A DNA stretch of 62,486 bases, taken from Actinomycetes bacterium (lineage in GTDB: Bacteria; Actinomycetota; Actinomycetes; Streptosporangiales; Streptosporangiaceae). Both the position numbers and the translations under genes were made by a program. Shown here in pieces: positions 1 to 62,486 of this stretch (position 1 is its first letter; every line of letters starts with the position of its first letter). The stretch is taken from NCBI GenBank assembly GCA_021793235.1, contig JAJYTD010000021.1, forward strand, positions 1-62,486, in the 5' to 3' direction. The notes below the pieces were generated by a model. The model had not been told where the DNA came from and did no database searches. It worked only from the letters and a program-made list of their open reading frames with translations.

Positions 1-75
1 AAACGGCCCTGGCCGATGGTCGCGACACCGGACAGGGCCTTCGCCCCCGACCTGGAAAGGACAGGTGAGGACTCG

Positions 76-159
76 ATGCCCAAGATTAGCCGTCACCGGC
101 ACTCCGCCCGCGTTCGCCCCTATGTGCGGCATATGGCCCACAGCCGCGGGAGGCGGTGA
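76..159 (+). CDS. Possible small basic protein upstream of the ATPase
   Basis: A 27-residue frame, MPKISRHRHS and onward, rich in Arg and His. It has an AGGTGAGG-like ribosome site about 6 nt before its ATG, and its TGA overlaps the GTG of the next gene (GTGA), the arrangement of a translationally coupled pair. I recognise no family. It could be a leader peptide or only chance coding; the coupling is the main argument for it. Confidence 0.3.
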   Translation: MPKISRHRHSARVRPYVRHMAHSRGRR

Positions 160-620
160 CCGTGGAAAGGTTCAGCGCCGCCTTCCCCGGCCGTCCCTCC
201 AGTGTGGCCGCCGCCCGGGGCTGGCTGGAGGACCTCCTCTCCCCCGCACGGCGCAGATTCATGATCCCCGACGATGTCCGGGCCACCGCCGTCCTGCTGC
301 TCTCCGAACTCGCGACCAACGCGCTGCAGCATACGCGCAGCGCCGACGGCGGGACCTACACCGTCAACGTGTGCGTCTGCTCCGGACTGGTGCGGGTGGA
401 GGTCGAGGACGCGGGCCCCCGCAACGGGCAGCGCGCCAAGCTGCGCGAGGCCGGTCCCCAAGACGAAACCGGGCGGGGCCTGGCCCTGGTCGCCGCGTTC
501 GCCGACACGTGGGGGCCTCTCCCCCGGGGACGCGGTATGTACTGCCGGCTGTCCTGGTGCACTGAGGACCTGAGTACCGCGGCCGCGCCACCGCAACCGG
601 GAGCACTCCGCCAGCGGTGA
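156..620 (+). CDS. RsbW-like ATP-binding regulatory protein (HATPase_c)
   Basis: A 154-residue protein of the anti-sigma-factor/histidine-kinase-like ATPase family that is abundant in actinomycetes. The N box is seen in SELATNALQHT (about residues 49-59), followed by a G1-like VEDAGPRN and a G2-like GRGLALVAAFADTWG. These are the ATP-binding motifs of RsbW/SpoIIAB relatives. No sensor or membrane segment is present, so it is probably a cytosolic kinase or anti-sigma switch protein acting on an unlinked partner. The GTG start is chosen because GGGAGG lies just upstream and the previous small frame ends in a GTGA overlap. The C-terminal 20 residues are low-complexity. The SpoIIE-type phosphatase at 8.1-9.8 kb could belong to the same kind of partner-switching network, but nothing in the sequence links them directly. 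Confidence 0.85.
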   Translation: MTVERFSAAFPGRPSSVAAARGWLEDLLSPARRRFMIPDDVRATAVLLLSELATNALQHTRSADGGTYTVNVCVCSGLVRVEVEDAGPRNGQRAKLREAGPQDETGRGLALVAAFADTWGPLPRGRGMYCRLSWCTEDLSTAAAPPQPGALRQR

Positions 621-717
621 CCGCTCCCTTGATGCCCGGTGCCCTGCCCGTGCTGCAAGCCGGCGGGGCACCTGCCGGGTGCACCGCAGATGCCCCGCCC
701 GCCCCGGCCCACGCCGT

Positions 718-1197
718 TCAGGACGCGCCGTAGAAGCGGCGCTGCAGGTTGTACACCTGGTCGGTGAGCTCGGGAACGGGCCCTTCCACCGCGACCCCGG
801 GAGCGACCTCGCGGATCGGCAGGGGCCGCACGGGAGACGGCGGCGCCCCCAGCTCGGCCAGCCAGGCCGACAGCTGCTCCGAAGAACTCACGTACACGAT
901 ACGGCCCAGCCCCACCCAACCGTGCGCGGCCGCACACATCGGGCAGTGCTCCCCCGAGGTGAACACGGTCGCCGCAGCCCGCTCTTCGGGGGCCATGTTC
1001 GCCGCGGCCCAGCGCGCCAGCGCGAACTCCGGATGGCGGGTCTGGTCGCCGAAGGCCACACGGTTGCGGTCCTCAGCGAGGACTCTCCCGTCCGCGTCCA
1101 CCAGCACCGACCCGAACGGCTTGTCACCGGCCTCCAGCGCCTCGGTCGCCAACTCCACACAGCGGCGCAGGTGCCGCATCTCCGCGTCGTCCACCAT
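718..1197 (-). CDS. Nucleoside/cytidine deaminase-family zinc hydrolase
   Basis: A 159-residue member of the cytidine/deoxycytidylate deaminase superfamily (guanine deaminase/TadA-like fold). The zinc-binding set is complete: HPE at residues 55-57 supplies the His ligand and the proton-shuttling Glu, and CPMC at 85-88 supplies two Cys. A Pro usual before the first Cys is His here (EHCPMC). The start is the ATG preceded by GAGGAGG; an in-frame upstream extension looks non-coding. The substrate cannot be told from sequence; guanine or a related nucleobase is likely for this length. It stands alone, convergent with the ATPase gene. Confidence 0.85.
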   Translation of the reverse strand: MVDDAEMRHLRRCVELATEALEAGDKPFGSVLVDADGRVLAEDRNRVAFGDQTRHPEFALARWAAANMAPEERAAATVFTSGEHCPMCAAAHGWVGLGRIVYVSSSEQLSAWLAELGAPPSPVRPLPIREVAPGVAVEGPVPELTDQVYNLQRRFYGAS

Positions 1198-1434
1198 GAG
1201 ACCTCCTCGTTCGAGCGACCAGCGTAGTGTCAGGCACGCGAACGCCCCGTACCGGCCGCGCATCGGCCGCGGACGCGGCCCCGACCGGTCCGCGACAGAA
1301 AGGAGCGGCTCCGGTGCGGCTGGTCTGCATGCTCGACACCGCCGATGCCCAGCGGGCCGCCGCGCCCTGGCCGGCGGCCCCCGTCGTCGAGCGCGCCCGC
1401 CCCGCCATCGCGGAACCGCAGCCCAACGGCGCCG

Positions 1435-1866
1435 TCAACGTCGTGCTTCGTCGCGGCCGCGGCAGGCCAGCAGATCAGCGCGGTCGTTGCCGGGATCGCC
1501 GCTGTGGCCCTTGACCCACCGCCATTCGACCTCATAGCGCATAGCCGCGGCATCCAGCCGCTGCCACAGGTCGGCGTTCTTGACCGGTCGGCGCTGCGCA
1601 GTCCGCCACCCCGTGCGCTTCCACCCGTGGATCCAGCCGGTGATGCCGTTGCGCACGTAGGTGCTGTCGGTGTGCAGGAGCACCGGAAGCGGCCGTTTCA
1701 AGCTCTCCAGCCCCTTGATGGCGGCCATGAGCTCCATACGGTTGTTGGTGGTCTGGGCCTCACCGCCGTAGAGCTCCTTCTCGTGGCCGCCATAGCGCAG
1801 CAGCACGCCCCATCCGCCCGGTCCCGGATTGCCGCTGCAGGCGCCGTCGGTGTAGATCTCCACCAC
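1435..1866 (-). CDS. rnhA: Ribonuclease HI
   Basis: Ribonuclease HI cleaves the RNA strand of RNA-DNA hybrids, removing primers and R-loops. All catalytic residues are visible (numbered from the GTG chosen here): Asp7 in [11 protein letters not shown], Glu45 in NNRMEL, Asp67 in HTDS, Asp128 in GNDRAD, with the assisting His121 in KGHSG. The length of 143 residues fits the family (about 145-155). The start is uncertain: the frame stays open upstream to an ATG at 1935 that has GGAG just before it, but homology is expected to begin at VVEIYTDG, near the tandem GTG codons at 1861-1866. It is probably single-copy housekeeping and is followed on the same strand by nothing closely spaced. Confidence 0.92.
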
Positions 1867-1989
1867 GTCGACACCCGACCCTCTGTTCCCACTGATTCGC
1901 ACGCCGGGCAATCTACCGCTTCTCTTTGAACGCATTCTCCGGCGCGGGTCCGGGTGGCCGGAACCGCACGGCCACCGCACGGAAGGCGG

Positions 1990-3165
1990 TCAGGCGGACG
2001 TGGCCAGGGCCTGCTCGATGTCGCCCCACAGGTCCTCGGGATGCTCGATACCGACGGCGATGCGCACCATGCCCGCACCGATACCGGCCGCCGCCAGCGC
2101 TTCGGCGTCCAGCTGCCCGTGCGACGTGCTCGCCGGGTGCAGAACGAGCGTCTTGACGTCGCCGAGCGAAGGGGTGAGCGCGGCCAGCCGCACGGCCTCG
2201 ATGAAGGCGCGGCCGGCTTCCCGCCCGCCGGCCAGGTCGAAGGCGAGCACCCCGCCGCCCGCCGACAGCAGCCGCCGGGCGGTTGCGTAATCAGGGTGAT
2301 CAGGCAGGTCCGGGTAGTAGACGCGGGCGACGGCCGGATGGTCGGCCAGCCGCTCGGCCAGGACCAGCGCGTTGGCGCACTGCCGTTCCATCCGCAGCGC
2401 CAGGGTCTGCATCCCGCGCAGAGTCAGCCAGGCCGCGAACGGATCGGTCGTGGCGCCCTGCTCGACGCTGTAGTCCCAGACGCGCCGGTGCAGCTCAGCA
2501 GAGGCGAAGACGGCGACGCCGCCGACGATGTCGGCGTGGCCGCCGAGGAACTTGGTCGCCGAATGCACAACAACATCGGCGCCGTGCTCGATCGGCCGGC
2601 ACAGAATCGGCGAGGCGAAGGTGTTGTCCACGACGCTGACCACCCCACCGGATGCGTCCGCACTGATCAGCGCGGGCAGGTCGGCCACGTGGGTGGTCGG
2701 ATTGGCGATCGTCTCCAGGTAGAGCAAGCGAGTGGTGGGGCGCAGCGCCTCGCGCACCTCGTCGGGGTCATCACCGGAGACGAGCGTGACCTCGACGCCC
2801 CACCGCCGGGCCAGGTCGGTGAGCACCGCGTGGGTGCCGCCGTAGAGGCGGCGCTGGGCGATCACGTGGTCCCCTGAGCTGACCAGGCCCAGCAGCACGG
2901 CGCTGATCGCGCCCATACCCGAGGCGAACGCGCGGCCGGCCACCCCGCCTTCCAGATCGGTGACCGCCTCCTCCAGCGCCTGCACGGTCGGGTTGCTGTA
3001 CCGGCTGTAGAAGAAATCCCCATCGGGATCGCCGAAGGCCGCGGCCAACCGGTCCGCGCTGTCGAAGGAGAACTGGCCCGCCTGGTAGATCGGGACACCC
3101 AGGGGCGTGTTGCCGGGGTGGGGCAGTGGCGGATGAACGGTACGGGTCTCCGGGCGAAAACTCAT
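1990..3165 (-). CDS. Cys/Met-metabolism PLP enzyme (cystathionine gamma-synthase/lyase family)
   Basis: A 391-residue pyridoxal-phosphate enzyme of the trans-sulfuration family. Visible motifs are SRYSNPT (54-60), an SGMGA stretch binding the phosphate, Asp180 in VVDNTFASP pairing with the PLP nitrogen, and the Schiff-base Lys205 in HSATKFLGGH. The C-terminal part shows the family's LVLHPASTSH (SLGD...HP) motif. Members include cystathionine gamma-synthase, gamma-lyase, methionine gamma-lyase and O-acetylhomoserine sulfhydrylase; sequence alone does not separate them. The ATG start gives the usual family length. A homocysteine S-methyltransferase sits elsewhere in the window (50 kb), but there is no operon link. 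Confidence 0.9.
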   Translation of the reverse strand: MSFRPETRTVHPPLPHPGNTPLGVPIYQAGQFSFDSADRLAAAFGDPDGDFFYSRYSNPTVQALEEAVTDLEGGVAGRAFASGMGAISAVLLGLVSSGDHVIAQRRLYGGTHAVLTDLARRWGVEVTLVSGDDPDEVREALRPTTRLLYLETIANPTTHVADLPALISADASGGVVSVVDNTFASPILCRPIEHGADVVVHSATKFLGGHADIVGGVAVFASAELHRRVWDYSVEQGATTDPFAAWLTLRGMQTLALRMERQCANALVLAERLADHPAVARVYYPDLPDHPDYATARRLLSAGGGVLAFDLAGGREAGRAFIEAVRLAALTPSLGDVKTLVLHPASTSHGQLDAEALAAAGIGAGMVRIAVGIEHPEDLWGDIEQALATSA

Positions 3166-3325
3166 GGCCCCAGTCTTGTGGCCGGACGGACTGCGGCGCC
3201 AGGACCAATCTTGTGGCATTGGTCTGCTTATCAAACCGATCGACTCCCTGGTGGCCTGCCCGGCCGTTGGGCGGGTGGGCGCGGCCCCCTCCACCTCCCC
3301 GAGCTGAAGGGTGGGATCGCGGCGC

Positions 3326-3711
3326 TCACGGCACGAGGGCCTCGAAGGCCTGGCGTGTTGTGCCGGTCCTGTCCAGGACCGCGAACACCGCCTGGCCGAA
3401 CACTCCGAAGAAGCCGCCGGTGAGGTGGGCACGGAAGGCATCGGCGACCTCATCCGGGCGGTCGCCGAAGACGCCGCACCCCCACGCCCCGAGCACGAGC
3501 CGGGAGTGGCCGTGGCGGGCGGCGGCACCGAGGACGGCTCCGGCCCGGGTACGCAGCGCCTCGGGGATGTGCGCGGCTTCCCGGGGGTGTTGCGTTCGAT
3601 CATGCGCTGGTTGGGGGCCGCCGAGGTCAACAACGCCACCGGGACGGGCTCGGCGAGCCAGGAACCGCTGTCACGGCTGACCTCCGGCCCTGCAAAGGGG
3701 CCGCTGTTCAT
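3326..3711 (-). pseudogene. Remnant of a TIGR02452-type macro/PARG-like protein, frameshifted
   Basis: In two frames the minus strand encodes the C-terminal half of the microbial poly(ADP-ribose) glycohydrolase-like family. The first part, with VPVALLTSAAPNQ, runs from an ATG at 3711; the second, with LVLGAWGCGVFGDRP and ending FEALVP-stop, is in another frame. The switch falls at a run of five G on the + strand (3583-3587). LGAWGCGVFGN is the diagnostic motif of this family. The N-terminal half, with the ADP-ribose loop, is missing. The ATG overlaps the stop of the ArsC-like gene (ATGA), so the truncated piece may still be translated by coupling. A sequencing error could explain the frameshift but not the missing N-terminus. 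Confidence 0.7.
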
Positions 3712-4082
3712 TCCCCCGGCGGCCGGGCCGCTCCCAGCACGCTGCGGACGGCGTCTGCGGAGCGGCCCACGACCGCGTGGTCCTCGGCGGTGATGATGGG
3801 CCGCTGGATCAGCACCGGGTGCGCGGCCAGTGCGTCGATCCACCGGCCCCGGTCGGCCGGTTCGCGCGGCCAGTCGGCCATGCCCAACTGCCGCGCCTGG
3901 TCCTCGCCCATCCGGGTGATATCCCAGGGCTGTAGGCCCAGCCGGGCCAGGACCTGCTCCAGCTCGGCGGCCGTGGGCGGGTCCTCCAGGTACCTGCGCA
4001 CCGTGTACTCGGCGCCTTCGGCATCCAGCAGCGACAGCGCCGACCTGCACTTGGAGCAGGCCGGGTTGACCCAGATCTCCAT
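3708..4082 (-). CDS. ArsC/Spx-family thioredoxin-like protein
   Basis: A 124-residue arsenate-reductase-family protein with the ArsC/Spx thioredoxin-like fold. NPACSKCRSAL carries Cys9 and Cys12; Cys9 aligns with the ArsC catalytic cysteine. The downstream helix-rich middle (RMGEDQARQLG) and IQRPIIT with its anion-binding Arg-Pro also match the family. Many actinobacterial members have this CxxC and are of unproven substrate, so arsenate reduction is a family inference. No ars genes neighbour it; the ArsR-like gene at 14 kb is unlinked. CATCAT six nt before the ATG could be a -10 box for a leaderless transcript, since no ribosome site is seen. Its TGA overlaps the ATG of the macro-like remnant. 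Confidence 0.85.
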   Translation of the reverse strand: MEIWVNPACSKCRSALSLLDAEGAEYTVRRYLEDPPTAAELEQVLARLGLQPWDITRMGEDQARQLGMADWPREPADRGRWIDALAAHPVLIQRPIITAEDHAVVGRSADAVRSVLGAARPPGE

Positions 4083-4356
4083 GGGTCTATGATGCCCGAA
4101 CCCGTTTCGCGGCCACAGCCGGTGGCCCTCAGCCCGGTGTTCCGGTCTTCTCCGCGATGCGCAGAGCTTCGACGAGTTCCCGGTACGGCTTCGGTGACCC
4201 GCGCCAAGGCGGCGGAGCAGCCGCCAGTGCTGGACGGCGCCCGGAGCTCTCACGCCGCGGTAGGCAATGCGGGCTGAGGGGGCGCAGACCGCGCCTTGGA
4301 CGCGGTGCTGTGGACCGGCTCCGCCAACCGGCCGACCGTGAGCGTGGCGCGCCTGG

Positions 4357-4962
4357 TCACGTGCGGGGGCTGAAGGCTCTCAGTACTGCATCGACCAGGC
4401 GGTCGGTGTAGTCGGAGGCCAGCGGCCCCGAATGCAGCATCCAGTGCTGGGCGAGGGGGGCGTACAGCATGTCGAGGATGAGGTCGAGGTCGGCGTCGGC
4501 GGCGAGCTGCCCGGCGCGCTGGGCGCTGCGCAGCCGTTGCTTCTTGGCTTCCTCCATCGGTGCGGCGACCCGCTTGTGGTAGTCGTCGGCGAGCCGGGGG
4601 TCGGCGGTGATCTCGATGGTGAGTGCGCGCAGGGGGGCGGCGAAGGCGGGGGCGGCGAATTCTGCGGCGGTGGCCCGCATGAGGGCTTTGAGGTCGGTTT
4701 CGATGTCGCCGGTGTCGGGCAGCGTAATGTCCTGGTCCTGGTCCGCTTGGCTCAGCGCCAGCACGGAGTCGAGAAGGACGGCGCCTTTGGAGGGCCACCA
4801 GCGGTAGATCGTCTGCTTGCCCACTTTGGCGCGGGCGGCGATGGCCTCGATCGTCAGTTTGGCGTAGCCGGTTTCGGCGACGAGGTCGCGTGCGGCCTGC
4901 AGGATGGCCTTGCGAGAGCGTTCGCTGCGGCGCGAGGTGTCGGGGGTGCTGCGTGTCGTCAT
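4357..4962 (-). CDS. TetR-family transcriptional repressor, divergent from an SDR gene
   Basis: A 201-residue TetR regulator. The N-terminal helix-turn-helix spans about residues 13-60 and contains LTIEAIAARAKVGKQTIYRWW, a canonical TetR recognition region; the all-alpha C-terminal part is the ligand/dimer domain. The gene is divergent from the SDR gene starting at 5079, with 116 nt between them holding two copies of a 13-bp inverted repeat. A -10-like TATTCT ends 6 nt before the ATG, suggesting a leaderless transcript, and one repeat sits just upstream of it. Autorepression and repression of the SDR gene are therefore likely. The ligand is unknown. Confidence 0.92.
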   Translation of the reverse strand: MTTRSTPDTSRRSERSRKAILQAARDLVAETGYAKLTIEAIAARAKVGKQTIYRWWPSKGAVLLDSVLALSQADQDQDITLPDTGDIETDLKALMRATAAEFAAPAFAAPLRALTIEITADPRLADDYHKRVAAPMEEAKKQRLRSAQRAGQLAADADLDLILDMLYAPLAQHWMLHSGPLASDYTDRLVDAVLRAFSPRT

Positions 4963-4976
4963 GGCGCCAGAATATG

Positions 4977-5049
4977 CGAACCGAGACGGTTCGTCTTGAC
5001 AAGATCACCTCTTTCCCGCATGCTTGCCACCGGAGAAGACGGACCGTCT
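4977..5049. promoter_or_regulatory. Divergent promoter region with two TetR-type operator copies
   Basis: Two near-identical palindromic sites, AGACGGTTCGTCT (4984-4996) and AGACGGACCGTCT (5037-5049), lie 53 bp apart between the TetR gene and the SDR gene. The first is also part of a larger dyad, CGAACCG-aga-CGGTTCG (4977-4993). The spacing and placement over both promoters indicate binding by the adjacent TetR protein. Confidence 0.75.
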
Positions 5050-5078
5050 CGTCTCTGTAAGGACTCTAGGGAGGGCAC

Positions 5079-5915
5079 ATGACACCGACCGCCACCTCAC
5101 CCCGCCCCCGCGTCTGGTGCATCACCGGGGCTTCACGCGGCCTGGGCCGGGTCTTCACCGAAGCCGCGCTCGCCAGGGGCGACCATGTTGTCGGTATCGC
5201 ACGCGATATCACCCCCTTGGACGATTTGGTCGCCTCGCACGGGGGGCGCCTGGTGGCCTTCCCGCTGGACGTCTCCGACCGCTCGGCGGTCTTCGCCGGG
5301 ATGGAGCGGGCCGCCGCCGTGTTCGGCCGCCTGGACATCGTGGTCAACAACGCAGGCGGGCTCCTGCTCGGCATGCTCGAAGAGATCACAGAGGAACAGG
5401 CCCGCGCGCACCTGGACGTCAATGTCTTCGGAGCGCTGTGGGTCGCCCAGGCCGTCATCCCCCATCTGCGCGCACAGGGGTCAGGCCACATCCTGCAGGT
5501 GACGTCGATGGGCGCGTTCGGCGGGTTCGCCTCGGTGGGGCTGTACGGTGCGGGCAAGGCCGCGCTCGATTCGATGAGCGAGGCCCTGGCCATGGAGGTC
5601 GAACCCTTCGGTATCAAGGTCACCATCGTCCAACCCGGCGGCTATGCGACCAGCCTGTTCACCCAGGGCACCACGGCCACCGAGGAGGACGGGGCCTATG
5701 CTCCGCTGCGCGCCCGCCTGGCCGAGGCATGGAGCCAGTCCGACGACGCTGCCCCCGAGAAAGCCGCCCCGGTGGTGATGGGCCTGGTCGACATGGCCCG
5801 GCCGCCCCGACGGCTGATCCTCGGCGGCCTCGCCTACGACCAGGTGCAGCAGATGCTTCAGGCGCGCGCCGCAGAGTACGCGACCGGGGAGCACCTCAGC
5901 CGCAGGGCCGACTGA
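5079..5915 (+). CDS. Short-chain dehydrogenase/reductase (SDR), probable TetR target
   Basis: A 278-residue classical SDR, NAD(P)-dependent. The cofactor motif TGASRGLG is at 16-23, NNAG at 90-93, and the catalytic triad is intact: Ser143, Tyr156 and Lys160 (YGAGK). The Arg following the first Gly turn hints at NADP preference. The start follows GGGAGG by the usual distance. It is divergent from the TetR gene and its promoter region contains both operator copies, so it is likely induced when the repressor binds a small molecule. The substrate is unknown; similar proteins act on carbonyl compounds. A degenerate relative lies at 45.5-46.3 kb. Confidence 0.92.
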   Translation: MTPTATSPRPRVWCITGASRGLGRVFTEAALARGDHVVGIARDITPLDDLVASHGGRLVAFPLDVSDRSAVFAGMERAAAVFGRLDIVVNNAGGLLLGMLEEITEEQARAHLDVNVFGALWVAQAVIPHLRAQGSGHILQVTSMGAFGGFASVGLYGAGKAALDSMSEALAMEVEPFGIKVTIVQPGGYATSLFTQGTTATEEDGAYAPLRARLAEAWSQSDDAAPEKAAPVVMGLVDMARPPRRLILGGLAYDQVQQMLQARAAEYATGEHLSRRAD

Positions 5916-6082
5916 GGCGCTCCCCTACCGGACTCCCCGCCGACTACGCCCACAAAGTGGCGGGGCGGGCGCCCAACGCTCGGGTGCTGCGCTGCCCCGG
6001 CACCCCGGCGTGCTGCACCACGGGCCGCTGTTCGAGCCGGCCCGGCCGCCCCAGGCCGGCTTACTGCGCACCCCGGGCGAGG

Positions 6083-7618
6083 TCACTCCTGAGAGTAGGT
6101 GACCGTGTGCGGCTGGGTCATCTCCATCAGCCCTTCAGTGCCCAACTCCCGGCCCATCCCGCTCTGGCGGAACCCGCCGAAGGGCGCCCGGTCGTCCTGG
6201 GCCACCGCGTTGGCGTCGTTGACCCAGGTCGTCCCGGTGCGCAACCGCCCGGCGACCCGGGCGGCGCGGTCCAGGTCGCCGGTCCACACCGAGGAGCACA
6301 ATCCCGACCAGTCGTTGTTGACCAGGTCGATGACCTCGTCGAGGTCGTCGTAGGCCAGGATCGGCAGGGCCGGACCGAACTGCTCCTCGGTCACAATGCG
6401 CTCCTGCGGCGCCGGATCCAGGACCAGGGATGGCCGCAGGAAGTATCCCCCCGCTGCCAGGGCGTCGTCGCCGATCGTGCCGAATTCGCGCACCTCGCGC
6501 CCTGCCGAGCGCGCCTCCTCCACCAGCTCCTGCACGTAGTCGCGCTGGCGGGCGCTGTTGAGCGGACCCATCGTCGTCTCCGGCGCCAACCCGTGGCCCA
6601 TCCGGTAGCCGCCGAGCATGTCCGACATGCCCGAGACCACCTCGTCGAAGCGGGTGCGGTGGACATAGACCCGCTTGATCCCCATGCAGACCTGGCCCGT
6701 GGTCAAAAACGAGGCGATGGTCAGGCGCTGGATGGCGGCCTCGTCCAGTTCGGCGTCGTCGAGGACGATCGCCGGGTCGTTTCCGCCCAGTTCGAGCGTC
6801 ACCCGGGTCACGTTCTCCGCCGCCATCGTCATGATCTTCTTGCCCGCCTGCGTGCTGCCCGTGAACACGATCCGCCGCACACGCGGGTCGAGCAGGAGAG
6901 GCGAGACGTTCTCGTTGCTGCCGGTGACGACGTTGAGCACGCCGGCGGGCAGCTGCTGGGCGAGCAACTGCAGGGTGCGCACCACCGACAGCGGAGTGGT
7001 CGGCGGCGGCTTGACGATCGCGGTGTTGCCCGCCACCAGCGCGTAGGGAAGGCTGGCCGCGAGGATGGCCAACGGCCAGTTGTAGGGGACGATGATCGTC
7101 ACCACCCCCAGCGGAAGCGAGGAGACCTCGGAACGAAACGGGGGAACGACCTGCTCCTCACGGCCCTTCTCGGCCTGGGCCTCACCCCCGGAGGCGGTCT
7201 CCCCCTGCCGGGGCGGCGGCAGGTGCCGCACCTGGTCCACCTGCCAGGCTGATCCGGCCGCAAGCCTGCAGCGCTGGGAGAACACCGACAGTTCGACCGC
7301 CGCCTCGGATCGGACCTTGCCGTTCTCCCGGACCAGGAGGTCCACACGCTCGTCATTGTCGGCCTCCAACGCGCCGAGCGCCTGCGTCAGGATCTCGGCG
7401 CGGCGTTCGGGGGCGAGCGCGCTCCAGTCCTTCCACGCCTCATCGGCGGCCCGGACCGCCTCATGCGCCTGGTCCTGGGTCGCCGCCGCGGCATGGCCGA
7501 CGACCTGCTGGGGGGCCGCCGGGTCGAAGACCGGGAAGGAATCCGATGCCTCCACCATCTCCCCGCCGATCAGCAACCCCGTTCGGACGTCTCCCTTGGC
7601 CCCTGCCGTCTGCACCAT
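6083..7618 (-). CDS. Aldehyde dehydrogenase (NAD(P)-dependent)
   Basis: A 511-residue aldehyde dehydrogenase of the large ALDH superfamily, oxidising an aldehyde to the acid. Visible motifs are the cofactor region PYNWPLAI and FTGSTQAGKKI, the general-base Glu in LELGGNDP, the nucleophilic Cys in TTGQVCMGIKR and the C-terminal FGGFRQSGMGREL. The start is the ATG with GGAG upstream; earlier in-frame codons look non-coding. Between the N-terminal helices and the first cofactor strand there is a hydrophilic stretch rich in Glu, Gln and Arg (EAQAEKGREEQ) longer than I expect for the family. Substrate unknown. Confidence 0.9.
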   Translation of the reverse strand: MVQTAGAKGDVRTGLLIGGEMVEASDSFPVFDPAAPQQVVGHAAAATQDQAHEAVRAADEAWKDWSALAPERRAEILTQALGALEADNDERVDLLVRENGKVRSEAAVELSVFSQRCRLAAGSAWQVDQVRHLPPPRQGETASGGEAQAEKGREEQVVPPFRSEVSSLPLGVVTIIVPYNWPLAILAASLPYALVAGNTAIVKPPPTTPLSVVRTLQLLAQQLPAGVLNVVTGSNENVSPLLLDPRVRRIVFTGSTQAGKKIMTMAAENVTRVTLELGGNDPAIVLDDAELDEAAIQRLTIASFLTTGQVCMGIKRVYVHRTRFDEVVSGMSDMLGGYRMGHGLAPETTMGPLNSARQRDYVQELVEEARSAGREVREFGTIGDDALAAGGYFLRPSLVLDPAPQERIVTEEQFGPALPILAYDDLDEVIDLVNNDWSGLCSSVWTGDLDRAARVAGRLRTGTTWVNDANAVAQDDRAPFGGFRQSGMGRELGTEGLMEMTQPHTVTYSQE

Positions 7619-8057
7619 GTCCCGCTCCCCGTGTCTGCCACAGCCTGAAACACCGTGTCCGGCTACCCGGCCGCGATCTCCGCAAACACGGGTGAAGTGG
7701 GCAACGGTCCTATTGGCCGTTGGCGGGGCGCGGCTTGCCCGCGCCGCGCGATATGCGGACGGCTCCGGCGGGCGGGTGCCTGCCGGAGCCGTTGACGCGT
7801 GCCAGGTTGATGCGGCGGTCGCCTCTCGGCGCGTGGCACAACGCGGCTCCAGCGCCGCCCGGCCGCCCCGTGCGGGGGGTGCGGGCGCGGTATTCCGCGA
7901 AGGCGGTAGGTGAGGCCCGGGGGACACGTGCTACCGCATCGACCTGCACCGGGCACAACCACCAGGTCGGGCCCGATATTCCACCCGGCCGTCCAGCCCG
8001 TCTTCGGATCCCGCAACGCCCTCAACCGCCTCGTCTTCCCCTTCCCCGTGCCCGATG
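7619..8057. other. Intergenic stretch with one strong hairpin, no supported gene
   Basis: Lies between the phosphatase stop and the ALDH start, both on the minus strand. Open frames exist on both strands but have no recognisable motifs or ribosome sites. The notable element is a dyad at 7759-7792, arms ACGGCTCCGGC and its exact complement with a 12-nt loop, which may be a terminator for the phosphatase transcript. Confidence 0.4.
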
Positions 8058-9791
8058 TCACTGGTTACGGCCCGGGGGGATGCGCAGGGCGATCAGGGCG
8101 ATGTCGTCGTCGTTGTCGTCGGGCCGGGCGCGGCTGATGAGCTGGTCGCAGAAGTCGTCGATGGGGCGGTGGGCCAGCGCGGCGGCGTGCCGGCTCAGCC
8201 GGGCCATCCCTTTGTCCAGGGAGTGGCCGGGGGATTCGATCATCCCGTCGGTGTAGAGCACCACTGTGCTCAGCGGCGGCAGATGGGCGATCGCATCGGG
8301 CCGTTCGAATGCGGTCTCGGTGCCGAGCAGGACACCGTGCCCCTCTTCGAGGAAGCGGGCCCGCCCGCCGCGGTCCACCAAAAGCGGCGGCGGGTGGCCC
8401 GCGTTGGTCCAGTTCAGATGCCACGGCCCGCCCTCCTGGCCCTCGACCCGGGCAAAGACCATGGTGGCCATGCGCGCTTCGCTGATCTGCGCCATGGCGC
8501 GGTCGAGCCGGTCGACGATCACGCTCGGAGGCTCCTCCTTCTCCCAGGCGAAGGCCCGCAGCATGTTGCGGATCTGGGACATGCGGGAGGCGGCCTGGAG
8601 GTCGTGGCCCACCACGTCCCCGATCACCAGGGTGGTCACCCCAGTGGGCAGCAGGAAGGCGTCGTACCAGTCGCCGCCGACCTGGGAGGCGTGCGGCGCG
8701 GGCTGGTAGCGCGCGGCCATTCCCAAGTGGTCCACCACCGGCAGCGGCGGAAGCAGGTAGCGCTGCATGGTTTCGGCGACCCGCTGCTGCCGCTCGTACA
8801 GCCGCGCGTTGTCCACCGCGAGCCCGGCCCGGCGGGCGATGTCCTCCACCAGCGCGAGCTCGGTGGAGTCGAACTTCTTGTCCTGGTCGGCGCGGCCCAG
8901 GGTCAGGGCGCCCAGAACCGTTCCGCCCCGGCTCCGCAGCGGAGCGATGACCGCGGAGTGCATACCGGTTTTCTGGAACAGTTCACGCTGCACGGACGTA
9001 AGTCCGGTATCCGGAGGGGCGGCGTAGTCCTGGGCCGTGGCCAGCGTCGACGGGGCCCCGCGCAGCACCTGGGCCAGGGGCAGCGCCGAGGACTCCGACA
9101 GCGGCGGCAACGGCCCCTCCAATTCCGCCATGGTCACGTCGACGCCTTCGCGGTGGTGCACCACAGCCACACGCTGCAGTTCGTCGGCATCGCTGAGCAG
9201 GTCCACGATGGCCCAGTCGGCCAGGCGGGGAGTGACCAGCTGCACCAGCCGGCGCAGCGCCTCATTCACCTCCAGTGTGGAGGTGAGCACCATGGTGGTC
9301 TCAGAGATCAGGGACAGGCTGTCGGCCAGCTCGGAGAGCGCGGCCACGCCGTCGGCCGGCTCGGCCTGGTTCTCCGGCTCCAGGGCGCGCTCGTGGAAGA
9401 GCACCACCGATACGGTCGTGTCCTCGTCGACCGCATAGGGAGAGATCAACCAGACCACGGGCAGGATGGTGCCGTCGCCGCGCGTGAACCACTTGTTCCC
9501 GCCATGGGCGGACTGGCCGCTGAGGAACGCCTTCATCAGTTGGCACTGCGCGCGCGGCAGGCTCCTTCCGCCCGCTCCCCGGTGCAGCAGATCATGGGCG
9601 TTCTCGCCGAGGAAGGAATCCGCCGGCCGCGCGAGCAGCTCCTCGGCCCGCGGATTGACCGCGATGATCTGTTCCTGGTGGTCGGTCATGTAGGCACCGA
9701 CATCGAGGCCGGCCAGCACTTCTTCCGCCAGCTGCGCGCCCGCTCTCAAGCGCCGCTGTGCAGCGCGGCCGTCTTCCTCTGCAGCCGGCAT
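8058..9791 (-). CDS. PAS-GAF-SpoIIE serine phosphatase (PP2C type)
   Basis: A 577-residue signalling phosphatase. Domains in order: a PAS-like sensor (about 25-135, DHQEQIIAVNPRAEELL), a GAF domain (about 165-340, with SAVIAPLRSRGGTVLGALTLG), and a SpoIIE/RsbU-type PP2C phosphatase (about 345-570). The metal-binding Asp residues are seen in VGGDWYDAF, VIGDVVGHD, YTDGMIE and DDNDDDIALI. No transmembrane segment is seen, so it is cytosolic. Such proteins dephosphorylate anti-anti-sigma factors in partner-switching systems; the RsbW-like ATPase at 0.2 kb is a possible but unproven partner. A small-molecule or redox signal through PAS/GAF is a family inference. Confidence 0.93.
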   Translation of the reverse strand: MPAAEEDGRAAQRRLRAGAQLAEEVLAGLDVGAYMTDHQEQIIAVNPRAEELLARPADSFLGENAHDLLHRGAGGRSLPRAQCQLMKAFLSGQSAHGGNKWFTRGDGTILPVVWLISPYAVDEDTTVSVVLFHERALEPENQAEPADGVAALSELADSLSLISETTMVLTSTLEVNEALRRLVQLVTPRLADWAIVDLLSDADELQRVAVVHHREGVDVTMAELEGPLPPLSESSALPLAQVLRGAPSTLATAQDYAAPPDTGLTSVQRELFQKTGMHSAVIAPLRSRGGTVLGALTLGRADQDKKFDSTELALVEDIARRAGLAVDNARLYERQQRVAETMQRYLLPPLPVVDHLGMAARYQPAPHASQVGGDWYDAFLLPTGVTTLVIGDVVGHDLQAASRMSQIRNMLRAFAWEKEEPPSVIVDRLDRAMAQISEARMATMVFARVEGQEGGPWHLNWTNAGHPPPLLVDRGGRARFLEEGHGVLLGTETAFERPDAIAHLPPLSTVVLYTDGMIESPGHSLDKGMARLSRHAAALAHRPIDDFCDQLISRARPDDNDDDIALIALRIPPGRNQ

Positions 9792-9934
9792 GCCGGTGCC
9801 TCCCCGATTCCGCCCTCTGCTGTTCCACCTTTATGCACCCCAGCCCCGAAAACCGGCAGGACACGCCCACTGACACCGAGTATGGCCTCCCGCCGCCCAA
9901 AACCGCCCGGTGCACCATGCCCTGCGGCCGGGGC

Positions 9935-10268
9935 CAATCCGGCACGGTGATGCGGACATCGCGGCTGTCGGCGGCGGTGAAGCCGAGCAGGCGGCGCCCC
10001 TTCGGTTTCGACAGCGCCGCGCTGCGCGGCCGACAGCGGGGCGAACAGGGTGATGTCCACAACGGCGGTGCCGCGACCGCGAATGGTCTTCCACATGCCG
10101 CGCACGAAGCCGCCGACGAGCAGGATGCCGGGGACGGTGCCGTTCTTGGTGGCGATGCGGCGGCGCGCCTCGTCGGAGATGACCCGGGTGCGGTCGGCGT
10201 GGGAGAGCGTGAGGTTGTCGAACTCGGCCGCGAACCGGACGGGAGCCGGGGTCTGGGGGGCGGGGCCT
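9935..10268 (-). pseudogene. C-terminal remnant of a winged-helix DNA-binding-domain protein
   Basis: The minus strand encodes FAAEFDNLTLSHADRTRV, then GFVRGMWK and DITLFAPLSAAQRGAVETEG, followed after a one-base shift by RLLGFTAADSRDVRI. Together these match the C-terminal half of the 'winged helix DNA-binding domain' (HTH_42) family. The shift lies in a CCCC run at 9997-10000 on the + strand. The N-terminal two thirds are missing: the frame opens right after the TGA of the next gene upstream. There is no proper stop. It is dead as a coding gene unless the frameshift is a read error, and even then it would be truncated. Confidence 0.6.
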
Positions 10269-10270
10269 GT

Positions 10271-10795
10271 TCAACCGCGGCCGCGCACGGGTTCCAGGTC
10301 CTCGATGGAGGTGATGCGGCGCAGGGCGGCGGGGCCGGGCCCGGGCGCCGGTGTGAACACCCGCACCAGGAGGCTTCCGGGCAGCGGCGCGGCGGCCACC
10401 CAGGAGTGCGCGGTGCACAGCACGGTGAAGGTGCGGCGGGTTCCGTCGACGGTGATCGGGTACCTGGACCAGACCGCCCCCTCAGGCAGGGAGAAGGACT
10501 GCGCGCTCAACGGGTCGCGCATGCGGCGCTCCATCAGGTCGCGTTCGCCGCAGAACCCGCGGATGTCGCGCTCGTCCAAGGCGCCACGGTCCCAGCGGCG
10601 GGTCGCGATCTCCAGTTCGGGGCCGTGGTCGGGGCCGTGGGGAGTGGATCCGAAGTCGACCACGACCTTGAGGGGAAGGTCGCCGCCGGGGGCGAGGGCG
10701 GTCGAACTGATCCGGCCCCGGCGCCGCTCCCCCTCAGGCGCATACAGCGGGAGGTCGGCCAGGACCTCGGCAAAGGCGGCACCCGCGTCGTCCAT
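10271..10795 (-). CDS. Conserved-looking hypothetical protein
   Basis: A 174-residue protein I do not recognise. It has no transmembrane segment or signal peptide. The N-terminal part (ADLPLYAPEGERRRGRIS) is followed by beta-rich stretches, LKVVVDFGSTP, FTVLCTAHSWV and LLVRVFTPAP. A run of charged residues, ERDLMERRMRDP, sits in the middle. The ATG is chosen because GGGAG precedes it by about 9 nt. The codon pattern (strong third-position G/C) supports a real gene. The winged-helix remnant follows immediately downstream on the same strand. Function unknown. Confidence 0.65.
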   Translation of the reverse strand: MDDAGAAFAEVLADLPLYAPEGERRRGRISSTALAPGGDLPLKVVVDFGSTPHGPDHGPELEIATRRWDRGALDERDIRGFCGERDLMERRMRDPLSAQSFSLPEGAVWSRYPITVDGTRRTFTVLCTAHSWVAAAPLPGSLLVRVFTPAPGPGPAALRRITSIEDLEPVRGRG

Positions 10796-11006
10796 CCGCC
10801 CGTCTCCCTTCTCGTGTCGTGGCGGCCTGCCCGGCGGTGGAGGCACCGCCGGGCAGGCGGGCAACGCCTCGATGGTAGGGCCGCCGCCGTACGCCGGGGA
10901 CCGCGCCGATGCGGCGCGACACACCCCTGCCAATGATCATTGCCATGTTCTAAGCTCGGGCAGCACCGATCAACCCGCGAGTAACAACGAGTGGTGAGAG
11001 GCACCC

Positions 11007-11096
11007 ATGGACACGGCAACCGCCACCGGCGGGCCCCACCACACACCGGCTCCCCGCGCCCCGCGGGAGAACAGCCGGGCCAGGAGGCGGCGATGA
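11007..11096 (+). CDS. Possible small ORF coupled to the hydrolase
   Basis: A 29-residue frame starting MDTATATGGP and ending in a run of Arg. Its TGA overlaps the ATG of the hydrolase (ATGA), and GAGAGG precedes its ATG. It may serve only to couple translation of the hydrolase. No family recognised. Confidence 0.25.
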   Translation: MDTATATGGPHHTPAPRAPRENSRARRRR

Positions 11097-11995
11097 GCGC
11101 CGCCCCCCGCCGCGAACTGCGCGTGGAATCCGCCGACGGCACCCGCATCCACGCCGAGGTGCACGGCCCCCAGGACGCACCCACCGCCGTACTCAGCCAC
11201 GGCTGGACCTGCTCCACCTTCTTCTGGGGGCCCGTGGTCGAGGAGCTCGGCCCTGAGGTGCGCGTGGTCCTCTACGACCAGCGCGGCCACGGCCGCAGCG
11301 CCGCACCGGCACGCGGCGGCTACTCCACCCCCGCCCTAGCCGACGACCTGTGCGCCGTCCTGCAGGCCACCGTTCCCGCCGGAACCCGCACCGTCCTCGG
11401 CGGGCACAGCATGGGCGCGATGACGATCATGGCCGCCGCACGCCGGCCCGCCTTGCGCGAACGGGCCGGCGCCATCCTGCTGGCCAGCACCGGAAGCGCG
11501 AACCTGCCCGCAACCTCCCAAGCGCTGCCCGGAGCCGCACGCTTTCCCCGCTTGGGCGCCGCGGCCCACCGCTTCCTCCTGGGCTCGTCGCTGCCCCTGG
11601 GTCCCCGCACCCCCCTCACCCGGGCCGCACTGCACTACGTGACCATGGCGCGCGACGCCGACCCGAAGATGGTCGACCTGTGCACCCGCATCGTGCACGC
11701 CTGCCCCGCCGCCACACGAGGCCAGTGGGGCAAGGTCCTGGGCAGGCTCGACCTCGACGAGGGCCTGCGCGCCCTGGAGCAGCCGACCGCGATCATCGCC
11801 GGCACCGCCGACCGGCTCACCCCCATCGCCCACACCCGCCGCATGGCCGGCCTCCTCCCCCGATGCGAAGAAGTGATCGAGATCCCCGGTGCCGGCCACA
11901 TGACACCGCTGGAGCACCCGCGCACGGTCGCCTCGACCATCCGCGCACTCATCGCACGGCACCTGGACACCGACACGCGAGAGGAAACCGCTTGA
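11093..11995 (+). CDS. Alpha/beta hydrolase whose stop codon lies in a transposon end
   Basis: A 300-residue alpha/beta hydrolase. The oxyanion region is SHGWTCSTFFW, the nucleophile elbow is GHSMG, the acid is Asp in GTADRLTP and the catalytic His is in GAGHMTPLEHP, so the enzyme looks intact. Fold and length suit an esterase, lactonase or haloperoxidase-like enzyme; the substrate is unknown. AGGAGG stands a few nt before the ATG. The last codons run into an IS200/IS605-type right end: the stop TGA is part of the element's TTGAC terminus at 11992. The protein core is complete, so only a few C-terminal residues could have been replaced. Confidence 0.9.
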   Translation: MSAAPRRELRVESADGTRIHAEVHGPQDAPTAVLSHGWTCSTFFWGPVVEELGPEVRVVLYDQRGHGRSAAPARGGYSTPALADDLCAVLQATVPAGTRTVLGGHSMGAMTIMAAARRPALRERAGAILLASTGSANLPATSQALPGAARFPRLGAAAHRFLLGSSLPLGPRTPLTRAALHYVTMARDADPKMVDLCTRIVHACPAATRGQWGKVLGRLDLDEGLRALEQPTAIIAGTADRLTPIAHTRRMAGLLPRCEEVIEIPGAGHMTPLEHPRTVASTIRALIARHLDTDTREETA

Positions 11996-12099
11996 CCTCC
12001 TCCTCTCCCTCAAGGGAGGGGATTCCCCCTCGCAGGGCGGGTTTCCTGCCGCGTCGCCGATCGCGGAAGGCCGGACCCGTGCCGTCTGACACCGGCTCC
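11992..12099 (-). mobile_element. IS200/IS605-type right-end remnant with decayed tnpB tail
   Basis: This stretch aligns with the element entering at the right edge of the window: both begin TTGAC, have a CTCCCT/AGGGAG hairpin, then GGGATTCC, and end with GTCTGACACCGGCTCC. Read on the minus strand it encodes EPVSDGTGPAFRDRR, matching EPVSDGKGPPFRSRQ of the intact-looking copy, i.e. the TnpB C-terminus. The middle hairpins of the other copy are deleted and the tnpB stop is gone. It is probably a solo right end left by deletion. The orientation is inferred from the known layout in which the element's right end follows tnpB and ends in TCAA. Confidence 0.65.
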
Positions 12100-12124
12100 C
12101 TCCCCTACCGCACCGCCCCGCCGG

Positions 12125-13810
12125 TCACGGCGGGTCGGGGATGGCCCCGTCCTGGCGCAGCCGGTGGTGGGCGTAGGCGATCGCTTCCGGGGTGGTGGCG
12201 AAGACGCGGCCCTCCTCACGCAGGCGCGTTATCACCCCCAGGGCCTCCAGCGGGCGGGAGTGCCCTTCGCGGATGCCCGAGACCAGCACGGTGATGCGGC
12301 GGTGCTCCAAGCGCTCGATCGCGTCTTTGAGCACCAGGGCGCCGGTGGCGTCGATCGCGCTGACCCTGGACATGCGCAGCACCACCACCGACACGTCGGC
12401 GACCTCGGTCAACTCCAGCAGGAACCGGTGGGCCGCGGCGAAGAACAGCGGGCCGTCGATCCGGTAGGCGACGATGTGCTCGGCCAGCAGCGCCCGCTCC
12501 TCCTCGCGGTGGTCCTGGGACAGGTCGACCTCCAGGGGAACCCGGTCCAAGCGGGCGTTCTTGGCGACCGCGCTCAGCGCCAGGGCCGCTGTCACGGCCA
12601 AGCCGAGCAGGACCGCCATCACCAGGTCCAGCGCCAGTGTGGCCACGGCCGTGAGCACCAGCACCGCCGCGTCCCCCCGGGTGGAGCCCAGCATGGCGCG
12701 CACCGAGCCCACTTCGACCATCCGCACGGCTGTGGCCAGCAGCACCCCGGCCAGCGCCGCCAGGGGGATCTTGCCGACCAGGGGCGCGGCGGCGAAGACG
12801 ACACCGCCCAGGACGAGGGCGTGGGTGAGGGCGGCGAGCCGGCTGGCCGCACCGGAGCGCACGTTGACCGCGGTGCGCGCGATCGCCGCCGTTGCGGGGA
12901 TCCCGCCGAACATGGGGGTGATGAGGTTGGCGATGCCCTGCCCGAACAGCTCCCGGTCGGGGTCGTGCTGCTGGTTGACGCTCATCCCGTCGGCGACCGT
13001 GGCCGAGAGCAGGGACTCCAGGGCGGCCAGGGCGGCGACGGCGACCGCTGCGGTGGCCAGCGAGCTCACCGCCGACAGGTCGAAGAAGCCCAGGGAGGGC
13101 GCAGGCAGGCCGGCCGGCAGGGCGCCGATGGACTCGGCCTCGACCGGGGTGAGCTCCACCAGCACCGTGGCCGCGGCGACCGCCAGCAGCGAGAAGGGGA
13201 CGGTCGGCCGCCATCGGGCACCCAGCAGGGCAAGGGCCGCCACACCCAGCGCGATCGCGACCGGGGCCCACTGGGGGGCGCGCAGGAATTGGCCGGCGGC
13301 GTCGACGGCGATGCCGACGACGTTGTGGCCTTCTGCCGGGGCCACGCCGAGCGCGGACGGGACCTGCTGCAGCGCGATGACGGCGGCGATACCGATCGTG
13401 AAGCCTTCGATGACCGGTGCGGGGACGTAGCGCATGTAACGCCCGGCCCGCGCCGCCGCCAGGCCGATGAGCAGGATCCCGGCCATAAACCCGACGATGA
13501 GCACGCCCCCGGGCCCGTGCGTGGCGACGATGGGCACGAGCACCACCGTCATCGCCCCCGTCGGACCGGAGACCTGCAGGTTGGAGCCGCCGAAGAGCGC
13601 AGCGAGCGCCCCGGCGACGATGGCGGTGACCAGCCCGGGGCCGGCGCCCAGGCCGGAGGAGATCCCGAAGCCGAGGGCAAGGGGCAGCGCCACGATCGCC
13701 ACGGTCACGCCTGCGAGCAGGTCCCGTCGGGGCTGGCGGCCCATGGCGGCGATGTCGGCACGGGTGGGCAGCAGGGAGCGGGCCGAGGCCCAGGCGGCCT
13801 TCACGGTCAT
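12125..13810 (-). CDS. SulP-family inorganic anion transporter with STAS domain
   Basis: A 561-residue SulP (SLC26-like) membrane transporter. About ten to twelve hydrophobic segments span residues 28-425, including the signature region VALPLALGFGISSGLG near the N-terminus and GQGIANLITPMFGGIPATAAIARTA in the middle (shown here in part). A cytosolic STAS domain occupies about 445-545 (VVVLRMSRVSAIDATGALVL). Substrates in the family are sulfate, bicarbonate or other anions. The ArsR-type regulator gene lies directly upstream on the same strand with 182 nt between, a pairing often seen in actinobacteria, so metal- or redox-responsive control is plausible. Confidence 0.93.
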   Translation of the reverse strand: MTVKAAWASARSLLPTRADIAAMGRQPRRDLLAGVTVAIVALPLALGFGISSGLGAGPGLVTAIVAGALAALFGGSNLQVSGPTGAMTVVLVPIVATHGPGGVLIVGFMAGILLIGLAAARAGRYMRYVPAPVIEGFTIGIAAVIALQQVPSALGVAPAEGHNVVGIAVDAAGQFLRAPQWAPVAIALGVAALALLGARWRPTVPFSLLAVAAATVLVELTPVEAESIGALPAGLPAPSLGFFDLSAVSSLATAAVAVAALAALESLLSATVADGMSVNQQHDPDRELFGQGIANLITPMFGGIPATAAIARTAVNVRSGAASRLAALTHALVLGGVVFAAAPLVGKIPLAALAGVLLATAVRMVEVGSVRAMLGSTRGDAAVLVLTAVATLALDLVMAVLLGLAVTAALALSAVAKNARLDRVPLEVDLSQDHREEERALLAEHIVAYRIDGPLFFAAAHRFLLELTEVADVSVVVLRMSRVSAIDATGALVLKDAIERLEHRRITVLVSGIREGHSRPLEALGVITRLREEGRVFATTPEAIAYAHHRLRQDGAIPDPP

Positions 13811-13992
13811 CTGTGCTTTGGGGGCCTGCTCCCCTGTCCGTTGGGAGACACAGCCCTTACCTACTTTCTGTTATCTAATTGATTCTCTGTGTGATTGCAT
13901 TGAATGGGTCGCCCGACACGCGGACATCGAGCCGCGGCCGCCGACCCCACCCCTTCCTGGCAGCAGAGGGCCGCAGGCGGGGTCCGCCGGCG

Positions 13993-14334
13993 TCAGACCT
14001 CGGCCGCCCGCAGCTCGTCCAGGAGCTCCTCCTGGTCGGTGAGCATCTCGGTGAGGATGCGGCGCGCGGCCCGCATCAGCTCGGCGACGTCGCCTCCGGC
14101 CAGGGCATAGACCACCGTGGCCCCGTCGCGGGCAGCGGTCACGATCCCCGAGCGGCGCAGGATCGCCAACTGCTGGGAGAGATTGGAGGGCTCGACCTCG
14201 ATGGCGGCCCGCAGGTCGCGCACCGGCATCGGCCCCTCCTGCAGCAGCTCCAGCACGCGGATGCGGACCGGGTGGCCCAGCATGCGGAAGAATTCGGCCT
14301 TGGCCTGGTACAGCGGCTTGGGCACGATGGCCAC
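13993..14334 (-). CDS. ArsR/SmtB-family regulator paired with the SulP gene
   Basis: A 113-residue ArsR-type winged-helix regulator. The wHTH lies at about 25-90: HPVRIRVLELLQEGPMPV, then LRAAIEVEPSNLSQQLAILR as recognition helix, then a wing ending ATVVYALA. It has no cysteine pair of the classical metal-binding alpha3 site, so the inducer may not be a metal. The GTG start has GGAGAGG just upstream. A long AT-rich inverted repeat 45-70 nt upstream is a probable operator. The SulP transporter follows on the same strand and is the likely target. Confidence 0.9.
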   Translation of the reverse strand: MAIVPKPLYQAKAEFFRMLGHPVRIRVLELLQEGPMPVRDLRAAIEVEPSNLSQQLAILRRSGIVTAARDGATVVYALAGGDVAELMRAARRILTEMLTDQEELLDELRAAEV

Positions 14335-14378
14335 ACCCCTCTCCTCCTGGTCGCCGCAAGCAACCGTCCTATGATGTA

Positions 14379-14404
14379 ATGAATTGAAGAAATTTTCAAT
14401 TCAT
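14379..14404. promoter_or_regulatory. AT-rich inverted repeat upstream of the ArsR gene
   Basis: Perfect 10-bp arms ATGAATTGAA and TTCAATTCAT separated by GAAATT, with an outer ATGT/ACAT extension on each side. In such GC-rich DNA an AT-rich dyad this long is striking. It lies directly upstream of the ArsR-like gene, so it is probably the regulator's own operator. A loosely similar patch (ATTGCATTGAATG, about 13901-13913) lies upstream of the SulP gene. Confidence 0.65.
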
Positions 14405-14484
14405 ACATGCCGCAAGCCCCGGCGATCCCCCTCACATGCGCAGGCGCGGCCGCCCCGCGGCGGCCGCGCTTTCCGCTTTGGGAG

Positions 14485-14859
14485 TCAGCAGGCCCAGGGC
14501 GGGGTGAGCCGGGAGCCGTCGGACAGCACCGCCTCCAGACCGATGCTGGTGGTGACCCAGGCCGAGGCGGACTGCGCTGCGGGGTTGTCCAGGCGCAGCA
14601 CCGACCCGGCGGGCACCACGGCCGCATCGCCGGGGTGCAGGACGCTGGTGCGGCCGTCGATGGTCAGGTGCGGCTCCCCTTCGGTGACGAGGAAGACCTC
14701 TTCCCTGGTGATGGTGTGGGCGACCCCGGCGAGCCCGCCGGGGACCTCCAGGCGCCAGGCGCACAGCTCCGAACTGCCCCGGGCGGGGGCGACAAAGGAC
14801 GTGAAGCGACTGCCGTGCATGTCGTGGAAGACGGCGTCGGCAGGGCGGATGACGGGCAT
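14485..14859 (-). CDS. Small cupin-domain protein divergent from MarR gene
   Basis: A 124-residue single-domain cupin. The beta-barrel core runs from about residue 30 to 105, with VAHTITREEVFLVTEG as cupin motif 1 and LHPGDAAVVPAGSVLRL as motif 2. Motif 1 keeps one His and the Glu pair, but the usual HxH is reduced, so metal binding is uncertain. GGGAGG precedes the ATG. It is divergently transcribed from a MarR-type gene across an 88-nt spacer dominated by a large inverted repeat, so it is very probably the regulator's target. Function unknown; small cupins of this kind are often isomerases or stress-related. Confidence 0.85.
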   Translation of the reverse strand: MPVIRPADAVFHDMHGSRFTSFVAPARGSSELCAWRLEVPGGLAGVAHTITREEVFLVTEGEPHLTIDGRTSVLHPGDAAVVPAGSVLRLDNPAAQSASAWVTTSIGLEAVLSDGSRLTPPWAC

Positions 14860-14876
14860 GGGAAGACCTCCCGATA

Positions 14877-14928
14877 AAGACAAGCTGCTTGACTGTATGG
14901 GCGCACCAATAGTCAAGCAGCTTGTCTT
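14877..14928. promoter_or_regulatory. Perfect 18-bp inverted repeat between cupin and MarR genes
   Basis: Arms AAGACAAGCTGCTTGACT (14877-14894) and the exact complement AGTCAAGCAGCTTGTCTT (14911-14928) enclose a 16-nt spacer. Each arm itself contains the small dyad AAGCnGCTT. The two half-sites probably bind two MarR dimers and cover both divergent promoters. Confidence 0.8.
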
Positions 14929-14947
14929 CTATGTCAAGATGGAGAAC

Positions 14948-15394
14948 ATGACCCACGACGACGGCCTCACGCTGGCCGCACTGGTGCTCTCCGCAGCCGG
15001 ATCCCTGGCCGAGCAGATCAGCGCAGGCGTGGCGGCCCGCGGCTTCGACGACCTGCGGCCGGCGCACGGCTTCGCCTTCGTCCGGCTGTCCCCCGACGGC
15101 GCGACCATCACCGACGTGGCCCACCACCTGGGCGTCACCAAGCAGGCCGCCGGCCAACTGGTCGAGGAACTCGAACGCAAAGGCTATGTCCGACGCCTGC
15201 CCCACCCCGCCGACGCCCGGGCCCGGCTGGTCGTACTGACCGAACACGGCCGGGCCTGCACCCGCGCGGCCGAGGAGGCCGCCGCCGAGGCCGTGCGGGC
15301 GTGGGCGGCGGTGCTGGGCCCCGACCGGGTCGCGGCCCTGCGCACCGACCTGGCACGGGTCGCCCCGCCCGGTCGGATCCGGCCGACCTGGTGA
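14948..15394 (+). CDS. MarR-family transcriptional regulator
   Basis: A 148-residue winged-helix regulator of the MarR family. The DNA-binding core is about 40-105: ITDVAHHLGVTKQAAGQLVEEL as helix-turn-helix and RLPHPADARARLVVLTEHG as the wing with the family's DxR motif. The ATG at 14948 is chosen, with AGATGGAG just before it; an in-frame ATG at 14939 is possible. The large inverted repeat upstream is the probable operator controlling both this gene and the divergent cupin gene. The ligand is unknown. Confidence 0.88.
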   Translation: MTHDDGLTLAALVLSAAGSLAEQISAGVAARGFDDLRPAHGFAFVRLSPDGATITDVAHHLGVTKQAAGQLVEELERKGYVRRLPHPADARARLVVLTEHGRACTRAAEEAAAEAVRAWAAVLGPDRVAALRTDLARVAPPGRIRPTW

Positions 15395-15424
15395 GGCGGC
15401 CGCCCCCGCAGGCGCGGCAAAGGT

Positions 15425-15814
15425 TCAGGGCCGGTAGCGCAAGGGGTGGTCCTCGGGAACCTCGACGATGCAGATTTCCAGCCCGTCAGGGTCGGCGATC
15501 CACATTTCGAGCAGCCCCCAGGGCTCCCGAACGGGCTCACGGACCACCTTGGCCCCCTTGCCCACCAAGTCGGCCCGGGCCTCGGCGATGTCGGGCACCT
15601 GCAACCACAGCCGCACCGCCCCGGGCTGCGGGGGGTGGTCGGCCCGCCCGGACAGCTCCAAGAAACCGCCGCCGAGAAAGAACACGGTGCCGTGGTCGGG
15701 AGGGGTGCCGAACTCCCGGAAGACCGCCAGCCCCAGTACGTCGCGGTAGAAGGCGCGGCTGCGCTCCAGGTCGGTGGGGCGCAGCAGGACGCGGCTGCTC
15801 AAGACGTTGACCAT
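15425..15814 (-). CDS. VOC-family (glyoxalase/bleomycin-resistance fold) protein
   Basis: A 129-residue vicinal-oxygen-chelate protein with two beta-alpha-beta-beta-beta repeats. RPTDLERSRAFYRDVLGL opens repeat 1 and VPDIAEARADLVGKGAKVV opens repeat 2; the C-terminal DPDGLEICIVE carries the usual metal Glu. Members include glyoxalases, dioxygenases and antibiotic-sequestering proteins; nothing here fixes the activity. TACAGT, six nt before the ATG, could be the -10 box of a leaderless transcript. The gene is convergent with the MarR gene. Confidence 0.87.
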   Translation of the reverse strand: MVNVLSSRVLLRPTDLERSRAFYRDVLGLAVFREFGTPPDHGTVFFLGGGFLELSGRADHPPQPGAVRLWLQVPDIAEARADLVGKGAKVVREPVREPWGLLEMWIADPDGLEICIVEVPEDHPLRYRP

Positions 15815-15953
15815 GCTCGGACTGTAGTCCGGGCCCCGGTCCGCCGTCAGGCACAGCGGCGGTCGGTGCTCGGCGTTTCGCCGCCGCCGTGAGCGTGCGG
15901 CCCCGTGGGTGCGGCCGGGGGCGCGACCGCGGTCTCCCCTGCGCCGCCAGGCA

Positions 15954-17171
15954 TCAAGCCAAGTACGCGGCGGCCTTCTCCGGAGTGGAGATCTCCTCGG
16001 CGAACCGCATGGGGTTGTCCAGTCCGCTGATGAGCAGATCGGCGATCGCCTGGGTCGTCCCCACCGCCCGCGTCAGCTCGAAGGCGTGCTGGGGGATGTC
16101 CTCCTGCTCGACTCCGGCGAGCAGGTTCGCCAGCCAGGCCGTGTACCGGGCGTACCCCCAGTACGCGGCGAAGGCCTCGCGCATGAAGCCGGCGTCGAAG
16201 GGCCTGTCGCCGTGCGCAGCGATCCGGTCCAGGTAGATGGCGGCGCAGGCGGTGGAGTTGTTCCAGCCCTGCATCATGGCGGGAGGGCTGGAGAGGACCA
16301 CATCGGCCATGCCCAGGACGGCACCGCCCGAGGGCAGCTCCCCGACCGGCTGCCGGACGCGGGGGGTGACCAGCTCCAGGTTGATGCTCCACTGGTCGAC
16401 GAGCCGGGCGCCGGAAAGCTGCGCGCGCAGCTGGGGCGCGTACTGGGCGAAGACCTCCAGCAGGCGGTGGAGCTTCTGGTCCGGGCTCAGCCGCTCGCCG
16501 GAGAAATCGGCCGGCCCGCCCGGCTCGGCGTACAGCGCTATGTGGTGCGCAGAGCCGTAGGGCGTCAGCGCGGGGTCCAGGGTCAGTGTCGCCTGGTCCC
16601 CGGCGAAAGCGGCCTGGATCCGGTCGCGGCTGATCGGGTCGGCGCCGTGCACATAGGCGTTGGCGGCGGCCACGGGGCGCCCCCCGGCGGAGCGGGAGGG
16701 GTCGGGCTCGAACAGCTGCCCCAGTTCGCCGCTGCCCACGGCCACGACGACGAGGTCGTAGATACGCGTGAAGTAATCCAGATCGCTGACCGTCGCGCCG
16801 TGGATGGTGACCTTGCCGCCGCGGTCTTCGAAGGCCTCCAACCAGTCGGCCATTTTGACCCGCCGGTCGATCGACACGCCGCTTCCCTGCATGTGGCCGA
16901 TCAGATAACTCGCCTGCTCGCCCGAATCGGTGTTGTAGTACAGGGAGGCCGACGTGAACCGGGGGCACTGCTCCCCCCAGAAGTCCAGGTTCCGGCTGCG
17001 CTCGTAGGCCAGCACGCTGGGGAAGGTCAACTGGCCGCTGGAGATCGGACCGTAGCGGATCTCATCGGAGGTCCGCCCGGTCAGCAGCGTGACCTCATAC
17101 CCCTGCTCCAGCAGCCCGTGGGCGAGGAGGAGGCCGGACTGGCCGGCGCCGACGATGAGGATCCTGCGCAT
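15954..17171 (-). CDS. FAD-dependent monooxygenase, styrene monooxygenase (StyA)-like
   Basis: A 405-residue flavoprotein of the StyA/group E monooxygenase type. The N-terminal ILIVGAGQSGLLLAHGL is the FAD-binding GxGxxG fold. The body (RYGPISSGQLTFPSVLAYER, WGEQCPR, ALYAEPGGPADF) and the C-terminal DNPMRFAEEISTPE match styrene/indole monooxygenase-like proteins as I know them. These epoxidise alkenes or oxidise indole and need a separate flavin reductase; no reductase gene is adjacent. AAGGCGG precedes the ATG. It is monocistronic, and the true substrate is unknown. Confidence 0.85.
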   Translation of the reverse strand: MRRILIVGAGQSGLLLAHGLLEQGYEVTLLTGRTSDEIRYGPISSGQLTFPSVLAYERSRNLDFWGEQCPRFTSASLYYNTDSGEQASYLIGHMQGSGVSIDRRVKMADWLEAFEDRGGKVTIHGATVSDLDYFTRIYDLVVVAVGSGELGQLFEPDPSRSAGGRPVAAANAYVHGADPISRDRIQAAFAGDQATLTLDPALTPYGSAHHIALYAEPGGPADFSGERLSPDQKLHRLLEVFAQYAPQLRAQLSGARLVDQWSINLELVTPRVRQPVGELPSGGAVLGMADVVLSSPPAMMQGWNNSTACAAIYLDRIAAHGDRPFDAGFMREAFAAYWGYARYTAWLANLLAGVEQEDIPQHAFELTRAVGTTQAIADLLISGLDNPMRFAEEISTPEKAAAYLA

Positions 17172-17646
17172 GGATACCGCCTTCTGCTGTGCTGGGCGGA
17201 CAGAAGACCCGGCCGCGCCGCGGGCTTCGGGTTCCTCTCCGCTGTTCGGTACCGGGGCGCCGCGACAAATCCACACAAAGCATCCGTTTTATCGCCAGTC
17301 ACCCCCTAGTACTCCATACCAGGCAGCACGGTCGGACGCTCCCTCGCTTCTCATCACATCGCCATTACAATGCCGCTCTGACCACCGCACCCCCACCCCG
17401 CGCAACCGTGGGTGGCAACCAGGCGAACGCTGAGCGAACACGGCGGCCGCGATGCCCCTACCCGCCACCACCGAAACCCCGCGAAGAGAAATCCGAATGG
17501 TCTTCGGAGGGATTCCCGCCCCGCGCGAGGACCCGATTCCCGCCACCGGGAGCACCGCCGCGAAAGCCCGAGCGGGCACCGCCGCACACACGACAGCGGC
17601 AGGCACCCGTCCTCCGTACCGCCGGACACCGGGGCGGCCCCAAAGC
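17172..17646. other. 475-nt intergenic region, no supported gene
   Basis: Separates the monooxygenase start from the DUF4429 protein stop, both minus strand. Open frames on either strand lack motifs and ribosome sites. The part next to the monooxygenase (17260-17380) is less GC-rich and should hold its promoter; I could not fix a clear -10/-35 pair. Confidence 0.4.
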
Positions 17647-18537
17647 TCAGGAACGCCCCAGCAGCATCTGCTTGGCCGCGGTGAACTCCTCATCGGTGAG
17701 GACGCCGTCGCGGTGCAGGTCGCCGAGCTCGCGCAACCGCCGCAGCAGGGCATCGTAGTCCTCGCCCGCGGCACCCGCGGAGGAGGCGGCCGCCAAAGCG
17801 GCCTCGACGGCCTCGACCGGACCGGTACCACCCAGGGGGTGGGGCAGGCGCGCGGTGACGGCAGCGGCCAGCAGCACGGTCGTACCCACCTCCTTCTGCG
17901 TGCCCCAGGTCATCACCAGGCAGTTGGGGTCGTGCTTGGGCTGGGCCCCGCCGGGATCGCTCTTGAGGCGAAACCGCAAGAACCCGTCCTCCAGCCCGTG
18001 GTTGGGGTACCACTCGACACCCGCCAGGTCGCCCACGTGCAACTGGCGCGGCCCCGCCGAGGCCTTGCTCTCCCCGGTCATCCAGTTCCACTCCAGGCGG
18101 ATCCGCTCCCCGTCGAAGACCGCGGTCCCGTCCGAGGCCGTGGCCGTCAACGGCACGGCCGGCCCCGGCAGCAGGAAGCGGTCGCAGGGCTGGGAGGGCA
18201 CCTGCTCCAGCAGCACAGCCCTGCGCACTTCGTCGACGAAGTACTCGGCGACTCCGACGCGGTCGGCACCGACCGCGAGCCGCCAGGGGTCGGCGGCCTC
18301 GGCCAGCCGTCCGCCCGCCGCCGTGGTCAGGGGATCTGCGCCCTCACGCAGCCGCAACCGGATCCACCCGCCCTTGCGTCCGGGCTCATAGGACAGCCCC
18401 GCCACGGCGGCCAGCGGAACGGCGACCTCGCCGAGCACCTGCCGCAGCTTGTGCACGCCGCGCCCGCCCCCCGGCACGATACGCACGATGTCCCCGTCGA
18501 ACGTCCAGGTCCCGTCCTGCCCCATGACTTCGGCCAT
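17647..18537 (-). CDS. DUF4429-SHOCT domain protein
   Basis: A 296-residue protein. The first 245 residues form two similar halves of the actinobacterial DUF4429 type (VMGQDGTWTFDGD and later TAVFDGERIRLEWNWMTGESK begin the repeats; each has a pleckstrin-like run of beta strands such as GGWIRLRLREG and GFLRFRLKSD). The last 35 residues are a SHOCT domain (LRRLRELGDLHRDGVLTDEEF, ending AAKQMLLG), a short helical motif found at the ends of many unrelated proteins. No enzymatic motif. TAAAAT at 18544-18549 lies 6 nt before the ATG and there is no ribosome site, so the transcript is probably leaderless. Role unknown. Confidence 0.88.
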   Translation of the reverse strand: MAEVMGQDGTWTFDGDIVRIVPGGGRGVHKLRQVLGEVAVPLAAVAGLSYEPGRKGGWIRLRLREGADPLTTAAGGRLAEAADPWRLAVGADRVGVAEYFVDEVRRAVLLEQVPSQPCDRFLLPGPAVPLTATASDGTAVFDGERIRLEWNWMTGESKASAGPRQLHVGDLAGVEWYPNHGLEDGFLRFRLKSDPGGAQPKHDPNCLVMTWGTQKEVGTTVLLAAAVTARLPHPLGGTGPVEAVEAALAAASSAGAAGEDYDALLRRLRELGDLHRDGVLTDEEFTAAKQMLLGRS

Positions 18538-18798
18538 AAGGGGATTTTAGGCCCCCGGCGCCCGCAGACGCCCACCCGCCGGCCGCGCCCGTTTCAGCGC
18601 CACCACGGGCCACACACCGGTAGTGGCCCGGCCAGTGGCACCGAAAAAGCCACTGAAAAGAGGGATTTGCCCGGCCAGAACCTACCGGCACCGGGCACGA
18701 TAAGAGCCGGTATACCCGGTCCGGGCTCTGGCGAAACCGCCGCCGACGCCCGAACCGCACGGCCCGCACCCGCCACGCACAAGCCCTAGGCTCCCGGT

Positions 18799-19500
18799 GT
18801 GCGCACACAACCGAACGCCCAGGCCCACTCCCTGGCACAGCGGCTGTGGGACTTCCACACCGCCCCCGCCGCCCCCGCCGCACCGCGGCACAGCGACCTC
18901 ATCCTCGCGCTGGGCAGCCACGACCTGCGGGTGGCCGCACACGCCGGACGGCTGTGGGCCCAGGGGGCCGCACCGGTCATCGTGTTCTCCGGCGACCGCG
19001 GGCGGCGCACCAGCGGAGACGGCGGGCACGAGCGGTGGCCGCGCCCCGAAGCCGAGGAGTTCGCCCAGACCGCGGCCCGCACGGCCGGGGTGCCCGCCTC
19101 GGCCATGCTGCTGGAGACCCGCTCCACCAACACCGGGGAGAACTTCACGTTCAGCCGCGCACTCTGCCGCGAGCACAGCATCGCGGTCGGCCCGGCGGTG
19201 GTGACGGCCAAGCCCTACATGGCGCGGCGCGCACTGGCCACCGCGGCCGTGCGCTGGCCCGACGCCCGGTGGTCGTTCCGGTGCTTTGCCAGCAGCTATG
19301 CCGACTACCCCCGCGACCGCAGCCAGGCCGCAGAACTCATCCACTTCCTGGTAGGCGACCTGCAGCGCCTCCACGTCTACGCCCGGCGCGGCTGGAGCGC
19401 CCCGGTGGAGATCCCCGACGAGGTCTGGGAGGCCTACCACCGCCTGGTCGCCCTCGGCTTCACCGCACACCTGGTCGCCGGGGAACCCGCGCGCCCGTGA
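18799..19500 (+). CDS. YdcF/SanA-like DUF218 protein
   Basis: A 233-residue DUF218 (YdcF-like) protein. The Rossmann-like core shows LILALGSHDLRV at the first strand, PVIVFSGDRGRRTSG at the second, EEFAQTAARTAGVP with the conserved acid, and LLETRSTNTGENFTFS, the family's ExxSxNTxEN signature. Family members bind nucleotides such as SAM in E. coli YdcF; the role is otherwise unclear. Unlike SanA it has no membrane anchor. TAGGCT lies exactly 6 nt before the GTG and no ribosome site is present, a leaderless pattern. A short divergent region separates it from the DUF4429 gene. Confidence 0.87.
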   Translation: MRTQPNAQAHSLAQRLWDFHTAPAAPAAPRHSDLILALGSHDLRVAAHAGRLWAQGAAPVIVFSGDRGRRTSGDGGHERWPRPEAEEFAQTAARTAGVPASAMLLETRSTNTGENFTFSRALCREHSIAVGPAVVTAKPYMARRALATAAVRWPDARWSFRCFASSYADYPRDRSQAAELIHFLVGDLQRLHVYARRGWSAPVEIPDEVWEAYHRLVALGFTAHLVAGEPARP

Positions 19501-19548
19501 GACCCCCCGGTTGCGGACGGCAGCCGGGACAGGACCCCCGGTGCGGCC

Positions 19549-20232
19549 CTACTCCGCCCCGGCCTCGCCGGTGAGCGCGGCGGCGTTGGCCGCCCGGCGG
19601 GCGAAGACCTCTTCCCGCATCTCGTTCATCTGCTTGAGCACCCTCTTGCGCGGGCGCGCGGCCAGGCGATCGATGTAGAGGCGGCCGTAGGTGTGATCGG
19701 TCTCATGCTGCAGGCACCGCGCGAAGTAGCCCGTTCCGGAGATGACCAGGGGCGCGCCGTCCTTGTCGAACCCGCGCACGGTGGCGTGTTCGGCGCGGGG
19801 CAGCTCGGCGTGGGGGCCGGGTACCGACAGGCAGCCCTCGTTCTCCACCACCAGCGGGGTGGTCTCGGGGTCGCGCTCGTCCAAAACAGGGGTGATGACG
19901 TGGCCGACGTGGCGGACCCCGTCATCGTCGGGGCAGTCGTAGACGAACAGCCGCAGATCGACGCCGACCTGGTTGCCGGCCAGGCCCACCCCTTCGGCCA
20001 CGTACATGGTGCAGAACATGTCGTCGATCAGCCGGGAGAGTTCGTCCGTGCCGAACAGCTCCGAAGCGACCTCGGCGTTGCGCCGGTGCAGCACGTCCTC
20101 GCCCACGACGGTGATCCGGCGCACACGGCCCCGCTCGGCCTCGGGCGCCCGCTCGGGGTAGGAGTCGCGCGGCTCCCCCTGGACGCGGACCCGCATGTCG
20201 GTGGGCTTGGCGGAGGTGGACTGCTCGGACAT
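19549..20232 (-). CDS. def: Peptide deformylase
   Basis: A 227-residue peptide deformylase, which removes the formyl group from nascent proteins. All three signature motifs are present: GVGLAGNQVG (motif 1, G-to-A variant of GLAAxQ), EGCLSVPG (motif 2 with the metal Cys) and QHETDHTYG (motif 3, HExxH with the catalytic Glu). There is a 45-residue N-terminal extension rich in charged residues, longer than minimal deformylases. The ATG used here gives that extension; upstream in-frame sequence is not convincing. Actinomycetes often carry two or more def genes, so this may be an accessory copy. Confidence 0.93.
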   Translation of the reverse strand: MSEQSTSAKPTDMRVRVQGEPRDSYPERAPEAERGRVRRITVVGEDVLHRRNAEVASELFGTDELSRLIDDMFCTMYVAEGVGLAGNQVGVDLRLFVYDCPDDDGVRHVGHVITPVLDERDPETTPLVVENEGCLSVPGPHAELPRAEHATVRGFDKDGAPLVISGTGYFARCLQHETDHTYGRLYIDRLAARPRKRVLKQMNEMREEVFARRAANAAALTGEAGAE

Positions 20233-20582
20233 GCCAGACTCGCTTTTCACTACGGGGACCCTCACCTGCGCCCTGTGCGGGGCGACCTTCGCAAAATAGC
20301 ACAAAGTTGCAGGCCAACCCGGTTCTGTGAGCACAGGCGGCGGACTCGGCACGGCCCGCCGGCCCGGATGCCGCCCCTCATGGACGCCCTCGGCTTTCGG
20401 CCGCCGGGCGACGAAGAGCGCCCCGCCCCACTGAGCACCCACCGGCATGGGCGGCCGCCCTCGCAAGGATCGGCCGAGCACACCCCCGGGCCCGCGCCGC
20501 ACGCTGCCGCGCACACGCATCGGCGCCCGGCGGCCGCCCCGACGCCTTGCGCACCGGCTCCGGGACCGCCGGGGCGGGGGGC
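20233..20582. other. 350-nt intergenic region, probable def promoter
   Basis: Lies between the SMI1-like gene stop and the peptide deformylase start. No gene is supported. An AT-rich patch around 20288-20315 (containing CAAAATAGCACAAAG on the + strand) is the likeliest promoter for the deformylase gene. Confidence 0.4.
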
Positions 20583-21026
20583 TCAGCGGTGCCAGCCGTT
20601 GCCCTGGGTCAAGCAGCGCACCAGGTAGTCGCGCAGCGACACCACTACCAGGCGCCGCTGGTCGGTCTCGTGGTCCCACACGATGATGCCGGGGCCGTAG
20701 TCGGTGTGCACATAGGCGAACTGCGGGCCCATGTCGCTGTCGCCGAAGAAGATCAGCTCGTCCAAGGGCGCGTAGAGCTCCAGGTAGTCCGATTCCGCGC
20801 GCATGGCGAGGTTGTCCTCGACGATCCGCTGGGCCGGCCAGACCACGTCGTCGCCGTACTCGTTGGCGACCCCGTCGCACTCGCGCAGCAGTGAGGCGAG
20901 CTCGAAGGGCAGCGGCAACGACAGCGCCTTCTCGATCTGGGAGATCGTCGCCTCGTCCGCCGGCCCGACAAGCTCGGCCCCCGGATACAGTTCATCGATC
21001 AGTTCACGCCACACACAAAGAATCAT
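20583..21026 (-). CDS. SMI1/KNR4-family protein
   Basis: A 147-residue SMI1/KNR4 (SUKH) fold protein. ADEATISQIEKALSLPLPFEL (the pattern of an N-terminal helix plus the 'LP..L..F' turn), LLRECDGVANEYG, DELIFFGDSDMGPQFAYV and IIVWDHETDQRRLVV are all typical of the family. SUKH proteins often act as immunity proteins to contact-dependent or polymorphic toxins, or as general scaffolds. No toxin gene is adjacent, so it may be an orphan immunity or housekeeping protein. The start is uncertain: the ATG at 21026 lacks a clear ribosome site and the frame extends to 21080. Confidence 0.83.
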   Translation of the reverse strand: MILCVWRELIDELYPGAELVGPADEATISQIEKALSLPLPFELASLLRECDGVANEYGDDVVWPAQRIVEDNLAMRAESDYLELYAPLDELIFFGDSDMGPQFAYVHTDYGPGIIVWDHETDQRRLVVVSLRDYLVRCLTQGNGWHR

Positions 21027-21116
21027 CACAGGTGGCGCCAAGACGCGGGAAACCGGCGGCGGCGAGTCTTGGGATCGCACCCCGAATCGGCCGCCGCGCA
21101 GCGGCCGGCCCTGAGG

Positions 21117-21575
21117 TCAACGCACCGGGAGTCCGGCGCCGTGCTCGGATCTGGGCCGAGGACCCAGGATGCGGCGCTGGTCGGCCGCGATGGCCACGTC
21201 GTTGATGCTGGCCTCGCGGCGGCTCATCAGTCCCTGCTCGGTGAACTCCCACAGCTCGTTTCCGTAGCTGCGCCAGGTCTGGCCGGCGTCGTCGTGCCAT
21301 TCGTACTGGAAGCGCACGGCGATCCGGTTGCCGCGAAAATCCCACAGCGCCTTGCGCAGGGCGTAGTCGCGCTCCTTGGCCCACTTGCGGGTGAGGAAGT
21401 CCACGATCTGGGCGCGCCCGGTGATGAACTCGTCGCGGTTGCGCCAGACGGAGTCCTCGGTGTAAGCGAGGGCGACACGTTCGGGGTCGCGGGTGTTCCA
21501 GGCGTCTTCGGCCGCCTGGACCTTGCGCAGTGCGGCGGCCTCATCGAAGGGCGGCAGCGGAGGGCGTGCGGTCAC
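21117..21575 (-). CDS. NTF2-like (DUF1348) protein
   Basis: A 152-residue NTF2-fold protein of the DUF1348 type: [29 protein letters not shown] (cited in part) gives the two N-terminal helices, followed by [24 protein letters not shown] and FQYEWHD strands. No catalytic motif is diagnostic; family members are often called SnoaL-like. The GTG start has GGGAG 9 nt upstream. Two palindromic sites of TetR type lie 20-70 nt upstream of the start, between this gene and the divergent WYL regulator, so transcription is probably repressed by a protein encoded elsewhere. Confidence 0.85.
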
Positions 21576-21594
21576 AGTGTGCTCCCAACAGTGC

Positions 21595-21644
21595 AGAACG
21601 GTCGTTCTCTACTGCACCCAACAGTAGAGAACGATCGTTCTCTA
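21595..21644. promoter_or_regulatory. Two TetR-type palindromic operators
   Basis: Site 1 is AGAACGGTCGTTCT (21595-21608). Site 2 is AGAACGATCGTTCT (21628-21641), embedded in a perfect 20-bp palindrome (21625-21644). The centres are 33 bp apart. They lie over the promoter of the NTF2-like gene, and no TetR gene is nearby. Confidence 0.75.
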
Positions 21645-21717
21645 AGCAAGGGTGCGCGCCGGAAAACCCCCACCATTGCGGCCACTTCCCGACCTGTACA
21701 CCCGGCATTGTAGAAAC

Positions 21718-22680
21718 ATGGCGAACACGAGCGCGCGCATGCTACGGCTGCTGTCCCTACTCCAAACCCACCGGTACTGGCCCGGCGACGAACTCGCCAA
21801 CCGTCTGGACATAAGCCCGCGAACCCTGCGGCGCGACATCGAACGGCTACGCAACCTGGGCTACCCCGTCGACGCCAACCGCGGCGTCGCCGGAGGCTAC
21901 CAACTCCGCTCCGGAACGGCCATGCCACCGCTCCTGCTCGACGACGACGAAGCCGTCGCCATCGCCCTAGGACTGCGCAGCGCAGCCGGCGGCGCAGTGG
22001 ACGGCATCGAAGAGACCTCCGTGCGGGCCCTGGCCAAAATCGTCCACGTGATGCCGCCACGCCTCCGGCGGCGCGTGGACGCCCTGCGCACCCACACCCA
22101 ACCCGCCGTCCTGGCCGCAGGCCCCGCAGTCGACGCGGCCACCCTGATCATCATCGCCCAGACCTGCCGCGACACCGAACGGCTGCGCTTCTCCTACACC
22201 GCCCGCACCAAAGAACAGACCACACGCCTGGTGGAACCGCACCGGCTGGTATCCATGGGGCGCCGCTGGTACCTGGTCGCCTTCGACACCGACCGCGCCG
22301 CCTGGCGCACCTTCCGCATCGACCGGCTGCGCAACCCCCGCCCCACCGGCACCCGCTTCCCCCCGCGCGAACCACCCGGAGGCGACGCCGCCGCCTTCGT
22401 AAGCGCCCAGATCGACGCACTCCCCACGCGCTACCAGGTCACGGTCGACGTGCACGCACCACAAGACCAGATCGCACCAACCACCACACCACTGGGAGCA
22501 ACCGTGCAGGCCACAGGCCGGCAGTCCTGCCGGCTACGCATGAACACCGACGATCTGAACTGGCCGACCCTGGTCCTCGCGGCGCTGAAATCCGACTTCA
22601 CCGTCATCGAACCGCCCGAACTGCACGAGCACCTGCACACAGTGGCACAGCGATTCACCGCCGCCACCCGCACCCCCTGA
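21718..22680 (+). CDS. WYL-domain transcriptional regulator (YafY type)
   Basis: A 320-residue regulator. The N-terminal HTH_11 domain (LLSLLQTHRYWPGDELANRLDIS in part, then TLRRDIERLRNLGYPV) binds DNA. A WYL domain at about 135-210 carries RFSYTARTKEQTTRLVEPHRLV and GRRWYLVAFD. A C-terminal WCX extension follows. WYL proteins sense ligands such as nucleic acid or nucleotides and occur in CRISPR, phage-defence and DNA-damage regulation. The ATG lies 6 nt after a weak -10 (CATTGT) with no ribosome site, so it may be leaderless. It is divergent from the NTF2-like gene and opens the strand-skewed domain. Confidence 0.92.
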   Translation: MANTSARMLRLLSLLQTHRYWPGDELANRLDISPRTLRRDIERLRNLGYPVDANRGVAGGYQLRSGTAMPPLLLDDDEAVAIALGLRSAAGGAVDGIEETSVRALAKIVHVMPPRLRRRVDALRTHTQPAVLAAGPAVDAATLIIIAQTCRDTERLRFSYTARTKEQTTRLVEPHRLVSMGRRWYLVAFDTDRAAWRTFRIDRLRNPRPTGTRFPPREPPGGDAAAFVSAQIDALPTRYQVTVDVHAPQDQIAPTTTPLGATVQATGRQSCRLRMNTDDLNWPTLVLAALKSDFTVIEPPELHEHLHTVAQRFTAATRTP

Positions 22681-22811
22681 ACACCGCCCCGACCAACAAC
22701 CAACGCCCGCCTTGCCACAGAATCACCCGACCCCGCGATACGTGCGCTGCACCCTCCGATACGGCTGAATGAACACCACCCCCGTCATCAGCACCAACGT
22801 CGGAGGCAACC

Positions 22812-23798
22812 ATGCCAGCCAGCCACCGCACCCGGCCCGCCACCACCGCCATCACCGCCCTGGCCCTGGCCACCGCCACCACCGCCCCGGCCAACGCCCT
22901 GCCCACCGGCCCCGACACCGCCGACTACCCCGGCCACACCACCAGCAGCTACGTCCTACTCACCGACGACACCACCGACCGCGCAAGCGCCTACCAGTCC
23001 GGATGCGCCCACGCCGAAAGCGGCCGCAACGGACTGCGCATCCTGTTCTTCGGCACCCAGGAAGACAACGGCCGCCTGCGCCACCCCGGCACCACCGCCG
23101 CCGCAACAGGACAACGCACCGCCGCCGACCAGGCCGTGACCGTGGCCCGCGGCTGGGCCGAAGGCTTCACCGCCTGCCGCACCGACGACACCACCGCCCG
23201 ACTGGCCCTGGGCGTCAACAACAAATCCGACGGCGGCCTCACCGGCGCCACCGCGGGCAAGCAATGGGCCGCCATCGTCGACGAGGCCGCCGACCAGGCC
23301 GACACCACAGCCGTCACCATCACCGGAGCCGTCGACGCCGAACCCGGCTGGTCCGCCCCGCGCTGGGCCCGAGCCTGGGTGAAAGCCTTCACCTCCGCCA
23401 CCGACCGCACCCTCTATGCCGCCAACTCCGCCGACGGCTGCCCCGTCCACGGCTCGGCATCGACCTCCTGCAACAACGGATGGGACCTCGCCGACCTCCA
23501 CTACGTCGCCACCGGAGCAGCCCCCACCATCCGCGCCGTCCCCCAGATCTACCGCACCGACGGCATCCAGGCCCGCCAATGGGCGGCGATCAGCTCCTGG
23601 GGCGCCACGCACGGCAACGGCCCCGTCCGCTTCGCCGGATCGCTGTCCCAACACACCGCCTGCTCCCAACGCGGCGGCTGCCCCACCACCGACAACACCC
23701 CCGAAGCCGCCTGGACCCAACTGTGGAACGAACTCAACGCCCACCCCGAGACCCAGATCTCCGCACTGCCCTACGCCACCGACATGCGCTGGCCCTAA
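22812..23798 (+). CDS. Secreted protein of unknown function
   Basis: A 328-residue exported protein. An Arg-containing N-terminus and a hydrophobic run (TAITALALATATTAPANA) form a Sec-type signal peptide with cleavage near residue 28. The mature part has four or more Cys likely forming disulfides (SGCAHAE, FTACR, GCPVHG, STSCNN, TACSQRGGCP) and alternating strand-helix stretches such as LALGVNNKSDGG and VTITGAVDAEPGW, suggesting a TIM-barrel-like fold. I do not recognise a named family. GGAGG precedes the ATG. Codons are overwhelmingly C-ending, as elsewhere in this skewed domain. Confidence 0.75.
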   Translation: MPASHRTRPATTAITALALATATTAPANALPTGPDTADYPGHTTSSYVLLTDDTTDRASAYQSGCAHAESGRNGLRILFFGTQEDNGRLRHPGTTAAATGQRTAADQAVTVARGWAEGFTACRTDDTTARLALGVNNKSDGGLTGATAGKQWAAIVDEAADQADTTAVTITGAVDAEPGWSAPRWARAWVKAFTSATDRTLYAANSADGCPVHGSASTSCNNGWDLADLHYVATGAAPTIRAVPQIYRTDGIQARQWAAISSWGATHGNGPVRFAGSLSQHTACSQRGGCPTTDNTPEAAWTQLWNELNAHPETQISALPYATDMRWP

Positions 23799-24081
23799 CC
23801 GACACCCCGTAAACACCAAACGACACACCCGCCCCCGCGCGCGCCCCCGCCCACCGGCCGGCAACACACCCGCCACCACCCCCGATAAGATCAGTCGGGC
23901 CACCCGCTGCACCCCGCCCACGGCCCCACCCGCACCACCACCCACCTGGGCAGACACACCCCCGCACAGAGCCGGCCACACCGAAAAAAAGGGGGGCCTG
24001 ACACCACTGACCACCGCCCCCGCAGGCCAGCACAATGAAAGACCACACCCCCACAGCACCACCCCCGGGAAGGACCCCGAC

Positions 24082-25338
24082 ATGGCCCGCACCGACGACC
24101 ACCGCCACCGCGCGAGCAGACCCCACCTGCTCGCCTGGTCGCTGCTCCTGGTCGCCCACGCCGCCGCCGGGATCGCCCTGCTCGTCCTCTTCCTCATCGC
24201 CTGCCTGCTGTCCGCGGTCTGGGTCGGCCTGCCCCTCCTGGCCACCATCACCCAGCTCATCCGCGGCCTCGCCGCCACCCACCGCCGCCTCATCAGCCAA
24301 TTCTTCGACGACACCCCAATCACCAGCTCCTACCGCCCCCTGCCCCCCACCGGCCTCAGCACCCAAATCAGCACCATCCTCAACGACCCCACCACCTGGC
24401 GCGACTTCACCTGGCTCCTGGTCAACAGCACCGCAGGAATCACCATCGCCGCCCTCCCCAGCATCCTCCTCGCCCACAGCGCCCTCAGCATCCTCTACAC
24501 CCGGACCTGGCACCAGGGCACCAACTGGTACGCCCTGGGCCCCGTCCACGACCAGACCGACGCCAACCGCGCCCTCATCACCGCCGCCCTCCTCCTCCTG
24601 CTCTTTTGGACACTGACCCCCGCCATCCTCCGCAACTACGCCCGCCTGAACCGGTGGCTGCTGACCCCCACCGAAAAAGCCCGCCTGGCCGCCCGCGTCG
24701 CCCACCTGGCCACCTCACGCGCCGAAACCATCGACGCCCAAGCCTCCGAAGTCCGCCGCATCGAACGCGACCTGCACGACGGAGCCCAAGCCCGCCTGGT
24801 CGCCCTGGGCATGAACCTGGGCATGGCCGAGGAAATGCTCGCCAGCAACCCCGCCGCCGCACAGAAACTCCTCACCGAAGCCCGCGAAACCACCCGCCAA
24901 GCCCTCACCGAACTACGCGACCTCGTCCGCGGAATCCACCCCCCCGTACTGGTGGAACGCGGCCTCGACGGAGCCGTACGCGCCCTGGCCGTCTCCCAGC
25001 ACCTGCCCATCACCGTCGACATCGACCTACCCGGCCGCCCCGCCGACCCGGTCGAATCAGCCGCCTACTTCGCCATCGTCGAAACCCTCACCAACGCAGC
25101 CAAACACGCCAACGCCACCCGAGCCTGGGTACGCATCAACCACGGCCGCGAACGCATGATCATCATCGTCGGCGACGACGGCCACGGCGGCGCCGACCTG
25201 TCCAAAGGCACCGGCCTGGACGGCATCCGACGCCGACTGGCCGCATTCGATGGGACAATGAACATCGTCAGCCCGACAGGCGGTCCCACAATCGTCACCA
25301 TGGAGCTCCCGTGCAGCATCACCCCTAAACACACATAA
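24082..25338 (+). CDS. Sensor histidine kinase of NarL/HisKA_3 type
   Basis: A 418-residue membrane kinase. The first 70 residues have a pair of hydrophobic helices (LLVAHAAAGIALLVLFLIA), followed by two more near 120-140 and 175-190. The HisKA_3 dimerisation/phosphoacceptor motif ERDLHDGAQARL places the phosphorylated residue at His232. The HATPase_c domain follows with ETLTNAAKHANA (N box), GDDGHGGAD (G1) and GTGLDGIRRR (G2). It should phosphorylate a NarL-type regulator; one is encoded 1.7 kb downstream at 27046, beyond an inserted MerR segment. GGAAGGA precedes the ATG. The signal is unknown. Confidence 0.93.
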   Translation: MARTDDHRHRASRPHLLAWSLLLVAHAAAGIALLVLFLIACLLSAVWVGLPLLATITQLIRGLAATHRRLISQFFDDTPITSSYRPLPPTGLSTQISTILNDPTTWRDFTWLLVNSTAGITIAALPSILLAHSALSILYTRTWHQGTNWYALGPVHDQTDANRALITAALLLLLFWTLTPAILRNYARLNRWLLTPTEKARLAARVAHLATSRAETIDAQASEVRRIERDLHDGAQARLVALGMNLGMAEEMLASNPAAAQKLLTEARETTRQALTELRDLVRGIHPPVLVERGLDGAVRALAVSQHLPITVDIDLPGRPADPVESAAYFAIVETLTNAAKHANATRAWVRINHGRERMIIIVGDDGHGGADLSKGTGLDGIRRRLAAFDGTMNIVSPTGGPTIVTMELPCSITPKHT

Positions 25339-25356
25339 CTACATACCGGCACCGCT

Positions 25357-25608
25357 ATGTCCCCGAAGGACGGCGCAGACGCCCGTGTGGAACGCGGACG
25401 CAAAGCAACATCCGCGTCTCGCCCCGGACACAACAAAGGCCCCACCTCCTCCCCTGAACAGCACGAGCCGACCAGGGACCTACCTGCCCGGCGTGCGAGC
25501 ACGCCGCGCCGCTGCCGCCGCTGGTACTGCCGCCACACCCGGAACGCCCCGGCCACCCTGACATCCCCGGTGTGCCCGCACTGCTCCACCCCGACCCGTC
25601 CCCGGTGA
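25357..25608 (+). CDS. Possible small zinc-ribbon-like protein
   Basis: An 83-residue frame starting 18 nt after the kinase stop. The C-terminus, WYCRHTRNAPATLTSPVCPHC, has a Cys-x-His and a Cys-x-x-Cys that could bind zinc; the rest is polar and low-complexity. No ribosome site is visible. It ends 4 nt before the left 38-bp direct repeat. It may be a real small gene, or a remnant disturbed by the neighbouring insertion. Confidence 0.35.
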   Translation: MSPKDGADARVERGRKATSASRPGHNKGPTSSPEQHEPTRDLPARRASTPRRCRRWYCRHTRNAPATLTSPVCPHCSTPTRPR

Positions 25609-25612
25609 GCGG

Positions 25613-25650
25613 GTCACGGCTCTACCGCCAAATCCTGTAGCACTCCTCCT
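25613..25650 (+). repeat. Left copy of a 38-bp direct repeat
   Basis: Begins GTCACGGCTCTACCGC and matches 26803-26840 at 34 of 38 positions by eye. The two copies are 1190 bp apart and flank the MerR gene. They may be target duplications, element ends or a recombination site. Confidence 0.8.
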
Positions 25651-25725
25651 CGACCCCCAGGACACCCTGCGTCTTCCTGGAGCCACAGGTCATCCGACGT
25701 GCCTATACACCGGTGTAGGGGCAGG

Positions 25726-26736
25726 TCAGGACTGAGGGGCCGGGGCACGCAGGGCCGCCGCGATCCAGGAGAGGTAGGGCACCGGATCATCCTCTTCAGG
25801 CGCGTTTCCGTTGATCACGGCCACCAGGGACAGGTACCGGCCGTGCGTGTCGTCGAAGCGAACGTTCCCGGCCGCGTACGGGCCGTCCTCCTCGCTCATG
25901 AACTCTTCTGCGTGAAGGAAGGCGGTAGCCAGCCGATCGCGGTATTCCGCGGTGGCTTGACCACCGGAGAGCGCGGCGGTCGCCTCGACAAAGCGCGCGA
26001 CGACCTCCTGGACCCGCGGGGACCGGGCCGGTTCCCCGGCGTGGTAGGCGGCGATGAGCTCCTCCCCGATCCGGGCGCCGGTGGTGTGGATGAAGTCCTG
26101 CACCGACTCGCTCGCGATGTACTGCCCCTGCGCCGTGGAGTAGAGCTCTTGCAGGTAAGCGCGGACCGCGTCACCAAACCCCTGGTCGCGCAGCAGGTCG
26201 GCCAGCTCGATCCACGCCTCGAGCTGGGCGGACGTAGGGTCCTGGGGCAGGCGCGGCCGCATCGTGCGCAACCGGTCCACGAAGCCGTCTGGCACGTCCA
26301 GGCCCTGGCCCACCTCGTTCCAGAAGTCATCGACGACCTGTTCGCGCTCTTCGTCGGACATCGACACGAGCCGGTGCATCAAGTCCGCCTGCGCGGTCGT
26401 GCCTCCCTGCTTGATCAGCGCTCTCAGTACCGCCTGTCGGGCCCGCAGGACATGCTCTTGATGCTCGACCACCTCCAAGTGCGTGGTGAGCAGGTCGTGC
26501 AGGGTCGTTCCGCCCTCAAGCAGCCGTCGGATCTCGTCCAGGCCCGTGTCCAGGTCCCGCAGGGTGCGGACGAGTTCCAGCCGGGCGATGGCGTGGACGT
26601 CGTAGAGGCGGTGGCCCGCCTCGGTCGTGCCCGTGGGTTCGATGACCCCGGCATCAGAGTAGAACCGGACGGTGCTGACGCTCAGACCGCTCCGGCGCGC
26701 GGCGTCTCCGATGGAGTACAGCTCTTCATCGTGCAT
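25726..26736 (-). CDS. MerR-family regulator with TipAS-type C-terminal domain
   Basis: A 336-residue MerR regulator. The winged HTH (YSIGDAARRSGLSVSTVRFYSDAGVI, given in part) lies at the N-terminus, followed by the coiled dimerisation helix (ARLELVRTLRDLDTGLDEIRR). The C-terminal 230 residues are helical and resemble TipAS-like ligand-binding regions of MerR activators; the exact ligand is unknown. Its own promoter has a 19-bp spacer with a perfect dyad, typical of MerR autoregulation. It lies on the strand opposite to the kinase and response regulator, is flanked by 38-bp direct repeats and does not share the strand skew of its surroundings, so it looks inserted. Confidence 0.9.
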   Translation of the reverse strand: MHDEELYSIGDAARRSGLSVSTVRFYSDAGVIEPTGTTEAGHRLYDVHAIARLELVRTLRDLDTGLDEIRRLLEGGTTLHDLLTTHLEVVEHQEHVLRARQAVLRALIKQGGTTAQADLMHRLVSMSDEEREQVVDDFWNEVGQGLDVPDGFVDRLRTMRPRLPQDPTSAQLEAWIELADLLRDQGFGDAVRAYLQELYSTAQGQYIASESVQDFIHTTGARIGEELIAAYHAGEPARSPRVQEVVARFVEATAALSGGQATAEYRDRLATAFLHAEEFMSEEDGPYAAGNVRFDDTHGRYLSLVAVINGNAPEEDDPVPYLSWIAAALRAPAPQS

Positions 26737-26742
26737 GGGACC

Positions 26743-26773
26743 ACTATGGGACCTCAAGCGACTTGAGGTTCAA
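26743..26773 (-). promoter_or_regulatory. MerR-type promoter with 19-bp spacer and operator dyad
   Basis: On the minus strand, TTGAAC (-35, 26773-26768) and CATAGT (-10, 26748-26743) are 19 bp apart. Between them lies the dyad ACCTCAAG-N3-CTTGAGGT (26751-26769). The over-long spacer with a central dyad is the hallmark of MerR-regulated promoters. Confidence 0.75.
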
Positions 26774-26802
26774 GCCTGTGCGGCGGCCAGGTAGGAGCGC
26801 AC

Positions 26803-26840
26803 GTCACGGCTCTACCGCTCAATCCTGTAGCAATCCTCCC
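26803..26840 (+). repeat. Right copy of the 38-bp direct repeat
   Basis: Partner of 25613-25650 with four mismatches, same orientation. Together they bound a 1.15-kb segment containing only the MerR gene. About 60 nt further right, CCTGACATCCCC recurs as it does upstream of the left copy, so the duplication may extend beyond the 38 bp in a more eroded form. Confidence 0.8.
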
Positions 26841-27045
26841 CCTTCTCAAATGGCCGCGCAGGCCCCGGCCGGCGAAGGCGACGGCAAGGCACTCGGCCCT
26901 GACATCCCCAGATCTGGCTAAACCTGTCAACGACGCGCCCGCCCGGTCCGGACGAGCGCTGCGCCGGGGCTGCGAAACCGGGAAATCCCTCTACACTCCA
27001 TGGCACACCCCTCCCCCGCGAACGCCATCATTAAGGAAACCCGCC
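26841..27045. other. Leader/promoter of the response regulator
   Basis: No gene is seen. With the MerR promoter and the repeat it makes up the 309-nt gap before the response regulator. It probably contains the promoter now used by the response regulator if the segment separated it from the kinase transcript. Confidence 0.35.
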
Positions 27046-27690
27046 GTGCGCGTTGTCATCGCCGAAGACCTCGCCCTCCTCCGCGACGGACTGATCCGGC
27101 TGCTGCAAGCCCACGAATTCACCGTCGTCGCCGCCGTGGCAAGCGGCCCCGAACTACTCACAGCCCTCCTGGAGCACCGGCCCGACGTCGCCGTGGTCGA
27201 CGTACGGCTCCCCCCCACCTTCACCGACGAAGGACTCCAAGCCGCCATCGAAGCCCGCCGCAACGTCCCCGGACTGCCCATCCTCGTCCTGTCCCAGCAC
27301 GTCGAACAGCTCTACGCCCGCGAACTCCTCTCCGACGACGGCGGCGCCGTAGGCTACATGCTCAAAGACCGCGTCTTCGACATCGGCCAGTTCATCGACG
27401 CCGTACGCCGCGTGGCCTCCGGCGGCACCGCCATGGACCCCGCCGTCATCTCCCAACTGCTGGCCAAACACGGCGAAGCCGGCCCGCTGGCATCCCTGAC
27501 CCCGCGCGAACGCGAAGTACTGGCGGAAATGGCCGAAGGGCGCTCCAACTCCGCCATCGCCAGCCGCCTGTTCATCACCGAAAAAGCAGTCAGCAAACAC
27601 ATCAACAACATCTTCACCAAGCTGGACCTGCCGCCCTCCACCGACGACAGCCGCCGGGTCCTGGCCGTACTGGCCTACCTCAACCAGTAA
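27046..27690 (+). CDS. NarL/FixJ-type response regulator
   Basis: A 214-residue response regulator. The receiver domain (1-125) shows the acidic pair in VVIAEDLALL, the phosphoacceptor Asp52 in VVDVRLPP, a Ser/Thr position in LVLSQHV and the switch Lys in GYMLKDR. The LuxR-type DNA-binding domain (150-210) has LTPREREVLAEMAEGRSN and ITEKAVSKHINNIF. The GTG start follows AAGGA. It is the natural partner of the kinase at 24082-25338: same strand, matching families and the same C-ending codon style, but separated by the MerR segment. Confidence 0.93.
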   Translation: MRVVIAEDLALLRDGLIRLLQAHEFTVVAAVASGPELLTALLEHRPDVAVVDVRLPPTFTDEGLQAAIEARRNVPGLPILVLSQHVEQLYARELLSDDGGAVGYMLKDRVFDIGQFIDAVRRVASGGTAMDPAVISQLLAKHGEAGPLASLTPREREVLAEMAEGRSNSAIASRLFITEKAVSKHINNIFTKLDLPPSTDDSRRVLAVLAYLNQ

Positions 27691-27834
27691 CGCACCCAAC
27701 GGTGCCGGCGCGTGGACGGTCCGCGCCGGCACCAACCGCCCGCGAAGCGGACTGTCGGCCCGTTACCCCCACAGCGCCGACTTAACCCCCACATCCACCA
27801 CCCGGCCGAATCCGGCCGCGCCCCGCAACAGCGA

Positions 27835-29727
27835 TCAATCGCGCTGCCCAGCCTCAAAATCCCGATAAAGACCGTCGATCTCCTCAGAAAAAGCACGCAG
27901 AATCACATCCCGGCGCAACTCACCCGAGGCCAGCACCAAACCGCTCTGCACCGTCAACTCATCAGCCAACACATGGAAAGCACGCACCGCCCACTCCGCC
28001 GGCACCGCCGCATTGGCCTCCTGCACAGCCGCCTGAATCTCACCGAGCAGATCAGGATCGGCCGCCAACTCCTCCCGCGACATCGCCAGCGGACGGTTGT
28101 TCACCAACCGCCAATACTCCACCTGGTCGGACACAAGAGTGATCAACGCGCTGGCATAGGGACGCCCCTCACTGATCACCATCACCTGACTCACCAACGG
28201 ATGGGACAGCAACCGCCGCTCGATGGCCTCCGCATGATCCACACCCGCCGCCCCCTCAGCGACCGACGCCACCACATCCGGAGGCCGATACACCCACGGA
28301 CGAGGCTGGGGCGCAGCCAACGCAGCAGCCAGACTGGCCTGCGGACGCAACCGCCGCTCCACCTGCAGATACCCCTCACCATCCATGGCCCCCGCATAAC
28401 CGGTAGCCAACCACCCATCGCGAAACGCAGCCTGAGTGGCCCCAGGATCGTTCCAATACCCGGGAAAAACCCCGGGCCCGCGCACGTGAACCTCACCATC
28501 GCGCGACAACCGCACCTCCGCCCCCGGCAAAGGCCGCCCACAGCTACCGGCACGACGCTCACCAGGAGCATTGGCAGTAACCGCCCCGCCCGTCTCCACC
28601 GTGCCAAACATCTGGAAAACAGGCATCCCCACACCGCTGTAGAAACGATCCATACGCTCCGACAACAGCCTGCCCGCACACACGATCACCTCAACACGCC
28701 CGCCCAACGCCTCACGGATCCGCGCATACATCCACTCATACATCGCCCGCGACATCCGCCGCCACGCCCCCTTGCGCTCGGCCTTGTCGAACTCGACCGC
28801 CAGATCAGTAGCGGCATTGTAGGAGTTGAGATTGTCCCAACTGGTATCACGCGCCCGCCTCTTCTCCCGCGCGTGCACCGCCTCCAACAGCCGCGGCAAC
28901 GCCACCAGCACCGTAGGGCGAAACTCCCGCAGCTCACGCAGCACGACACCACCGGGCGGCAGCAACCCCACACGCACCTGCGCCATCATGCACGCCACCA
29001 GCGCCGCATGGCCGTAGGACTCCCCCAACGGCAGATACATCAACGTGGCGGCCTTCCCCTTCTCCCACCGCTGCAACGCCGGAGCCAGACGCTCACACAC
29101 CCCCTCAGCCGCGGCCAGGTAATTGCCATGAGTGAGCACAGCCCCACGGGTACGCACAACAGTGCTCACCGGATAGACGATGGCAGCCGGATCCTCACGC
29201 CGGGCCTCCTCACGGCGGAACCGCACAGCGGTGGAGTCCATATAGGCACCAGGCCGACAAATAGCCTCCATCCCCCCCTCGTCCAACCGCCAGATCCGCG
29301 CCAGATCCGTCAACTCATGCTGCATCGCCCCCACAGTCGCCGCGTGACCGCCGTCCTCCAGAACAATGGCGGCAGGCCGACAATCGCGCACGATGTGCTG
29401 CAACCGCTCCGCCGAACACGCCGGAGGCACCGGCACCACCACCGCACGCACCATCCAGACAGCGAACGCGATCAGCACCCACTCATAACGAGTCCCGCAC
29501 ACCACAACCACGCGGTCGCCGACCCCGACCCCCGCGGCAATCAACCCCTTGGCAGCCGAGGCCACATCACTGACGAACTCCGCCGAGGTCACATCCTCCC
29601 ACTCGCCCCCGGCACCCTTACGGGAAAGAACAGCAACGCGCGGTTCGGCAGCGTTGCGATAAGCGAGGTCTCCCAGCCCCTTGAGCTCCCGGACCTGCGC
29701 CGCCGAAGCCGACCGAGACTGTCGCAT
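27835..29727 (-). CDS. AMP-binding (acyl-CoA synthetase-like) protein with lost catalytic motifs
   Basis: A 630-residue protein collinear with long-chain fatty acyl-CoA synthetases (FadD15-like): N-terminal FVSDVASAAKGLIAAGVGVGDRV (in part), a middle region with YLPLGESYGH and a C-terminal subdomain. The family's essential motifs are damaged. The phosphate loop (SGTTGxPKG) reads YPVSTVVRTRGAVLTH at 185-200, the TETS motif reads FGTVETGG, the ribose-binding Asp of TGD is Tyr (WLATGYAG), and the catalytic C-terminal Lys is Glu (ASGELRR). The frame itself is intact over 630 codons, so it seems to be kept as a non-catalytic protein. GGAGGAGAAGG precedes the ATG. It is not in an obvious operon. 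Confidence 0.85.
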   Translation of the reverse strand: MRQSRSASAAQVRELKGLGDLAYRNAAEPRVAVLSRKGAGGEWEDVTSAEFVSDVASAAKGLIAAGVGVGDRVVVVCGTRYEWVLIAFAVWMVRAVVVPVPPACSAERLQHIVRDCRPAAIVLEDGGHAATVGAMQHELTDLARIWRLDEGGMEAICRPGAYMDSTAVRFRREEARREDPAAIVYPVSTVVRTRGAVLTHGNYLAAAEGVCERLAPALQRWEKGKAATLMYLPLGESYGHAALVACMMAQVRVGLLPPGGVVLRELREFRPTVLVALPRLLEAVHAREKRRARDTSWDNLNSYNAATDLAVEFDKAERKGAWRRMSRAMYEWMYARIREALGGRVEVIVCAGRLLSERMDRFYSGVGMPVFQMFGTVETGGAVTANAPGERRAGSCGRPLPGAEVRLSRDGEVHVRGPGVFPGYWNDPGATQAAFRDGWLATGYAGAMDGEGYLQVERRLRPQASLAAALAAPQPRPWVYRPPDVVASVAEGAAGVDHAEAIERRLLSHPLVSQVMVISEGRPYASALITLVSDQVEYWRLVNNRPLAMSREELAADPDLLGEIQAAVQEANAAVPAEWAVRAFHVLADELTVQSGLVLASGELRRDVILRAFSEEIDGLYRDFEAGQRD

Positions 29728-29988
29728 GCCCGCCTTCTCCTCCACACCGACCAAGGCGCCCCTCCAGGCACGCCCCCGAATTTCTTCACGCTTCACGCAA
29801 GTGTGCCCTACTGTGCACGGTCCCCTCACCCCACAGCAAGCCACACAATCCAGCAAAACTGACTAAACATACGACAACACCGGAAATTCCTCCACAACAC
29901 CCCAGAAAATCACCAAATACGCACCCCCCATCACACCCCGCCACCAACCACCCCCAAACCAATCCACCTATCACACGACCATCCGACC

Positions 29989-31248
29989 TCACCGAGCACT
30001 ACCCGCCACCCAACGCGCCACCCCAGCAAATACCACCACCGCCAAACCCCCCGCCACCACCATCACCACCGCCATACTCACCAAACTCGCCTCCCCCGAA
30101 GCCGTCATCCCCGCCAACGACGCCACACCACCACCCAACGCGAACTGCATCGCCCCCATCAACGCCGACGCCGTCCCCGCCACCGCCGACACCTGACTAG
30201 AAATCGCCAACGTCGTCGCATTCGGAAAAACAAAACCCACACTGAACATCATCACAAAGAACACCGACGTCAACGCCACCAACGCGCCCCCACCCGACAC
30301 CCCCGCCAGCGCCATCCCGCCCAGCACCAGCACCGCCACCAACGCACCAGCCAACCCCGCAGCCAACCGCCGCGACGCCTCCACCCGCCCGATCAGAAAA
30401 CCATTCACCTGCGTCCCGAGAATCAACCCCACCGTATTGACCGCAAAAATCACACTGAACTGCTGAGCCGAAGCCCCGAAACCCTCCTGCGAAACAAACG
30501 AGAACGAAGAAATGTAAGTGAACATCATCCCGAAACTCAACCCCAGCGTCAGCGCCGGCCCCATAAACCGCACATCCCGCAACAACCCCCACACCCGCAC
30601 CGCCAACCCCACCGCATTCATCGGCCGCCGCTCACTTCGCGGCAGACTCTCCGGCAACACGAAGAACACCACCACAAAACTCACCGCCGAAACACCGCCC
30701 AACACCAAGAAACTCAACTGCCACGGCCCCAGCAACAGCAGCTGCCCACCCAAAACCGGACCCAGCAACGGCGCCAACCCCGTCACCAGAATCAGCCGCG
30801 AGAAAAACCGCGCCGCATCATCACCCTCATACAAATCACGCACCACAGCACGCGAAATCACCGCCCCCGCAGCACCAGCCGCCCCCTGCACAAACCGCAA
30901 CACCACAAACCACACCGCCGACGGCACCCACATGCACAGCAACGACGCCACCGTGAACACCGCCACCCCGACCAGCAGCGGTCCTCGCCGACCCCACGCA
31001 TCACTCATCGGCCCGACGACCAACTGCCCCACCGCCAACCCCAACATGGCCGCGGTCAACGTCAACTGAATCCGCGCCTGCGACGCCCCCAAATCAGCAG
31101 CGATCTGCGGAAAAGCCGGCAGATACAGATCCGTCGCCAACGGCCCCGTCGCCGTCAGCATCCCCAACACCAGCACCATCACCAACAACGGCCGACGGCG
31201 CACCGAAGCCCCACCAGACACCGACGAAGACAAGCGACTCGCGGTCAC
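29989..31248 (-). CDS. Bcr/CflA-type MFS drug exporter
   Basis: A 419-residue major facilitator with 12 predicted hydrophobic segments. Signature elements are TDLYLPAFPQIAADLG after helix 1, GPMSDAWGRRGPLL (the loop 2-3 motif A) and ILVTGLAPLLGPVLGG in helix 5 (motif C, antiporter subfamily). This is the Bcr/CflA family, which exports drugs such as bicyclomycin or chloramphenicol with proton antiport. The substrate is unknown. The GTG start is chosen by the family's N-terminal length. Codons are strongly G- and T-ending (TTG, GTG, GGT), unlike other minus-strand genes outside this domain. Confidence 0.93.
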   Translation of the reverse strand: MTASRLSSSVSGGASVRRRPLLVMVLVLGMLTATGPLATDLYLPAFPQIAADLGASQARIQLTLTAAMLGLAVGQLVVGPMSDAWGRRGPLLVGVAVFTVASLLCMWVPSAVWFVVLRFVQGAAGAAGAVISRAVVRDLYEGDDAARFFSRLILVTGLAPLLGPVLGGQLLLLGPWQLSFLVLGGVSAVSFVVVFFVLPESLPRSERRPMNAVGLAVRVWGLLRDVRFMGPALTLGLSFGMMFTYISSFSFVSQEGFGASAQQFSVIFAVNTVGLILGTQVNGFLIGRVEASRRLAAGLAGALVAVLVLGGMALAGVSGGGALVALTSVFFVMMFSVGFVFPNATTLAISSQVSAVAGTASALMGAMQFALGGGVASLAGMTASGEASLVSMAVVMVVAGGLAVVVFAGVARWVAGSAR

Positions 31249-31376
31249 GCACCGACTCCATTCGCCTCAACACCAGAAAACAGCGCCACCCACAGCACCG
31301 TCACCCATCCCAACATCCCACCACCCCACCCCTATCCACCCAACCCCACCACCCACGTGACATCAGTTACCCCCGA

Positions 31377-31757
31377 TCACCGCACCAACGACGCCACCAA
31401 CCACTCCAACTCCGCCTCAGGATCAGCCGTCAACCCCGTATGCACCGGCCCCGGCTGCACAATCGTGCTCCGCGGAGCCGTCAACCACCGAAACCGCCGC
31501 CCCGCATCCTCACCACCCGCAACCCCCGCATCCTCCCCACCACGACACACCAACTCCACCGCCTCCAATGCCCGCTCCACACCCACCACATCCACCCCCG
31601 CATCCAACGCCCGCAACCGCCCAACATCCAGCGCACACCGCGCCGCCAGAAACGACCGCGCCTTGCAGTAAACGATCACCCCCGCATTGACCCGCTCCCC
31701 GCGCTCCACCCGCGGCACCACCCGCACCACGGCATACTCGAACACCTCACGCTTCAC
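31377..31757 (-). CDS. DUF3037 protein, partner of the HipA-like kinase
   Basis: A 126-residue DUF3037 protein. REVFEYAVVRVVPRVERGERVNAGVIVYC (shown in part) is the typical N-terminus, and the C-terminus ends AELEWLVASLV. The family has no known activity but commonly follows a HipA-like gene. Its GTG overlaps the TGA of that gene (GTGA), so the two are translationally coupled and probably function together. The GTG at 31757 is chosen for the overlap. Confidence 0.85.
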   Translation of the reverse strand: MKREVFEYAVVRVVPRVERGERVNAGVIVYCKARSFLAARCALDVGRLRALDAGVDVVGVERALEAVELVCRGGEDAGVAGGEDAGRRFRWLTAPRSTIVQPGPVHTGLTADPEAELEWLVASLVR

Positions 31758-32521
31758 CGCGGCACCTCCGGCAACCACACACGATCACCCGCACGCGCCA
31801 GTAAATGCCCCACATAAGCCTCGCGCACCTCCCCCACCGACCCGAACCCCGGCTCGTCCACCAACCACTCATCAGGCACCAACCCCACCACCTCCCGCAG
31901 CAAATCAGCCGTGATCAGCGGCGCCAACTCCGCATCCGCCGCCACCAGATCAGGCCCCGCCGACACCAACACATGGTCAGAGGCGTCATAGGCCCGCCTT
32001 ACCGCAGCCTTTGCACTCGGCCAATTGTGGTGAAAGATCAACGTCGCCCCATGATCGATCAAATACGGCTGCTCATGCCACACCAGCATGTTCGGATTAC
32101 GCCACGTCCGATCCACATTCCCAACAAAGGCATCGAACCACAGCACACGTCCGGCCAACCCCGAATCCACATGGCACACCAGCGGATCGAACGACAGCGC
32201 CCCCGGCAGGTAATCCATCCCCAGATTCAACCCGCCACTGCTCTTCAGCAGCTCCTGCACCTCCGGATCCGGCTCCCCCCGACCGATCACCGCATCGAAA
32301 TGCACCAACGCCAACACCGGCACCGGCAACCCCAGACGCCGCCCCAACTCCCCCGACACCACCTCGGCAATCAGCGTCTTGCGCCCCTGCCCCGCCCCCA
32401 CGAACTTCACCACGTACATACCGAGGTCATCAGTCTCCACCAACCCGGGCAACGAACCGCCCTCACGCAACGGCAGCACATACCGGGTCGCCACTACCTC
32501 TTCCAACACGCCGATCAGCAT
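31754..32521 (-). CDS. Compact HipA-like kinase
   Basis: A 255-residue kinase-fold protein related to the HipA C-terminal domain, without the N-terminal HipA domain. Visible are YVVKFVGAGQGRKTLIAEVVSGELGRRLGL (in part; the nucleotide-binding Lys), the catalytic loop WFDAFVGNVDRTWRNPNML (cf. DxxxxNxDR) and the metal-binding YLIDHGATL. HipA kinases phosphorylate tRNA synthetases and cause growth arrest; small HipA_C-only proteins are less understood. It is coupled to DUF3037 downstream and divergent from a nucleotidyltransferase gene only 30 nt away. GGAGGG lies upstream of the ATG. Confidence 0.85.
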   Translation of the reverse strand: MLIGVLEEVVATRYVLPLREGGSLPGLVETDDLGMYVVKFVGAGQGRKTLIAEVVSGELGRRLGLPVPVLALVHFDAVIGRGEPDPEVQELLKSSGGLNLGMDYLPGALSFDPLVCHVDSGLAGRVLWFDAFVGNVDRTWRNPNMLVWHEQPYLIDHGATLIFHHNWPSAKAAVRRAYDASDHVLVSAGPDLVAADAELAPLITADLLREVVGLVPDEWLVDEPGFGSVGEVREAYVGHLLARAGDRVWLPEVPR

Positions 32522-32551
32522 AGAGCCACAGCCCTCCGATACGTTGCCTCC

Positions 32552-33322
32552 ATGCGGTTCAGCGACCAGGAATTCACCGACCACATCGTCCAGACACTCG
32601 CCGAACTCAACGGAGTCGAAGCCGTCGCCCTCGGCGGATCCCGCGCCACCGGCACCCACACCCCCGACAGCGACTGGGACTTCGCCATCTACTACCGCCA
32701 CCGGTTCAACCCCGACGACCTTCGCGCCCTCGGCTGGGACGGAGAAGTCTCCGACATCGGAGCCTGGGGAGGCGGCGTCTTCAACGGAGGCGCCTGGCTC
32801 ACCGTCGACGGCCGCCATATCGACATCCACTACCGCGACCTCGACGACGTCGAATACCGCCTCGACGAAGCCCGCAAAGGCCGGTTCAACGTCGAACTCC
32901 TCCCCTTCCACCTCGCCGGCATCCCCACCTACATCGTCGTCGCCGAACTCGCCATCAACGACGTCCTGCACGGCGACCTGCCCCGCCCGGGCTACCCCGA
33001 CGCTCTGAGCCGCAACGCCCCTGCCCAATGGCGGGCAATAGCCGACATGACCCTCCAGTACGCCCGCGCGGCTCATGCCGAACACGGCCACCTCACCGAA
33101 ACCGCCGGCGCCATCGCCACCGCCGCCGCCCAGTACGCCCACGCCATCCTGGCCGCCCGCCGCACCTGGATCACCAACGAGAAACGGCTCCTCGACAACG
33201 CCGAGCTCCGCGGCATCGACACCATCCTCGCCGGCCTCGACACCGAACCCGTCACCCTCATGGCCGCCGTAGACGCCGCTTCCCACCTTCTGGCTACCGC
33301 CGTCGACCAAACCCAGAGCTGA
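32552..33322 (+). CDS. Nucleotidyltransferase-domain protein (MNT/aminoglycoside type)
   Basis: A 256-residue protein with an N-terminal nucleotidyltransferase domain: ALGGSRATGTHTPDSDWDF carries the GS motif and the two metal Asp, and GRHIDIHYRDLDD gives the third acidic residue. A helical C-terminal part (AAAQYAHAILAARRTW) follows. The layout resembles aminoglycoside adenylyltransferases and MNT proteins of HEPN/MNT pairs. It is divergent from the HipA-like gene with overlapping promoter space, so the three genes may form one unit. C-ending codons mark it as the last gene of the skewed domain. Confidence 0.85.
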   Translation: MRFSDQEFTDHIVQTLAELNGVEAVALGGSRATGTHTPDSDWDFAIYYRHRFNPDDLRALGWDGEVSDIGAWGGGVFNGGAWLTVDGRHIDIHYRDLDDVEYRLDEARKGRFNVELLPFHLAGIPTYIVVAELAINDVLHGDLPRPGYPDALSRNAPAQWRAIADMTLQYARAAHAEHGHLTETAGAIATAAAQYAHAILAARRTWITNEKRLLDNAELRGIDTILAGLDTEPVTLMAAVDAASHLLATAVDQTQS

Positions 33323-33426
33323 ACCTCGCAGATCGTGTGCGGCTTCCCAGAGAAAGCTGTTTTTGATCCCGGGTGCGGCGTAGCCGCTCTTCAGGTTTCT
33401 ATGCTGTACTTTAAAAAATCGCCACC

Positions 33427-33448
33427 TTTACGATGTAGATTTCTATTT
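33427..33448 (+). promoter_or_regulatory. AT-rich promoter motif upstream of the methyltransferase leader
   Basis: CTTTACGATGTAGATTTC, about 330 nt before the methyltransferase. It matches CTTTACATTGTAGATTC upstream of the erm gene and is followed in both places by ATTTTG. TAGATT is a plausible -10 box. A run TTTAAAAAAT lies 15 nt upstream, an AT-rich patch reminiscent of WhiB7-type promoters. Confidence 0.6.
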
Positions 33449-33473
33449 TGCTTTGCGGCCCGATCTGCCTAAC

Positions 33474-33518
33474 GGAGCCCCGAGTTCCTCGGCTCGCGGC
33501 TGCCACCTCGGGGGCTCC
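33474..33518 (+). promoter_or_regulatory. Leader hairpin (possible attenuator)
   Basis: Arms GGAGCCCCGAG and CTCGGGGGCTCC pair with one bulged G around a 22-nt loop. It lies about 30 nt after the putative transcription start in the methyltransferase leader. Confidence 0.55.
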
Positions 33519-33606
33519 CCTGATCCAGGACTCACGGCCCGGATAATCCGTACTCCCCTACTCGCAACAGCGCGGTGGCGTCCATGCCGGTGGTACCCTG
33601 TCGCGC

Positions 33607-33630
33607 ATGACGTTCTTCTTCCTGCGTTAG
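33607..33630 (+). CDS. Leader micro-ORF MTFFFLR
   Basis: A seven-codon frame ATG...TAG encoding MTFFFLR in the leader of the methyltransferase gene. No strong ribosome site. Three consecutive Phe codons then Leu-Arg-stop resemble ribosome-stalling leader peptides of inducible resistance genes. Its reality rests on position only. Confidence 0.35.
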   Translation: MTFFFLR

Positions 33631-33673
33631 CCGCCCCGTCGGCGCGACGCGGACCCCCCGGTGCCGACGATGC

Positions 33674-33694
33674 GGGACGGTTTCCCCCCGTCCC
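33674..33694 (+). promoter_or_regulatory. Second leader hairpin
   Basis: Perfect 7-bp stem GGGACGG/CCGTCCC with a 7-nt loop, between the MTFFFLR frame and the coupled micro-ORF. It could alternate with other leader structures. Confidence 0.5.
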
Positions 33695-33722
33695 GGGCTG
33701 CGACGTGGGAGAAAACACCATC

Positions 33723-33782
33723 ATGCGCACTACACGCGCGTATGCTCCATCCCCGCGTCCCGGCGCTTCCGCTGTCCTGTGA
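33723..33782 (+). CDS. Coupled leader ORF ahead of the methyltransferase
   Basis: A 19-residue frame beginning MRTTRAYAPS whose TGA overlaps the GTG of the methyltransferase (GTGA). GGGAG stands 12 nt before its ATG, whereas the methyltransferase GTG has no ribosome site of its own. This makes re-initiation or coupling likely. Confidence 0.45.
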   Translation: MRTTRAYAPSPRPGASAVL

Positions 33783-34879
33783 CGGCGGCGCGCCTGGTGG
33801 CGCGGTGCGTTCGCGGGCTGGAGCCCGCTGTAAGCACCGAGATCCTGCAAAGCGGATCCGCATCCATCACCTCACTCGCCCACCGCGAGGTGGTCTACCG
33901 AACCCCGGCCGCAGACGCACCGTACCCGCGGACGGCCGATGACGTCTTCCTTCTCGCCGAACGCCGCGGCGACATCGGCCCGTACAAGAGCGACCTGGCG
34001 GCTTTGGCGGAGTTGGCGCACGCGGTGGACCTCGACGCCCTGGAGCGCGAACGCCGCGCCCGCGGCGGTCCTCGCGGCTTTGCCGGGATCGACATCTCAG
34101 CGTCCTATCTGGGACGGCGCACCTACAACCGCTACGACATCGAAGACGCGATCGGCCCGGTCCTGGCCCAGCGTCTCGGTGTCCCTTACCACGCACGTAG
34201 GAACGGCACCGCTCCGCCCCCGGACTACAGCGGATGGCGGCTGACCCTGGACGGCACACACACCACCCTGCTGCTGCGTCTGGGCACGCGACCCGCCCAC
34301 CGGCGCTCCTACAAGAGGGCGACGGTTCCGGGAACACTGCACCCACCGCTCGCCGCGGCCATGGCGCTGCTGGCCGACCTCCAGCCCGGTCAGCGGATCA
34401 TGGACCCGTGCTGCGGCGCCGGCACGCTGCTCATCGAGGCCCATCACGTCGTGCCGGGGACCACCCTGCTGGGGTTCGATCTGGACCCCGAGGCCCGACG
34501 CGCCGCCGAGGCCAACGCAGCCGGCACCGCCCCCCTGCGGATCGAGCGCGCCGACGCCGGTGGGCTTCCCGTCGCCGATGGAAGCGTCGACCGGGTCCTG
34601 TGCAACCCCCCATGGGAAGGGCAGGTGGCGGCGGGCGGGCGGCTGGCGGCCCGCCCTGAGCGGTGGTGGCGCGAACTCGCCCGGGTCCTCACCGGGCAGG
34701 GACGCGCGGTCGTGCTCGTGCCCGATGCCCGTGGCCTGACCCACGCCCTCGCCCACGGCCTGGAGCCCACGCACGTACGGCAGGTGAGCCTGTCCGGCCG
34801 CCGCCCCCTGATGGTCCGGCTCGAACGCACGCGCTCCCCCGGCCCACGGCGCACAGCCCACCGGGGAAAAGGCGGGTAG
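33779..34879 (+). CDS. THUMP/UPF0020-type RNA methyltransferase
   Basis: A 366-residue SAM-dependent methyltransferase of the UPF0020 family (RlmL/Trm11/TrmG10-like). The N-terminal part (VARCVRGLEPAVSTEIL) resembles the THUMP-associated region; the catalytic Rossmann domain has IMDPCCGAGTLLIEA (motif I), LLGFDLDPEA (motif II) and VLCNPPWEG (motif IV, NPPW), which is the signature of N2-guanine or base-exocyclic-amine methylation of RNA. The rRNA or tRNA target is not determinable. The GTG start is coupled to the 19-residue leader ORF. The 330-nt structured leader and the promoter motif shared with the erm gene suggest antibiotic-inducible expression. Confidence 0.85.
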   Translation: MTAARLVARCVRGLEPAVSTEILQSGSASITSLAHREVVYRTPAADAPYPRTADDVFLLAERRGDIGPYKSDLAALAELAHAVDLDALERERRARGGPRGFAGIDISASYLGRRTYNRYDIEDAIGPVLAQRLGVPYHARRNGTAPPPDYSGWRLTLDGTHTTLLLRLGTRPAHRRSYKRATVPGTLHPPLAAAMALLADLQPGQRIMDPCCGAGTLLIEAHHVVPGTTLLGFDLDPEARRAAEANAAGTAPLRIERADAGGLPVADGSVDRVLCNPPWEGQVAAGGRLAARPERWWRELARVLTGQGRAVVLVPDARGLTHALAHGLEPTHVRQVSLSGRRPLMVRLERTRSPGPRRTAHRGKGG

Positions 34880-34970
34880 TTCCTCCCCGGGGCAGCCGTG
34901 ACCCCGGGGGCGCGCGTGCCCTCGGACCCTCCCGGAGTCCGGATCGCCGCCCTTGCCCTCGCAAGGCGGG

Positions 34971-35019
34971 GGCCGCGGGTCCTTTGATGGTGCCGCGCAC
35001 CATCAAAGGACCCGCGGCC
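34971..35019. terminator. Bidirectional terminator hairpin
   Basis: Perfect 22-bp arms (34971-34992 and 34998-35019) with a 5-nt loop CCGCG. It lies between the convergent methyltransferase and alcohol dehydrogenase genes, 4 nt from the latter's stop, and can serve both. Confidence 0.85.
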
Positions 35020-35023
35020 CTGC

Positions 35024-36064
35024 TCAGGCGTCGGGCACGATCACCGCGCGGCCGTGGATCCGGCCGGCCATCATCCGTTCGTAGACCTCAGGGGCCTCCT
35101 CGAGTCCGTAGCGCTCCACGTGCACGCTCACCGCACCCTGCTTGGCCAGGTCGACCAGCTCGATCAGTTCCGAGCGGCTCCCCCAGTAGCTGGTACCGAC
35201 ACGCGTCCCAAAAGGCACCGACGTGAAGGACACCGGGATCGCCCCGTCGCCGATGCCGACCATGTTGATGTCGGAGTCCATGGCGACCACCGCCGCCGCG
35301 AGGTCGGCTGTCGGCTGGGCGCCCACGAAGTCGAACACCACGTCCGCCCCGTTTCCACCGGACAGCTCCCGCACCGTGTCCACCGCGCTCGACTCCGACA
35401 CCAATGTGTGGTGGGCGCCGCTGCGGCGCGCGATCTCCAGGCTCTCCTCACGTACGTCCAGAGCCACGACCGTGGTCGCCGAGACCGCCCGCAGCAGCTG
35501 GATCGCGACGTGCCCGAGCCCGCCTGCCCCGATCACCACGGCCGTACTGCCCGCGAAGAGCTTCGGCAGCGACCGCTTGATCACGTGGTAAGGGGTCAGC
35601 CCCGCATCCGTCAGCGGCACTGTCCGCACCGGATCCAAATCACCGATCGGCACCACATGGCGCGCGGAGTCCACCACCATGTACTCGGCCAGGGCCCCGG
35701 GCGCGCCGAGCCCCGGCGGTTGGATCCCCAACTCCGCTGCGCGCGGGCAGTAGTTCTCCAAACCGCGCGCACACGCCCGGCAGGCGCCGCACCCCCACGG
35801 GCCGTAGACCACCACAAAGTCCCCCGCTGCGATGCCCTTGACCTCAGGACCGACCGCCTCGACCCGGCCCGCCCCCTCATGGCCCAGCGTCAGCGGCAGC
35901 TCGTAGGGGAAGCTCTCGGCGGACCAGCTCATCACCTCCAGGTCCGAATGGCACACCCCGGCGGCCGCGACCTTCAGCAGCACCTGCCCCGGCCCCGGCT
36001 CGGGTACCGGAACATCGACGACCCGCGGAATCTCCCCGATATTGGCGTACTGGACCGCCTTCAT
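35024..36064 (-). CDS. Zinc-dependent alcohol dehydrogenase
   Basis: A 346-residue medium-chain dehydrogenase. The catalytic zinc ligands are Cys38 (AGVCHSD) and His62-Glu63 (TLGHEGAG); the structural zinc loop has four Cys (GPWGCGACRACARGLENYC); the NAD(P) fold is VVIGAGGLGHVAIQLL with Asp after strand 2 (VALDVREE), favouring NAD. Similar proteins oxidise primary alcohols or reduce aldehydes. The ATG follows GGGGAG closely. The 600-nt upstream region, shared divergently with erm, carries a very long inverted repeat. Confidence 0.93.
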   Translation of the reverse strand: MKAVQYANIGEIPRVVDVPVPEPGPGQVLLKVAAAGVCHSDLEVMSWSAESFPYELPLTLGHEGAGRVEAVGPEVKGIAAGDFVVVYGPWGCGACRACARGLENYCPRAAELGIQPPGLGAPGALAEYMVVDSARHVVPIGDLDPVRTVPLTDAGLTPYHVIKRSLPKLFAGSTAVVIGAGGLGHVAIQLLRAVSATTVVALDVREESLEIARRSGAHHTLVSESSAVDTVRELSGGNGADVVFDFVGAQPTADLAAAVVAMDSDINMVGIGDGAIPVSFTSVPFGTRVGTSYWGSRSELIELVDLAKQGAVSVHVERYGLEEAPEVYERMMAGRIHGRAVIVPDA

Positions 36065-36194
36065 GGGTTCTCCCCTTCTCTCCGCTGAAGCAGAAACCTT
36101 CCGGGGACGGCTGCCCCGTACTCGTCATTCCACGCCTGAGAAGAGCGGTAGGGGCTCCTTCGCGTTGTCCGTGTTGACGCTTCTATTACCGCTC

Positions 36195-36250
36195 GATCTT
36201 GACGCTGTGCACGTCTGAACCGCAGTCCAGACGTGCACAGCGTCAAGATC
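36195..36250. promoter_or_regulatory. Perfect 23-bp inverted repeat between adh and erm
   Basis: Arms 36195-36217 and 36228-36250, each built on TTGACGCTGTGCACGTC, are exact complements around a 10-nt loop. A further TTGACGCT lies at 36174-36181 in the same orientation as the left arm. It may be an operator, or a transcription block insulating the two divergent genes; there is no T-run. Confidence 0.7.
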
Positions 36251-36282
36251 GGCGAAAGTTTCACCACCAGGATACAGCTGCC

Positions 36283-36304
36283 TTTACATTGTAGATTCAT
36301 TTTG
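36283..36304 (+). promoter_or_regulatory. AT-rich promoter motif of the erm leader
   Basis: CTTTACATTGTAGATTC followed by ATTTTGTG, matching the motif at 33427. With TAGATT (36292-36297) as -10, transcription would begin near 36304, where GTG opens a seven-codon frame (GTG AAA AGG GGT TGC CCC GCC TGA). That gives a leader of about 430 nt before erm. Confidence 0.6.
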
Positions 36305-36354
36305 TGAAAAGGGGTTGCCCCGCCTGAGCCTTCCTCCCTATCGTCGTATTCGCT

Positions 36355-36477
36355 ATGTGTGCCTTCTTCGGTATCCCCAACGTCTGGGCGGCGACCCGGT
36401 GGGGAAACGCGCTCGTCCGCCGTCCGCGCCACCCACCGGGACGCCGCCCTGGACCGGTAGCCCCGAGCCGCTTCTGA
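36355..36477 (+). CDS. Possible erm leader peptide
   Basis: A 40-residue frame beginning MCAFFGIPNVWAATRW within the erm leader. No clear ribosome site. It is a candidate for macrolide-dependent stalling as in other inducible erm genes. The coding is otherwise unremarkable, so confidence is low. Confidence 0.3.
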   Translation: MCAFFGIPNVWAATRWGNALVRRPRHPPGRRPGPVAPSRF

Positions 36478-36700
36478 ACCGCATTCCCTCGCTTCGGTCC
36501 GCACTTCGCGTGCCCGGCCGATGCGGAATGCGCAGCCGCAGCCTGCTCGGATCCTTCCGCTGTGCGCTGTCCGCGCGGCGGTCCGCCGGCGACCGGTCCC
36601 GGGCCCAGTCATGTCCGATGACCATCGGACGGGCAGCCCGGACCGCACTCGACCTTCTTGTGCCGCCACGCGGCCGTTCCGTGCTGCCCGTCCACGTCCG

Positions 36701-36719
36701 CCGCCCCAGCCCGGGGCGG
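36701..36719 (+). promoter_or_regulatory. Hairpin just upstream of the erm ribosome site
   Basis: CCGCCCC/GGGGCGG, 7 bp with a 5-nt loop, directly before AGGA at 36721. A second perfect hairpin, GTCCGATG/CATCGGAC, lies at 36613-36630. Both could take part in leader refolding. Confidence 0.5.
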
Positions 36720-36735
36720 CAGGAACGGACCTGCT

Positions 36736-37587
36736 GTGGCACACTCCCGACAGCCCCGCGCCGGAGACCGGCGCCGCACACTCTCGCAGAACTTCCTCAC
36801 CGACCCCTCCCTCGCCCGCCGGATCGTCCGCATCGCCGGGGTAGGCCCCGACGACCGCGTGGTCGAAGTCGGCGCCGGCGAAGGCATCCTGACCCGCGCC
36901 CTCGCGTCCGCCTGCCGCGCCGTCACCGCCTACGAGCTCGACCCGCGCCTGGCCGCCGCACTCGCCGCCCGCCGCATCCCCGGTGTGCGCGTCGTGCACC
37001 AGGACTTCCTGCGCTCCGCCCCGCCGGGCGGCGCGTTCTCGGTGGTCGGCAACATCCCCTACGCGATCACCTCGCCGATCGTGGGCTGGTGCCTGAACGC
37101 GTGCGGGCTCACCTCGGCGACGCTGCTCACCCAGTGGGAGTACGCGCGCAAACGCACCGGCGGCAACGGGCGCTGGAGCCGCCTCACCGTGCAGACCTGG
37201 CCGCTGTTCTCCTGGCGGCTGGCCGGCCGGATACCGCGGGACCGGTTCGATCCGATCCCGCGCGTGGACGCGGGGGTCCTGCTCTTGCGCCACCGACAGC
37301 GCCCCCTGCTCCCGCCCGGAACACTCGGCGACTACCGGCGCCTCGTGGAGCTGGGCTTCACCGGGGTCGGCGGATCGCTGCGCGCATCGCTGCGGCGCGG
37401 CCACCCGCCGCAGCGGGTCGACGCCGCCCTGGCCGCGGCCGGGGTCGACCGCGCGGCCGTCGTCGCCTTCGTCTCCCCCGACCAGTGGATCCGGATCTTT
37501 ACGCACCTGCACGGCCTGCGCGGCGTCACCGCCGCGCAGGAGCATGAGGCAGAGCAACAGGCGGCGCGGCGGCGCCGCTCCCGGTGA
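36736..37587 (+). CDS. erm: Erm-type 23S rRNA adenine N6-methyltransferase
   Basis: A 283-residue rRNA adenine dimethylase of the Erm family, which methylates A2058 of 23S rRNA and gives macrolide-lincosamide-streptogramin B resistance. TLSQNFLTDPSLARRIVR opens the domain, VVEVGAGEGILTRAL is SAM motif I, YELDPRL motif II, and VVGNIPYAITSPIV is the NIPY motif IV. LLTQWEYARKRTGG distinguishes Erm from KsgA, where the sequence differs. A basic C-terminal tail (ARRRRSR) is common in actinomycete Erm proteins. The GTG at 36736 is chosen, with AGGA upstream; an ATG at 36658 would add a Pro/Ala-rich extension. No biosynthetic cluster is visible, so it is a resistance gene rather than producer self-protection, as far as this window shows. 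Confidence 0.93.
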   Translation: MAHSRQPRAGDRRRTLSQNFLTDPSLARRIVRIAGVGPDDRVVEVGAGEGILTRALASACRAVTAYELDPRLAAALAARRIPGVRVVHQDFLRSAPPGGAFSVVGNIPYAITSPIVGWCLNACGLTSATLLTQWEYARKRTGGNGRWSRLTVQTWPLFSWRLAGRIPRDRFDPIPRVDAGVLLLRHRQRPLLPPGTLGDYRRLVELGFTGVGGSLRASLRRGHPPQRVDAALAAAGVDRAAVVAFVSPDQWIRIFTHLHGLRGVTAAQEHEAEQQAARRRRSR

Positions 37588-37719
37588 GCCGATCCCGGTA
37601 CGCAAGGGGCGCCGGAGCTCGCGGTCGCTGCGCCCGGCGCCCCGCCCCGGTCGGGATACTGGGACGGGCGGCGCGACACGAACGGCGATCGGCCGACGGA
37701 CCAGGACCAGGGAGGGCAC

Positions 37720-40700
37720 GTGCTGGTACTGCACGGCATATGGGATGCGGCCGACGGCGACGCACCGCTGGTGCTGTGGGGAGAGGACTCCACCCGGTCG
37801 ACGCGCACGGCGTCGCGGGCACGGGTCCGGCCCCACCCCTACGCCATGCCGGAGGCCGCACTGCGCGACGCTATCGCCGGGCCCGCCGCAGACGGCACCA
37901 AAATCGCCAAGGCCCGCGCCACCGAACTGGAACTGCATCTTCCCGGCTCCGCCTCCCACCCCCTCCCCTCCCCCGGACTCGGGCCGGTCCCCGAGGCGCC
38001 GACCGTGCGCCAGCCCCGCCTGCGCCTGTGGCAGGTCCCCGCCCTCCGCATCCCCGCCGACTCCGCTCTGCCGGCCGCGCTCCGCGACGTTGCGACAGGC
38101 GACACCGCCCTCGGCCCCGGACTCCGGCACCTCATGGCCGTACAGCACTTCGCCGAACACCTCGTCACCTCCGGGCGCCTCCTCCCCCGCATCGTCGGCG
38201 ACCCGCCCGAGGCCCGTTGGCGCCCGGTGCTCTCCGGCACCGACTCCGACCACTTCACGGCCCTCGCCACCGCTCTCCCACCGGTCGCCCGCGCCCACCT
38301 CGAGCCCGACGCCACGGACACCGGCGACGCCGCCGCTGTGGTGTTCGCCGCGCTGTGCCACCTGACCGACACCACCGCCCGCTCCCGCCTCAGGTCGGCA
38401 CCGCCACGGCGCGCCCGCAGCGGGCTGACCGCCGCACTGGTCTCGGCTGATGCCCGCCTCGGCGCTTCCGGCCCCACCGGCGAACCCGCCGACCGGCTGG
38501 CCGCACGACTGCGGGAGTGGCACAGCCGAGCACAGCACCCCCATCAGCGGGCGCGGCTGCTGTTCCGGCTCGTGGAACCCGACCCCGATACCCCTGCCGC
38601 CGACACTGCCGCCGATCAGCGATGGCGGGTGGAGTTCTGGGTGCGGTCCGGAACCGATCCCAGCCTGCAGCTCTGCCTGGCCGACCTGTGGCTGGGAGAG
38701 GGCGGTGCCTGGCTGCCCGACGACGTCGAGTCGGCGATGCTGAGCGACCTGGCGCGGGCCGCCCGGTACTACCCCGCTGTGCAGCAGGAACTGCGCGAGC
38801 TGGCCCCGGCCGCCATCACCACGGGCGCCGGCGGCGCCTACACGTTCATCCGCGACATCGCACCACGGCTGAACGCGGCCGGATTCGCCGTCGTCCTCCC
38901 CGAGTGGGCCGGGCAGCGGTCCCTGGGCCTCCGGCTCACCGCGCGCGAACAGCAGTCCGGCGCGCGCGGTGGCGGGATCGGGCCGAGCGACCTGGTCGAC
39001 GTCTCCTTCGAAGCCGTCCTGGGCGATGAGCACGTGGACACCGACGAGCTCGCCGAACTGGCCCGCCTCAAACAGCCGCTCGTGCGGCTGCGCGGGCGCT
39101 GGGTGGAGGTCGACCCGGCGCACCTGCGCACCGCGTTGGACTTCCTGCGTCGCCGCGGCCGCGGCACCATGCGCCGCGACGAGGCCCTGCGCACGGCGAT
39201 AGGCGCCCAAAGCACTGTCCCGCTCCCCGTCGCCGGCGTGGACGCCGACGGCGCGCTGGGCGCACTGCTCAGCGGAACCGCCGAGCAGCGGATCGCGCCG
39301 ATGCCCACCCCGGCCGGCTTCGCCGGTTCGCTGCGCCCCTACCAGGAACGCGGCGCGGCCTGGCTGCGTTTTCTGGGCGGCCTGGGGCTGGGGGCGATCC
39401 TCGCCGACGACATGGGGCTGGGCAAGACGGTGCAGCTGCTCGCCCTGCTCACCGGCGAACGCGGCGGCCGGCCTGCGGCCTCCCCCGGCCCCACATTGCT
39501 GATCTGCCCGGTGTCGCTGGTCGGCAACTGGCAGCGCGAAGCCGCCCGGTTCGCTCCAGGTCTGCGGGTGCACGTCCACCACGGCCCCGGCCGGCCGCGG
39601 GGCAACGCTTTGGCGAGGACGGCCGGCGCCGCCGACCTGTTCGTGACCACCTACGGGGTGGTGGTGCGCGACTCCGCCGAACTCGCCGCGATGCCCTGGC
39701 ACCGCGTGGTCTGCGACGAGGCGCAGGCGATCAAGAACAGCACCACCCGGCAGGCCCGGGCCGTTCGGGAACTGCCCGCGGACTCCCGGATCGCGCTGAC
39801 GGGCACGCCCGTGGAGAACAACCTCGGCGAGCTGTGGTCGATCATGGAGTTCGCCAACCCGGGGCTACTCGGGCCGGAGGCGTCGTTTCGTCGCACCATC
39901 GCCGACAGGGTCGAGAAGGCCGCCGGAGGCGCGGGCGGCCCGCAGGCGGATGCCAAAAGCACGGCCCTGCTGAAGCGGCTGACCGGACCGTTCATCCTCC
40001 GCCGGCTCAAAACCGACCGGTCCATCATCTCCGACCTTCCGGACAAGCACGAGATCCGCACCTGGTGCACGCTGACGCCCGAGCAGGCCTCGCTGTACAA
40101 GGCGACAGTCGATGACATGGCCGAACGCATCGACGATGCCGACGGCATTCAGCGCAAAGGGCTGGTGCTGGCGACGATGGCGCGGCTCAAGCAGATCTGC
40201 AACCACCCCGCCCAGTTCCTCGGGGACGGGTCGGCGCTGGCCGGGCGCTCGGGCAAGCTGGAACGCCTGGAAGGGCTGCTGGAGGAGGCGCTGGCCGAGG
40301 GTGACAAGGCTTTGTGCTTCACCCAGTACACGGCGCTGGGCGACCGGCTGGCCCCCTACCTGTCGGCGCGGTTGGGCCGCGAGGTGCTCTGGCTGCACGG
40401 CGCCACGCCGCGCCCGCGGCGCGAAGAGCTGATGCGGCGCTTCCAGGAGTCGGGTGAGCCCATGGTCTTCCTGCTCTCGCTGAAGGCGGCCGGGACCGGG
40501 CTGAACCTGACCGCCGCCACCCATGTCGTGCACATCGACCGCTGGTGGAATCCGGCCGTGGAGGACCAGGCCACCGACCGGGCCTTCCGCATCGGGCAGC
40601 GGCGCGACGTGCAGGTGCGCAAGCTGATCTGCGTCGGTACTTTGGAGGAGCGCGTGGACGAGATGATCGAACGCAAGAAGGCCTTGGCCGAAAGCGTTGT

Positions 40701-40788
40701 CGGCACCGGTGAGGAGTGGCTGACAGAGCTGTCCACCGACCAGCTGCGCGAGGTCATCCGCCTGGCTCCCGAGGCGGTGACCCGGTGA
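37720..40788 (+). CDS. SNF2-family helicase/ATPase
   Basis: A 1022-residue SNF2/SWI2 ATPase. The N-terminal 520 residues are actinobacterial-specific, containing a predicted SNF2_N-associated (DUF3670/HelA-N-like) region but no motif I can assign. The helicase core runs from about 530 to 1010: LADDMGLGKTVQ (Walker A), DEAQAIKN (DEAQ box), LTGTPVENNLGELW (motif III), then in lobe 2 SLKAAGTGLNLTAATHV (motif V) and DRAFRIGQRRDVQV (motif VI). GGGAGG precedes the GTG. The stop overlaps the start of the SWIM gene. Such SNF2-SWIM pairs are common in actinobacteria; the role is probably nucleoprotein remodelling or DNA repair. Confidence 0.93.
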   Translation: MLVLHGIWDAADGDAPLVLWGEDSTRSTRTASRARVRPHPYAMPEAALRDAIAGPAADGTKIAKARATELELHLPGSASHPLPSPGLGPVPEAPTVRQPRLRLWQVPALRIPADSALPAALRDVATGDTALGPGLRHLMAVQHFAEHLVTSGRLLPRIVGDPPEARWRPVLSGTDSDHFTALATALPPVARAHLEPDATDTGDAAAVVFAALCHLTDTTARSRLRSAPPRRARSGLTAALVSADARLGASGPTGEPADRLAARLREWHSRAQHPHQRARLLFRLVEPDPDTPAADTAADQRWRVEFWVRSGTDPSLQLCLADLWLGEGGAWLPDDVESAMLSDLARAARYYPAVQQELRELAPAAITTGAGGAYTFIRDIAPRLNAAGFAVVLPEWAGQRSLGLRLTAREQQSGARGGGIGPSDLVDVSFEAVLGDEHVDTDELAELARLKQPLVRLRGRWVEVDPAHLRTALDFLRRRGRGTMRRDEALRTAIGAQSTVPLPVAGVDADGALGALLSGTAEQRIAPMPTPAGFAGSLRPYQERGAAWLRFLGGLGLGAILADDMGLGKTVQLLALLTGERGGRPAASPGPTLLICPVSLVGNWQREAARFAPGLRVHVHHGPGRPRGNALARTAGAADLFVTTYGVVVRDSAELAAMPWHRVVCDEAQAIKNSTTRQARAVRELPADSRIALTGTPVENNLGELWSIMEFANPGLLGPEASFRRTIADRVEKAAGGAGGPQADAKSTALLKRLTGPFILRRLKTDRSIISDLPDKHEIRTWCTLTPEQASLYKATVDDMAERIDDADGIQRKGLVLATMARLKQICNHPAQFLGDGSALAGRSGKLERLEGLLEEALAEGDKALCFTQYTALGDRLAPYLSARLGREVLWLHGATPRPRREELMRRFQESGEPMVFLLSLKAAGTGLNLTAATHVVHIDRWWNPAVEDQATDRAFRIGQRRDVQVRKLICVGTLEERVDEMIERKKALAESVVGTGEEWLTELSTDQLREVIRLAPEAVTR

Positions 40789-41576
40789 GCGGCGCACGCG
40801 GGGCCGGCGGGGAGCTCGCTCGGAACTCCCGGACCTGGTGGTCGCACCGGTTCATCGACGCTCTGGAGGCGGGGACCGAGGCGGGGCGGCTGCGGCGCGG
40901 ACGCGGCTACGCCGCCCAGGGGGCAGTACGCGACCTGCGCGTGCGCGCCGGTGAGGTGACCGCCCGGGTGCAGGGGTCGCGGGCCCGGCCCTACCGGGTC
41001 AGTCTGATCCTTCCGGTCCTGGACGAGGAGCAGTGGGCCACCGTGGCGGCCGCGCTCGCCGGGCAACCATTGTTCCGCGCCCGGCTGCTGGCCGGCGAAC
41101 TGCCACCCGAAGTCGAACAGGTCTTTGCCGTCCTGGGGCTGCGGCTGCTCCCGCGCGGTCTCTCCGACACCGTGCTGACCTGCTCCTGCCCCGACTGGGG
41201 CGCCCCCTGCAAGCACGTGGCCGCGGCGTTGTACGTCCTTGCCGACTCCCTTGCCGAGGACCCGTTCCTCCTACTGGCCTGGCTCGGCAGAGACCGCGGG
41301 GCATTCCTGTCCGACCTGCGCAGGTATGCGCGCACCGGCGCGGCGGCCGCGGACGAAGCGCCGCAGGCCCCCTTCGCCGACGTGCCCTGTCCCGCGGTCG
41401 CGGCCGCCACAGAGCCGGATTCGCCCGCCGGGTTCTGGGAGTCCCCGCCGCTCCCCGGTCCGCCCCCGGCCGCACAGCATCCGCAGCCCGCGACCTTCTC
41501 GGCCGACCCTCCCGGCGACGGCCCCGACCTGATCGATGTCCTCGCCCCCCTCTACGAGCGACTGATGGATCGCTGA
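40785..41576 (+). CDS. SWIM zinc-finger protein coupled to SNF2
   Basis: A 263-residue protein with a SWIM zinc finger, CSCPDWGAPCKHVAA (CxCxnCxH), at about residues 130-144. The N-terminal part begins NSRTWWSHRFIDALE; VRDLRVRAGEVTARVQGS is a conserved pattern in these proteins. The last 70 residues are Pro/Ala-rich. The GTG overlaps the SNF2 stop (GTGA), so the two proteins are made together and very likely form a complex in which the SWIM finger contacts DNA or protein. Confidence 0.9.
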   Translation: MSGARGAGGELARNSRTWWSHRFIDALEAGTEAGRLRRGRGYAAQGAVRDLRVRAGEVTARVQGSRARPYRVSLILPVLDEEQWATVAAALAGQPLFRARLLAGELPPEVEQVFAVLGLRLLPRGLSDTVLTCSCPDWGAPCKHVAAALYVLADSLAEDPFLLLAWLGRDRGAFLSDLRRYARTGAAAADEAPQAPFADVPCPAVAAATEPDSPAGFWESPPLPGPPPAAQHPQPATFSADPPGDGPDLIDVLAPLYERLMDR

Positions 41577-41638
41577 TCGTGCTCGGCCCGCTGACCGATC
41601 GCCCACGGCATGTCAGCAGTGCCTGCTGGGAAGCGAGC

Positions 41639-42013
41639 ATGGAGAGCACAGACATGCATTCGCTGGACCGGTTGTCCGGGGAGCTGTTCACCGCCGACGC
41701 GGTGGGGCACTGGGGCGACCGGGACGTCCGCGGGCCGAGGATGATCGCCGAGCAGGTGCGGCAGGCGCAGCAGCTGTTCCCCGGCATCAGCACCGTACTG
41801 GAGGTGGGACCGATCGCCGAAGGCGATCTGCTGGCGGCCCAGTGGGTGTTCACGGACACCTACGCGGGCGGGCCCCCTGGTGCCCAGGCACCGGTGGGGG
41901 CCGAGGTGCGCTGCCCGGGCGTGGACATCTTCCGGATCCGCGGCGACCGGTTCTGCGCGTACTGGCCCCAAGGCGACAATCTCTCGCTGATGGCCCAGCT
42001 CAAAACCGTGTGA
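41639..42013 (+). CDS. SnoaL-like / ester-cyclase-type protein
   Basis: A 124-residue NTF2-fold protein resembling SnoaL-like polyketide cyclases. AVGHWGDRDVRGPRMIAEQVRQAQQLFPG (in part) and QWVFTDTYAGG, then VDIFRIRGDRFCAYWP, follow the family pattern of helix then strands lining a pocket. No polyketide genes are nearby, so 'cyclase' is only a fold name. GGGAAG precedes the ATG. Its last 14 nt overlap the end of the convergent ACT-domain gene. Confidence 0.8.
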   Translation: MESTDMHSLDRLSGELFTADAVGHWGDRDVRGPRMIAEQVRQAQQLFPGISTVLEVGPIAEGDLLAAQWVFTDTYAGGPPGAQAPVGAEVRCPGVDIFRIRGDRFCAYWPQGDNLSLMAQLKTV

Positions 42014-42434
42014 CCGGTGGGCAGGGGCGCTCCCCTGTCCCGGTGCCCGCGGCCAGCCCGCGAAGCAGGTCCACTGCCCACGGACCGTCGTCGTAGGGCA
42101 CGAACAGGTGGTCGTGGAAATAGCCGGCGACCACGTTGCACGACAGGCCCGCATCGGCCAGCACGCCCGAGACGGCGCGGGTGAGCCCCACGGCGTCGAG
42201 CGCGGAGTGGATCCGCAGGGTGATCCAGGCGGCGACGTAGGTGTAGGCCAGCTCCGCGGCGTCGGCCTCCTCCTGCGTGCACACCACTGTGAGTCCTTCG
42301 TCCTCGGCGACGGTGACCACGGGCCGCACGCCCGCCGGGACCTGTTCGGTATGGGCGAAGACGTAGCGGCCGGGCCGCAGCAGCGGTTCCATCCCGGACA
42401 GCAGCCGGGCAAGATCGTGTTCACCGGTGCTCAC
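42000..42434 (-). CDS. ACT-domain-like protein (DUF2241 type)
   Basis: A 144-residue protein of the small ACT-domain group. LARLLSGMEPLLRPGRYVFAH opens it; AWITLRIHSALDAVGLTRAVSGVLADAG (in part) and VVAGYFHDHLFVPYDD are characteristic. Such proteins may bind amino acids; no enzyme domain is attached. The GTG start follows a plausible spacing but no strong ribosome site. Its end overlaps the convergent SnoaL-like gene. Confidence 0.85.
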   Translation of the reverse strand: MSTGEHDLARLLSGMEPLLRPGRYVFAHTEQVPAGVRPVVTVAEDEGLTVVCTQEEADAAELAYTYVAAWITLRIHSALDAVGLTRAVSGVLADAGLSCNVVAGYFHDHLFVPYDDGPWAVDLLRGLAAGTGTGERPCPPVTRF

Positions 42435-42492
42435 GTGTGGTCCTCGTGTTCTTGCCGGGTGCGGGCCGCCCCGTGGGGCGGATGGGTCAGCT

Positions 42493-43029
42493 CTAGCCGC
42501 GGTCCAGGTCCGAGGGCCGGATGCGGAAGACCTGCAGCCGGCGGTCGTAGTACTTCTCGGTCTCGCCGACCCATTCCATCCCCAGGCGGCGGGCGGTGGC
42601 GATGGCGCGGGTGTTGTCGGGCCGGGCGACCGCGAAGACCTCCTCGATCCCCTGCTCGAAGGCCCAGCGGATGAGGCGCTGGCTTGCCTCGGTGGCATAG
42701 CCGTTGCCCCATGTGTCGGGGCGGAGCTGCCAGCTGAGCTCGAAGTCCTCTTCGAAAGGCGGCAGCAGCCGCAGGGAGAGCCCGCCGATGAGCTCTCCGT
42801 CGTCCGCGCGGACGATCGCCCACCGGCCTGCGGGCGGCACCAGGTTGGGCTGGGCCTCGACCCAGGCATGCAGGACCGACCGCATCGCCGCCGTGTCGTG
42901 GACGGCGCGCATCTGCGGTGTCAGCCACCTGGCGACGTCATGGGCTCCGTAGACGGCCAGCGCCGCTTCGGCGTCGTCGACGTCCCAGTCGCGGATGATC
43001 AGTCGGTCGGTGCGCAACTCAGCGGTCAT
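42493..43029 (-). CDS. GNAT acetyltransferase (RimJ/RimL type)
   Basis: A 178-residue GNAT. LRTDRLIIRDWDVDDAEAAL is the typical N-terminus, ELSWQLRPDTWGNGYATEAS holds the acetyl-CoA-binding R/QxxGxG/A-like segment, and ARPDNTRAIATARRLGM the following helix. It belongs to the RimJ/RimL branch that acetylates N-termini or small amines. The start could be the ATG at 43029 or the one at 43038; neither has a clear ribosome site. Monocistronic. Confidence 0.88.
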   Translation of the reverse strand: MTAELRTDRLIIRDWDVDDAEAALAVYGAHDVARWLTPQMRAVHDTAAMRSVLHAWVEAQPNLVPPAGRWAIVRADDGELIGGLSLRLLPPFEEDFELSWQLRPDTWGNGYATEASQRLIRWAFEQGIEEVFAVARPDNTRAIATARRLGMEWVGETEKYYDRRLQVFRIRPSDLDRG

Positions 43030-43113
43030 ATCCGGCATGGTAACCGCGAGCGGCCGGACCCGGACGAAAGAACACGGGGGCGGGGCGAAGTGGGATGGCA
43101 GGAGGAAACGAAC

Positions 43114-43141
43114 GGGGCCGCCCGGATGTCCGGGCGGCCCC
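43114..43141 (-). terminator. Terminator of the cold-shock gene
   Basis: Perfect 13-bp stem, GGGGCCGCCCGGA and its complement with a 2-nt centre, 26 nt after the csp stop. Factor-independent hairpin without a strong T-run, as usual in actinomycetes. Confidence 0.8.
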
Positions 43142-43166
43142 GCCGCTCAACCGTGGCGGCTCAGTC

Positions 43167-43370
43167 TCAGATGCCCTGCACGTTCTCGGCCTGCGGGCCC
43201 TTGGGGCCCTGCGTGATGTCGAACTCGACGCGCTGGTTCTCCTCCAGGTTACGGAAGCCCGAGCCCGCGATGTTGCTGTAGTGCACGAAAACGTCGGGGC
43301 CGCCGGCGTCCTGCTGGATGAAACCGAAACCCTTTTCGCCGTTGAACCACTTGACGGTTCCCTGCGTCAT
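43167..43370 (-). CDS. Cold-shock protein (CspA family)
   Basis: A 67-residue single cold-shock domain. RNP1 is KGFGFIQQD and RNP2 is [22 protein letters not shown] opens the barrel and [18 protein letters not shown] closes it. It binds single-stranded RNA/DNA as a chaperone. The ATG at 43370 is chosen as standard [11 protein letters not shown] leader of about 150 nt precedes it, with a terminator-like hairpin in the middle that may regulate read-through. A well-formed terminator follows. Confidence 0.95.
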
Positions 43371-43449
43371 CTGCGATCTCCCCATCTCTGAAGATCAGTC
43401 CAGACCCGCGCTCTGCGGTGTCTGCGGGTGCTGCGAACCTTCTCCAGAA

Positions 43450-43485
43450 ATGAAAAACGCCCGCTGGTCAAAAACTCCGCGGGCG
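43450..43485 (-). terminator. Terminator-like hairpin in the csp leader
   Basis: On the minus strand CGCCCGC and GCGGGCG pair around a 14-nt loop and are followed at once by TTTTT. This is an unusually good intrinsic terminator in such GC-rich DNA. It lies 80-115 nt upstream of the csp ATG and downstream of an AT-rich stretch near 43525 that could be the promoter, so it may attenuate csp or end a short RNA. Confidence 0.65.
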
Positions 43486-43735
43486 ATCACATGCGATCAG
43501 GCGAAATCAAGACTGCAACCCGCTTGTTACATTAGCACACCCGCGCCCCGCCCGCCACGTGTCTGCCGTCGACCTTCCAGGCGGCCGTGGCGGCCGACGG
43601 TGTCGGCTTCGCGCCGCACCCCGGCCCTATCCGGTCGACTCCGACCGGCCTCCGGTGTTCGCGACCGGTCCGGGGCCACCGGAGCCGCTGTCGGTATGGC
43701 GGCGGGGAGGCGCTGCCCCGCCGCGGCGAAGTCCC
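43486..43735. other. Promoter region of csp; no gene
   Basis: Together with the leader hairpin this forms the 365-nt gap between csp and the amidase stop. TTACATTAGC (43525-43535) is the AT-rich patch likely to hold the csp promoter on the minus strand. No other feature is seen. Confidence 0.4.
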
Positions 43736-45274
43736 CTAAATACCGGCCACTGTGCGCCGGTACCGCGGCGGCCTGCGCGCGTCGGCGGCCTGCTCGAACC
43801 CGTGTGCCAGGGCGAGGACACGGGCGTCCGCCCACCGCCCGGCGATCAGCGACAGCCCGACCGGGAGCGGGCCGACGAAGCCGGCGGGAACGGTGACACT
43901 GGGGTAGCCCGCGACCGCCGCCGGGGTGGTGGTGGACATGAGCGGGCCCTTCTCGTCGCCGCTCTCGATGCGCCAGGCGACCGGATTCGAGACCGTGGCG
44001 ATCGCGCTCAGTTGGTGGGCGGCGAGCACCTCGTCGATGGAGCGCCGCGCGTAATCGGCCAGTTCCGCCCGCCGGGCCCGGTGCTGCGGGCTGCGGGGAT
44101 CCGGCGCCGCCAGCGCCAACCGGAACAGCTCCTGGCCGTCGAAGCAGGCGCGCTCCCGCGGATCGCTGCTGGTGTACTCGATGAGTCCGGCCAGGTCGCG
44201 GGGGCCGCCGGCGCGCCCGCCCAGATAGGCGTGGATATCGCGGCGGAACTCACCGAGCAGGACACTGAGGTGCAGTTCGCCGATCAGCTGCTGGTAGGGG
44301 AGGTCGACATCGATGACCTCGGCCCCTTCCTGGCGCAGCAGTTCGGCCGACTTCGCCAGCACCTGCTGGACCGGATCGCCGGCGGCCGGGGTCTGCCACA
44401 GGCCGATCCGCGCCCCGCGCAGCGCCCCTGACCGCGGCGGGAATCCGTGGACCCCCCCGTCGGCAGGAAGGGCGCGGGTCGCCGGGTCGGCGGGGTCGCG
44501 CCCCTGCAGCACAGACAGCGCCAGCGCCGCGTCGGTGGTGTTTCGGGCTATCGGCCCCGGGGTGTCCTGCTCGGCTGAGATCGGCACTATCCCGGACCTG
44601 CTGACCAGCCCCAGAGTGGGCTTGCAACCGACCACTCCCGCCATCCCCGCCGGTCCGATGATCGAGCCGTCGGTCTCTGTCCCGATGGCCACCTGGGCGA
44701 GTGCGGCGGCCACACCGGCCGTCGACCCGGAGGACGATCCGCCGGGACTGCGGTCCAGAACATGGGGGTTGACGGTCTGCCCGCCAACAGCCGACCAGCC
44801 CGACACCGAGTCCGCGGAGCGGAAGTTCGACCATTCGGACAGGTTCGTCTTGCCGAGGATGACGGCTCCGGCGTTACGGAGGCGCCGCACCAGCTCCGCG
44901 TCTCGCGCGGGCGGGACGCCCCGCAGGGCCAGCGATCCGGCCGTGGTCCCCAGACCGGCCGTTTCCACGCTGTCCTTCACCAGGACGGGAATGCCGTCCA
45001 GCGGGCCGGCGCATTGGCCGTCGCGGCGCCGACGGTCGCTGGCCCGCGCCTGGTCCAGGGCGGTGGGGTCGACGAACAGCACCGCGCGCAGCAGCGGATT
45101 GAGGGCGCGGATCCGCTCCAGGTAGGCCTCTGTCAGACCGACGGCGTCCAGACCGCCGCGCTCCATCCGCAGTCGGAGTTGGGGAATGCTCGCCCGGTCC
45201 AGGTCGATGTCGAGCGCTGTATCGTCCTCGACCGGTTCGGTCAGGTTCTGGAAGGCGGATGCCTCCTCGGTCAA
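43736..45274 (-). CDS. Amidase-signature-family amidase
   Basis: A 512-residue amidase. The Ser-cisSer-Lys triad is visible: Lys in GIPVLVKDSVETAG, and the Ser-rich loop RSPGGSSSGSTAGVAAAL containing both serines; GTETDGSIIGPAGMAGVVG follows. The C-terminal GPLPVGLSLIAGRWAD is also typical. Substrates in the family range from aryl amides to glutamine of tRNA; with its AAxxGxP-rich C-terminus and no gatB neighbour it is not GatA. The start is taken as TTG at 45274 with AAAGGA 7 nt upstream; the frame stays open to 45400 but that part is Arg/Pro-rich noise. Confidence 0.88.
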   Translation of the reverse strand: MTEEASAFQNLTEPVEDDTALDIDLDRASIPQLRLRMERGGLDAVGLTEAYLERIRALNPLLRAVLFVDPTALDQARASDRRRRDGQCAGPLDGIPVLVKDSVETAGLGTTAGSLALRGVPPARDAELVRRLRNAGAVILGKTNLSEWSNFRSADSVSGWSAVGGQTVNPHVLDRSPGGSSSGSTAGVAAALAQVAIGTETDGSIIGPAGMAGVVGCKPTLGLVSRSGIVPISAEQDTPGPIARNTTDAALALSVLQGRDPADPATRALPADGGVHGFPPRSGALRGARIGLWQTPAAGDPVQQVLAKSAELLRQEGAEVIDVDLPYQQLIGELHLSVLLGEFRRDIHAYLGGRAGGPRDLAGLIEYTSSDPRERACFDGQELFRLALAAPDPRSPQHRARRAELADYARRSIDEVLAAHQLSAIATVSNPVAWRIESGDEKGPLMSTTTPAAVAGYPSVTVPAGFVGPLPVGLSLIAGRWADARVLALAHGFEQAADARRPPRYRRTVAGI

Positions 45275-45466
45275 CGATGTCCTTTCTGGACCGGGCCCCG
45301 CACGCGGTGGGCGCGTGCGGCGCCGTCCTGCCCGGGGAGGGCTGGAGAGCGGGCGAACACACCGGAGGACATCATATGTTCGGGTTCCGCAGTGGTTCAA
45401 CGTGGTCCGGCGCGGAACCGCGGCGTCGGCCGCAGGTCCTCGCCCGCCGCACGGGACGGGGCACCG

Positions 45467-46324
45467 CTAACCGGATGGCGCGGTTCCGGCATCGGCGGCA
45501 AAGGCGGTCTCGCGGTAGGCCTCCAGTTCGGCCAGGCGTTCCCGCAGAGCGGCCCTGGTCCCGTTGTAGGCGTCGCTGCCCAGCGTCAGCCGTGCGGGCG
45601 GTGCCGTGGAGTCGCCCGCGCCGATGATCGCCTGCGCCATCTTGGCCGGGTCGGCGGTCCGTTCAGGGGAGGGGGCCGGAATCTCACCGGCCATGACCTG
45701 GCGCACCTGTCCGGCGGGATTGTGGTCGTAGGCCTCTACTGCCGGGGCCACGGCGGAATCGGCGCCGCCGGGTACGGTGCGGGCCGTACCCGCTCTGACT
45801 ACGGTGACGCTGATGCCGAACGGGGCGACTTCGGCGGCGACCGACGCGTAGAAACCCTCGATGGCCTGAGCGGTCGCATGGCACAGGCTCACCCCGGCGG
45901 CCGCCGGTCCGCCCATGCCCGAGACCTGGATGATGCGGCCGCCTCCCTGCCCGCGCAGGCGCGGGATGACGGCGCGGGCCAGTTGGACGGGGCCGACCAG
46001 GCCGACGCTGACCTCCCGGGCGATCTGATCGTCGGTGAGTTCCTCACACGCCCCGAACAGCCCGGACCCGGTGGTAGAGACGACCGCGTCGATGAGTCCC
46101 AGTTCGGAGAACGCCGCATCCACCACGCGGCGCAGTGCCGGGGTGTCGGTGGGGTCGAGCGAGGCCGTCCACAGCCGGTCGCCGTACCGGACAGCGGATT
46201 GGGCCAGTGCCTCAGGGTGGCGCGCGGTCGCCGCGACCCGGTCGCCTCGGGCGAGCAGTCGTTCTGCGATCTCTTGCCCCAGCCCGGACGCGGCATCGGT
46301 GATCAGCCAGGTCTTGGGCTCCAT
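45467..46324 (-). CDS. SDR-fold protein lacking the catalytic Tyr and Lys
   Basis: A 285-residue Rossmann protein aligned along its length with the SDR at 5.1 kb. The cofactor turn is ITDAASGLG instead of TGxxxGxG; the NNAG position reads STTG. Aligning LCHATAQAIEGFY with LYGAGKAALDSMS puts Cys where Tyr should be and Ala where Lys should be. So it is probably not an oxidoreductase, and may be a binding or regulatory protein. The frame is intact. The ATG follows GGGAG. It is downstream of, and codirectional with, a decayed endonuclease fragment. Confidence 0.85.
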   Translation of the reverse strand: MEPKTWLITDAASGLGQEIAERLLARGDRVAATARHPEALAQSAVRYGDRLWTASLDPTDTPALRRVVDAAFSELGLIDAVVSTTGSGLFGACEELTDDQIAREVSVGLVGPVQLARAVIPRLRGQGGGRIIQVSGMGGPAAAGVSLCHATAQAIEGFYASVAAEVAPFGISVTVVRAGTARTVPGGADSAVAPAVEAYDHNPAGQVRQVMAGEIPAPSPERTADPAKMAQAIIGAGDSTAPPARLTLGSDAYNGTRAALRERLAELEAYRETAFAADAGTAPSG

Positions 46325-46453
46325 TTGTCGACTCCCTCGCGATCGTACCGAGCACTCGGTGGGTCCGCTAGCCGCCACGGCGCCGTTCACACGCCCTTCG
46401 GCCGTTCCCCGGTGCGGGAAGCCTGGCGCCGGGGCTCCTCTGCTGCGGGCGCC

Positions 46454-46640
46454 TCAGGTGGCGGATGTGCGCACCTGTTCGGCGCGGGCGGTTCCAGCGG
46501 AGATCCGGGCAGAGACCGGGTCCGCCAGGACCGGGGGCCGCCACAGCGGCGCCGACCGGCCCGCGATCCTGATGCCCGCCTCCTGGGCGAGGGCATGCCC
46601 GGCTTCGCGCAGTGCCGCGTGCGCGGTGTTCTGCCGGGTA
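46454..46640 (-). pseudogene. N-terminal fragment of an HhH-GPD endonuclease-like protein
   Basis: The frame reads TAHAALREAGHALAQEAG, then IRIAGRSAPLWRPPVLADPV and SARISAGTA before diverging and stopping at 46454. This resembles the N-terminus of an actinobacterial endonuclease-III-like (HhH-GPD) protein, where I expect PAPLYRLLVLALLLSARI. Leu-to-Pro changes (RPPVLADPVS for RLLVLADLLS) suggest decay, and the HhH domain is absent. It occupies most of a 386-nt gap between the SDR-like and DoxX genes. Confidence 0.5.
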
Positions 46641-46710
46641 GGCCACGCGTGCCCTCCCTGCGGGCGGCAGCGCACCGGGGTGCCCCTTGCCGGTGTCGGC
46701 GGATCGGGTG

Positions 46711-47121
46711 TCAGCCGAACAGGGGGCCGGTGACCGTCGGCCCGAGGTCGCATCCCCCGGCGTGGGTTCCGAAAACGATCAGCGCCGCGCCCGCCAGCGC
46801 GAGGTCCTTTTGGAACTGGATCATCTCCTGCTGCCGGGCGCCGGCATCGCCCTCCTTCCAAAAGGCGTGCATCAGGAACGCGGTGGGCACCAGGAACAGG
46901 ACCAGTAGCAGCGCGCCCAGATCCGCCCAGATGCCGAGCAGCACGCTCAGCGCCCCGAGCAGCATGAGAACGCCGCTGCCGAGGGTGGCGGGCCCGGATA
47001 GCGGTACCCCCTTGGACGCGGCGTACCCGGCCATGGCCTTGCCCTGGGTGAGGTGGCCGACCGCAGAGGAAAGGAACAGGATCACAAAGAGGATCCGGCC
47101 GATGAGTACTACGAACTCCAT
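46711..47121 (-). CDS. DoxX-family membrane protein
   Basis: A 136-residue DoxX protein with four hydrophobic helices. GRILFVILFLSSAVGHLTQ is helix 1; GHL and the following Gly pattern AMAGYAASKGVP are the family mark; LLMLLGALSVLLGIWADLGALLLVLFLVP-type helices follow; HAFWKEGD...QQEMIQFQKDLALAGAALIVF completes it. DoxX proteins are linked to redox or thiol/quinone metabolism, but activity is usually unknown. GGGAAG precedes the ATG. It is divergent from the CSD-type gene at 47449. Confidence 0.9.
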   Translation of the reverse strand: MEFVVLIGRILFVILFLSSAVGHLTQGKAMAGYAASKGVPLSGPATLGSGVLMLLGALSVLLGIWADLGALLLVLFLVPTAFLMHAFWKEGDAGARQQEMIQFQKDLALAGAALIVFGTHAGGCDLGPTVTGPLFG

Positions 47122-47448
47122 GGTGGCTTCCCGATGATCGGAGGCGGTGAACGTATCGGCCGCTACCCATATGCCCGGTGTTGCAACGGGAGAGGCGCAC
47201 GGGTCCGCCGCCCCACCGGGCCGGGCGGCGCTGCGGAGCGGATGCGTCGGCCGGTTCCGCCGGGTGCCGCATCGGATGCGGGGTGCGACCGGGAAGGCCA
47301 CCGGTTAGGCTGTCGATCAGGGCGTATCGTCCGGCCCGGCCGGGGCGCGATCGGACCATGGCGGCGGGGCAGTGAGGGCGGACAGCGGCACCTCTGCCGC
47401 GGGTGCCGGGCGACCACGCGGATAGGCGGCAGGCGAGTAAGGAAGTTG
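47122..47448. other. Divergent intergenic region DoxX/cold-shock-type gene
   Basis: 327 nt holding both promoters. The stretch 47230-47400 is high-GC without distinct motifs. No gene is supported on either strand. Confidence 0.4.
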
Positions 47449-47895
47449 ATGGCGGTGGCGACCGGTAGGGTCTTGCAGTTCGACGGTGCACGCGGATACG
47501 GGTTCATCGCACCTGATGCGGGTGGTGAAGACGTCTTCGTCCATGCCAACGATCTCTACGATGAGAAGTATCTGTTCACCCCGGGGACCCTGGTCGAGTT
47601 CGATTTGGTCGAGGGCGAACGCGGCCCCAAGGCCGTCGCGGTCGAGATCGTGGACGACGCGGAGCCCGCGCACCTGGTCGAGGAGCGCGGCGAACCGGCG
47701 GCCGAGCGTTCGGGGCCCGTCTCGGGCGGTCCGGCGCTCTCGGATGCGGGCGTCCGCGTCACCGCTGAAGGCTTCACCCGGGAACTGACCGAAGCGCTCA
47801 TCGATTCCGCGCCCACACTGACGGGAGCGCAGATCCGCCAGGTCCGCGAGTGCGCGCTGAAGCTCGCCCATGGCCACGGGTGGATCGGCCGCTGA
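47449..47895 (+). CDS. Cold-shock-domain protein with C-terminal extension
   Basis: A 148-residue protein. The cold-shock domain (4-70) has ARGYGFIAPD (RNP1) and DVFVHANDLYD (RNP2). A charged linker (VEERGEPAAERSG) and a helical C-terminal domain, FTRELTEALIDSAPTLTGAQIRQVRECAL, follow; this combined architecture recurs in actinobacteria and its C-terminal role is unknown. AAGGA is 6 nt before the ATG. Stand-alone, divergent from DoxX. Confidence 0.9.
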   Translation: MAVATGRVLQFDGARGYGFIAPDAGGEDVFVHANDLYDEKYLFTPGTLVEFDLVEGERGPKAVAVEIVDDAEPAHLVEERGEPAAERSGPVSGGPALSDAGVRVTAEGFTRELTEALIDSAPTLTGAQIRQVRECALKLAHGHGWIGR

Positions 47896-48077
47896 ACCGG
47901 CGACCGGCCCCGTCCTCCTTGGCGGGGCGGCTCCTGCCGCCCGGCCCCGTCCGTTGTGCGGCCGGTCCCAGCCGGGATCCACGCCGTCCATAAGAGCGCG
48001 GTGGATGCGCTGGAACCGACCCGGCCGGCTCACCGCCTTGGGCAATGCAGCGCCCTGTGCAGGGTGTCCGCCCGTGT

Positions 48078-49274
48078 TCAATCGTCGGTGCCCAGCCACA
48101 GGTCGGGGCCGAAGACCTCGTAGTGGACGGCGCGGGCGGGGACCCCTGCCTTCAGGAGCCGGCCGCGCACGTCGCGCATGAAGGGCACGGGACCGCAGAG
48201 GTAGATTTCGGCGCCTTCTGGGATCGCGACGTCGGACAGGTCCATTCGCCCTTGCCTGGCGCAGCCGCAGTCCGCGTCCTCGTACCAGACGATGCGCTCG
48301 GCGTCGGGCAGCGCGTCGACCATGGCCTTCCATTCGCGGCGCAGCGCGTGGGTGCGTTTGGAGCGGTCGGCGTGCAGCGCCAGGACGCGGCGCCGCGAGC
48401 CGGTGTCCGACAGGTGGCGCAGCATCGCGGCGATCGGGGTGCAGCCGATGCCGGCGGAGATGAGCACCACGGGCGCATCGCCGTCGTCGAGGTGGATGTC
48501 GCCGAAGGCTGCGGACAGGGTGAGTTCGTCCCCTTCGGCGACGGTGTCGTACAGCAGGTTGGACACCTCCCCGTCAGGTAGCGTGCGGTCTCCCCGGACC
48601 CGCTTGACGGTGATCCGGCGCAGCTCTGTTCCGGTACTGCCGGAGAGCGAGTACTGGCGCAGCTGGTGGATGCCGTCGGGCATGAGCATCCGGACACTGA
48701 CGTACTGGCCGGGCCGGGCGGGCGGGACCGGGGCGTCCCCCTTGGGCCGGAGCACGAAGGAGACCACGTCGGGGGTCTCCTCGCGGCGCTCTACCACGGT
48801 CCACTGCCGCCAGGTCCGGCCGTCGCGGGCTTCGGCTTCGGCGTAGATGCGCGCCTCCAGGGCGATGAGCGCGCCGGCCATCAGCCAGTAGACCTCGTCC
48901 CAGGCCGCCGCGACCTCAGGGGTGACGGCGTCGCCGAGCACGTCGGCGATGGCGCCGAACAGGTACTTGTGCACGATGACGTACTGGTCGTCGGTGACGG
49001 TGACAGCGGCGTGCTTGTGCGCGATGCGCGCCAGCAGGGCGTCGGGCCGCTCATCGGGGTTGTCCAGCAGTGCCGATGCGAAGCCCGCGATGGATGCGGC
49101 CAGCGCCCGGCTCTGCTCTCCGCTGGCCTGGTTGCCGCGATTGAACAGGCCGTCCAGGAGCTCCGGACGCTCGGCGAACATCGTCGTGTAGAAGCGGGTG
49201 GTGATGGCGTCGAGCGAGGCGGAAACGACCGGCAGTGTGGTGCGGACGACTTCGGCGGACTGCGTGGAGAGCAT
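48078..49274 (-). CDS. hmp: Flavohemoprotein (nitric oxide dioxygenase)
   Basis: A 398-residue flavohemoglobin converting nitric oxide to nitrate using oxygen and NAD(P)H. The globin domain (1-140) has Tyr29 (RFYTTMF) and the proximal heme His in RIAHKHAA (His88 by alignment); the FAD domain carries LRQYSLSGS, and the NAD domain ISAGIGCTPIAAML and CGPVPFM. Compared with classical Hmp the C-terminal end VHYEVFGPDL is typical. The upstream NsrR gene on the same strand and a dyad between them indicate NO-responsive repression. Confidence 0.95.
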   Translation of the reverse strand: MLSTQSAEVVRTTLPVVSASLDAITTRFYTTMFAERPELLDGLFNRGNQASGEQSRALAASIAGFASALLDNPDERPDALLARIAHKHAAVTVTDDQYVIVHKYLFGAIADVLGDAVTPEVAAAWDEVYWLMAGALIALEARIYAEAEARDGRTWRQWTVVERREETPDVVSFVLRPKGDAPVPPARPGQYVSVRMLMPDGIHQLRQYSLSGSTGTELRRITVKRVRGDRTLPDGEVSNLLYDTVAEGDELTLSAAFGDIHLDDGDAPVVLISAGIGCTPIAAMLRHLSDTGSRRRVLALHADRSKRTHALRREWKAMVDALPDAERIVWYEDADCGCARQGRMDLSDVAIPEGAEIYLCGPVPFMRDVRGRLLKAGVPARAVHYEVFGPDLWLGTDD

Positions 49275-49311
49275 GCTGCCTCCCGATCGGGTCCGGGGCG
49301 GCACCCGGAAC

Positions 49312-49338
49312 TTAATTGGAATGTCAGATGCATATTAA
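49312..49338. promoter_or_regulatory. Probable NsrR operator in the hmp promoter
   Basis: An AT-rich 27-bp dyad with outer TTAAT/ATTAA arms (TTAATTGGAATG...ATGCATATTAA), 40-65 nt before the hmp ATG. The size and sequence style fit an NsrR/Rrf2 11-1-11 type site. Confidence 0.65.
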
Positions 49339-49389
49339 AACGCTTCCCGCGGCCCCCAACTCGGGGGTCGACATCAGAGAATTAGCAGG

Positions 49390-49845
49390 TCACACCGTGT
49401 TTTTCGGGACGGATCCGGGTGGTTTCAAGGCGAGCAGAACCGGCCCTGTGGGAGATGCCACAAGGGACTCCACCGGCACCGCGTCCAGCGACGAGAAGAA
49501 CGCCTCCTGTGCCTCGCGCAGCGCCGACCGCAGCCGACACGCCGACCGCAGCGGACAAGGCGGACCGTCCTCGCAGCCCACGACATCCTCCGCGCCTTCG
49601 AGCCTCCGGACGATCCACCCCACTGATGCCGAACGCCCCGCCTCGGTGAGTCGCAGTCCCCCGCCCCGCCCCCGCCGCGCTTCGACCAGACCCAGGCCGC
49701 TCAGGCGCGCCACCGCCTTGGCCGCGTGCGTGTAGGGGGCCGCCACCATGTCCGCCACCTCGCGCGTCGTCAGCGGTTCCGATCCGGCGACGGCCAGCCG
49801 CATGACGATACGCAGCGAGAGGTCGGTGAAGGCGGTGAGGCGCAT
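49390..49845 (-). CDS. nsrR: NsrR, Rrf2-family [Fe-S] NO-sensing repressor
   Basis: A 151-residue Rrf2 regulator. The wHTH (LSLRIVMRLAVAGSEPLTTREVADMV, given in part) is followed by a wing with RGRGGGLRL. Three cysteines at 91, 97 and 103 (GCEDGPPCPLRSACRL) match the cluster ligands of NsrR, where NO destroys the [4Fe-4S] cluster and releases repression. hmp lies 115 nt downstream, with a dyad between them, so hmp is the obvious target. Confidence 0.93.
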   Translation of the reverse strand: MRLTAFTDLSLRIVMRLAVAGSEPLTTREVADMVAAPYTHAAKAVARLSGLGLVEARRGRGGGLRLTEAGRSASVGWIVRRLEGAEDVVGCEDGPPCPLRSACRLRSALREAQEAFFSSLDAVPVESLVASPTGPVLLALKPPGSVPKNTV

Positions 49846-49954
49846 ATCTCCACGTTAAGACGCGCACCGGCGTCGTGCGGCCGCAGCGCTGCGGCCGGCT
49901 CCCGCCGCACCTGCCCGGGCCGGTCCGCGGTCCGCACCGCCGGGAAACCCCGGA

Positions 49955-50842
49955 TCAGCCCGCCAGGTGCGCCCGCACCTGCCGGATGTGCTCGGGCGTG
50001 GTGCGGCAGCAGCCGCCGATGAGCGCCGCGCCGGCACGGCGCCATTCACGGGCCGCGGCACCGAACTCCGCCGGGTCGGTCGTGCCGATCCAGCAGCGCA
50101 GACGCGCGTCCCAGGTTTCACCCGAGTTGGGGTAGACGACCACCGGCATGTCCTTCACCTGCCGGATCAGTCCGCTGATGTGGCGCGGATCCGTGCAGTT
50201 GGCGCCGACAGCGACTACCTGCTCGCGTCCGGCGAACAGCTCGGCGCAGGCGGCGAGGGGGGTGCCGTCGCTGATGTGCTCACTGTCGGCGCAGGAGAAG
50301 CTCACCCACGCCCGGACCTCCGGTGTCTCATCGAGCAGCCGGGCCAGGGCCCGGGCCTCGGCCCAGGAGGGGATGGTCTCGCAGGCCAGGAGGTCGGCTC
50401 CGGCCTCAGCGAGGATGTGCCAGCGGTCCCGGTGCCAGTCGGCCAGGGCGTCCTCGTCGAGACCGTAGTCCCCGGTGTACTCCGAACCGTCGGCCCGATA
50501 GGCCCCATAAGGGCCGATACCGGCGGCCACCAGCCCGCCCCCGGCCTCGTCGCGGGCCTGCGCGGCCAGCTCCACCGAGGAGCGGATCACCTCCGCGGCC
50601 TCGCGCACGGTCAGCCCCTGCCGCACCAGCGCCGGGACGCTCGCCTGGTACCCGGCGGCGATGGCGACGTCCGCGCCCGCGGCGAAGAAGTCCCGGTGCG
50701 CCTGCCTGATCAGCTCGGGCCCGTCCATGAGCAGGCGGGCCGACCACAGTTCGTCGCCCAGATCGCAGCCGAGCTCCTCCAGCCGCGTCGCCAGACCGCC
50801 GTCGAGGACCAGCACGTCGCGATCGCCGAAGAAGGGATGCAT
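49955..50842 (-). CDS. mmuM: Homocysteine S-methyltransferase
   Basis: A 295-residue homocysteine S-methyltransferase (MmuM type), methylating homocysteine with S-methylmethionine or SAM. The zinc ligands are in VAVGANCTDPRH (first Cys) and ALIGGCCRTTPEHI (Cys pair); LVLDGGLATRLEELG is the N-terminal motif. Length matches the family (about 300). The ATG is preceded by AGGA-like sequence. It could work with the trans-sulfuration enzyme at 2 kb, but is not linked to it. Confidence 0.92.
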   Translation of the reverse strand: MHPFFGDRDVLVLDGGLATRLEELGCDLGDELWSARLLMDGPELIRQAHRDFFAAGADVAIAAGYQASVPALVRQGLTVREAAEVIRSSVELAAQARDEAGGGLVAAGIGPYGAYRADGSEYTGDYGLDEDALADWHRDRWHILAEAGADLLACETIPSWAEARALARLLDETPEVRAWVSFSCADSEHISDGTPLAACAELFAGREQVVAVGANCTDPRHISGLIRQVKDMPVVVYPNSGETWDARLRCWIGTTDPAEFGAAAREWRRAGAALIGGCCRTTPEHIRQVRAHLAG

Positions 50843-51011
50843 TCCTCCAGCTTATGCATGCGTTCCTGCCGCGCGGTTTTTCGTCGGGTCCCCTTCGCCC
50901 CCGCAGTAGGTGTCGGCCCGTGCCCGTGCCCGTGTCAGCCGGGCACAGCCCGGGTAGGACGCGCACGTGCCGCGGGGCCGGCCCGCGGACGCCGAGGGAA
51001 CAGGAGCGACC

Positions 51012-51857
51012 ATGGCGAAACCGGCCGCGGCCTACCAGGCCGGCCCCGAAGGTGCGGTGGACCTGGACCGGGAGTTCTACTCCCGGCTGGCCGCCGGAGA
51101 ACGGGAGCGGGTGGAGGCGTTCACCGTGCCGATCCGCTCCGGCCGGGCCTGGAAGGTCCCGGCCGGGCACCTGTGCCGCATCAGCACCCCGGAGGGGCCG
51201 CAGGTCGGTGACCTGAACATGTGGAACCGGCACGACCCGCGCGAGCGGATGTGGGCCTCGCGCACCCGGCAGCTGCAGGCCGCCCACGTCACCACGTTCG
51301 ACCGGCTGTGGTCCACGCTGCCGTTCCTGCGCCCGATGGCCACCATCACCGCCGACTCGCTCTCCGGCTACGGGGAGGACGAGGACGGCGGCCGGGTGCA
51401 CGACCTGCTCGGCACCCGCTGCGACCCCTACGTCAACCGGATGCTCACCGGGGAGGACTTCGACTTCTGCTGCCACTCCAACCTCACCCGGGCGGTGCTG
51501 CCCTACGGGCTCACCGAGTTCGACGTGCACGACGTGCTGAACGTCTTCCAGTGCACCGGGCTCAACGACGAAGACCAATACTTCATGAAGGCCTCCCCGG
51601 CCCGCCCCGGCGACCACATCGAGTTCTTCGCCGAGATCGATCTGCTGATGGCGCTGTCGACCTGTCCGGGCGGCGACCTCTCGGTCGACCTGTGGGGGCC
51701 GGACGCCGGCGACCCGCTCGAAGTCTGCCGCCCCCTGGCCGTGGAGGTGTACCGACCAGAGCCGGGGCTGCTGGAGGGCTGGTCCCCTCCGGCGCGCGCC
51801 ACCTACGCCGGCCTGCACGGAATCCGCCGCCCGGAATGGGCCGGGGGCGCGCACTGA
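51012..51857 (+). CDS. DUF1989 (urea carboxylase-associated-like) protein
   Basis: A 281-residue single-domain DUF1989 protein. FTVPIRSGRAWKVPAGHLCRI opens the domain; GPQVGDLNMWN, DLLGTRCDPY, DFDFCCHSNL and DVLNVFQCTGL are conserved patches, with Cys/His that may bind metal. Family members occur next to urea carboxylase/allophanate hydrolase or amino-acid transporters, but their activity is not established. CAGGAG precedes the ATG. It is convergent with the CoA transferase gene and may belong to the same catabolic locus. Confidence 0.88.
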   Translation: MAKPAAAYQAGPEGAVDLDREFYSRLAAGERERVEAFTVPIRSGRAWKVPAGHLCRISTPEGPQVGDLNMWNRHDPRERMWASRTRQLQAAHVTTFDRLWSTLPFLRPMATITADSLSGYGEDEDGGRVHDLLGTRCDPYVNRMLTGEDFDFCCHSNLTRAVLPYGLTEFDVHDVLNVFQCTGLNDEDQYFMKASPARPGDHIEFFAEIDLLMALSTCPGGDLSVDLWGPDAGDPLEVCRPLAVEVYRPEPGLLEGWSPPARATYAGLHGIRRPEWAGGAH

Positions 51858-51920
51858 CCCGCGCCCCCGCGTTCCTCTCCGGTTCCGGGGCGGCCCCGGA
51901 ACCGGAAAGGACCCCCGGGT

Positions 51921-53114
51921 CTACTCCGCGTCGAGCGCGTCGAGCCAGGCGCGGACGCTCTCGTTGTGCTCGCCCAGGCGCGGCGGCGGCAGGGGGCCCG
52001 TATCGGCATCCTGCGCGGCCTCCCCCTCGGCCGGGTCGAATCGCACGGCCGGACCGGGCAGTTCGACCCGGCCGAGCACCGGGTGGTCCACACCCACCAG
52101 CAGCCCCTGGGAACGGACCTGGTCCCAGGTGTAGACCTGGTCGATCGTGCGGATCGCCCCGCAGGGGACCCCGATGGCGCCGATGCGCTCCAGCCACACG
52201 TCGCGGGGCCGGCCGGCGAACACCGCCTCGATCTCGGCGTTGAGAGCGGAGCGGTTGGCCACCCGGGCGGCGTTGTCCGCGAACCGGGGGTCGTCGGCGT
52301 CCAGTCCGAGCAGGGCGGCGAACTTGGCCCACTGCCCCTGGCTGGCGACCGCCACCTGCAGCATGCCGTCAGCGCAGGAGTAGGCACCGTAGGGGGCGAT
52401 CGAGGGGTGGTGGTTGCCGATCGCCTGCGGCACCTCGCCGGCCACGGTCCAGCGGGTGCCCTGGAAGGCGTGCACCCCGACGATCGAGGACAGCAGCGAG
52501 GTCCGCACGATCCGCCCCCGGCCGGTCCGTTCGCGTTCGAGCAGCGCGCCGAGCACGCCGTAGGCCCCGTTCATCCCGGCCAGCAGGTCGCCGATCGGGA
52601 CACCGACCTTGGTGGGCTCCTCGGGCGAGCTTCCGGTGATGCTCATCAGCCCGGCCTCGCCCTGGGCGATCTGGTCATAGCCCGCCCGGCCGCCCTCGGG
52701 GCCGTCGTGCCCGAATCCGGTGATGGAGCAGACCACCAGGCGCGGGTTGAGCTCCTGCAGGCGGTCCATTGAGAAGCCGAGCCGGTCCAGCACGCCCGGC
52801 CGAAAGTTCTCCACCAGCACATCGGCGGCCCGCACCAGCCGTGTGAGCAGCGCCGCGCCCTCCTCGGACTTGAGGTCGAGCTCGATGGACTCCTTGTTGC
52901 GGTTGCACGACAGGTAGTAGGTGCTGATCCGCTCCTCCTCGGGGCCCACGAACGGCGGCCCCCAGGATCGGGTGTCGTCTCCGGTACCCGGCTGCTCCAC
53001 TTTGATCACCCGGGCGCCCAGGTCGCCCAGCAGCATCGCCGCGTGCGGGCCGGCCAGCGCCCGCGACAGGTCGACGACCACGGTCCCCGTCAACGGGCCG
53101 TTGGATCGAGCCAT
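51921..53114 (-). CDS. CaiB/BaiF family CoA-transferase
   Basis: A 397-residue type III CoA-transferase, moving CoA between acyl groups. VVDLSRALAGPHAAMLLGDLGARVIKVE is the N-terminal motif (given in part), DLKSEEGAALLTRLVRAADV follows, and the catalytic Asp falls in the YDQIAQGEAG/GxGxxD region typical of the family. RVELPGPAVRFDPAEGEA and LGEHNESVRAWL near the C-terminus are also usual. AGGGGAAA precedes the ATG. It lies 105 nt downstream of the carboxyltransferase gene on the same strand, so both are probably cotranscribed from the GntR-controlled promoter. Confidence 0.92.
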   Translation of the reverse strand: MARSNGPLTGTVVVDLSRALAGPHAAMLLGDLGARVIKVEQPGTGDDTRSWGPPFVGPEEERISTYYLSCNRNKESIELDLKSEEGAALLTRLVRAADVLVENFRPGVLDRLGFSMDRLQELNPRLVVCSITGFGHDGPEGGRAGYDQIAQGEAGLMSITGSSPEEPTKVGVPIGDLLAGMNGAYGVLGALLERERTGRGRIVRTSLLSSIVGVHAFQGTRWTVAGEVPQAIGNHHPSIAPYGAYSCADGMLQVAVASQGQWAKFAALLGLDADDPRFADNAARVANRSALNAEIEAVFAGRPRDVWLERIGAIGVPCGAIRTIDQVYTWDQVRSQGLLVGVDHPVLGRVELPGPAVRFDPAEGEAAQDADTGPLPPPRLGEHNESVRAWLDALDAE

Positions 53115-53219
53115 GATTTCCCCTATCCTGTCCGACTCCACGAATTCTGTCCGGGTATTGTCCGACGGCGCCAGGCCCGCCGGACCACCGGTCACCGCCT
53201 TTCCGCCGCGCCGGCCTGG

Positions 53220-54716
53220 TCAGACCGGCTGCCCGAGGCGGCGGTAGCGGTCGTACCGGCGCGCGAGGCGCGCAGCGCAATCCTCGCTCAGCAGGCGCGT
53301 GAGCTCGTAGCGCAGGGCGGCGCCCATGCGGGTACAGAACTCCTCGGGTTCGTCGGCGGCGTCGTCGCGTTCGGCGACGATCCGGTCGACGATCCCGTTG
53401 TCCCGCAGTTCCACCGAGCGCACACCCTGGTTTTCGGCGAGTTCGGGCGCGCGGTCGGGGGTGCGGTGCACGATGGCGCTCGCTCCTTCCGGCGGCAACG
53501 GGGACAGCCAGGCGTGCTGCGCGCAGACGACCCGGTCGGCGGGGGCCAGGGCGAGTGCTCCGCCCCCGGTCCCCTGGCCGAGCAGGACCGCGACCGTGGG
53601 CGCCTCCAGGGTGACCAGTTCGGTGAGGCAACGGGCGATCTGCCCGGCCATCCCCCGCTCTTCGGCGTCCTTGGACAGCGCCGCTCCCGGGGTGTCGATC
53701 ACGGTCACCAGCGGAAGCCGGAGTTCACGCGCGATGCGCATGCCGCGCCGCGCCTCGCGCAGCGCCGCGGGCCCCAGTGGGTGCTCCACCGTCTGCCGGT
53801 CGCGGTCCTGGCCGAGGAGCACGCACGGCGCTCCGCCGAATCGGGCCAGGGCGAGCAGCAGTCCGGGGTCGGACTCGCCGTCGCCGGTGCCGTTGAGCGG
53901 GACCACGTCGGTGGCGGCGTGGCGGAGCAGTCTGCGCACGCCCGGACGCTCCGGCCGCCGCGAACGCGTGATGGACTCCCACGCCGGTACGTCGCCGATC
54001 GGTTCGTCGGCGGGTGCGGGCGCCTCCGGCACTCCTTCGGAAGGGGCGAGCAGCACGTTCAACGCCTTCTCGGCGATGGCGGGAACGTCGTCGGGGTCCA
54101 GTACGGCGTCGATGAGCCCGCGCCGGTAGAGGTTCTCGGCAACCTGGACGCCGTCGGGGAAGGGCCGGTCGTAGAGCGCCTCGTAGACGCGGGGGCCGAG
54201 GAAACCGATCAGCGCCCCCGGTTCGGCCACGGTGACATGCCCCTGGGAGCCCCAGGAGGCCAGTACCCCACCGGTGGTGGGGTGGCGCAGGTAGACCAGG
54301 TAGGGCAGGCCGGCGGCTTTGTGCGCGGCGATCGCCGCGGAGATCTTCACCATCGCGAGGAAGGCGAGCGTGCCCTCCTGCATGCGCGTTCCTCCGGAGG
54401 CGGGCGCGGCCAGCAGCGGCAGCCGTTCGGCTGTGGCCCGTTCGACGGCGGCGACCAGCCGCTCGGCCGCCGCCACCCCGATGGACCCGGCGAGGAAGGA
54501 GAACTCGCAGGCGACGACCGCGACCCGGCGGCCGCGCAGGGTTCCCTCACCGGTGATGACGGCCTCGTCGCAGCCGCTGCGTTCCTGCGCCGCCGCGAGT
54601 TCGGCCGCATAGGCCGGGTCCGGCCGCACGTCGACGGGCGGGGCGTCCCAGGACACGAACGATCCCGCGTCCAGGGCGCGGTCCAGCAGCCGGCGCGCGC
54701 TGTATCGGCCACCCAT
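53220..54716 (-). CDS. Fused AccD-AccA type carboxyltransferase
   Basis: A 498-residue protein carrying both halves of an acyl-CoA carboxyltransferase. The first 260 residues are AccD-like (ASGGTRMQEGTLAFLAMVK, HPTTGGVLASWGSQG, EPGALIGFLGPRV); the rest is AccA-like (LPLVTVIDTPGAALSKDAEERGM, GQGTGGGALALAPADRVV, SPLPPEGASAI). The N-terminal zinc ribbon of AccD is missing. No biotin carboxylase or biotin carrier gene is adjacent, so it may use a shared carrier or have a decarboxylase-like role. AGGAGGT stands right before the ATG. A palindrome in its promoter and the divergent GntR gene indicate repression by GntR. Confidence 0.9.
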   Translation of the reverse strand: MGGRYSARRLLDRALDAGSFVSWDAPPVDVRPDPAYAAELAAAQERSGCDEAVITGEGTLRGRRVAVVACEFSFLAGSIGVAAAERLVAAVERATAERLPLLAAPASGGTRMQEGTLAFLAMVKISAAIAAHKAAGLPYLVYLRHPTTGGVLASWGSQGHVTVAEPGALIGFLGPRVYEALYDRPFPDGVQVAENLYRRGLIDAVLDPDDVPAIAEKALNVLLAPSEGVPEAPAPADEPIGDVPAWESITRSRRPERPGVRRLLRHAATDVVPLNGTGDGESDPGLLLALARFGGAPCVLLGQDRDRQTVEHPLGPAALREARRGMRIARELRLPLVTVIDTPGAALSKDAEERGMAGQIARCLTELVTLEAPTVAVLLGQGTGGGALALAPADRVVCAQHAWLSPLPPEGASAIVHRTPDRAPELAENQGVRSVELRDNGIVDRIVAERDDAADEPEEFCTRMGAALRYELTRLLSEDCAARLARRYDRYRRLGQPV

Positions 54717-54741
54717 CGGCACCTCCTGAAAATAGTGGCCC

Positions 54742-54756
54742 ATTGGCCTAGCCAAT
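54742..54756. promoter_or_regulatory. GntR-type operator
   Basis: ATTGGC-CTA-GCCAAT, a perfect 15-bp palindrome just upstream of the carboxyltransferase ATG. A partly similar TTGGTCTAGTC lies at 54860-54870, near the GntR start. Confidence 0.7.
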
Positions 54757-54909
54757 AATCCTAGCGGCGGCAGGTTCGTCGCCAGCCTGGACCGGTCTTT
54801 GTAATGATCTTGATGCCGAGGCCCCGCGGTCCGCCCACCGCGATCACCGCCTGCTCCGCTTGGTCTAGTCTCCTTTCCAGGACCCGAACCCGTAAAGGAG
54901 CCCTGCCAC

Positions 54910-55596
54910 GTGCCGCCGTCGCCCCGCCCCCGTCCACTGGCCCGCCCCCGCCTGTACGAACGGCTCGTGGAGCGCCTCTGCGAGTACATCCGCGAGACGG
55001 AGATGCGCCCCGGCGACCGGCTCCCGCCCGAACGCGAACTCGCCGCCTCGCTCGGGGTGAGCCGGGTGTCGCTGAGCCAGGCGCTCGTCGCGCTGGAAGT
55101 CCAGGGGGTCATCGAGGTGCGGCACGGCGACGGCGCGATCGTGCGCCGCACAGTGAGCGAGGACCGGGTACTGGCTCTGCTGCGCGACCGCGAGAACCGC
55201 CGGGCCGAGATCATCGAGGCCCGCCAGGCGCTTGAGGTGAAGCTCGCCGAACTCGCCGCCCAACGGCGCACCGAGGCCGACCTCGCCGAGATCGACTCGG
55301 CCCTGGCCCTGATGCGCACGGAGGTCGACCGCGGCGAGCGCGGCGTCTTCGGCGACGAGCACTTCCACGCGGCGATCACCCGCGCCGCGCGCTCACGGCT
55401 GCTGGAGCGGATGATGGCCGAGATCTCACCCATGATCATGGAGACGCGTGTGGAGTCGCTGTCCCAGCCGGACCGCCCGAGCGCCTCCCTGGCCGGACAC
55501 GAGCGCATCGCCGAGGCGATCCGCTCCGGCGACCCCCGGCGCGCCGCCGAGGCGATGCGCGCACACCTCCTCCTGGTCTCCGACGTCGCGCGCTGA
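54910..55596 (+). CDS. FadR-type GntR regulator
   Basis: A 228-residue GntR regulator of the FadR subfamily. The N-terminal wHTH has RPGDRLPPERELAASLGVSRVSL (in part); the all-helical FCD domain (about 95-225) carries EARQALEVKLAELAA, DEHFHAAITRAA with the metal-binding His and HERIAEAIRSGDPRRA. FCD domains bind acids or acyl-CoA. AAAGGAG precedes the GTG. It is divergent from the carboxyltransferase/CoA-transferase pair and probably controls it. Confidence 0.92.
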   Translation: MPPSPRPRPLARPRLYERLVERLCEYIRETEMRPGDRLPPERELAASLGVSRVSLSQALVALEVQGVIEVRHGDGAIVRRTVSEDRVLALLRDRENRRAEIIEARQALEVKLAELAAQRRTEADLAEIDSALALMRTEVDRGERGVFGDEHFHAAITRAARSRLLERMMAEISPMIMETRVESLSQPDRPSASLAGHERIAEAIRSGDPRRAAEAMRAHLLLVSDVAR

Positions 55597-55723
55597 CCCG
55601 CCGCCGGGGCCGACCGGCCGGCGAGGCGAAGGGCGGTGCGAGCACCACCGCTCGGGTCGCCGGCGGCGCGAAGAGGTGCGCAACGTGTATCCCGGCGGCC
55701 GCCCGCACCTGTGATGGGGCAGA

Positions 55724-56434
55724 ATGGCGGCGACACCTGCGACCCGAAGGACCGCCGTTGACCACTGGTGCCCGACCCCTGTGCCCGCTGTGAGGCTGCT
55801 GCTCGTCCTGGATTTGGCCGGGGTCTTCGCCTTCGCCCTGGACGGGGCGCTCACCGCGATCCGCTCGGCGCGCGTGGACATCGTCGGGGTCATGGTGCTC
55901 GGCGTGATCACGGCCATGGGCGGCGGCGTGCTCCGCGACCTGCTGCTCGGGGTCACTCCGGCGACGTTCCAGGACTGGCGCTACCTCGCGGTCGCCACCG
56001 CGGGTGCGCTGCTCGCGTTCTTCTTGAGCCGGCAGCTCACCCACTTGGCGCGTCCGATCGCGCTGCTGGACGCCGCCGGATTGAGCCTGTTCTGCGTCAT
56101 CGGGGCCACCAAGGCGCTGGAGTTCGGGTTCGGCCCGGTCCAGGCGACCATCCTGGGGGCGATCACCGGTGTGGGCGGCGGAACACTGCGGGACGTGCTC
56201 ATGAACCGGATCCCCACGATCCTGACACTGGACAGCCACCTGTATGCGATCCCCGCGCTGCTCGGTGCGGCGATCGTGGTGGCGGCGGCCATCGGCGGCA
56301 TCGGGGCCTGGTGGGTGGCCGTCGCCGCGGCCCTGGTGTGCTTTGCTCTGCGGGTCGGTTCCCTCCGCTACCGGTGGCGCGCTCCCGCTCCCCGGAACTT
56401 CGGCAGCGGGCCCGGACCACCCGAAACCGGCTGA
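55724..56434 (+). CDS. TRIC/YicG-type membrane channel protein
   Basis: A 236-residue protein with seven hydrophobic helices and two copies of the TRIC/UPF0126 motif: MGGGVLRDLLLGVTP in the first half and VGGGTLRDVLMNRIPTIL in the second. Bacterial TRIC-type proteins form trimeric cation channels or take part in glycine transport. The ATG at 55724 is used; a GTG at 55781 closer to the first helix is possible. Stand-alone, after GntR. Confidence 0.92.
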   Translation: MAATPATRRTAVDHWCPTPVPAVRLLLVLDLAGVFAFALDGALTAIRSARVDIVGVMVLGVITAMGGGVLRDLLLGVTPATFQDWRYLAVATAGALLAFFLSRQLTHLARPIALLDAAGLSLFCVIGATKALEFGFGPVQATILGAITGVGGGTLRDVLMNRIPTILTLDSHLYAIPALLGAAIVVAAAIGGIGAWWVAVAAALVCFALRVGSLRYRWRAPAPRNFGSGPGPPETG

Positions 56435-56469
56435 TCCCGCCCATCCGTCCGGGCCGGGGTCGGCCCGGC

Positions 56470-57378
56470 TCAGTCCAGCGCGCGTCGGGCTGATCGGCGC
56501 AGGGTCTCCACCATCGCGGGCACCGGTGCGGGCGGGCGGCTGCGGTGTACAACATAGATTTCGCGGGCGGGGCGCTGACCGGCGAGCGGGCGGGCCGCCC
56601 ATCCCGCACCGGGCTCGGCGCGCAGGATGGTCTGCGGCACGAACCCGATCCCCACCCCTGCCTTGACCAGGGCGAGGGTCACCTCGTAGTCGCGGGTCTC
56701 ATAGGCCACGTCCAGGTGGACGCCTTCGGTTTCGGCCGCGGAGTCCAGGGCGGTCCGGTTGGAGATCCCCGGCGCCCCGCAGATCCACTCTTCCCCTACC
56801 AGATCGGCCAGGTGCGGATCGGCGTCCGCGGTGGCCGCGGGGTGGCCTTCGGGCAGCACCAGCAGCAGGGGGTCGATGAGGATCTGCTCGCGGTGCAGCC
56901 TGCCCGCATCGGGCAGCGGGACTCCCGGATAGCGGTGGGTGATGAGCAGGTCGAGCTCCCCGGAGGCGACCAGCCCGTATCCGTCGGGCGGTTCGATATC
57001 GAAAAGCGCGAGGCGCACGTGCGGCTGGGCCTGCCCGAACGCGGCCAGCGCACTGGGGACCAGGACTTTTCCGGCGCTGGCGAACGCACCGAGGGAGAGT
57101 CGACGCGGGGCTTCGCCCGCGATCGCGCGGACGGCGGTTTCGGCGTCGCGCAACTCCCCCAGCACGCGTTCGCCGTAGCCGAGCAGGACCCGGCCGGCCT
57201 CGGTCAGCCGGGCTCCGCCGCGTCCGCGCTCCACCAGAACGCAGCCGAGTTCGTGCTCCAACTTGGCAAGCTGCTGGGAAAGTGCGGGCGCGGTGAATGA
57301 CATCCGCTCCGCCGCCGCGGCGATCGATCCGGCGTGCGCGATCTCCACCAGGACCCGGATCCGGTTGGCGTCGAGCAC
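56470..57378 (-). CDS. LysR-family regulator divergent from a dehydratase gene
   Basis: A 302-residue LysR regulator. The wHTH reads ANRIRVLVEIAHAGSIAAAAERMSFTAPALSQQLAKLE (in part) and the substrate-binding domain begins near 90 (RLSLGAFASAGKVLVP). The GTG is chosen because AAAGG stands 9 nt upstream; an ATG at 57411 would add 11 residues. It is divergent from the dehydratase-like gene at 57549, the usual LysR arrangement, and likely controls it. Confidence 0.9.
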   Translation of the reverse strand: MLDANRIRVLVEIAHAGSIAAAAERMSFTAPALSQQLAKLEHELGCVLVERGRGGARLTEAGRVLLGYGERVLGELRDAETAVRAIAGEAPRRLSLGAFASAGKVLVPSALAAFGQAQPHVRLALFDIEPPDGYGLVASGELDLLITHRYPGVPLPDAGRLHREQILIDPLLLVLPEGHPAATADADPHLADLVGEEWICGAPGISNRTALDSAAETEGVHLDVAYETRDYEVTLALVKAGVGIGFVPQTILRAEPGAGWAARPLAGQRPAREIYVVHRSRPPAPVPAMVETLRRSARRALD

Positions 57379-57548
57379 CGCGGTCCGCCTTTCTGCGCAG
57401 AAGCGCCTCATGAGAGCGGCCGGTCGCGCTAGAGTGCCGAGATCCCGCGAATCCGACTGCCGCACCCACGGTTTTACGAAAGCATTGCTTAATCGTCCTT
57501 AGCAGGCTCAACTTCACCTTACGCTTCGATACCGGCAGAGTTGGCTTT

Positions 57549-58577
57549 ATGGCACCCAGTACCGCAGTTCCCACGCACGTCCCCACCGCCGTCGATGTCC
57601 GCGCGGCGGCCGAGCGCATCGCCGGACACGCCCGGCGCACGCCGGTCCTGCGCGCCCGCGTCGACGGGCGCCCCCTCGTCCTGAAGCTGGAGCACCTTCA
57701 GCTCACCGGGGCGTTCAAGCTGCGCGGCGCGCTCAATGCGCTGCTCGCCCAGCGCGCCGGCGTCTGGCCCGAGGAGAACGTCGCGACCGAGGAACGAGGG
57801 AGCAGCGGACGGCGAGGGAAGACACCGGGTGAAGCGCCCCAGGGGCAAAAAAGCATTCCCGCCCGTGTGGTCACCGCCTCCGGCGGCAACCACGGACTGG
57901 GCGTGGCCACCGCGGCGCGCCTGCTCGGCATCGAGGCCGTGGTGTATGTACCCGAGACCGTTCCCCAGGCCAAGGCCCGGCGGCTGGCGGCGTCGGGAGC
58001 GCACCTGGTGCGTGTGGGCGAGCGCTATGCCGAAGCGGCCGAGGCCGCGCTTGACCACGCCGAATCGGAGGGCATCCGCTACCTGCACGCCTACGACGAC
58101 CCGCACGTGGTGGCCGGGCAAGGCACGGTGGGCCACGAGATCGCCGCCGACGCGCCCGACTGCGACGCGGTGGTGGTCGCCGTGGGCGGGGGAGGCCTCG
58201 TCGCGGGGGTGCGCCTGGGCGTCGGCGACCGGCGGGTCGTCGCGGTGGAACCGGAAGGCTGCCAGAGCCTGCACGCCGCGCTGGCCGCAGGCAAGCCGGT
58301 GACCGGCCCCGTGCACTCGGTGGCCTCCTCCGCGCTGGGCGCCTCGCGTGTCGGAGATGTGCCCTTCGCGGTGCTGAAGGCGCACCCGGTGACGCCGACG
58401 CTGGTCACCGACTCCGAGATCGTGCAGGCCCGCGACCGGCTCTGGGAGGAGTTCCGGATCGCCGCCGAACCCGCGGCCGCCGTCCCCTTCGCCGCCTGGC
58501 TGGCCGGCCGCGTTCCCGGGGACAATCCGTGCCTGGTCATCTGCGGTGCCAACGCCGACTGGACGCCGGCCGACTGA
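57549..58577 (+). CDS. Threonine/serine dehydratase-like PLP enzyme
   Basis: A 342-residue fold-type II PLP enzyme. Lys57 in GAFKLRGALNAL forms the Schiff base; SGGNHGLGVA (substrate loop) and VVAVGGGGLVAG (phosphate-binding glycine loop) follow, and the C-terminal VICGANAD closes the domain. Relatives are threonine dehydratase, serine racemase and similar. About 28 hydrophilic residues (near 75-100, with EERGSSGRRGK) are inserted between the two N-terminal elements and the SGGNHG loop, not expected for the family. Divergent LysR suggests substrate induction. No ACT domain, so not the feedback-regulated biosynthetic type. Confidence 0.9.
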   Translation: MAPSTAVPTHVPTAVDVRAAAERIAGHARRTPVLRARVDGRPLVLKLEHLQLTGAFKLRGALNALLAQRAGVWPEENVATEERGSSGRRGKTPGEAPQGQKSIPARVVTASGGNHGLGVATAARLLGIEAVVYVPETVPQAKARRLAASGAHLVRVGERYAEAAEAALDHAESEGIRYLHAYDDPHVVAGQGTVGHEIAADAPDCDAVVVAVGGGGLVAGVRLGVGDRRVVAVEPEGCQSLHAALAAGKPVTGPVHSVASSALGASRVGDVPFAVLKAHPVTPTLVTDSEIVQARDRLWEEFRIAAEPAAAVPFAAWLAGRVPGDNPCLVICGANADWTPAD

Positions 58578-58689
58578 TCCCCGGCCGTCCGGCCGCACCA
58601 CCGGACCTGGGCGGCGTGGGCTGCGTGGGCGGCGCCCCGCTCCGGTACATTGGCCTCCGCGGGGCGGGACACAGACGAAGGGGTGACGC

Positions 58690-59358
58690 GTGTTCTACGG
58701 CGCGGCGCGGCGGGCCGGTTGGACGCTGGGGCGGCTGCTCTACCGGCCGGTCATCGAAGGGCGTGCGCACATCCCGGCCGAAGGACCGGTGATCCTGGCC
58801 GCCAATCACCTGTCGGTCATCGACAGTTTTGTGATCCCCCTTGTTGTGCCGCGCCAGACGCACTTCCTCGCGAAGTCGGAGTACTTCACCGGACCCGGCG
58901 TCAAAGGGCGGTTGTCCAAGGCGGCGTTCACAACGCTCGGCGCGGTGCCCGTGCGGCGCGGCGCCGGACGAGAGGCGCTGGGCTCCCTGGAGGCCGGGTT
59001 GCGTGTGCTCAAGGACGGAAAGGTGTTCGCGCTGCACCCCGAGGGCACCCGCTCCCCCGACGGCCGTCTCTACCGGGGGCGCACGGGTGTGGCCCACCTG
59101 GCGCTGACTTCGGGGGCACCGGTGGTCCCCGTGGCCTTGACCGGTACCGACCGGATTCAGCCGATCGGCGCGCGCCTGCCCCGGATCAGACCCATCGCCG
59201 TCCGGTTCGGCGCGCCGATGGACTTCTCCATCGGCTACGGCCACCTCAAGTCCGGCCGCGCCCGGCGGGTGGTCACCGACGAGATCATGGCCGCCATCCA
59301 GCGGCTCTCCGGCCAGGAGGAGGCCGGCGTGTACAACGAACGCGCCGGCCGCGAATGA
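58690..59358 (+). CDS. plsC: 1-acyl-glycerol-3-phosphate acyltransferase (PlsC family)
   Basis: A 222-residue PlsC-type acyltransferase in phospholipid synthesis. The catalytic motif NHLSVID (NHxxxxD) is at 39-45, FALHPEGTRSPDGRLY is motif III, and VVPVALTGTDRIQP is motif IV. There is one short hydrophobic N-terminal region, no other domain. AAGGGG precedes the GTG. Convergent with the Xaa-Pro aminopeptidase gene. Confidence 0.92.
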   Translation: MFYGAARRAGWTLGRLLYRPVIEGRAHIPAEGPVILAANHLSVIDSFVIPLVVPRQTHFLAKSEYFTGPGVKGRLSKAAFTTLGAVPVRRGAGREALGSLEAGLRVLKDGKVFALHPEGTRSPDGRLYRGRTGVAHLALTSGAPVVPVALTGTDRIQPIGARLPRIRPIAVRFGAPMDFSIGYGHLKSGRARRVVTDEIMAAIQRLSGQEEAGVYNERAGRE

Positions 59359-59383
59359 GGGGCTGTACGGGCCCGCCCCGGGC

Positions 59384-60895
59384 CTACCCGGCCTTGGGCG
59401 CCTTCCCGGCGAGCCAGGCCTCGACGTCGTCGGCGCTGCGCGGCAGGGCGGCCGAGAGGACACGGTTGCCCTCGGCGGTGACCAGCACGTCGTCCTCGAT
59501 GCGCACGCCGATGCCGCGCAGCTCCTCAGGGACGGTGAGGTCGTCCGGCTGGAAGTACAGGCCGGGTTCGACGGTGAGGACCATACCGGGCCGAAGGTCG
59601 CCGTAGAGGTGGACCTCGGTGCGCGCCATGGCGCAGTCGTGCACGTCCAGGCCGAGCATGTGGCCGGTGCCGTGCAGGGTGTAGCGCCGCTGCAGCCCCA
59701 GTTCGATGACGCGGTCGACCGGCCCCTCCAGTAGTCCCCATCGGATCAGCCCCTCCGCCAGCACCCGCTGCGCGGCTTCGTGGTAGGCGCGGAACGGCCG
59801 TCCGGGGGCGACCGCGGCGATCCCGGCCTCCTGGGCGGCGTAGACAAGGTCGTAGACCCTGCGCTGCACCTCGGTGAACGTGCCGGAGACCGGCAGGGTG
59901 CGGGTGACGTCGGCGGTGTAGAGCGTGGTGGTCTCCACTCCGGCGTCGAGCAGCAGCAGGTCGCCGTCGCGCACCGGCCCGTCGTTGCGCATCCAGTGCA
60001 GGGTGGTGGCGTTGGGGCCGGAGGCGGCGATCGTGCCGTACCCCACATCGTTGCCTTCGACGCGGGCGCGCAGGAAGAAGGTGCCCTCGATGTAGCGCTC
60101 GGAGGTGGCTTTGGCCTGCGGGAGTGCGCTCACGACATCGTTGAAGCCCCGGACGGTGGAGTCGACGGCCCGCTGCAGCTGCGCCACCTCCCACTCGTCC
60201 TTGACCAGGCGCTGGTCGTGCAGTGCGACGGCGAGCTCCGCATCCCGTTTGGCCGCGGCCTCCTCGCTCTCCTCAGCGCCGCGCACCTCGGCGAGGACCT
60301 GTTCCAGTGCGCTGTCGTGTCCGCGTGTGATGCGGGTGGGCGCGGCGGGGGCTTTTCTCAGGACGTCCGCCAGTTCGCGCACGTCCTGGGTTGCCAGGCC
60401 GAGGAGCGCTCCTGCCTCCTCCAGGCTGCTGCGCCGCCCGCTCCACAGCTCGCCGTGGCCGTCCAGCCAGAACTCGCCGTTCTCCCGGTTGGAGCGCGGA
60501 CGCAGGTAGACCGTGGCGTCATGGCCGCCGCCCGGGCGGGGGTCGAGGACGATGCAGCCGTCGTCGGACTGGTCACCGGACAGGTAGACGTAGTCGCTGG
60601 CCGCCCGGAACGGGTATTCGGTGTCGTTGGAGCGGGTTTTGAGGCTGCCCGCCGGGATGACGAGGCGTTCGCCGGGAAAGCGCGCGCTGAGCGCGGCACG
60701 GCGCTTGGCCGTGTAGGCGGCCTGCTCGATGGGCTGGAGGTCGCGCAGCTCGGTGTCGGCCCAGCCGGTGCGCATCCACGCGGCCAGCTCGTCGGAGACG
60801 CGCTGCTCCTGGCCGTTCTTGCGCGGCCGGAACACCGGGGCGTCTGCGGTGTCGCGCTGGCTCGTCTGGTCCTGCGCATGCTGCGGTTCGCTCAC
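59384..60895 (-). CDS. pepP: Xaa-Pro aminopeptidase
   Basis: A 503-residue proline aminopeptidase of the M24B family. The pita-bread metal residues are visible: two Asp in LLLLDAGVETTTLYTADVTRTLP (in part), His in HGTGHMLGLDVHD, Glu in LTVEPGLYF and Glu in GIGVRIEDDV. The N-terminal AMP_N domain (about 40-185) carries RSNDTEYPFRAASDYVYLSG and GHDATVYLRPRSNRE. It removes the N-terminal residue next to Pro. The GTG is chosen for GAGGAGGG upstream. Confidence 0.94.
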   Translation of the reverse strand: MSEPQHAQDQTSQRDTADAPVFRPRKNGQEQRVSDELAAWMRTGWADTELRDLQPIEQAAYTAKRRAALSARFPGERLVIPAGSLKTRSNDTEYPFRAASDYVYLSGDQSDDGCIVLDPRPGGGHDATVYLRPRSNRENGEFWLDGHGELWSGRRSSLEEAGALLGLATQDVRELADVLRKAPAAPTRITRGHDSALEQVLAEVRGAEESEEAAAKRDAELAVALHDQRLVKDEWEVAQLQRAVDSTVRGFNDVVSALPQAKATSERYIEGTFFLRARVEGNDVGYGTIAASGPNATTLHWMRNDGPVRDGDLLLLDAGVETTTLYTADVTRTLPVSGTFTEVQRRVYDLVYAAQEAGIAAVAPGRPFRAYHEAAQRVLAEGLIRWGLLEGPVDRVIELGLQRRYTLHGTGHMLGLDVHDCAMARTEVHLYGDLRPGMVLTVEPGLYFQPDDLTVPEELRGIGVRIEDDVLVTAEGNRVLSAALPRSADDVEAWLAGKAPKAG

Positions 60896-61067
60896 GGTAG
60901 GCCCTCCTCTGGCTGCGTACACGGTGCTGTGCCGCTTGTGGCGGCTCTTCGTCCCATGGTAGAGGGCCGGGCCCGGCGCCGCCCCGGATCCGGTGGCGCG
61001 CTGAAGGCGCTGAAAACAGCGGACGGGCCGGTGATCCTACCGCGCGACCTGTCCTAAAGTGATCGAC

Positions 61068-62165
61068 ATGGTTTTGACCGAGCGCACCCTCCTTGGCCCC
61101 GGACCGAGCAACCCCTACCCCGAGGCGACCGCGGGACTGGCGGCTCCCCTCCTGGGGCACCTGGACCCGGAGTTCATCAAGATCCTGGAACGCACCTGCG
61201 AAGGGTTGCGCGCCCTGTGGGGCACGGCCAACCCGGTGACCCTGCCCTTGTCGGGCACCGGGTCGATCGGCATGGAAGCGGCCTTCGCCAACACCGTGCG
61301 GCCGGGCGACGTCGCCGTCATCGCGGTGAACGGGCTGTTCGGCGTGCGCATGTGCGAGGTCGCGTCCCGGTACGGCGCCGAGGTCGTCCGGGTCGACCAC
61401 ACCTGGGGTGAACCGGTCGACGTGGAACGCGTCATGGCCGCGCATCCCGCACCGGCGGTCGTGGCCGCCGTGCACGCCGAAACCTCCACCGGTGTGCGCA
61501 GCGACATCGCCGCTCTGGGCGCTGCCGTCCGCGCGCGCTGGGACGATACGCTGCTGCTGGCCGACTGCGTCACGTCGCTGGGCGGCATCGAGGTCGCCAT
61601 CGACGCCTGGGGCGTCGACGTGGCCTATTCGGGAACGCAGAAGTGCCTGGGCGTCGCACCGGGGCTGGCGCCGTTCACCTTCTCCGAGCGGGCGTGGCGG
61701 CGGCGGGTCGAGGCGCCTCCGGTGTGGTACCTCGACCTGGGACTGCTGGGCGCATACGTGCGCGGCGGCCCCGGCGGCCGCACCTACCACCACACGGCGC
61801 CGGTGGCGATGATCGCCTCCCTGGACGCCGCGTTGCGGCGCATCGAAGAGGAGGGCATGGACGCCGTGGCCGAACGGCACCGCGCCGCGGGGCTGCGGCT
61901 GCAGGAGGGGCTGCAGGAGATGGGCCTGGAGTTGTTCACCGCCGAAGGCCACCGCCTTCCCCAGCTCACATCGGTACGCGTACCCGAGGGCGTGGACTCC
62001 GCCAAAGTCCGGCACGAGCTGCTGGCCGACTACGGTATCGAGATCGGTGCGGGTGTCGGGGAATACGCCTCGTCGGTCTGGCGGATCGGCCTTATGGGGC
62101 ACAACGCCCGGCTTGACCGTGCCGAGCTCGTCCTGACCGCCCTGCGCCGCGTCTTGGGCCGCTGA
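61068..62165 (+). CDS. Class V aminotransferase (alanine-glyoxylate type)
   Basis: A 365-residue class V PLP aminotransferase. LLGPGPSNPYPE is the family start; SGTGSIGMEAAFANTV binds phosphate, HAETSTGVRSD is a substrate motif, ADCVTSLGG gives the PLP Asp, and SGTQKCLG gives the Schiff-base Lys. Typical activities are alanine-glyoxylate, serine-glyoxylate or serine-pyruvate transamination. TAAAGT (61055-61060) lies 7 nt before the ATG without a ribosome site, so the transcript is probably leaderless; a GTG at 61059 is an alternative start. A strong terminator follows. Confidence 0.93.
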   Translation: MVLTERTLLGPGPSNPYPEATAGLAAPLLGHLDPEFIKILERTCEGLRALWGTANPVTLPLSGTGSIGMEAAFANTVRPGDVAVIAVNGLFGVRMCEVASRYGAEVVRVDHTWGEPVDVERVMAAHPAPAVVAAVHAETSTGVRSDIAALGAAVRARWDDTLLLADCVTSLGGIEVAIDAWGVDVAYSGTQKCLGVAPGLAPFTFSERAWRRRVEAPPVWYLDLGLLGAYVRGGPGGRTYHHTAPVAMIASLDAALRRIEEEGMDAVAERHRAAGLRLQEGLQEMGLELFTAEGHRLPQLTSVRVPEGVDSAKVRHELLADYGIEIGAGVGEYASSVWRIGLMGHNARLDRAELVLTALRRVLGR

Positions 62166-62182
62166 CCCGGCTCTGCGCCATC

Positions 62183-62209
62183 AGGCGGCCTGCCGGGGGC
62201 AGGCCGCCT
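62183..62209 (+). terminator. Terminator after the aminotransferase
   Basis: AGGCGGCCTGCC and its exact complement with a GGG loop, 18 nt after the stop codon. A 12-bp factor-independent hairpin. Confidence 0.85.
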
Positions 62210-62337
62210 CCGGCACACCGGTGGCCACGGGCGCGGCTGTACCCGGGCACAGTTCAGCTCGGCTTCCGTGGCGTTCCACGAAGCTCCTTACCCTGCCGGA
62301 GCCGCACCCCAGGCGACGGGCGCGGGCAGATACGGGC

Positions 62338-62486
62338 TTGACTTCTTCCCCTCCCTGGAGGGAGGGGATTCCGATACGCGTTTAGGCGCGTATGGGCCTT
62401 ACGGCCCGGTCCTCACAGACCCGGTTTCCTGCTTCGTTGCCGGCTGCGGAAGGGAGGACCCTTGCCGTCTGACACCGGCTCCACAG
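62338..62486 (-). mobile_element. Right end of an IS200/IS605-type element, omega-RNA region
   Basis: Begins TTGAC (62338; TCAA on the element strand) and contains three hairpins: CCCCTCCCT/AGGGAGGGG (62348-62367), ATACGCG/CGCGTAT (62374-62393) and GGGCC/GGCCC (62394-62407). It matches the remnant at 11992. By the known layout of TnpB elements, the tnpB gene lies to the right on the minus strand and an omega-RNA would be read across this end into the flanking DNA. The rest of the element is outside the window. Confidence 0.65.
62413..62486 (-). CDS. tnpB: Partial tnpB, C-terminal 23 codons
   Basis: On the minus strand the frame VEPVSDGKGPPFRSRQRS... stops with TGA at 62415-62413, ahead of the element's terminal hairpins. 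The basic C-terminal tail and its position beside a typical right end suggest the end of an IS605 OrfB/TnpB RNA-guided endonuclease. Only the tail is inside the window, so identity depends on the element context. Confidence 0.5.
   Translation of the reverse strand, partial: VEPVSDGKGPPFRSRQRSRKPGL

Follow-up and report, generated by a model that had tools for sequence, protein, structure and literature searches.

A self-contained MerR-family regulator gene, bordered by orphan Tn3-family transposon ends, has very likely been acquired between a sensor histidine kinase gene and a NarL-type response regulator gene that adjoin each other in relatives. The locus lies in a 62,486-nucleotide stretch of DNA, hereafter the window, and its features are collected in Table 1. 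In this explanation, a MerR gene with its own MerR-type promoter would have been inserted between neighbouring kinase and regulator genes, and the two orphan terminal repeats would mark the insert; judged by comparison, their source would be a Tn3-family group circulating in Nocardiopsis and related genera.

Table 1. Features between and including the kinase and regulator genes (window coordinates; a dot marks an unstranded feature; paired skew values are GC/AT).
Feature	Position	Strand	Basis or remark
Sensor histidine kinase	24082..25338	+	Pfam Sensor, HisKA_3, HATPase_c; native partner 1
Left spacer	25339..25600	.	strongly skewed as surroundings; skew -0.27/+0.29
83-aa frame in left spacer	25357-25608	+	no recognised homologs
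Copy 1, full 38-bp Tn3-family terminal repeat	25621..25658	+	position by script; model match
3' flank of MerR gene, with imperfect palindrome 25696-25727	25659..25725	-	repeat search
MerR-family regulator, 336 aa from ATG, weak TipAS-like C-terminus	25726..26736	-	Pfam, homologs
MerR gene promoter (predicted)	26743..26773	-	TTGAAC, 19-bp spacer, CATAGT; read from sequence
Copy 2, inner 29 bp of the 38-bp terminal repeat	26811..26839	+	model match; orientation as copy 1
Right spacer	26840..27045	.	skew -0.19/+0.32 for 26849-27045
NarL-type response regulator	27046..27690	+	Pfam Response_reg, GerE; native partner 2

The kinase-regulator pair and the gene between its partners

The sequence-only reading had proposed that a kinase and a regulator, natural partners separated by about 1.7 kb, form a former operon into which a MerR gene was inserted. 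The Pfam domains agree with both identities, and 1,707 bp separate the kinase stop from the regulator start. For the comparison of orthologous loci, 40 related loci were used: the 29 best other loci from 61 family genomes searched (50 with a match at E <= 1e-60) and 11 more from 341 genomes searched (19 at E <= 1e-150, the own genome included). The regulator follows the kinase on one strand in all 40 loci, the lower-ranked of which have kinases 42-50% identical and may be paralogous pairs, and no MerR match lies between the two genes in any of them. The genes overlap in 30 of the 40 loci and are 2-144 bp apart in the other 10; in the closer relatives with an overlap, the GTG start of the regulator falls within the terminal part of the kinase gene. 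The partnership is thus upheld, and so is the insertion between former neighbours, given the uninterrupted, MerR-free pairs and the identification of the repeats as Tn3-family ends. The opposite case, in which the relatives all carry the MerR gene in between without repeats, was seen in no examined relative.

Whether the two genes had already been separated, as in the Streptomonospora group (genus group g30, taken to be Streptomonospora), so that the insert landed in an existing spacer, is evenly balanced; this order of events is compatible with the other readings of the locus. The six g30 loci have gaps of 49-144 bp in which no transposon end was found, the pair is also unlinked, by 2-128 bp, in four other loci (L090, L092, L106, L112), and the right spacer scored slightly above shuffles against the g30 spacers in three of six comparisons (1, 3 and 3 of 200 shuffles reach the score), 12 regulator bases being included. 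However, the right spacer fails for the other three, and the two genes overlap in G055, the nearest pair. The left spacer was dropped as a relative of the g30 spacers, being no closer to them than shuffles. As g30 is unlinked without an end and the tree leaves the branching order of the window, G055 and g30 unsettled, the insert may have arrived after the pair had come apart and need not have broken the operon itself.

The MerR protein has a clear MerR_1 domain (62.1 bits against a curated cut-off of 21.6), whereas TipAS reached 20.8 bits, under its cut-off of 23.8. Consequently, the earlier description of a MerR-TipA-like gene on the opposite strand holds for MerR and not for TipA. The predicted promoter follows the 19-bp spacer rule of MerR promoters, and the spacer between TTGAAC and CATAGT contains the dyad CCTCAAG-TCG-CTTGAGG, which presumably resembles the SoxR operator. 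The half-sites of this dyad recur upstream of MerR homologs, exactly in the set pattern in 9 of 14 and as near variants found by eye in the other five. The protein would probably bind the dyad in its own promoter and control itself. The MerR helix-turn-helix, the dyad between -35 and -10 and the 19-bp spacer are common to TipA-like and SoxR-like regulators; unlike these, the window has a TipAS match below cut-off and no neighbouring target gene in the insert.

Of 99 other family genomes, 12 contain MerR homologs that are 63-72% identical over nearly their whole length. The closest is found in G055, which also holds the nearest kinase-regulator pair, and therefore the gene may, by its similarity, have been acquired from within the lineage. 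When neighbouring frames were screened out to at most 1.5 kb in 13 homologous loci, some of which are truncated at a contig end, the MerR gene alone was found in common. No transposon end was found in the flanking DNA examined, up to 1.5 kb on each side, of the homologs L115-L142; only a second homolog in G053 (61%) has a weak transposon end (28.8 bits) 38 bp after the gene.

AAGGAA, as read from the sequence, precedes the regulator start GTG; no sigma-70 consensus promoter was found in the right spacer, which is the probable promoter and ribosome-binding region of the regulator. Because both frames are intact and the regulator keeps its ribosome-binding region, the pair probably still works. 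The 83-aa frame has no Pfam family, no plasmid match and only a self-match in the 24 sequences searched, and was dropped as cargo or recombinase relic for want of a homolog. A terminator after the MerR gene is unproven, as the palindrome has a predicted fold that is not unusual (z = -1.36).

The MerR gene was also said to lack the local strand skew, and this was confirmed: GC skew is -0.34 in the kinase gene, 0.00 in the MerR stretch (25661-26736) and -0.24 in the regulator gene. The unskewed stretch spans from copy 1 to copy 2, on the outside of copy 1 and the inside of copy 2, and is probably recent. The skewed block covers only about 22.0-33.5 kb of the window, and 29% of equal-length stretches over the whole window have a GC skew at least as high as the cassette; therefore, the lack of skew tells only against the neighbours. 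Of the claim of three independent signs of insertion, the signs themselves stand but their full independence does not, since repeats and skew break mark the same insert.

The strand asymmetry is extreme in blocks of this genome and confined to them, being seen in genes of either strand. In 1-kb tiles of window 22000-33500 and of contig C1:28000-46000, GC skew goes to -0.49 and AT skew to +0.60, and in the kinase, regulator, acyl-CoA synthetase and MFS genes T makes up no more than about 1% of third codon positions on the + strand. Among 200 2-kb tiles from 20 sampled 20-kb stretches of the own genome, four had an absolute GC skew of at least 0.2 with opposite AT skew, three of them in C1. All three transposon ends found in the own genome sit in such skewed blocks. 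A comparable skew of the kinase gene was seen in g21, g8, g54 and four of six g30 loci, and was absent in g9, G055 and g23.

The repeats and their Tn3-family relatives

The direct repeats, first placed at 25613 and 26803 with 34 of 38 letters identical, are right by eye, and BLAST gives 34/37. A degenerate repeat pattern with up to 3 mismatches, scanned in the window and in 100 shuffles, gave two matches in the window and none in the shuffles. We used a 53-bp end model built from 26 copies. Copy 1, itself among these sources, matches it with 60.9 bits (E 4.8e-18); its outer end (CCCCC) is on the right, facing the MerR gene, and the similarity extends inward to about 25601. Copy 2, which is outside the sources and lacks the outer 9 bp, matches positions 3-42 of 53 with 41.2 bits (E 7.2e-12) and is similar inward to 26803. 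By sequence comparison, the repeats are in origin the terminal inverted repeats of a Tn3-family transposon, here directly oriented. As both point right, they do not form the end pair of an ordinary transposon, and the script found no inverted partner end in the left spacer, the middle or the right spacer.

The letters CCGTGC at the outer junctions (25309-25314 and 27044-27049) look like a target duplication, but no 5-bp duplication can be assigned from them, since a conserved, ancestral gene overlap can leave similar letters, which also occur at g30 loci without any transposon end. Several other assignments were dropped. A third degenerate copy near 26974-27011, before the regulator, was a likeness by eye whose score 114 of 500 shuffles reach. 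The window contains no tRNA or tmRNA and gave no Rfam match at gathering cut-offs, so that the repeat was dropped as any of these RNAs. The repeat presumably resembles an ISL3-family end; this identity was abandoned on the inverted ends, Tn3 transposase and 5-bp duplications of the three elements described below.

The contig pattern scan returned 11 stretches with the repeat, ten from Nocardiopsis and one from Streptomonospora. The repeat lies directly 3' of an apparent tyrosine recombinase C-terminus in eight records (L039, L040, L071, L074, L079, L081, L082 and L083); protein alignment confirmed this C-terminus in L039, L040, L079, L082 and L083 and showed the arrangement in L186 and L190 as well. 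The 75-bp profile match starts at the end of the tyrosine recombinase gene in L039, L040, L082, L083, L186, L190 and L198, and, in L186, L187, L190, L197 and L198, 37-46 bp upstream of the point where the tnpA alignment begins. From ten outward-facing end pairs, eight were put through the script and seven were evaluated, one being not evaluable. Three of the seven showed 38-bp ends paired at 36/38 together with exact 5-bp duplications: L186 (6,814 bp, ATCAC), L187 (6,777 bp, CAACA) and L198 (4,388 bp, ATGAC). In the other four, allowing a shift of one base at the ends, no exact duplication was seen. The elements are partly decayed, with the transposase aligning in several frames in L186 and L187 and only in its N-terminal part in L198.

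Pfam assigned DDE_Tnp_Tn3 in L187 and L082, DUF4158 (N-terminal to it in Tn3 transposase) in L190, and Phage_integrase (PF00589) in L186 and L190. The transposase of L082 has no such end directly beside it; it belongs to NF033527 and matches the Tn4430 TnpA of PDB at about 1e-104. A serine Resolvase domain was found in L187 (3395-3946) and L191 (3576-3959), where others hold the tyrosine recombinase, and L187 has no match to that tyrosine recombinase; one recombinase type for all these elements was accordingly discarded. Judged by these domains, the ends come from a Tn3-family group in which the recombinase is of the tyrosine type in some members and of the serine type in others. L187 and L191 are cases of resolvase exchange within one group of Tn3 ends.

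The account of Tn4556 of Streptomyces in PMC6403206 gives 38-bp ends, 5-bp duplications, tnpA and a PF00589 resolvase, the same kinds of parts as in the related elements, which are likened here by description and not by repeat letters. In that account the Tn4556 resolvase lies on the strand opposite tnpA, from start 6419 to stop 5445 of 6,625 bp, and reads inward, whereas the recombinase of L186 and L190 reads outward and stops at the terminal repeat. L187 differs from the tyrosine resolvase of Tn4556 and of Tn4430 (with TnpI) by its serine resolvase domain, although it has the same ends as L186 and L190; the resolvase types of the Tn3 family are treated in PMC7157771. The window differs from both transposons in having two same-direction ends and no transposition gene. 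The full 38-bp terminal repeat is present in copy 1, and the same ends pair in the three relatives' elements, while inverted ends and a cognate tnpA are missing at the locus, the sole Tn3 transposase found in the draft genome being 26% identical.

With strict filters, by which weak copies may be lost and some of the weakest matches may be chance, the end model gave 133 matches in 62 of 337 family genomes and 21 of 68 genera. Only five of 20 end-bearing genomes tested have a tnpA match at E <= 1e-100; many ends therefore look like relics. No paper in the collection searched brings Nocardiopsis together with Tn3, transposase and inverted repeat, which does not show that the group is undescribed.

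Two further structures were noted. A three-gene element (tyrosine recombinase, HTH_26 protein and a protein without Pfam family) occurs in L082 8440-11317, L043 8831-11706 and L201 3254-4840, decayed in the last. In all three records it starts, in the same orientation, at the same base inside a transposon end, after AATCCTCC or an equivalent; copy 2 of the window and the ends in L041 and L200 break at that same base, with other sequence following. The element may target Tn3 ends; a clean right border was not found. Additionally, L047 1394-2665 (Nocardiopsis G045, contig C474) has direct ends about 1.2 kb apart around a single Rce1-like protease gene, the second end being weak.

Possible origins of the two direct ends

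The acquisition of the MerR gene can be explained in more than one way. Serial transposon insertions and deletions would leave a picture like the observed one: two unrelated solo ends from separate Tn3-family events, in a common orientation by chance, with the MerR gene carried by one of them. This version of the explanation has about an even chance. Neighbouring ends separated by less than 15 kb make 22 pairs, of which 10 face outward, 4 face inward and 8 are direct; once the three proven elements are removed, the ratio of outward to direct to inward becomes 7:8:4 and does not clearly depart from the 1:2:1 expected for independent orientation, and so serial events are at least as likely as the uptake of a circle. 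The missing tnpA match in 15 of the 20 end-bearing genomes, with ends that look like relics, points the same way. However, the lack of skew extends over the whole distance between copy 1 and copy 2, which is the pattern that a single insert delimited by both ends would give.

We tentatively consider a 1.19-kb circle, consisting of one end and the MerR gene, which would have recombined with a solo end resident between kinase and regulator; this is possible but rather less probable than serial events. A single crossover would yield the order native - end 1 - MerR - end 2 - native, the two ends pointing the same way; the observed order, together with these skew states, matches what circle uptake would produce. 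It is doubtful whether this extends to a general process, in which orphan 38-bp Tn3 ends would be capture sites and circles of an end plus a gene would recombine with a resident end, no transposase being at the site. An excess of direct pairs was rejected as a sign of such a cassette system, as 8 direct of 22 fit independent orientation. If it were true, single genes would spread as units bounded by direct repeats, and the two cases would be the window (period 1,190 bp, MerR) and Nocardiopsis G045 C474 (about 1.2 kb, Rce1-like protease, second end weak).

It is very unlikely that the repeats are integron-like attachment sites of a tyrosine recombinase around a site-specific cassette, although direct repeats flank the MerR gene and the repeat elsewhere comes after a tyrosine recombinase gene. 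In the three elements, copies of the repeat stand at both ends in inverted orientation, flanked by 5-bp duplications and enclosing a whole or partial Tn3 transposase; on these grounds the attachment-site reading was dropped. Moreover, one of the three, L187, carries a serine resolvase domain and did not match the tyrosine recombinase, the own genome lacks a close match to that recombinase, and Tn4556, in the account of PMC6403206, also pairs tnpA with a PF00589 resolvase.

It is likewise very unlikely that the MerR gene travelled as part of a TIME-COMP, a composite of two directly oriented miniature elements derived from Tn3: PMC13367494 and PMC4133298 describe such non-autonomous, gene-carrying units bounded by Tn3-family ends, with direct orientation and 5-bp (once 6-bp) duplications, but a TIME consists of two inverted ends, whereas the window has a single end per side, no inverted partner on either flank and no assignable outer duplication. 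A TIME in the left spacer was rejected on the same absence of an inverted partner end.

Ends in the own genome and meaning of the insert

The search for the repeat elsewhere in the own draft genome (119 contigs) gave three copies, the third at C1:41010-41065, so it is not widespread intergenic sequence. The recombinase C-terminus has no match in this genome at E <= 1e-10. One Tn3-family transposase was found (C104:194-1816, L195), near a contig end; it is 24-26% identical to those near the repeat and has no recognised transposon end. With a draft of 119 contigs, the absence of a transposase is not final. Even so, the ends of the own genome look orphaned from what the contigs hold, and as no close transposase or recombinase was found, the module can probably move only if a cognate transposase is supplied from outside.

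The third end borders an unskewed gene for a CGNR zinc-finger regulator and a partly skewed hydrolase gene, a dip of skew inside a strongly skewed block. In G045, relatives of these genes (78 and 84%) are found on the outer side of an end, at a distance of about 1.8 kb. This fits ends that mark acquired genes at two places of the own genome; movement of genes with the ends is unproven. In L052 3010-7620 (C1), the third end is followed within 4.6 kb by the CGNR regulator, the hydrolase, an alcohol dehydrogenase-like frame seen by eye and a tyrosine recombinase about 3.6 kb from the end, XerC-like below cut-off and 32% identical to that of L082. This stretch is possibly an acquired island.

The comparison describes a group of Tn3-family ends spread over Nocardiopsis, the Streptomonospora group and relatives, many of them seemingly orphans. 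The locus shows a way for a regulator gene to enter a signalling gene pair with the frames of both partners unbroken, and such an insertion is betrayed by two marks, the transposon ends and the local loss of strand skew.
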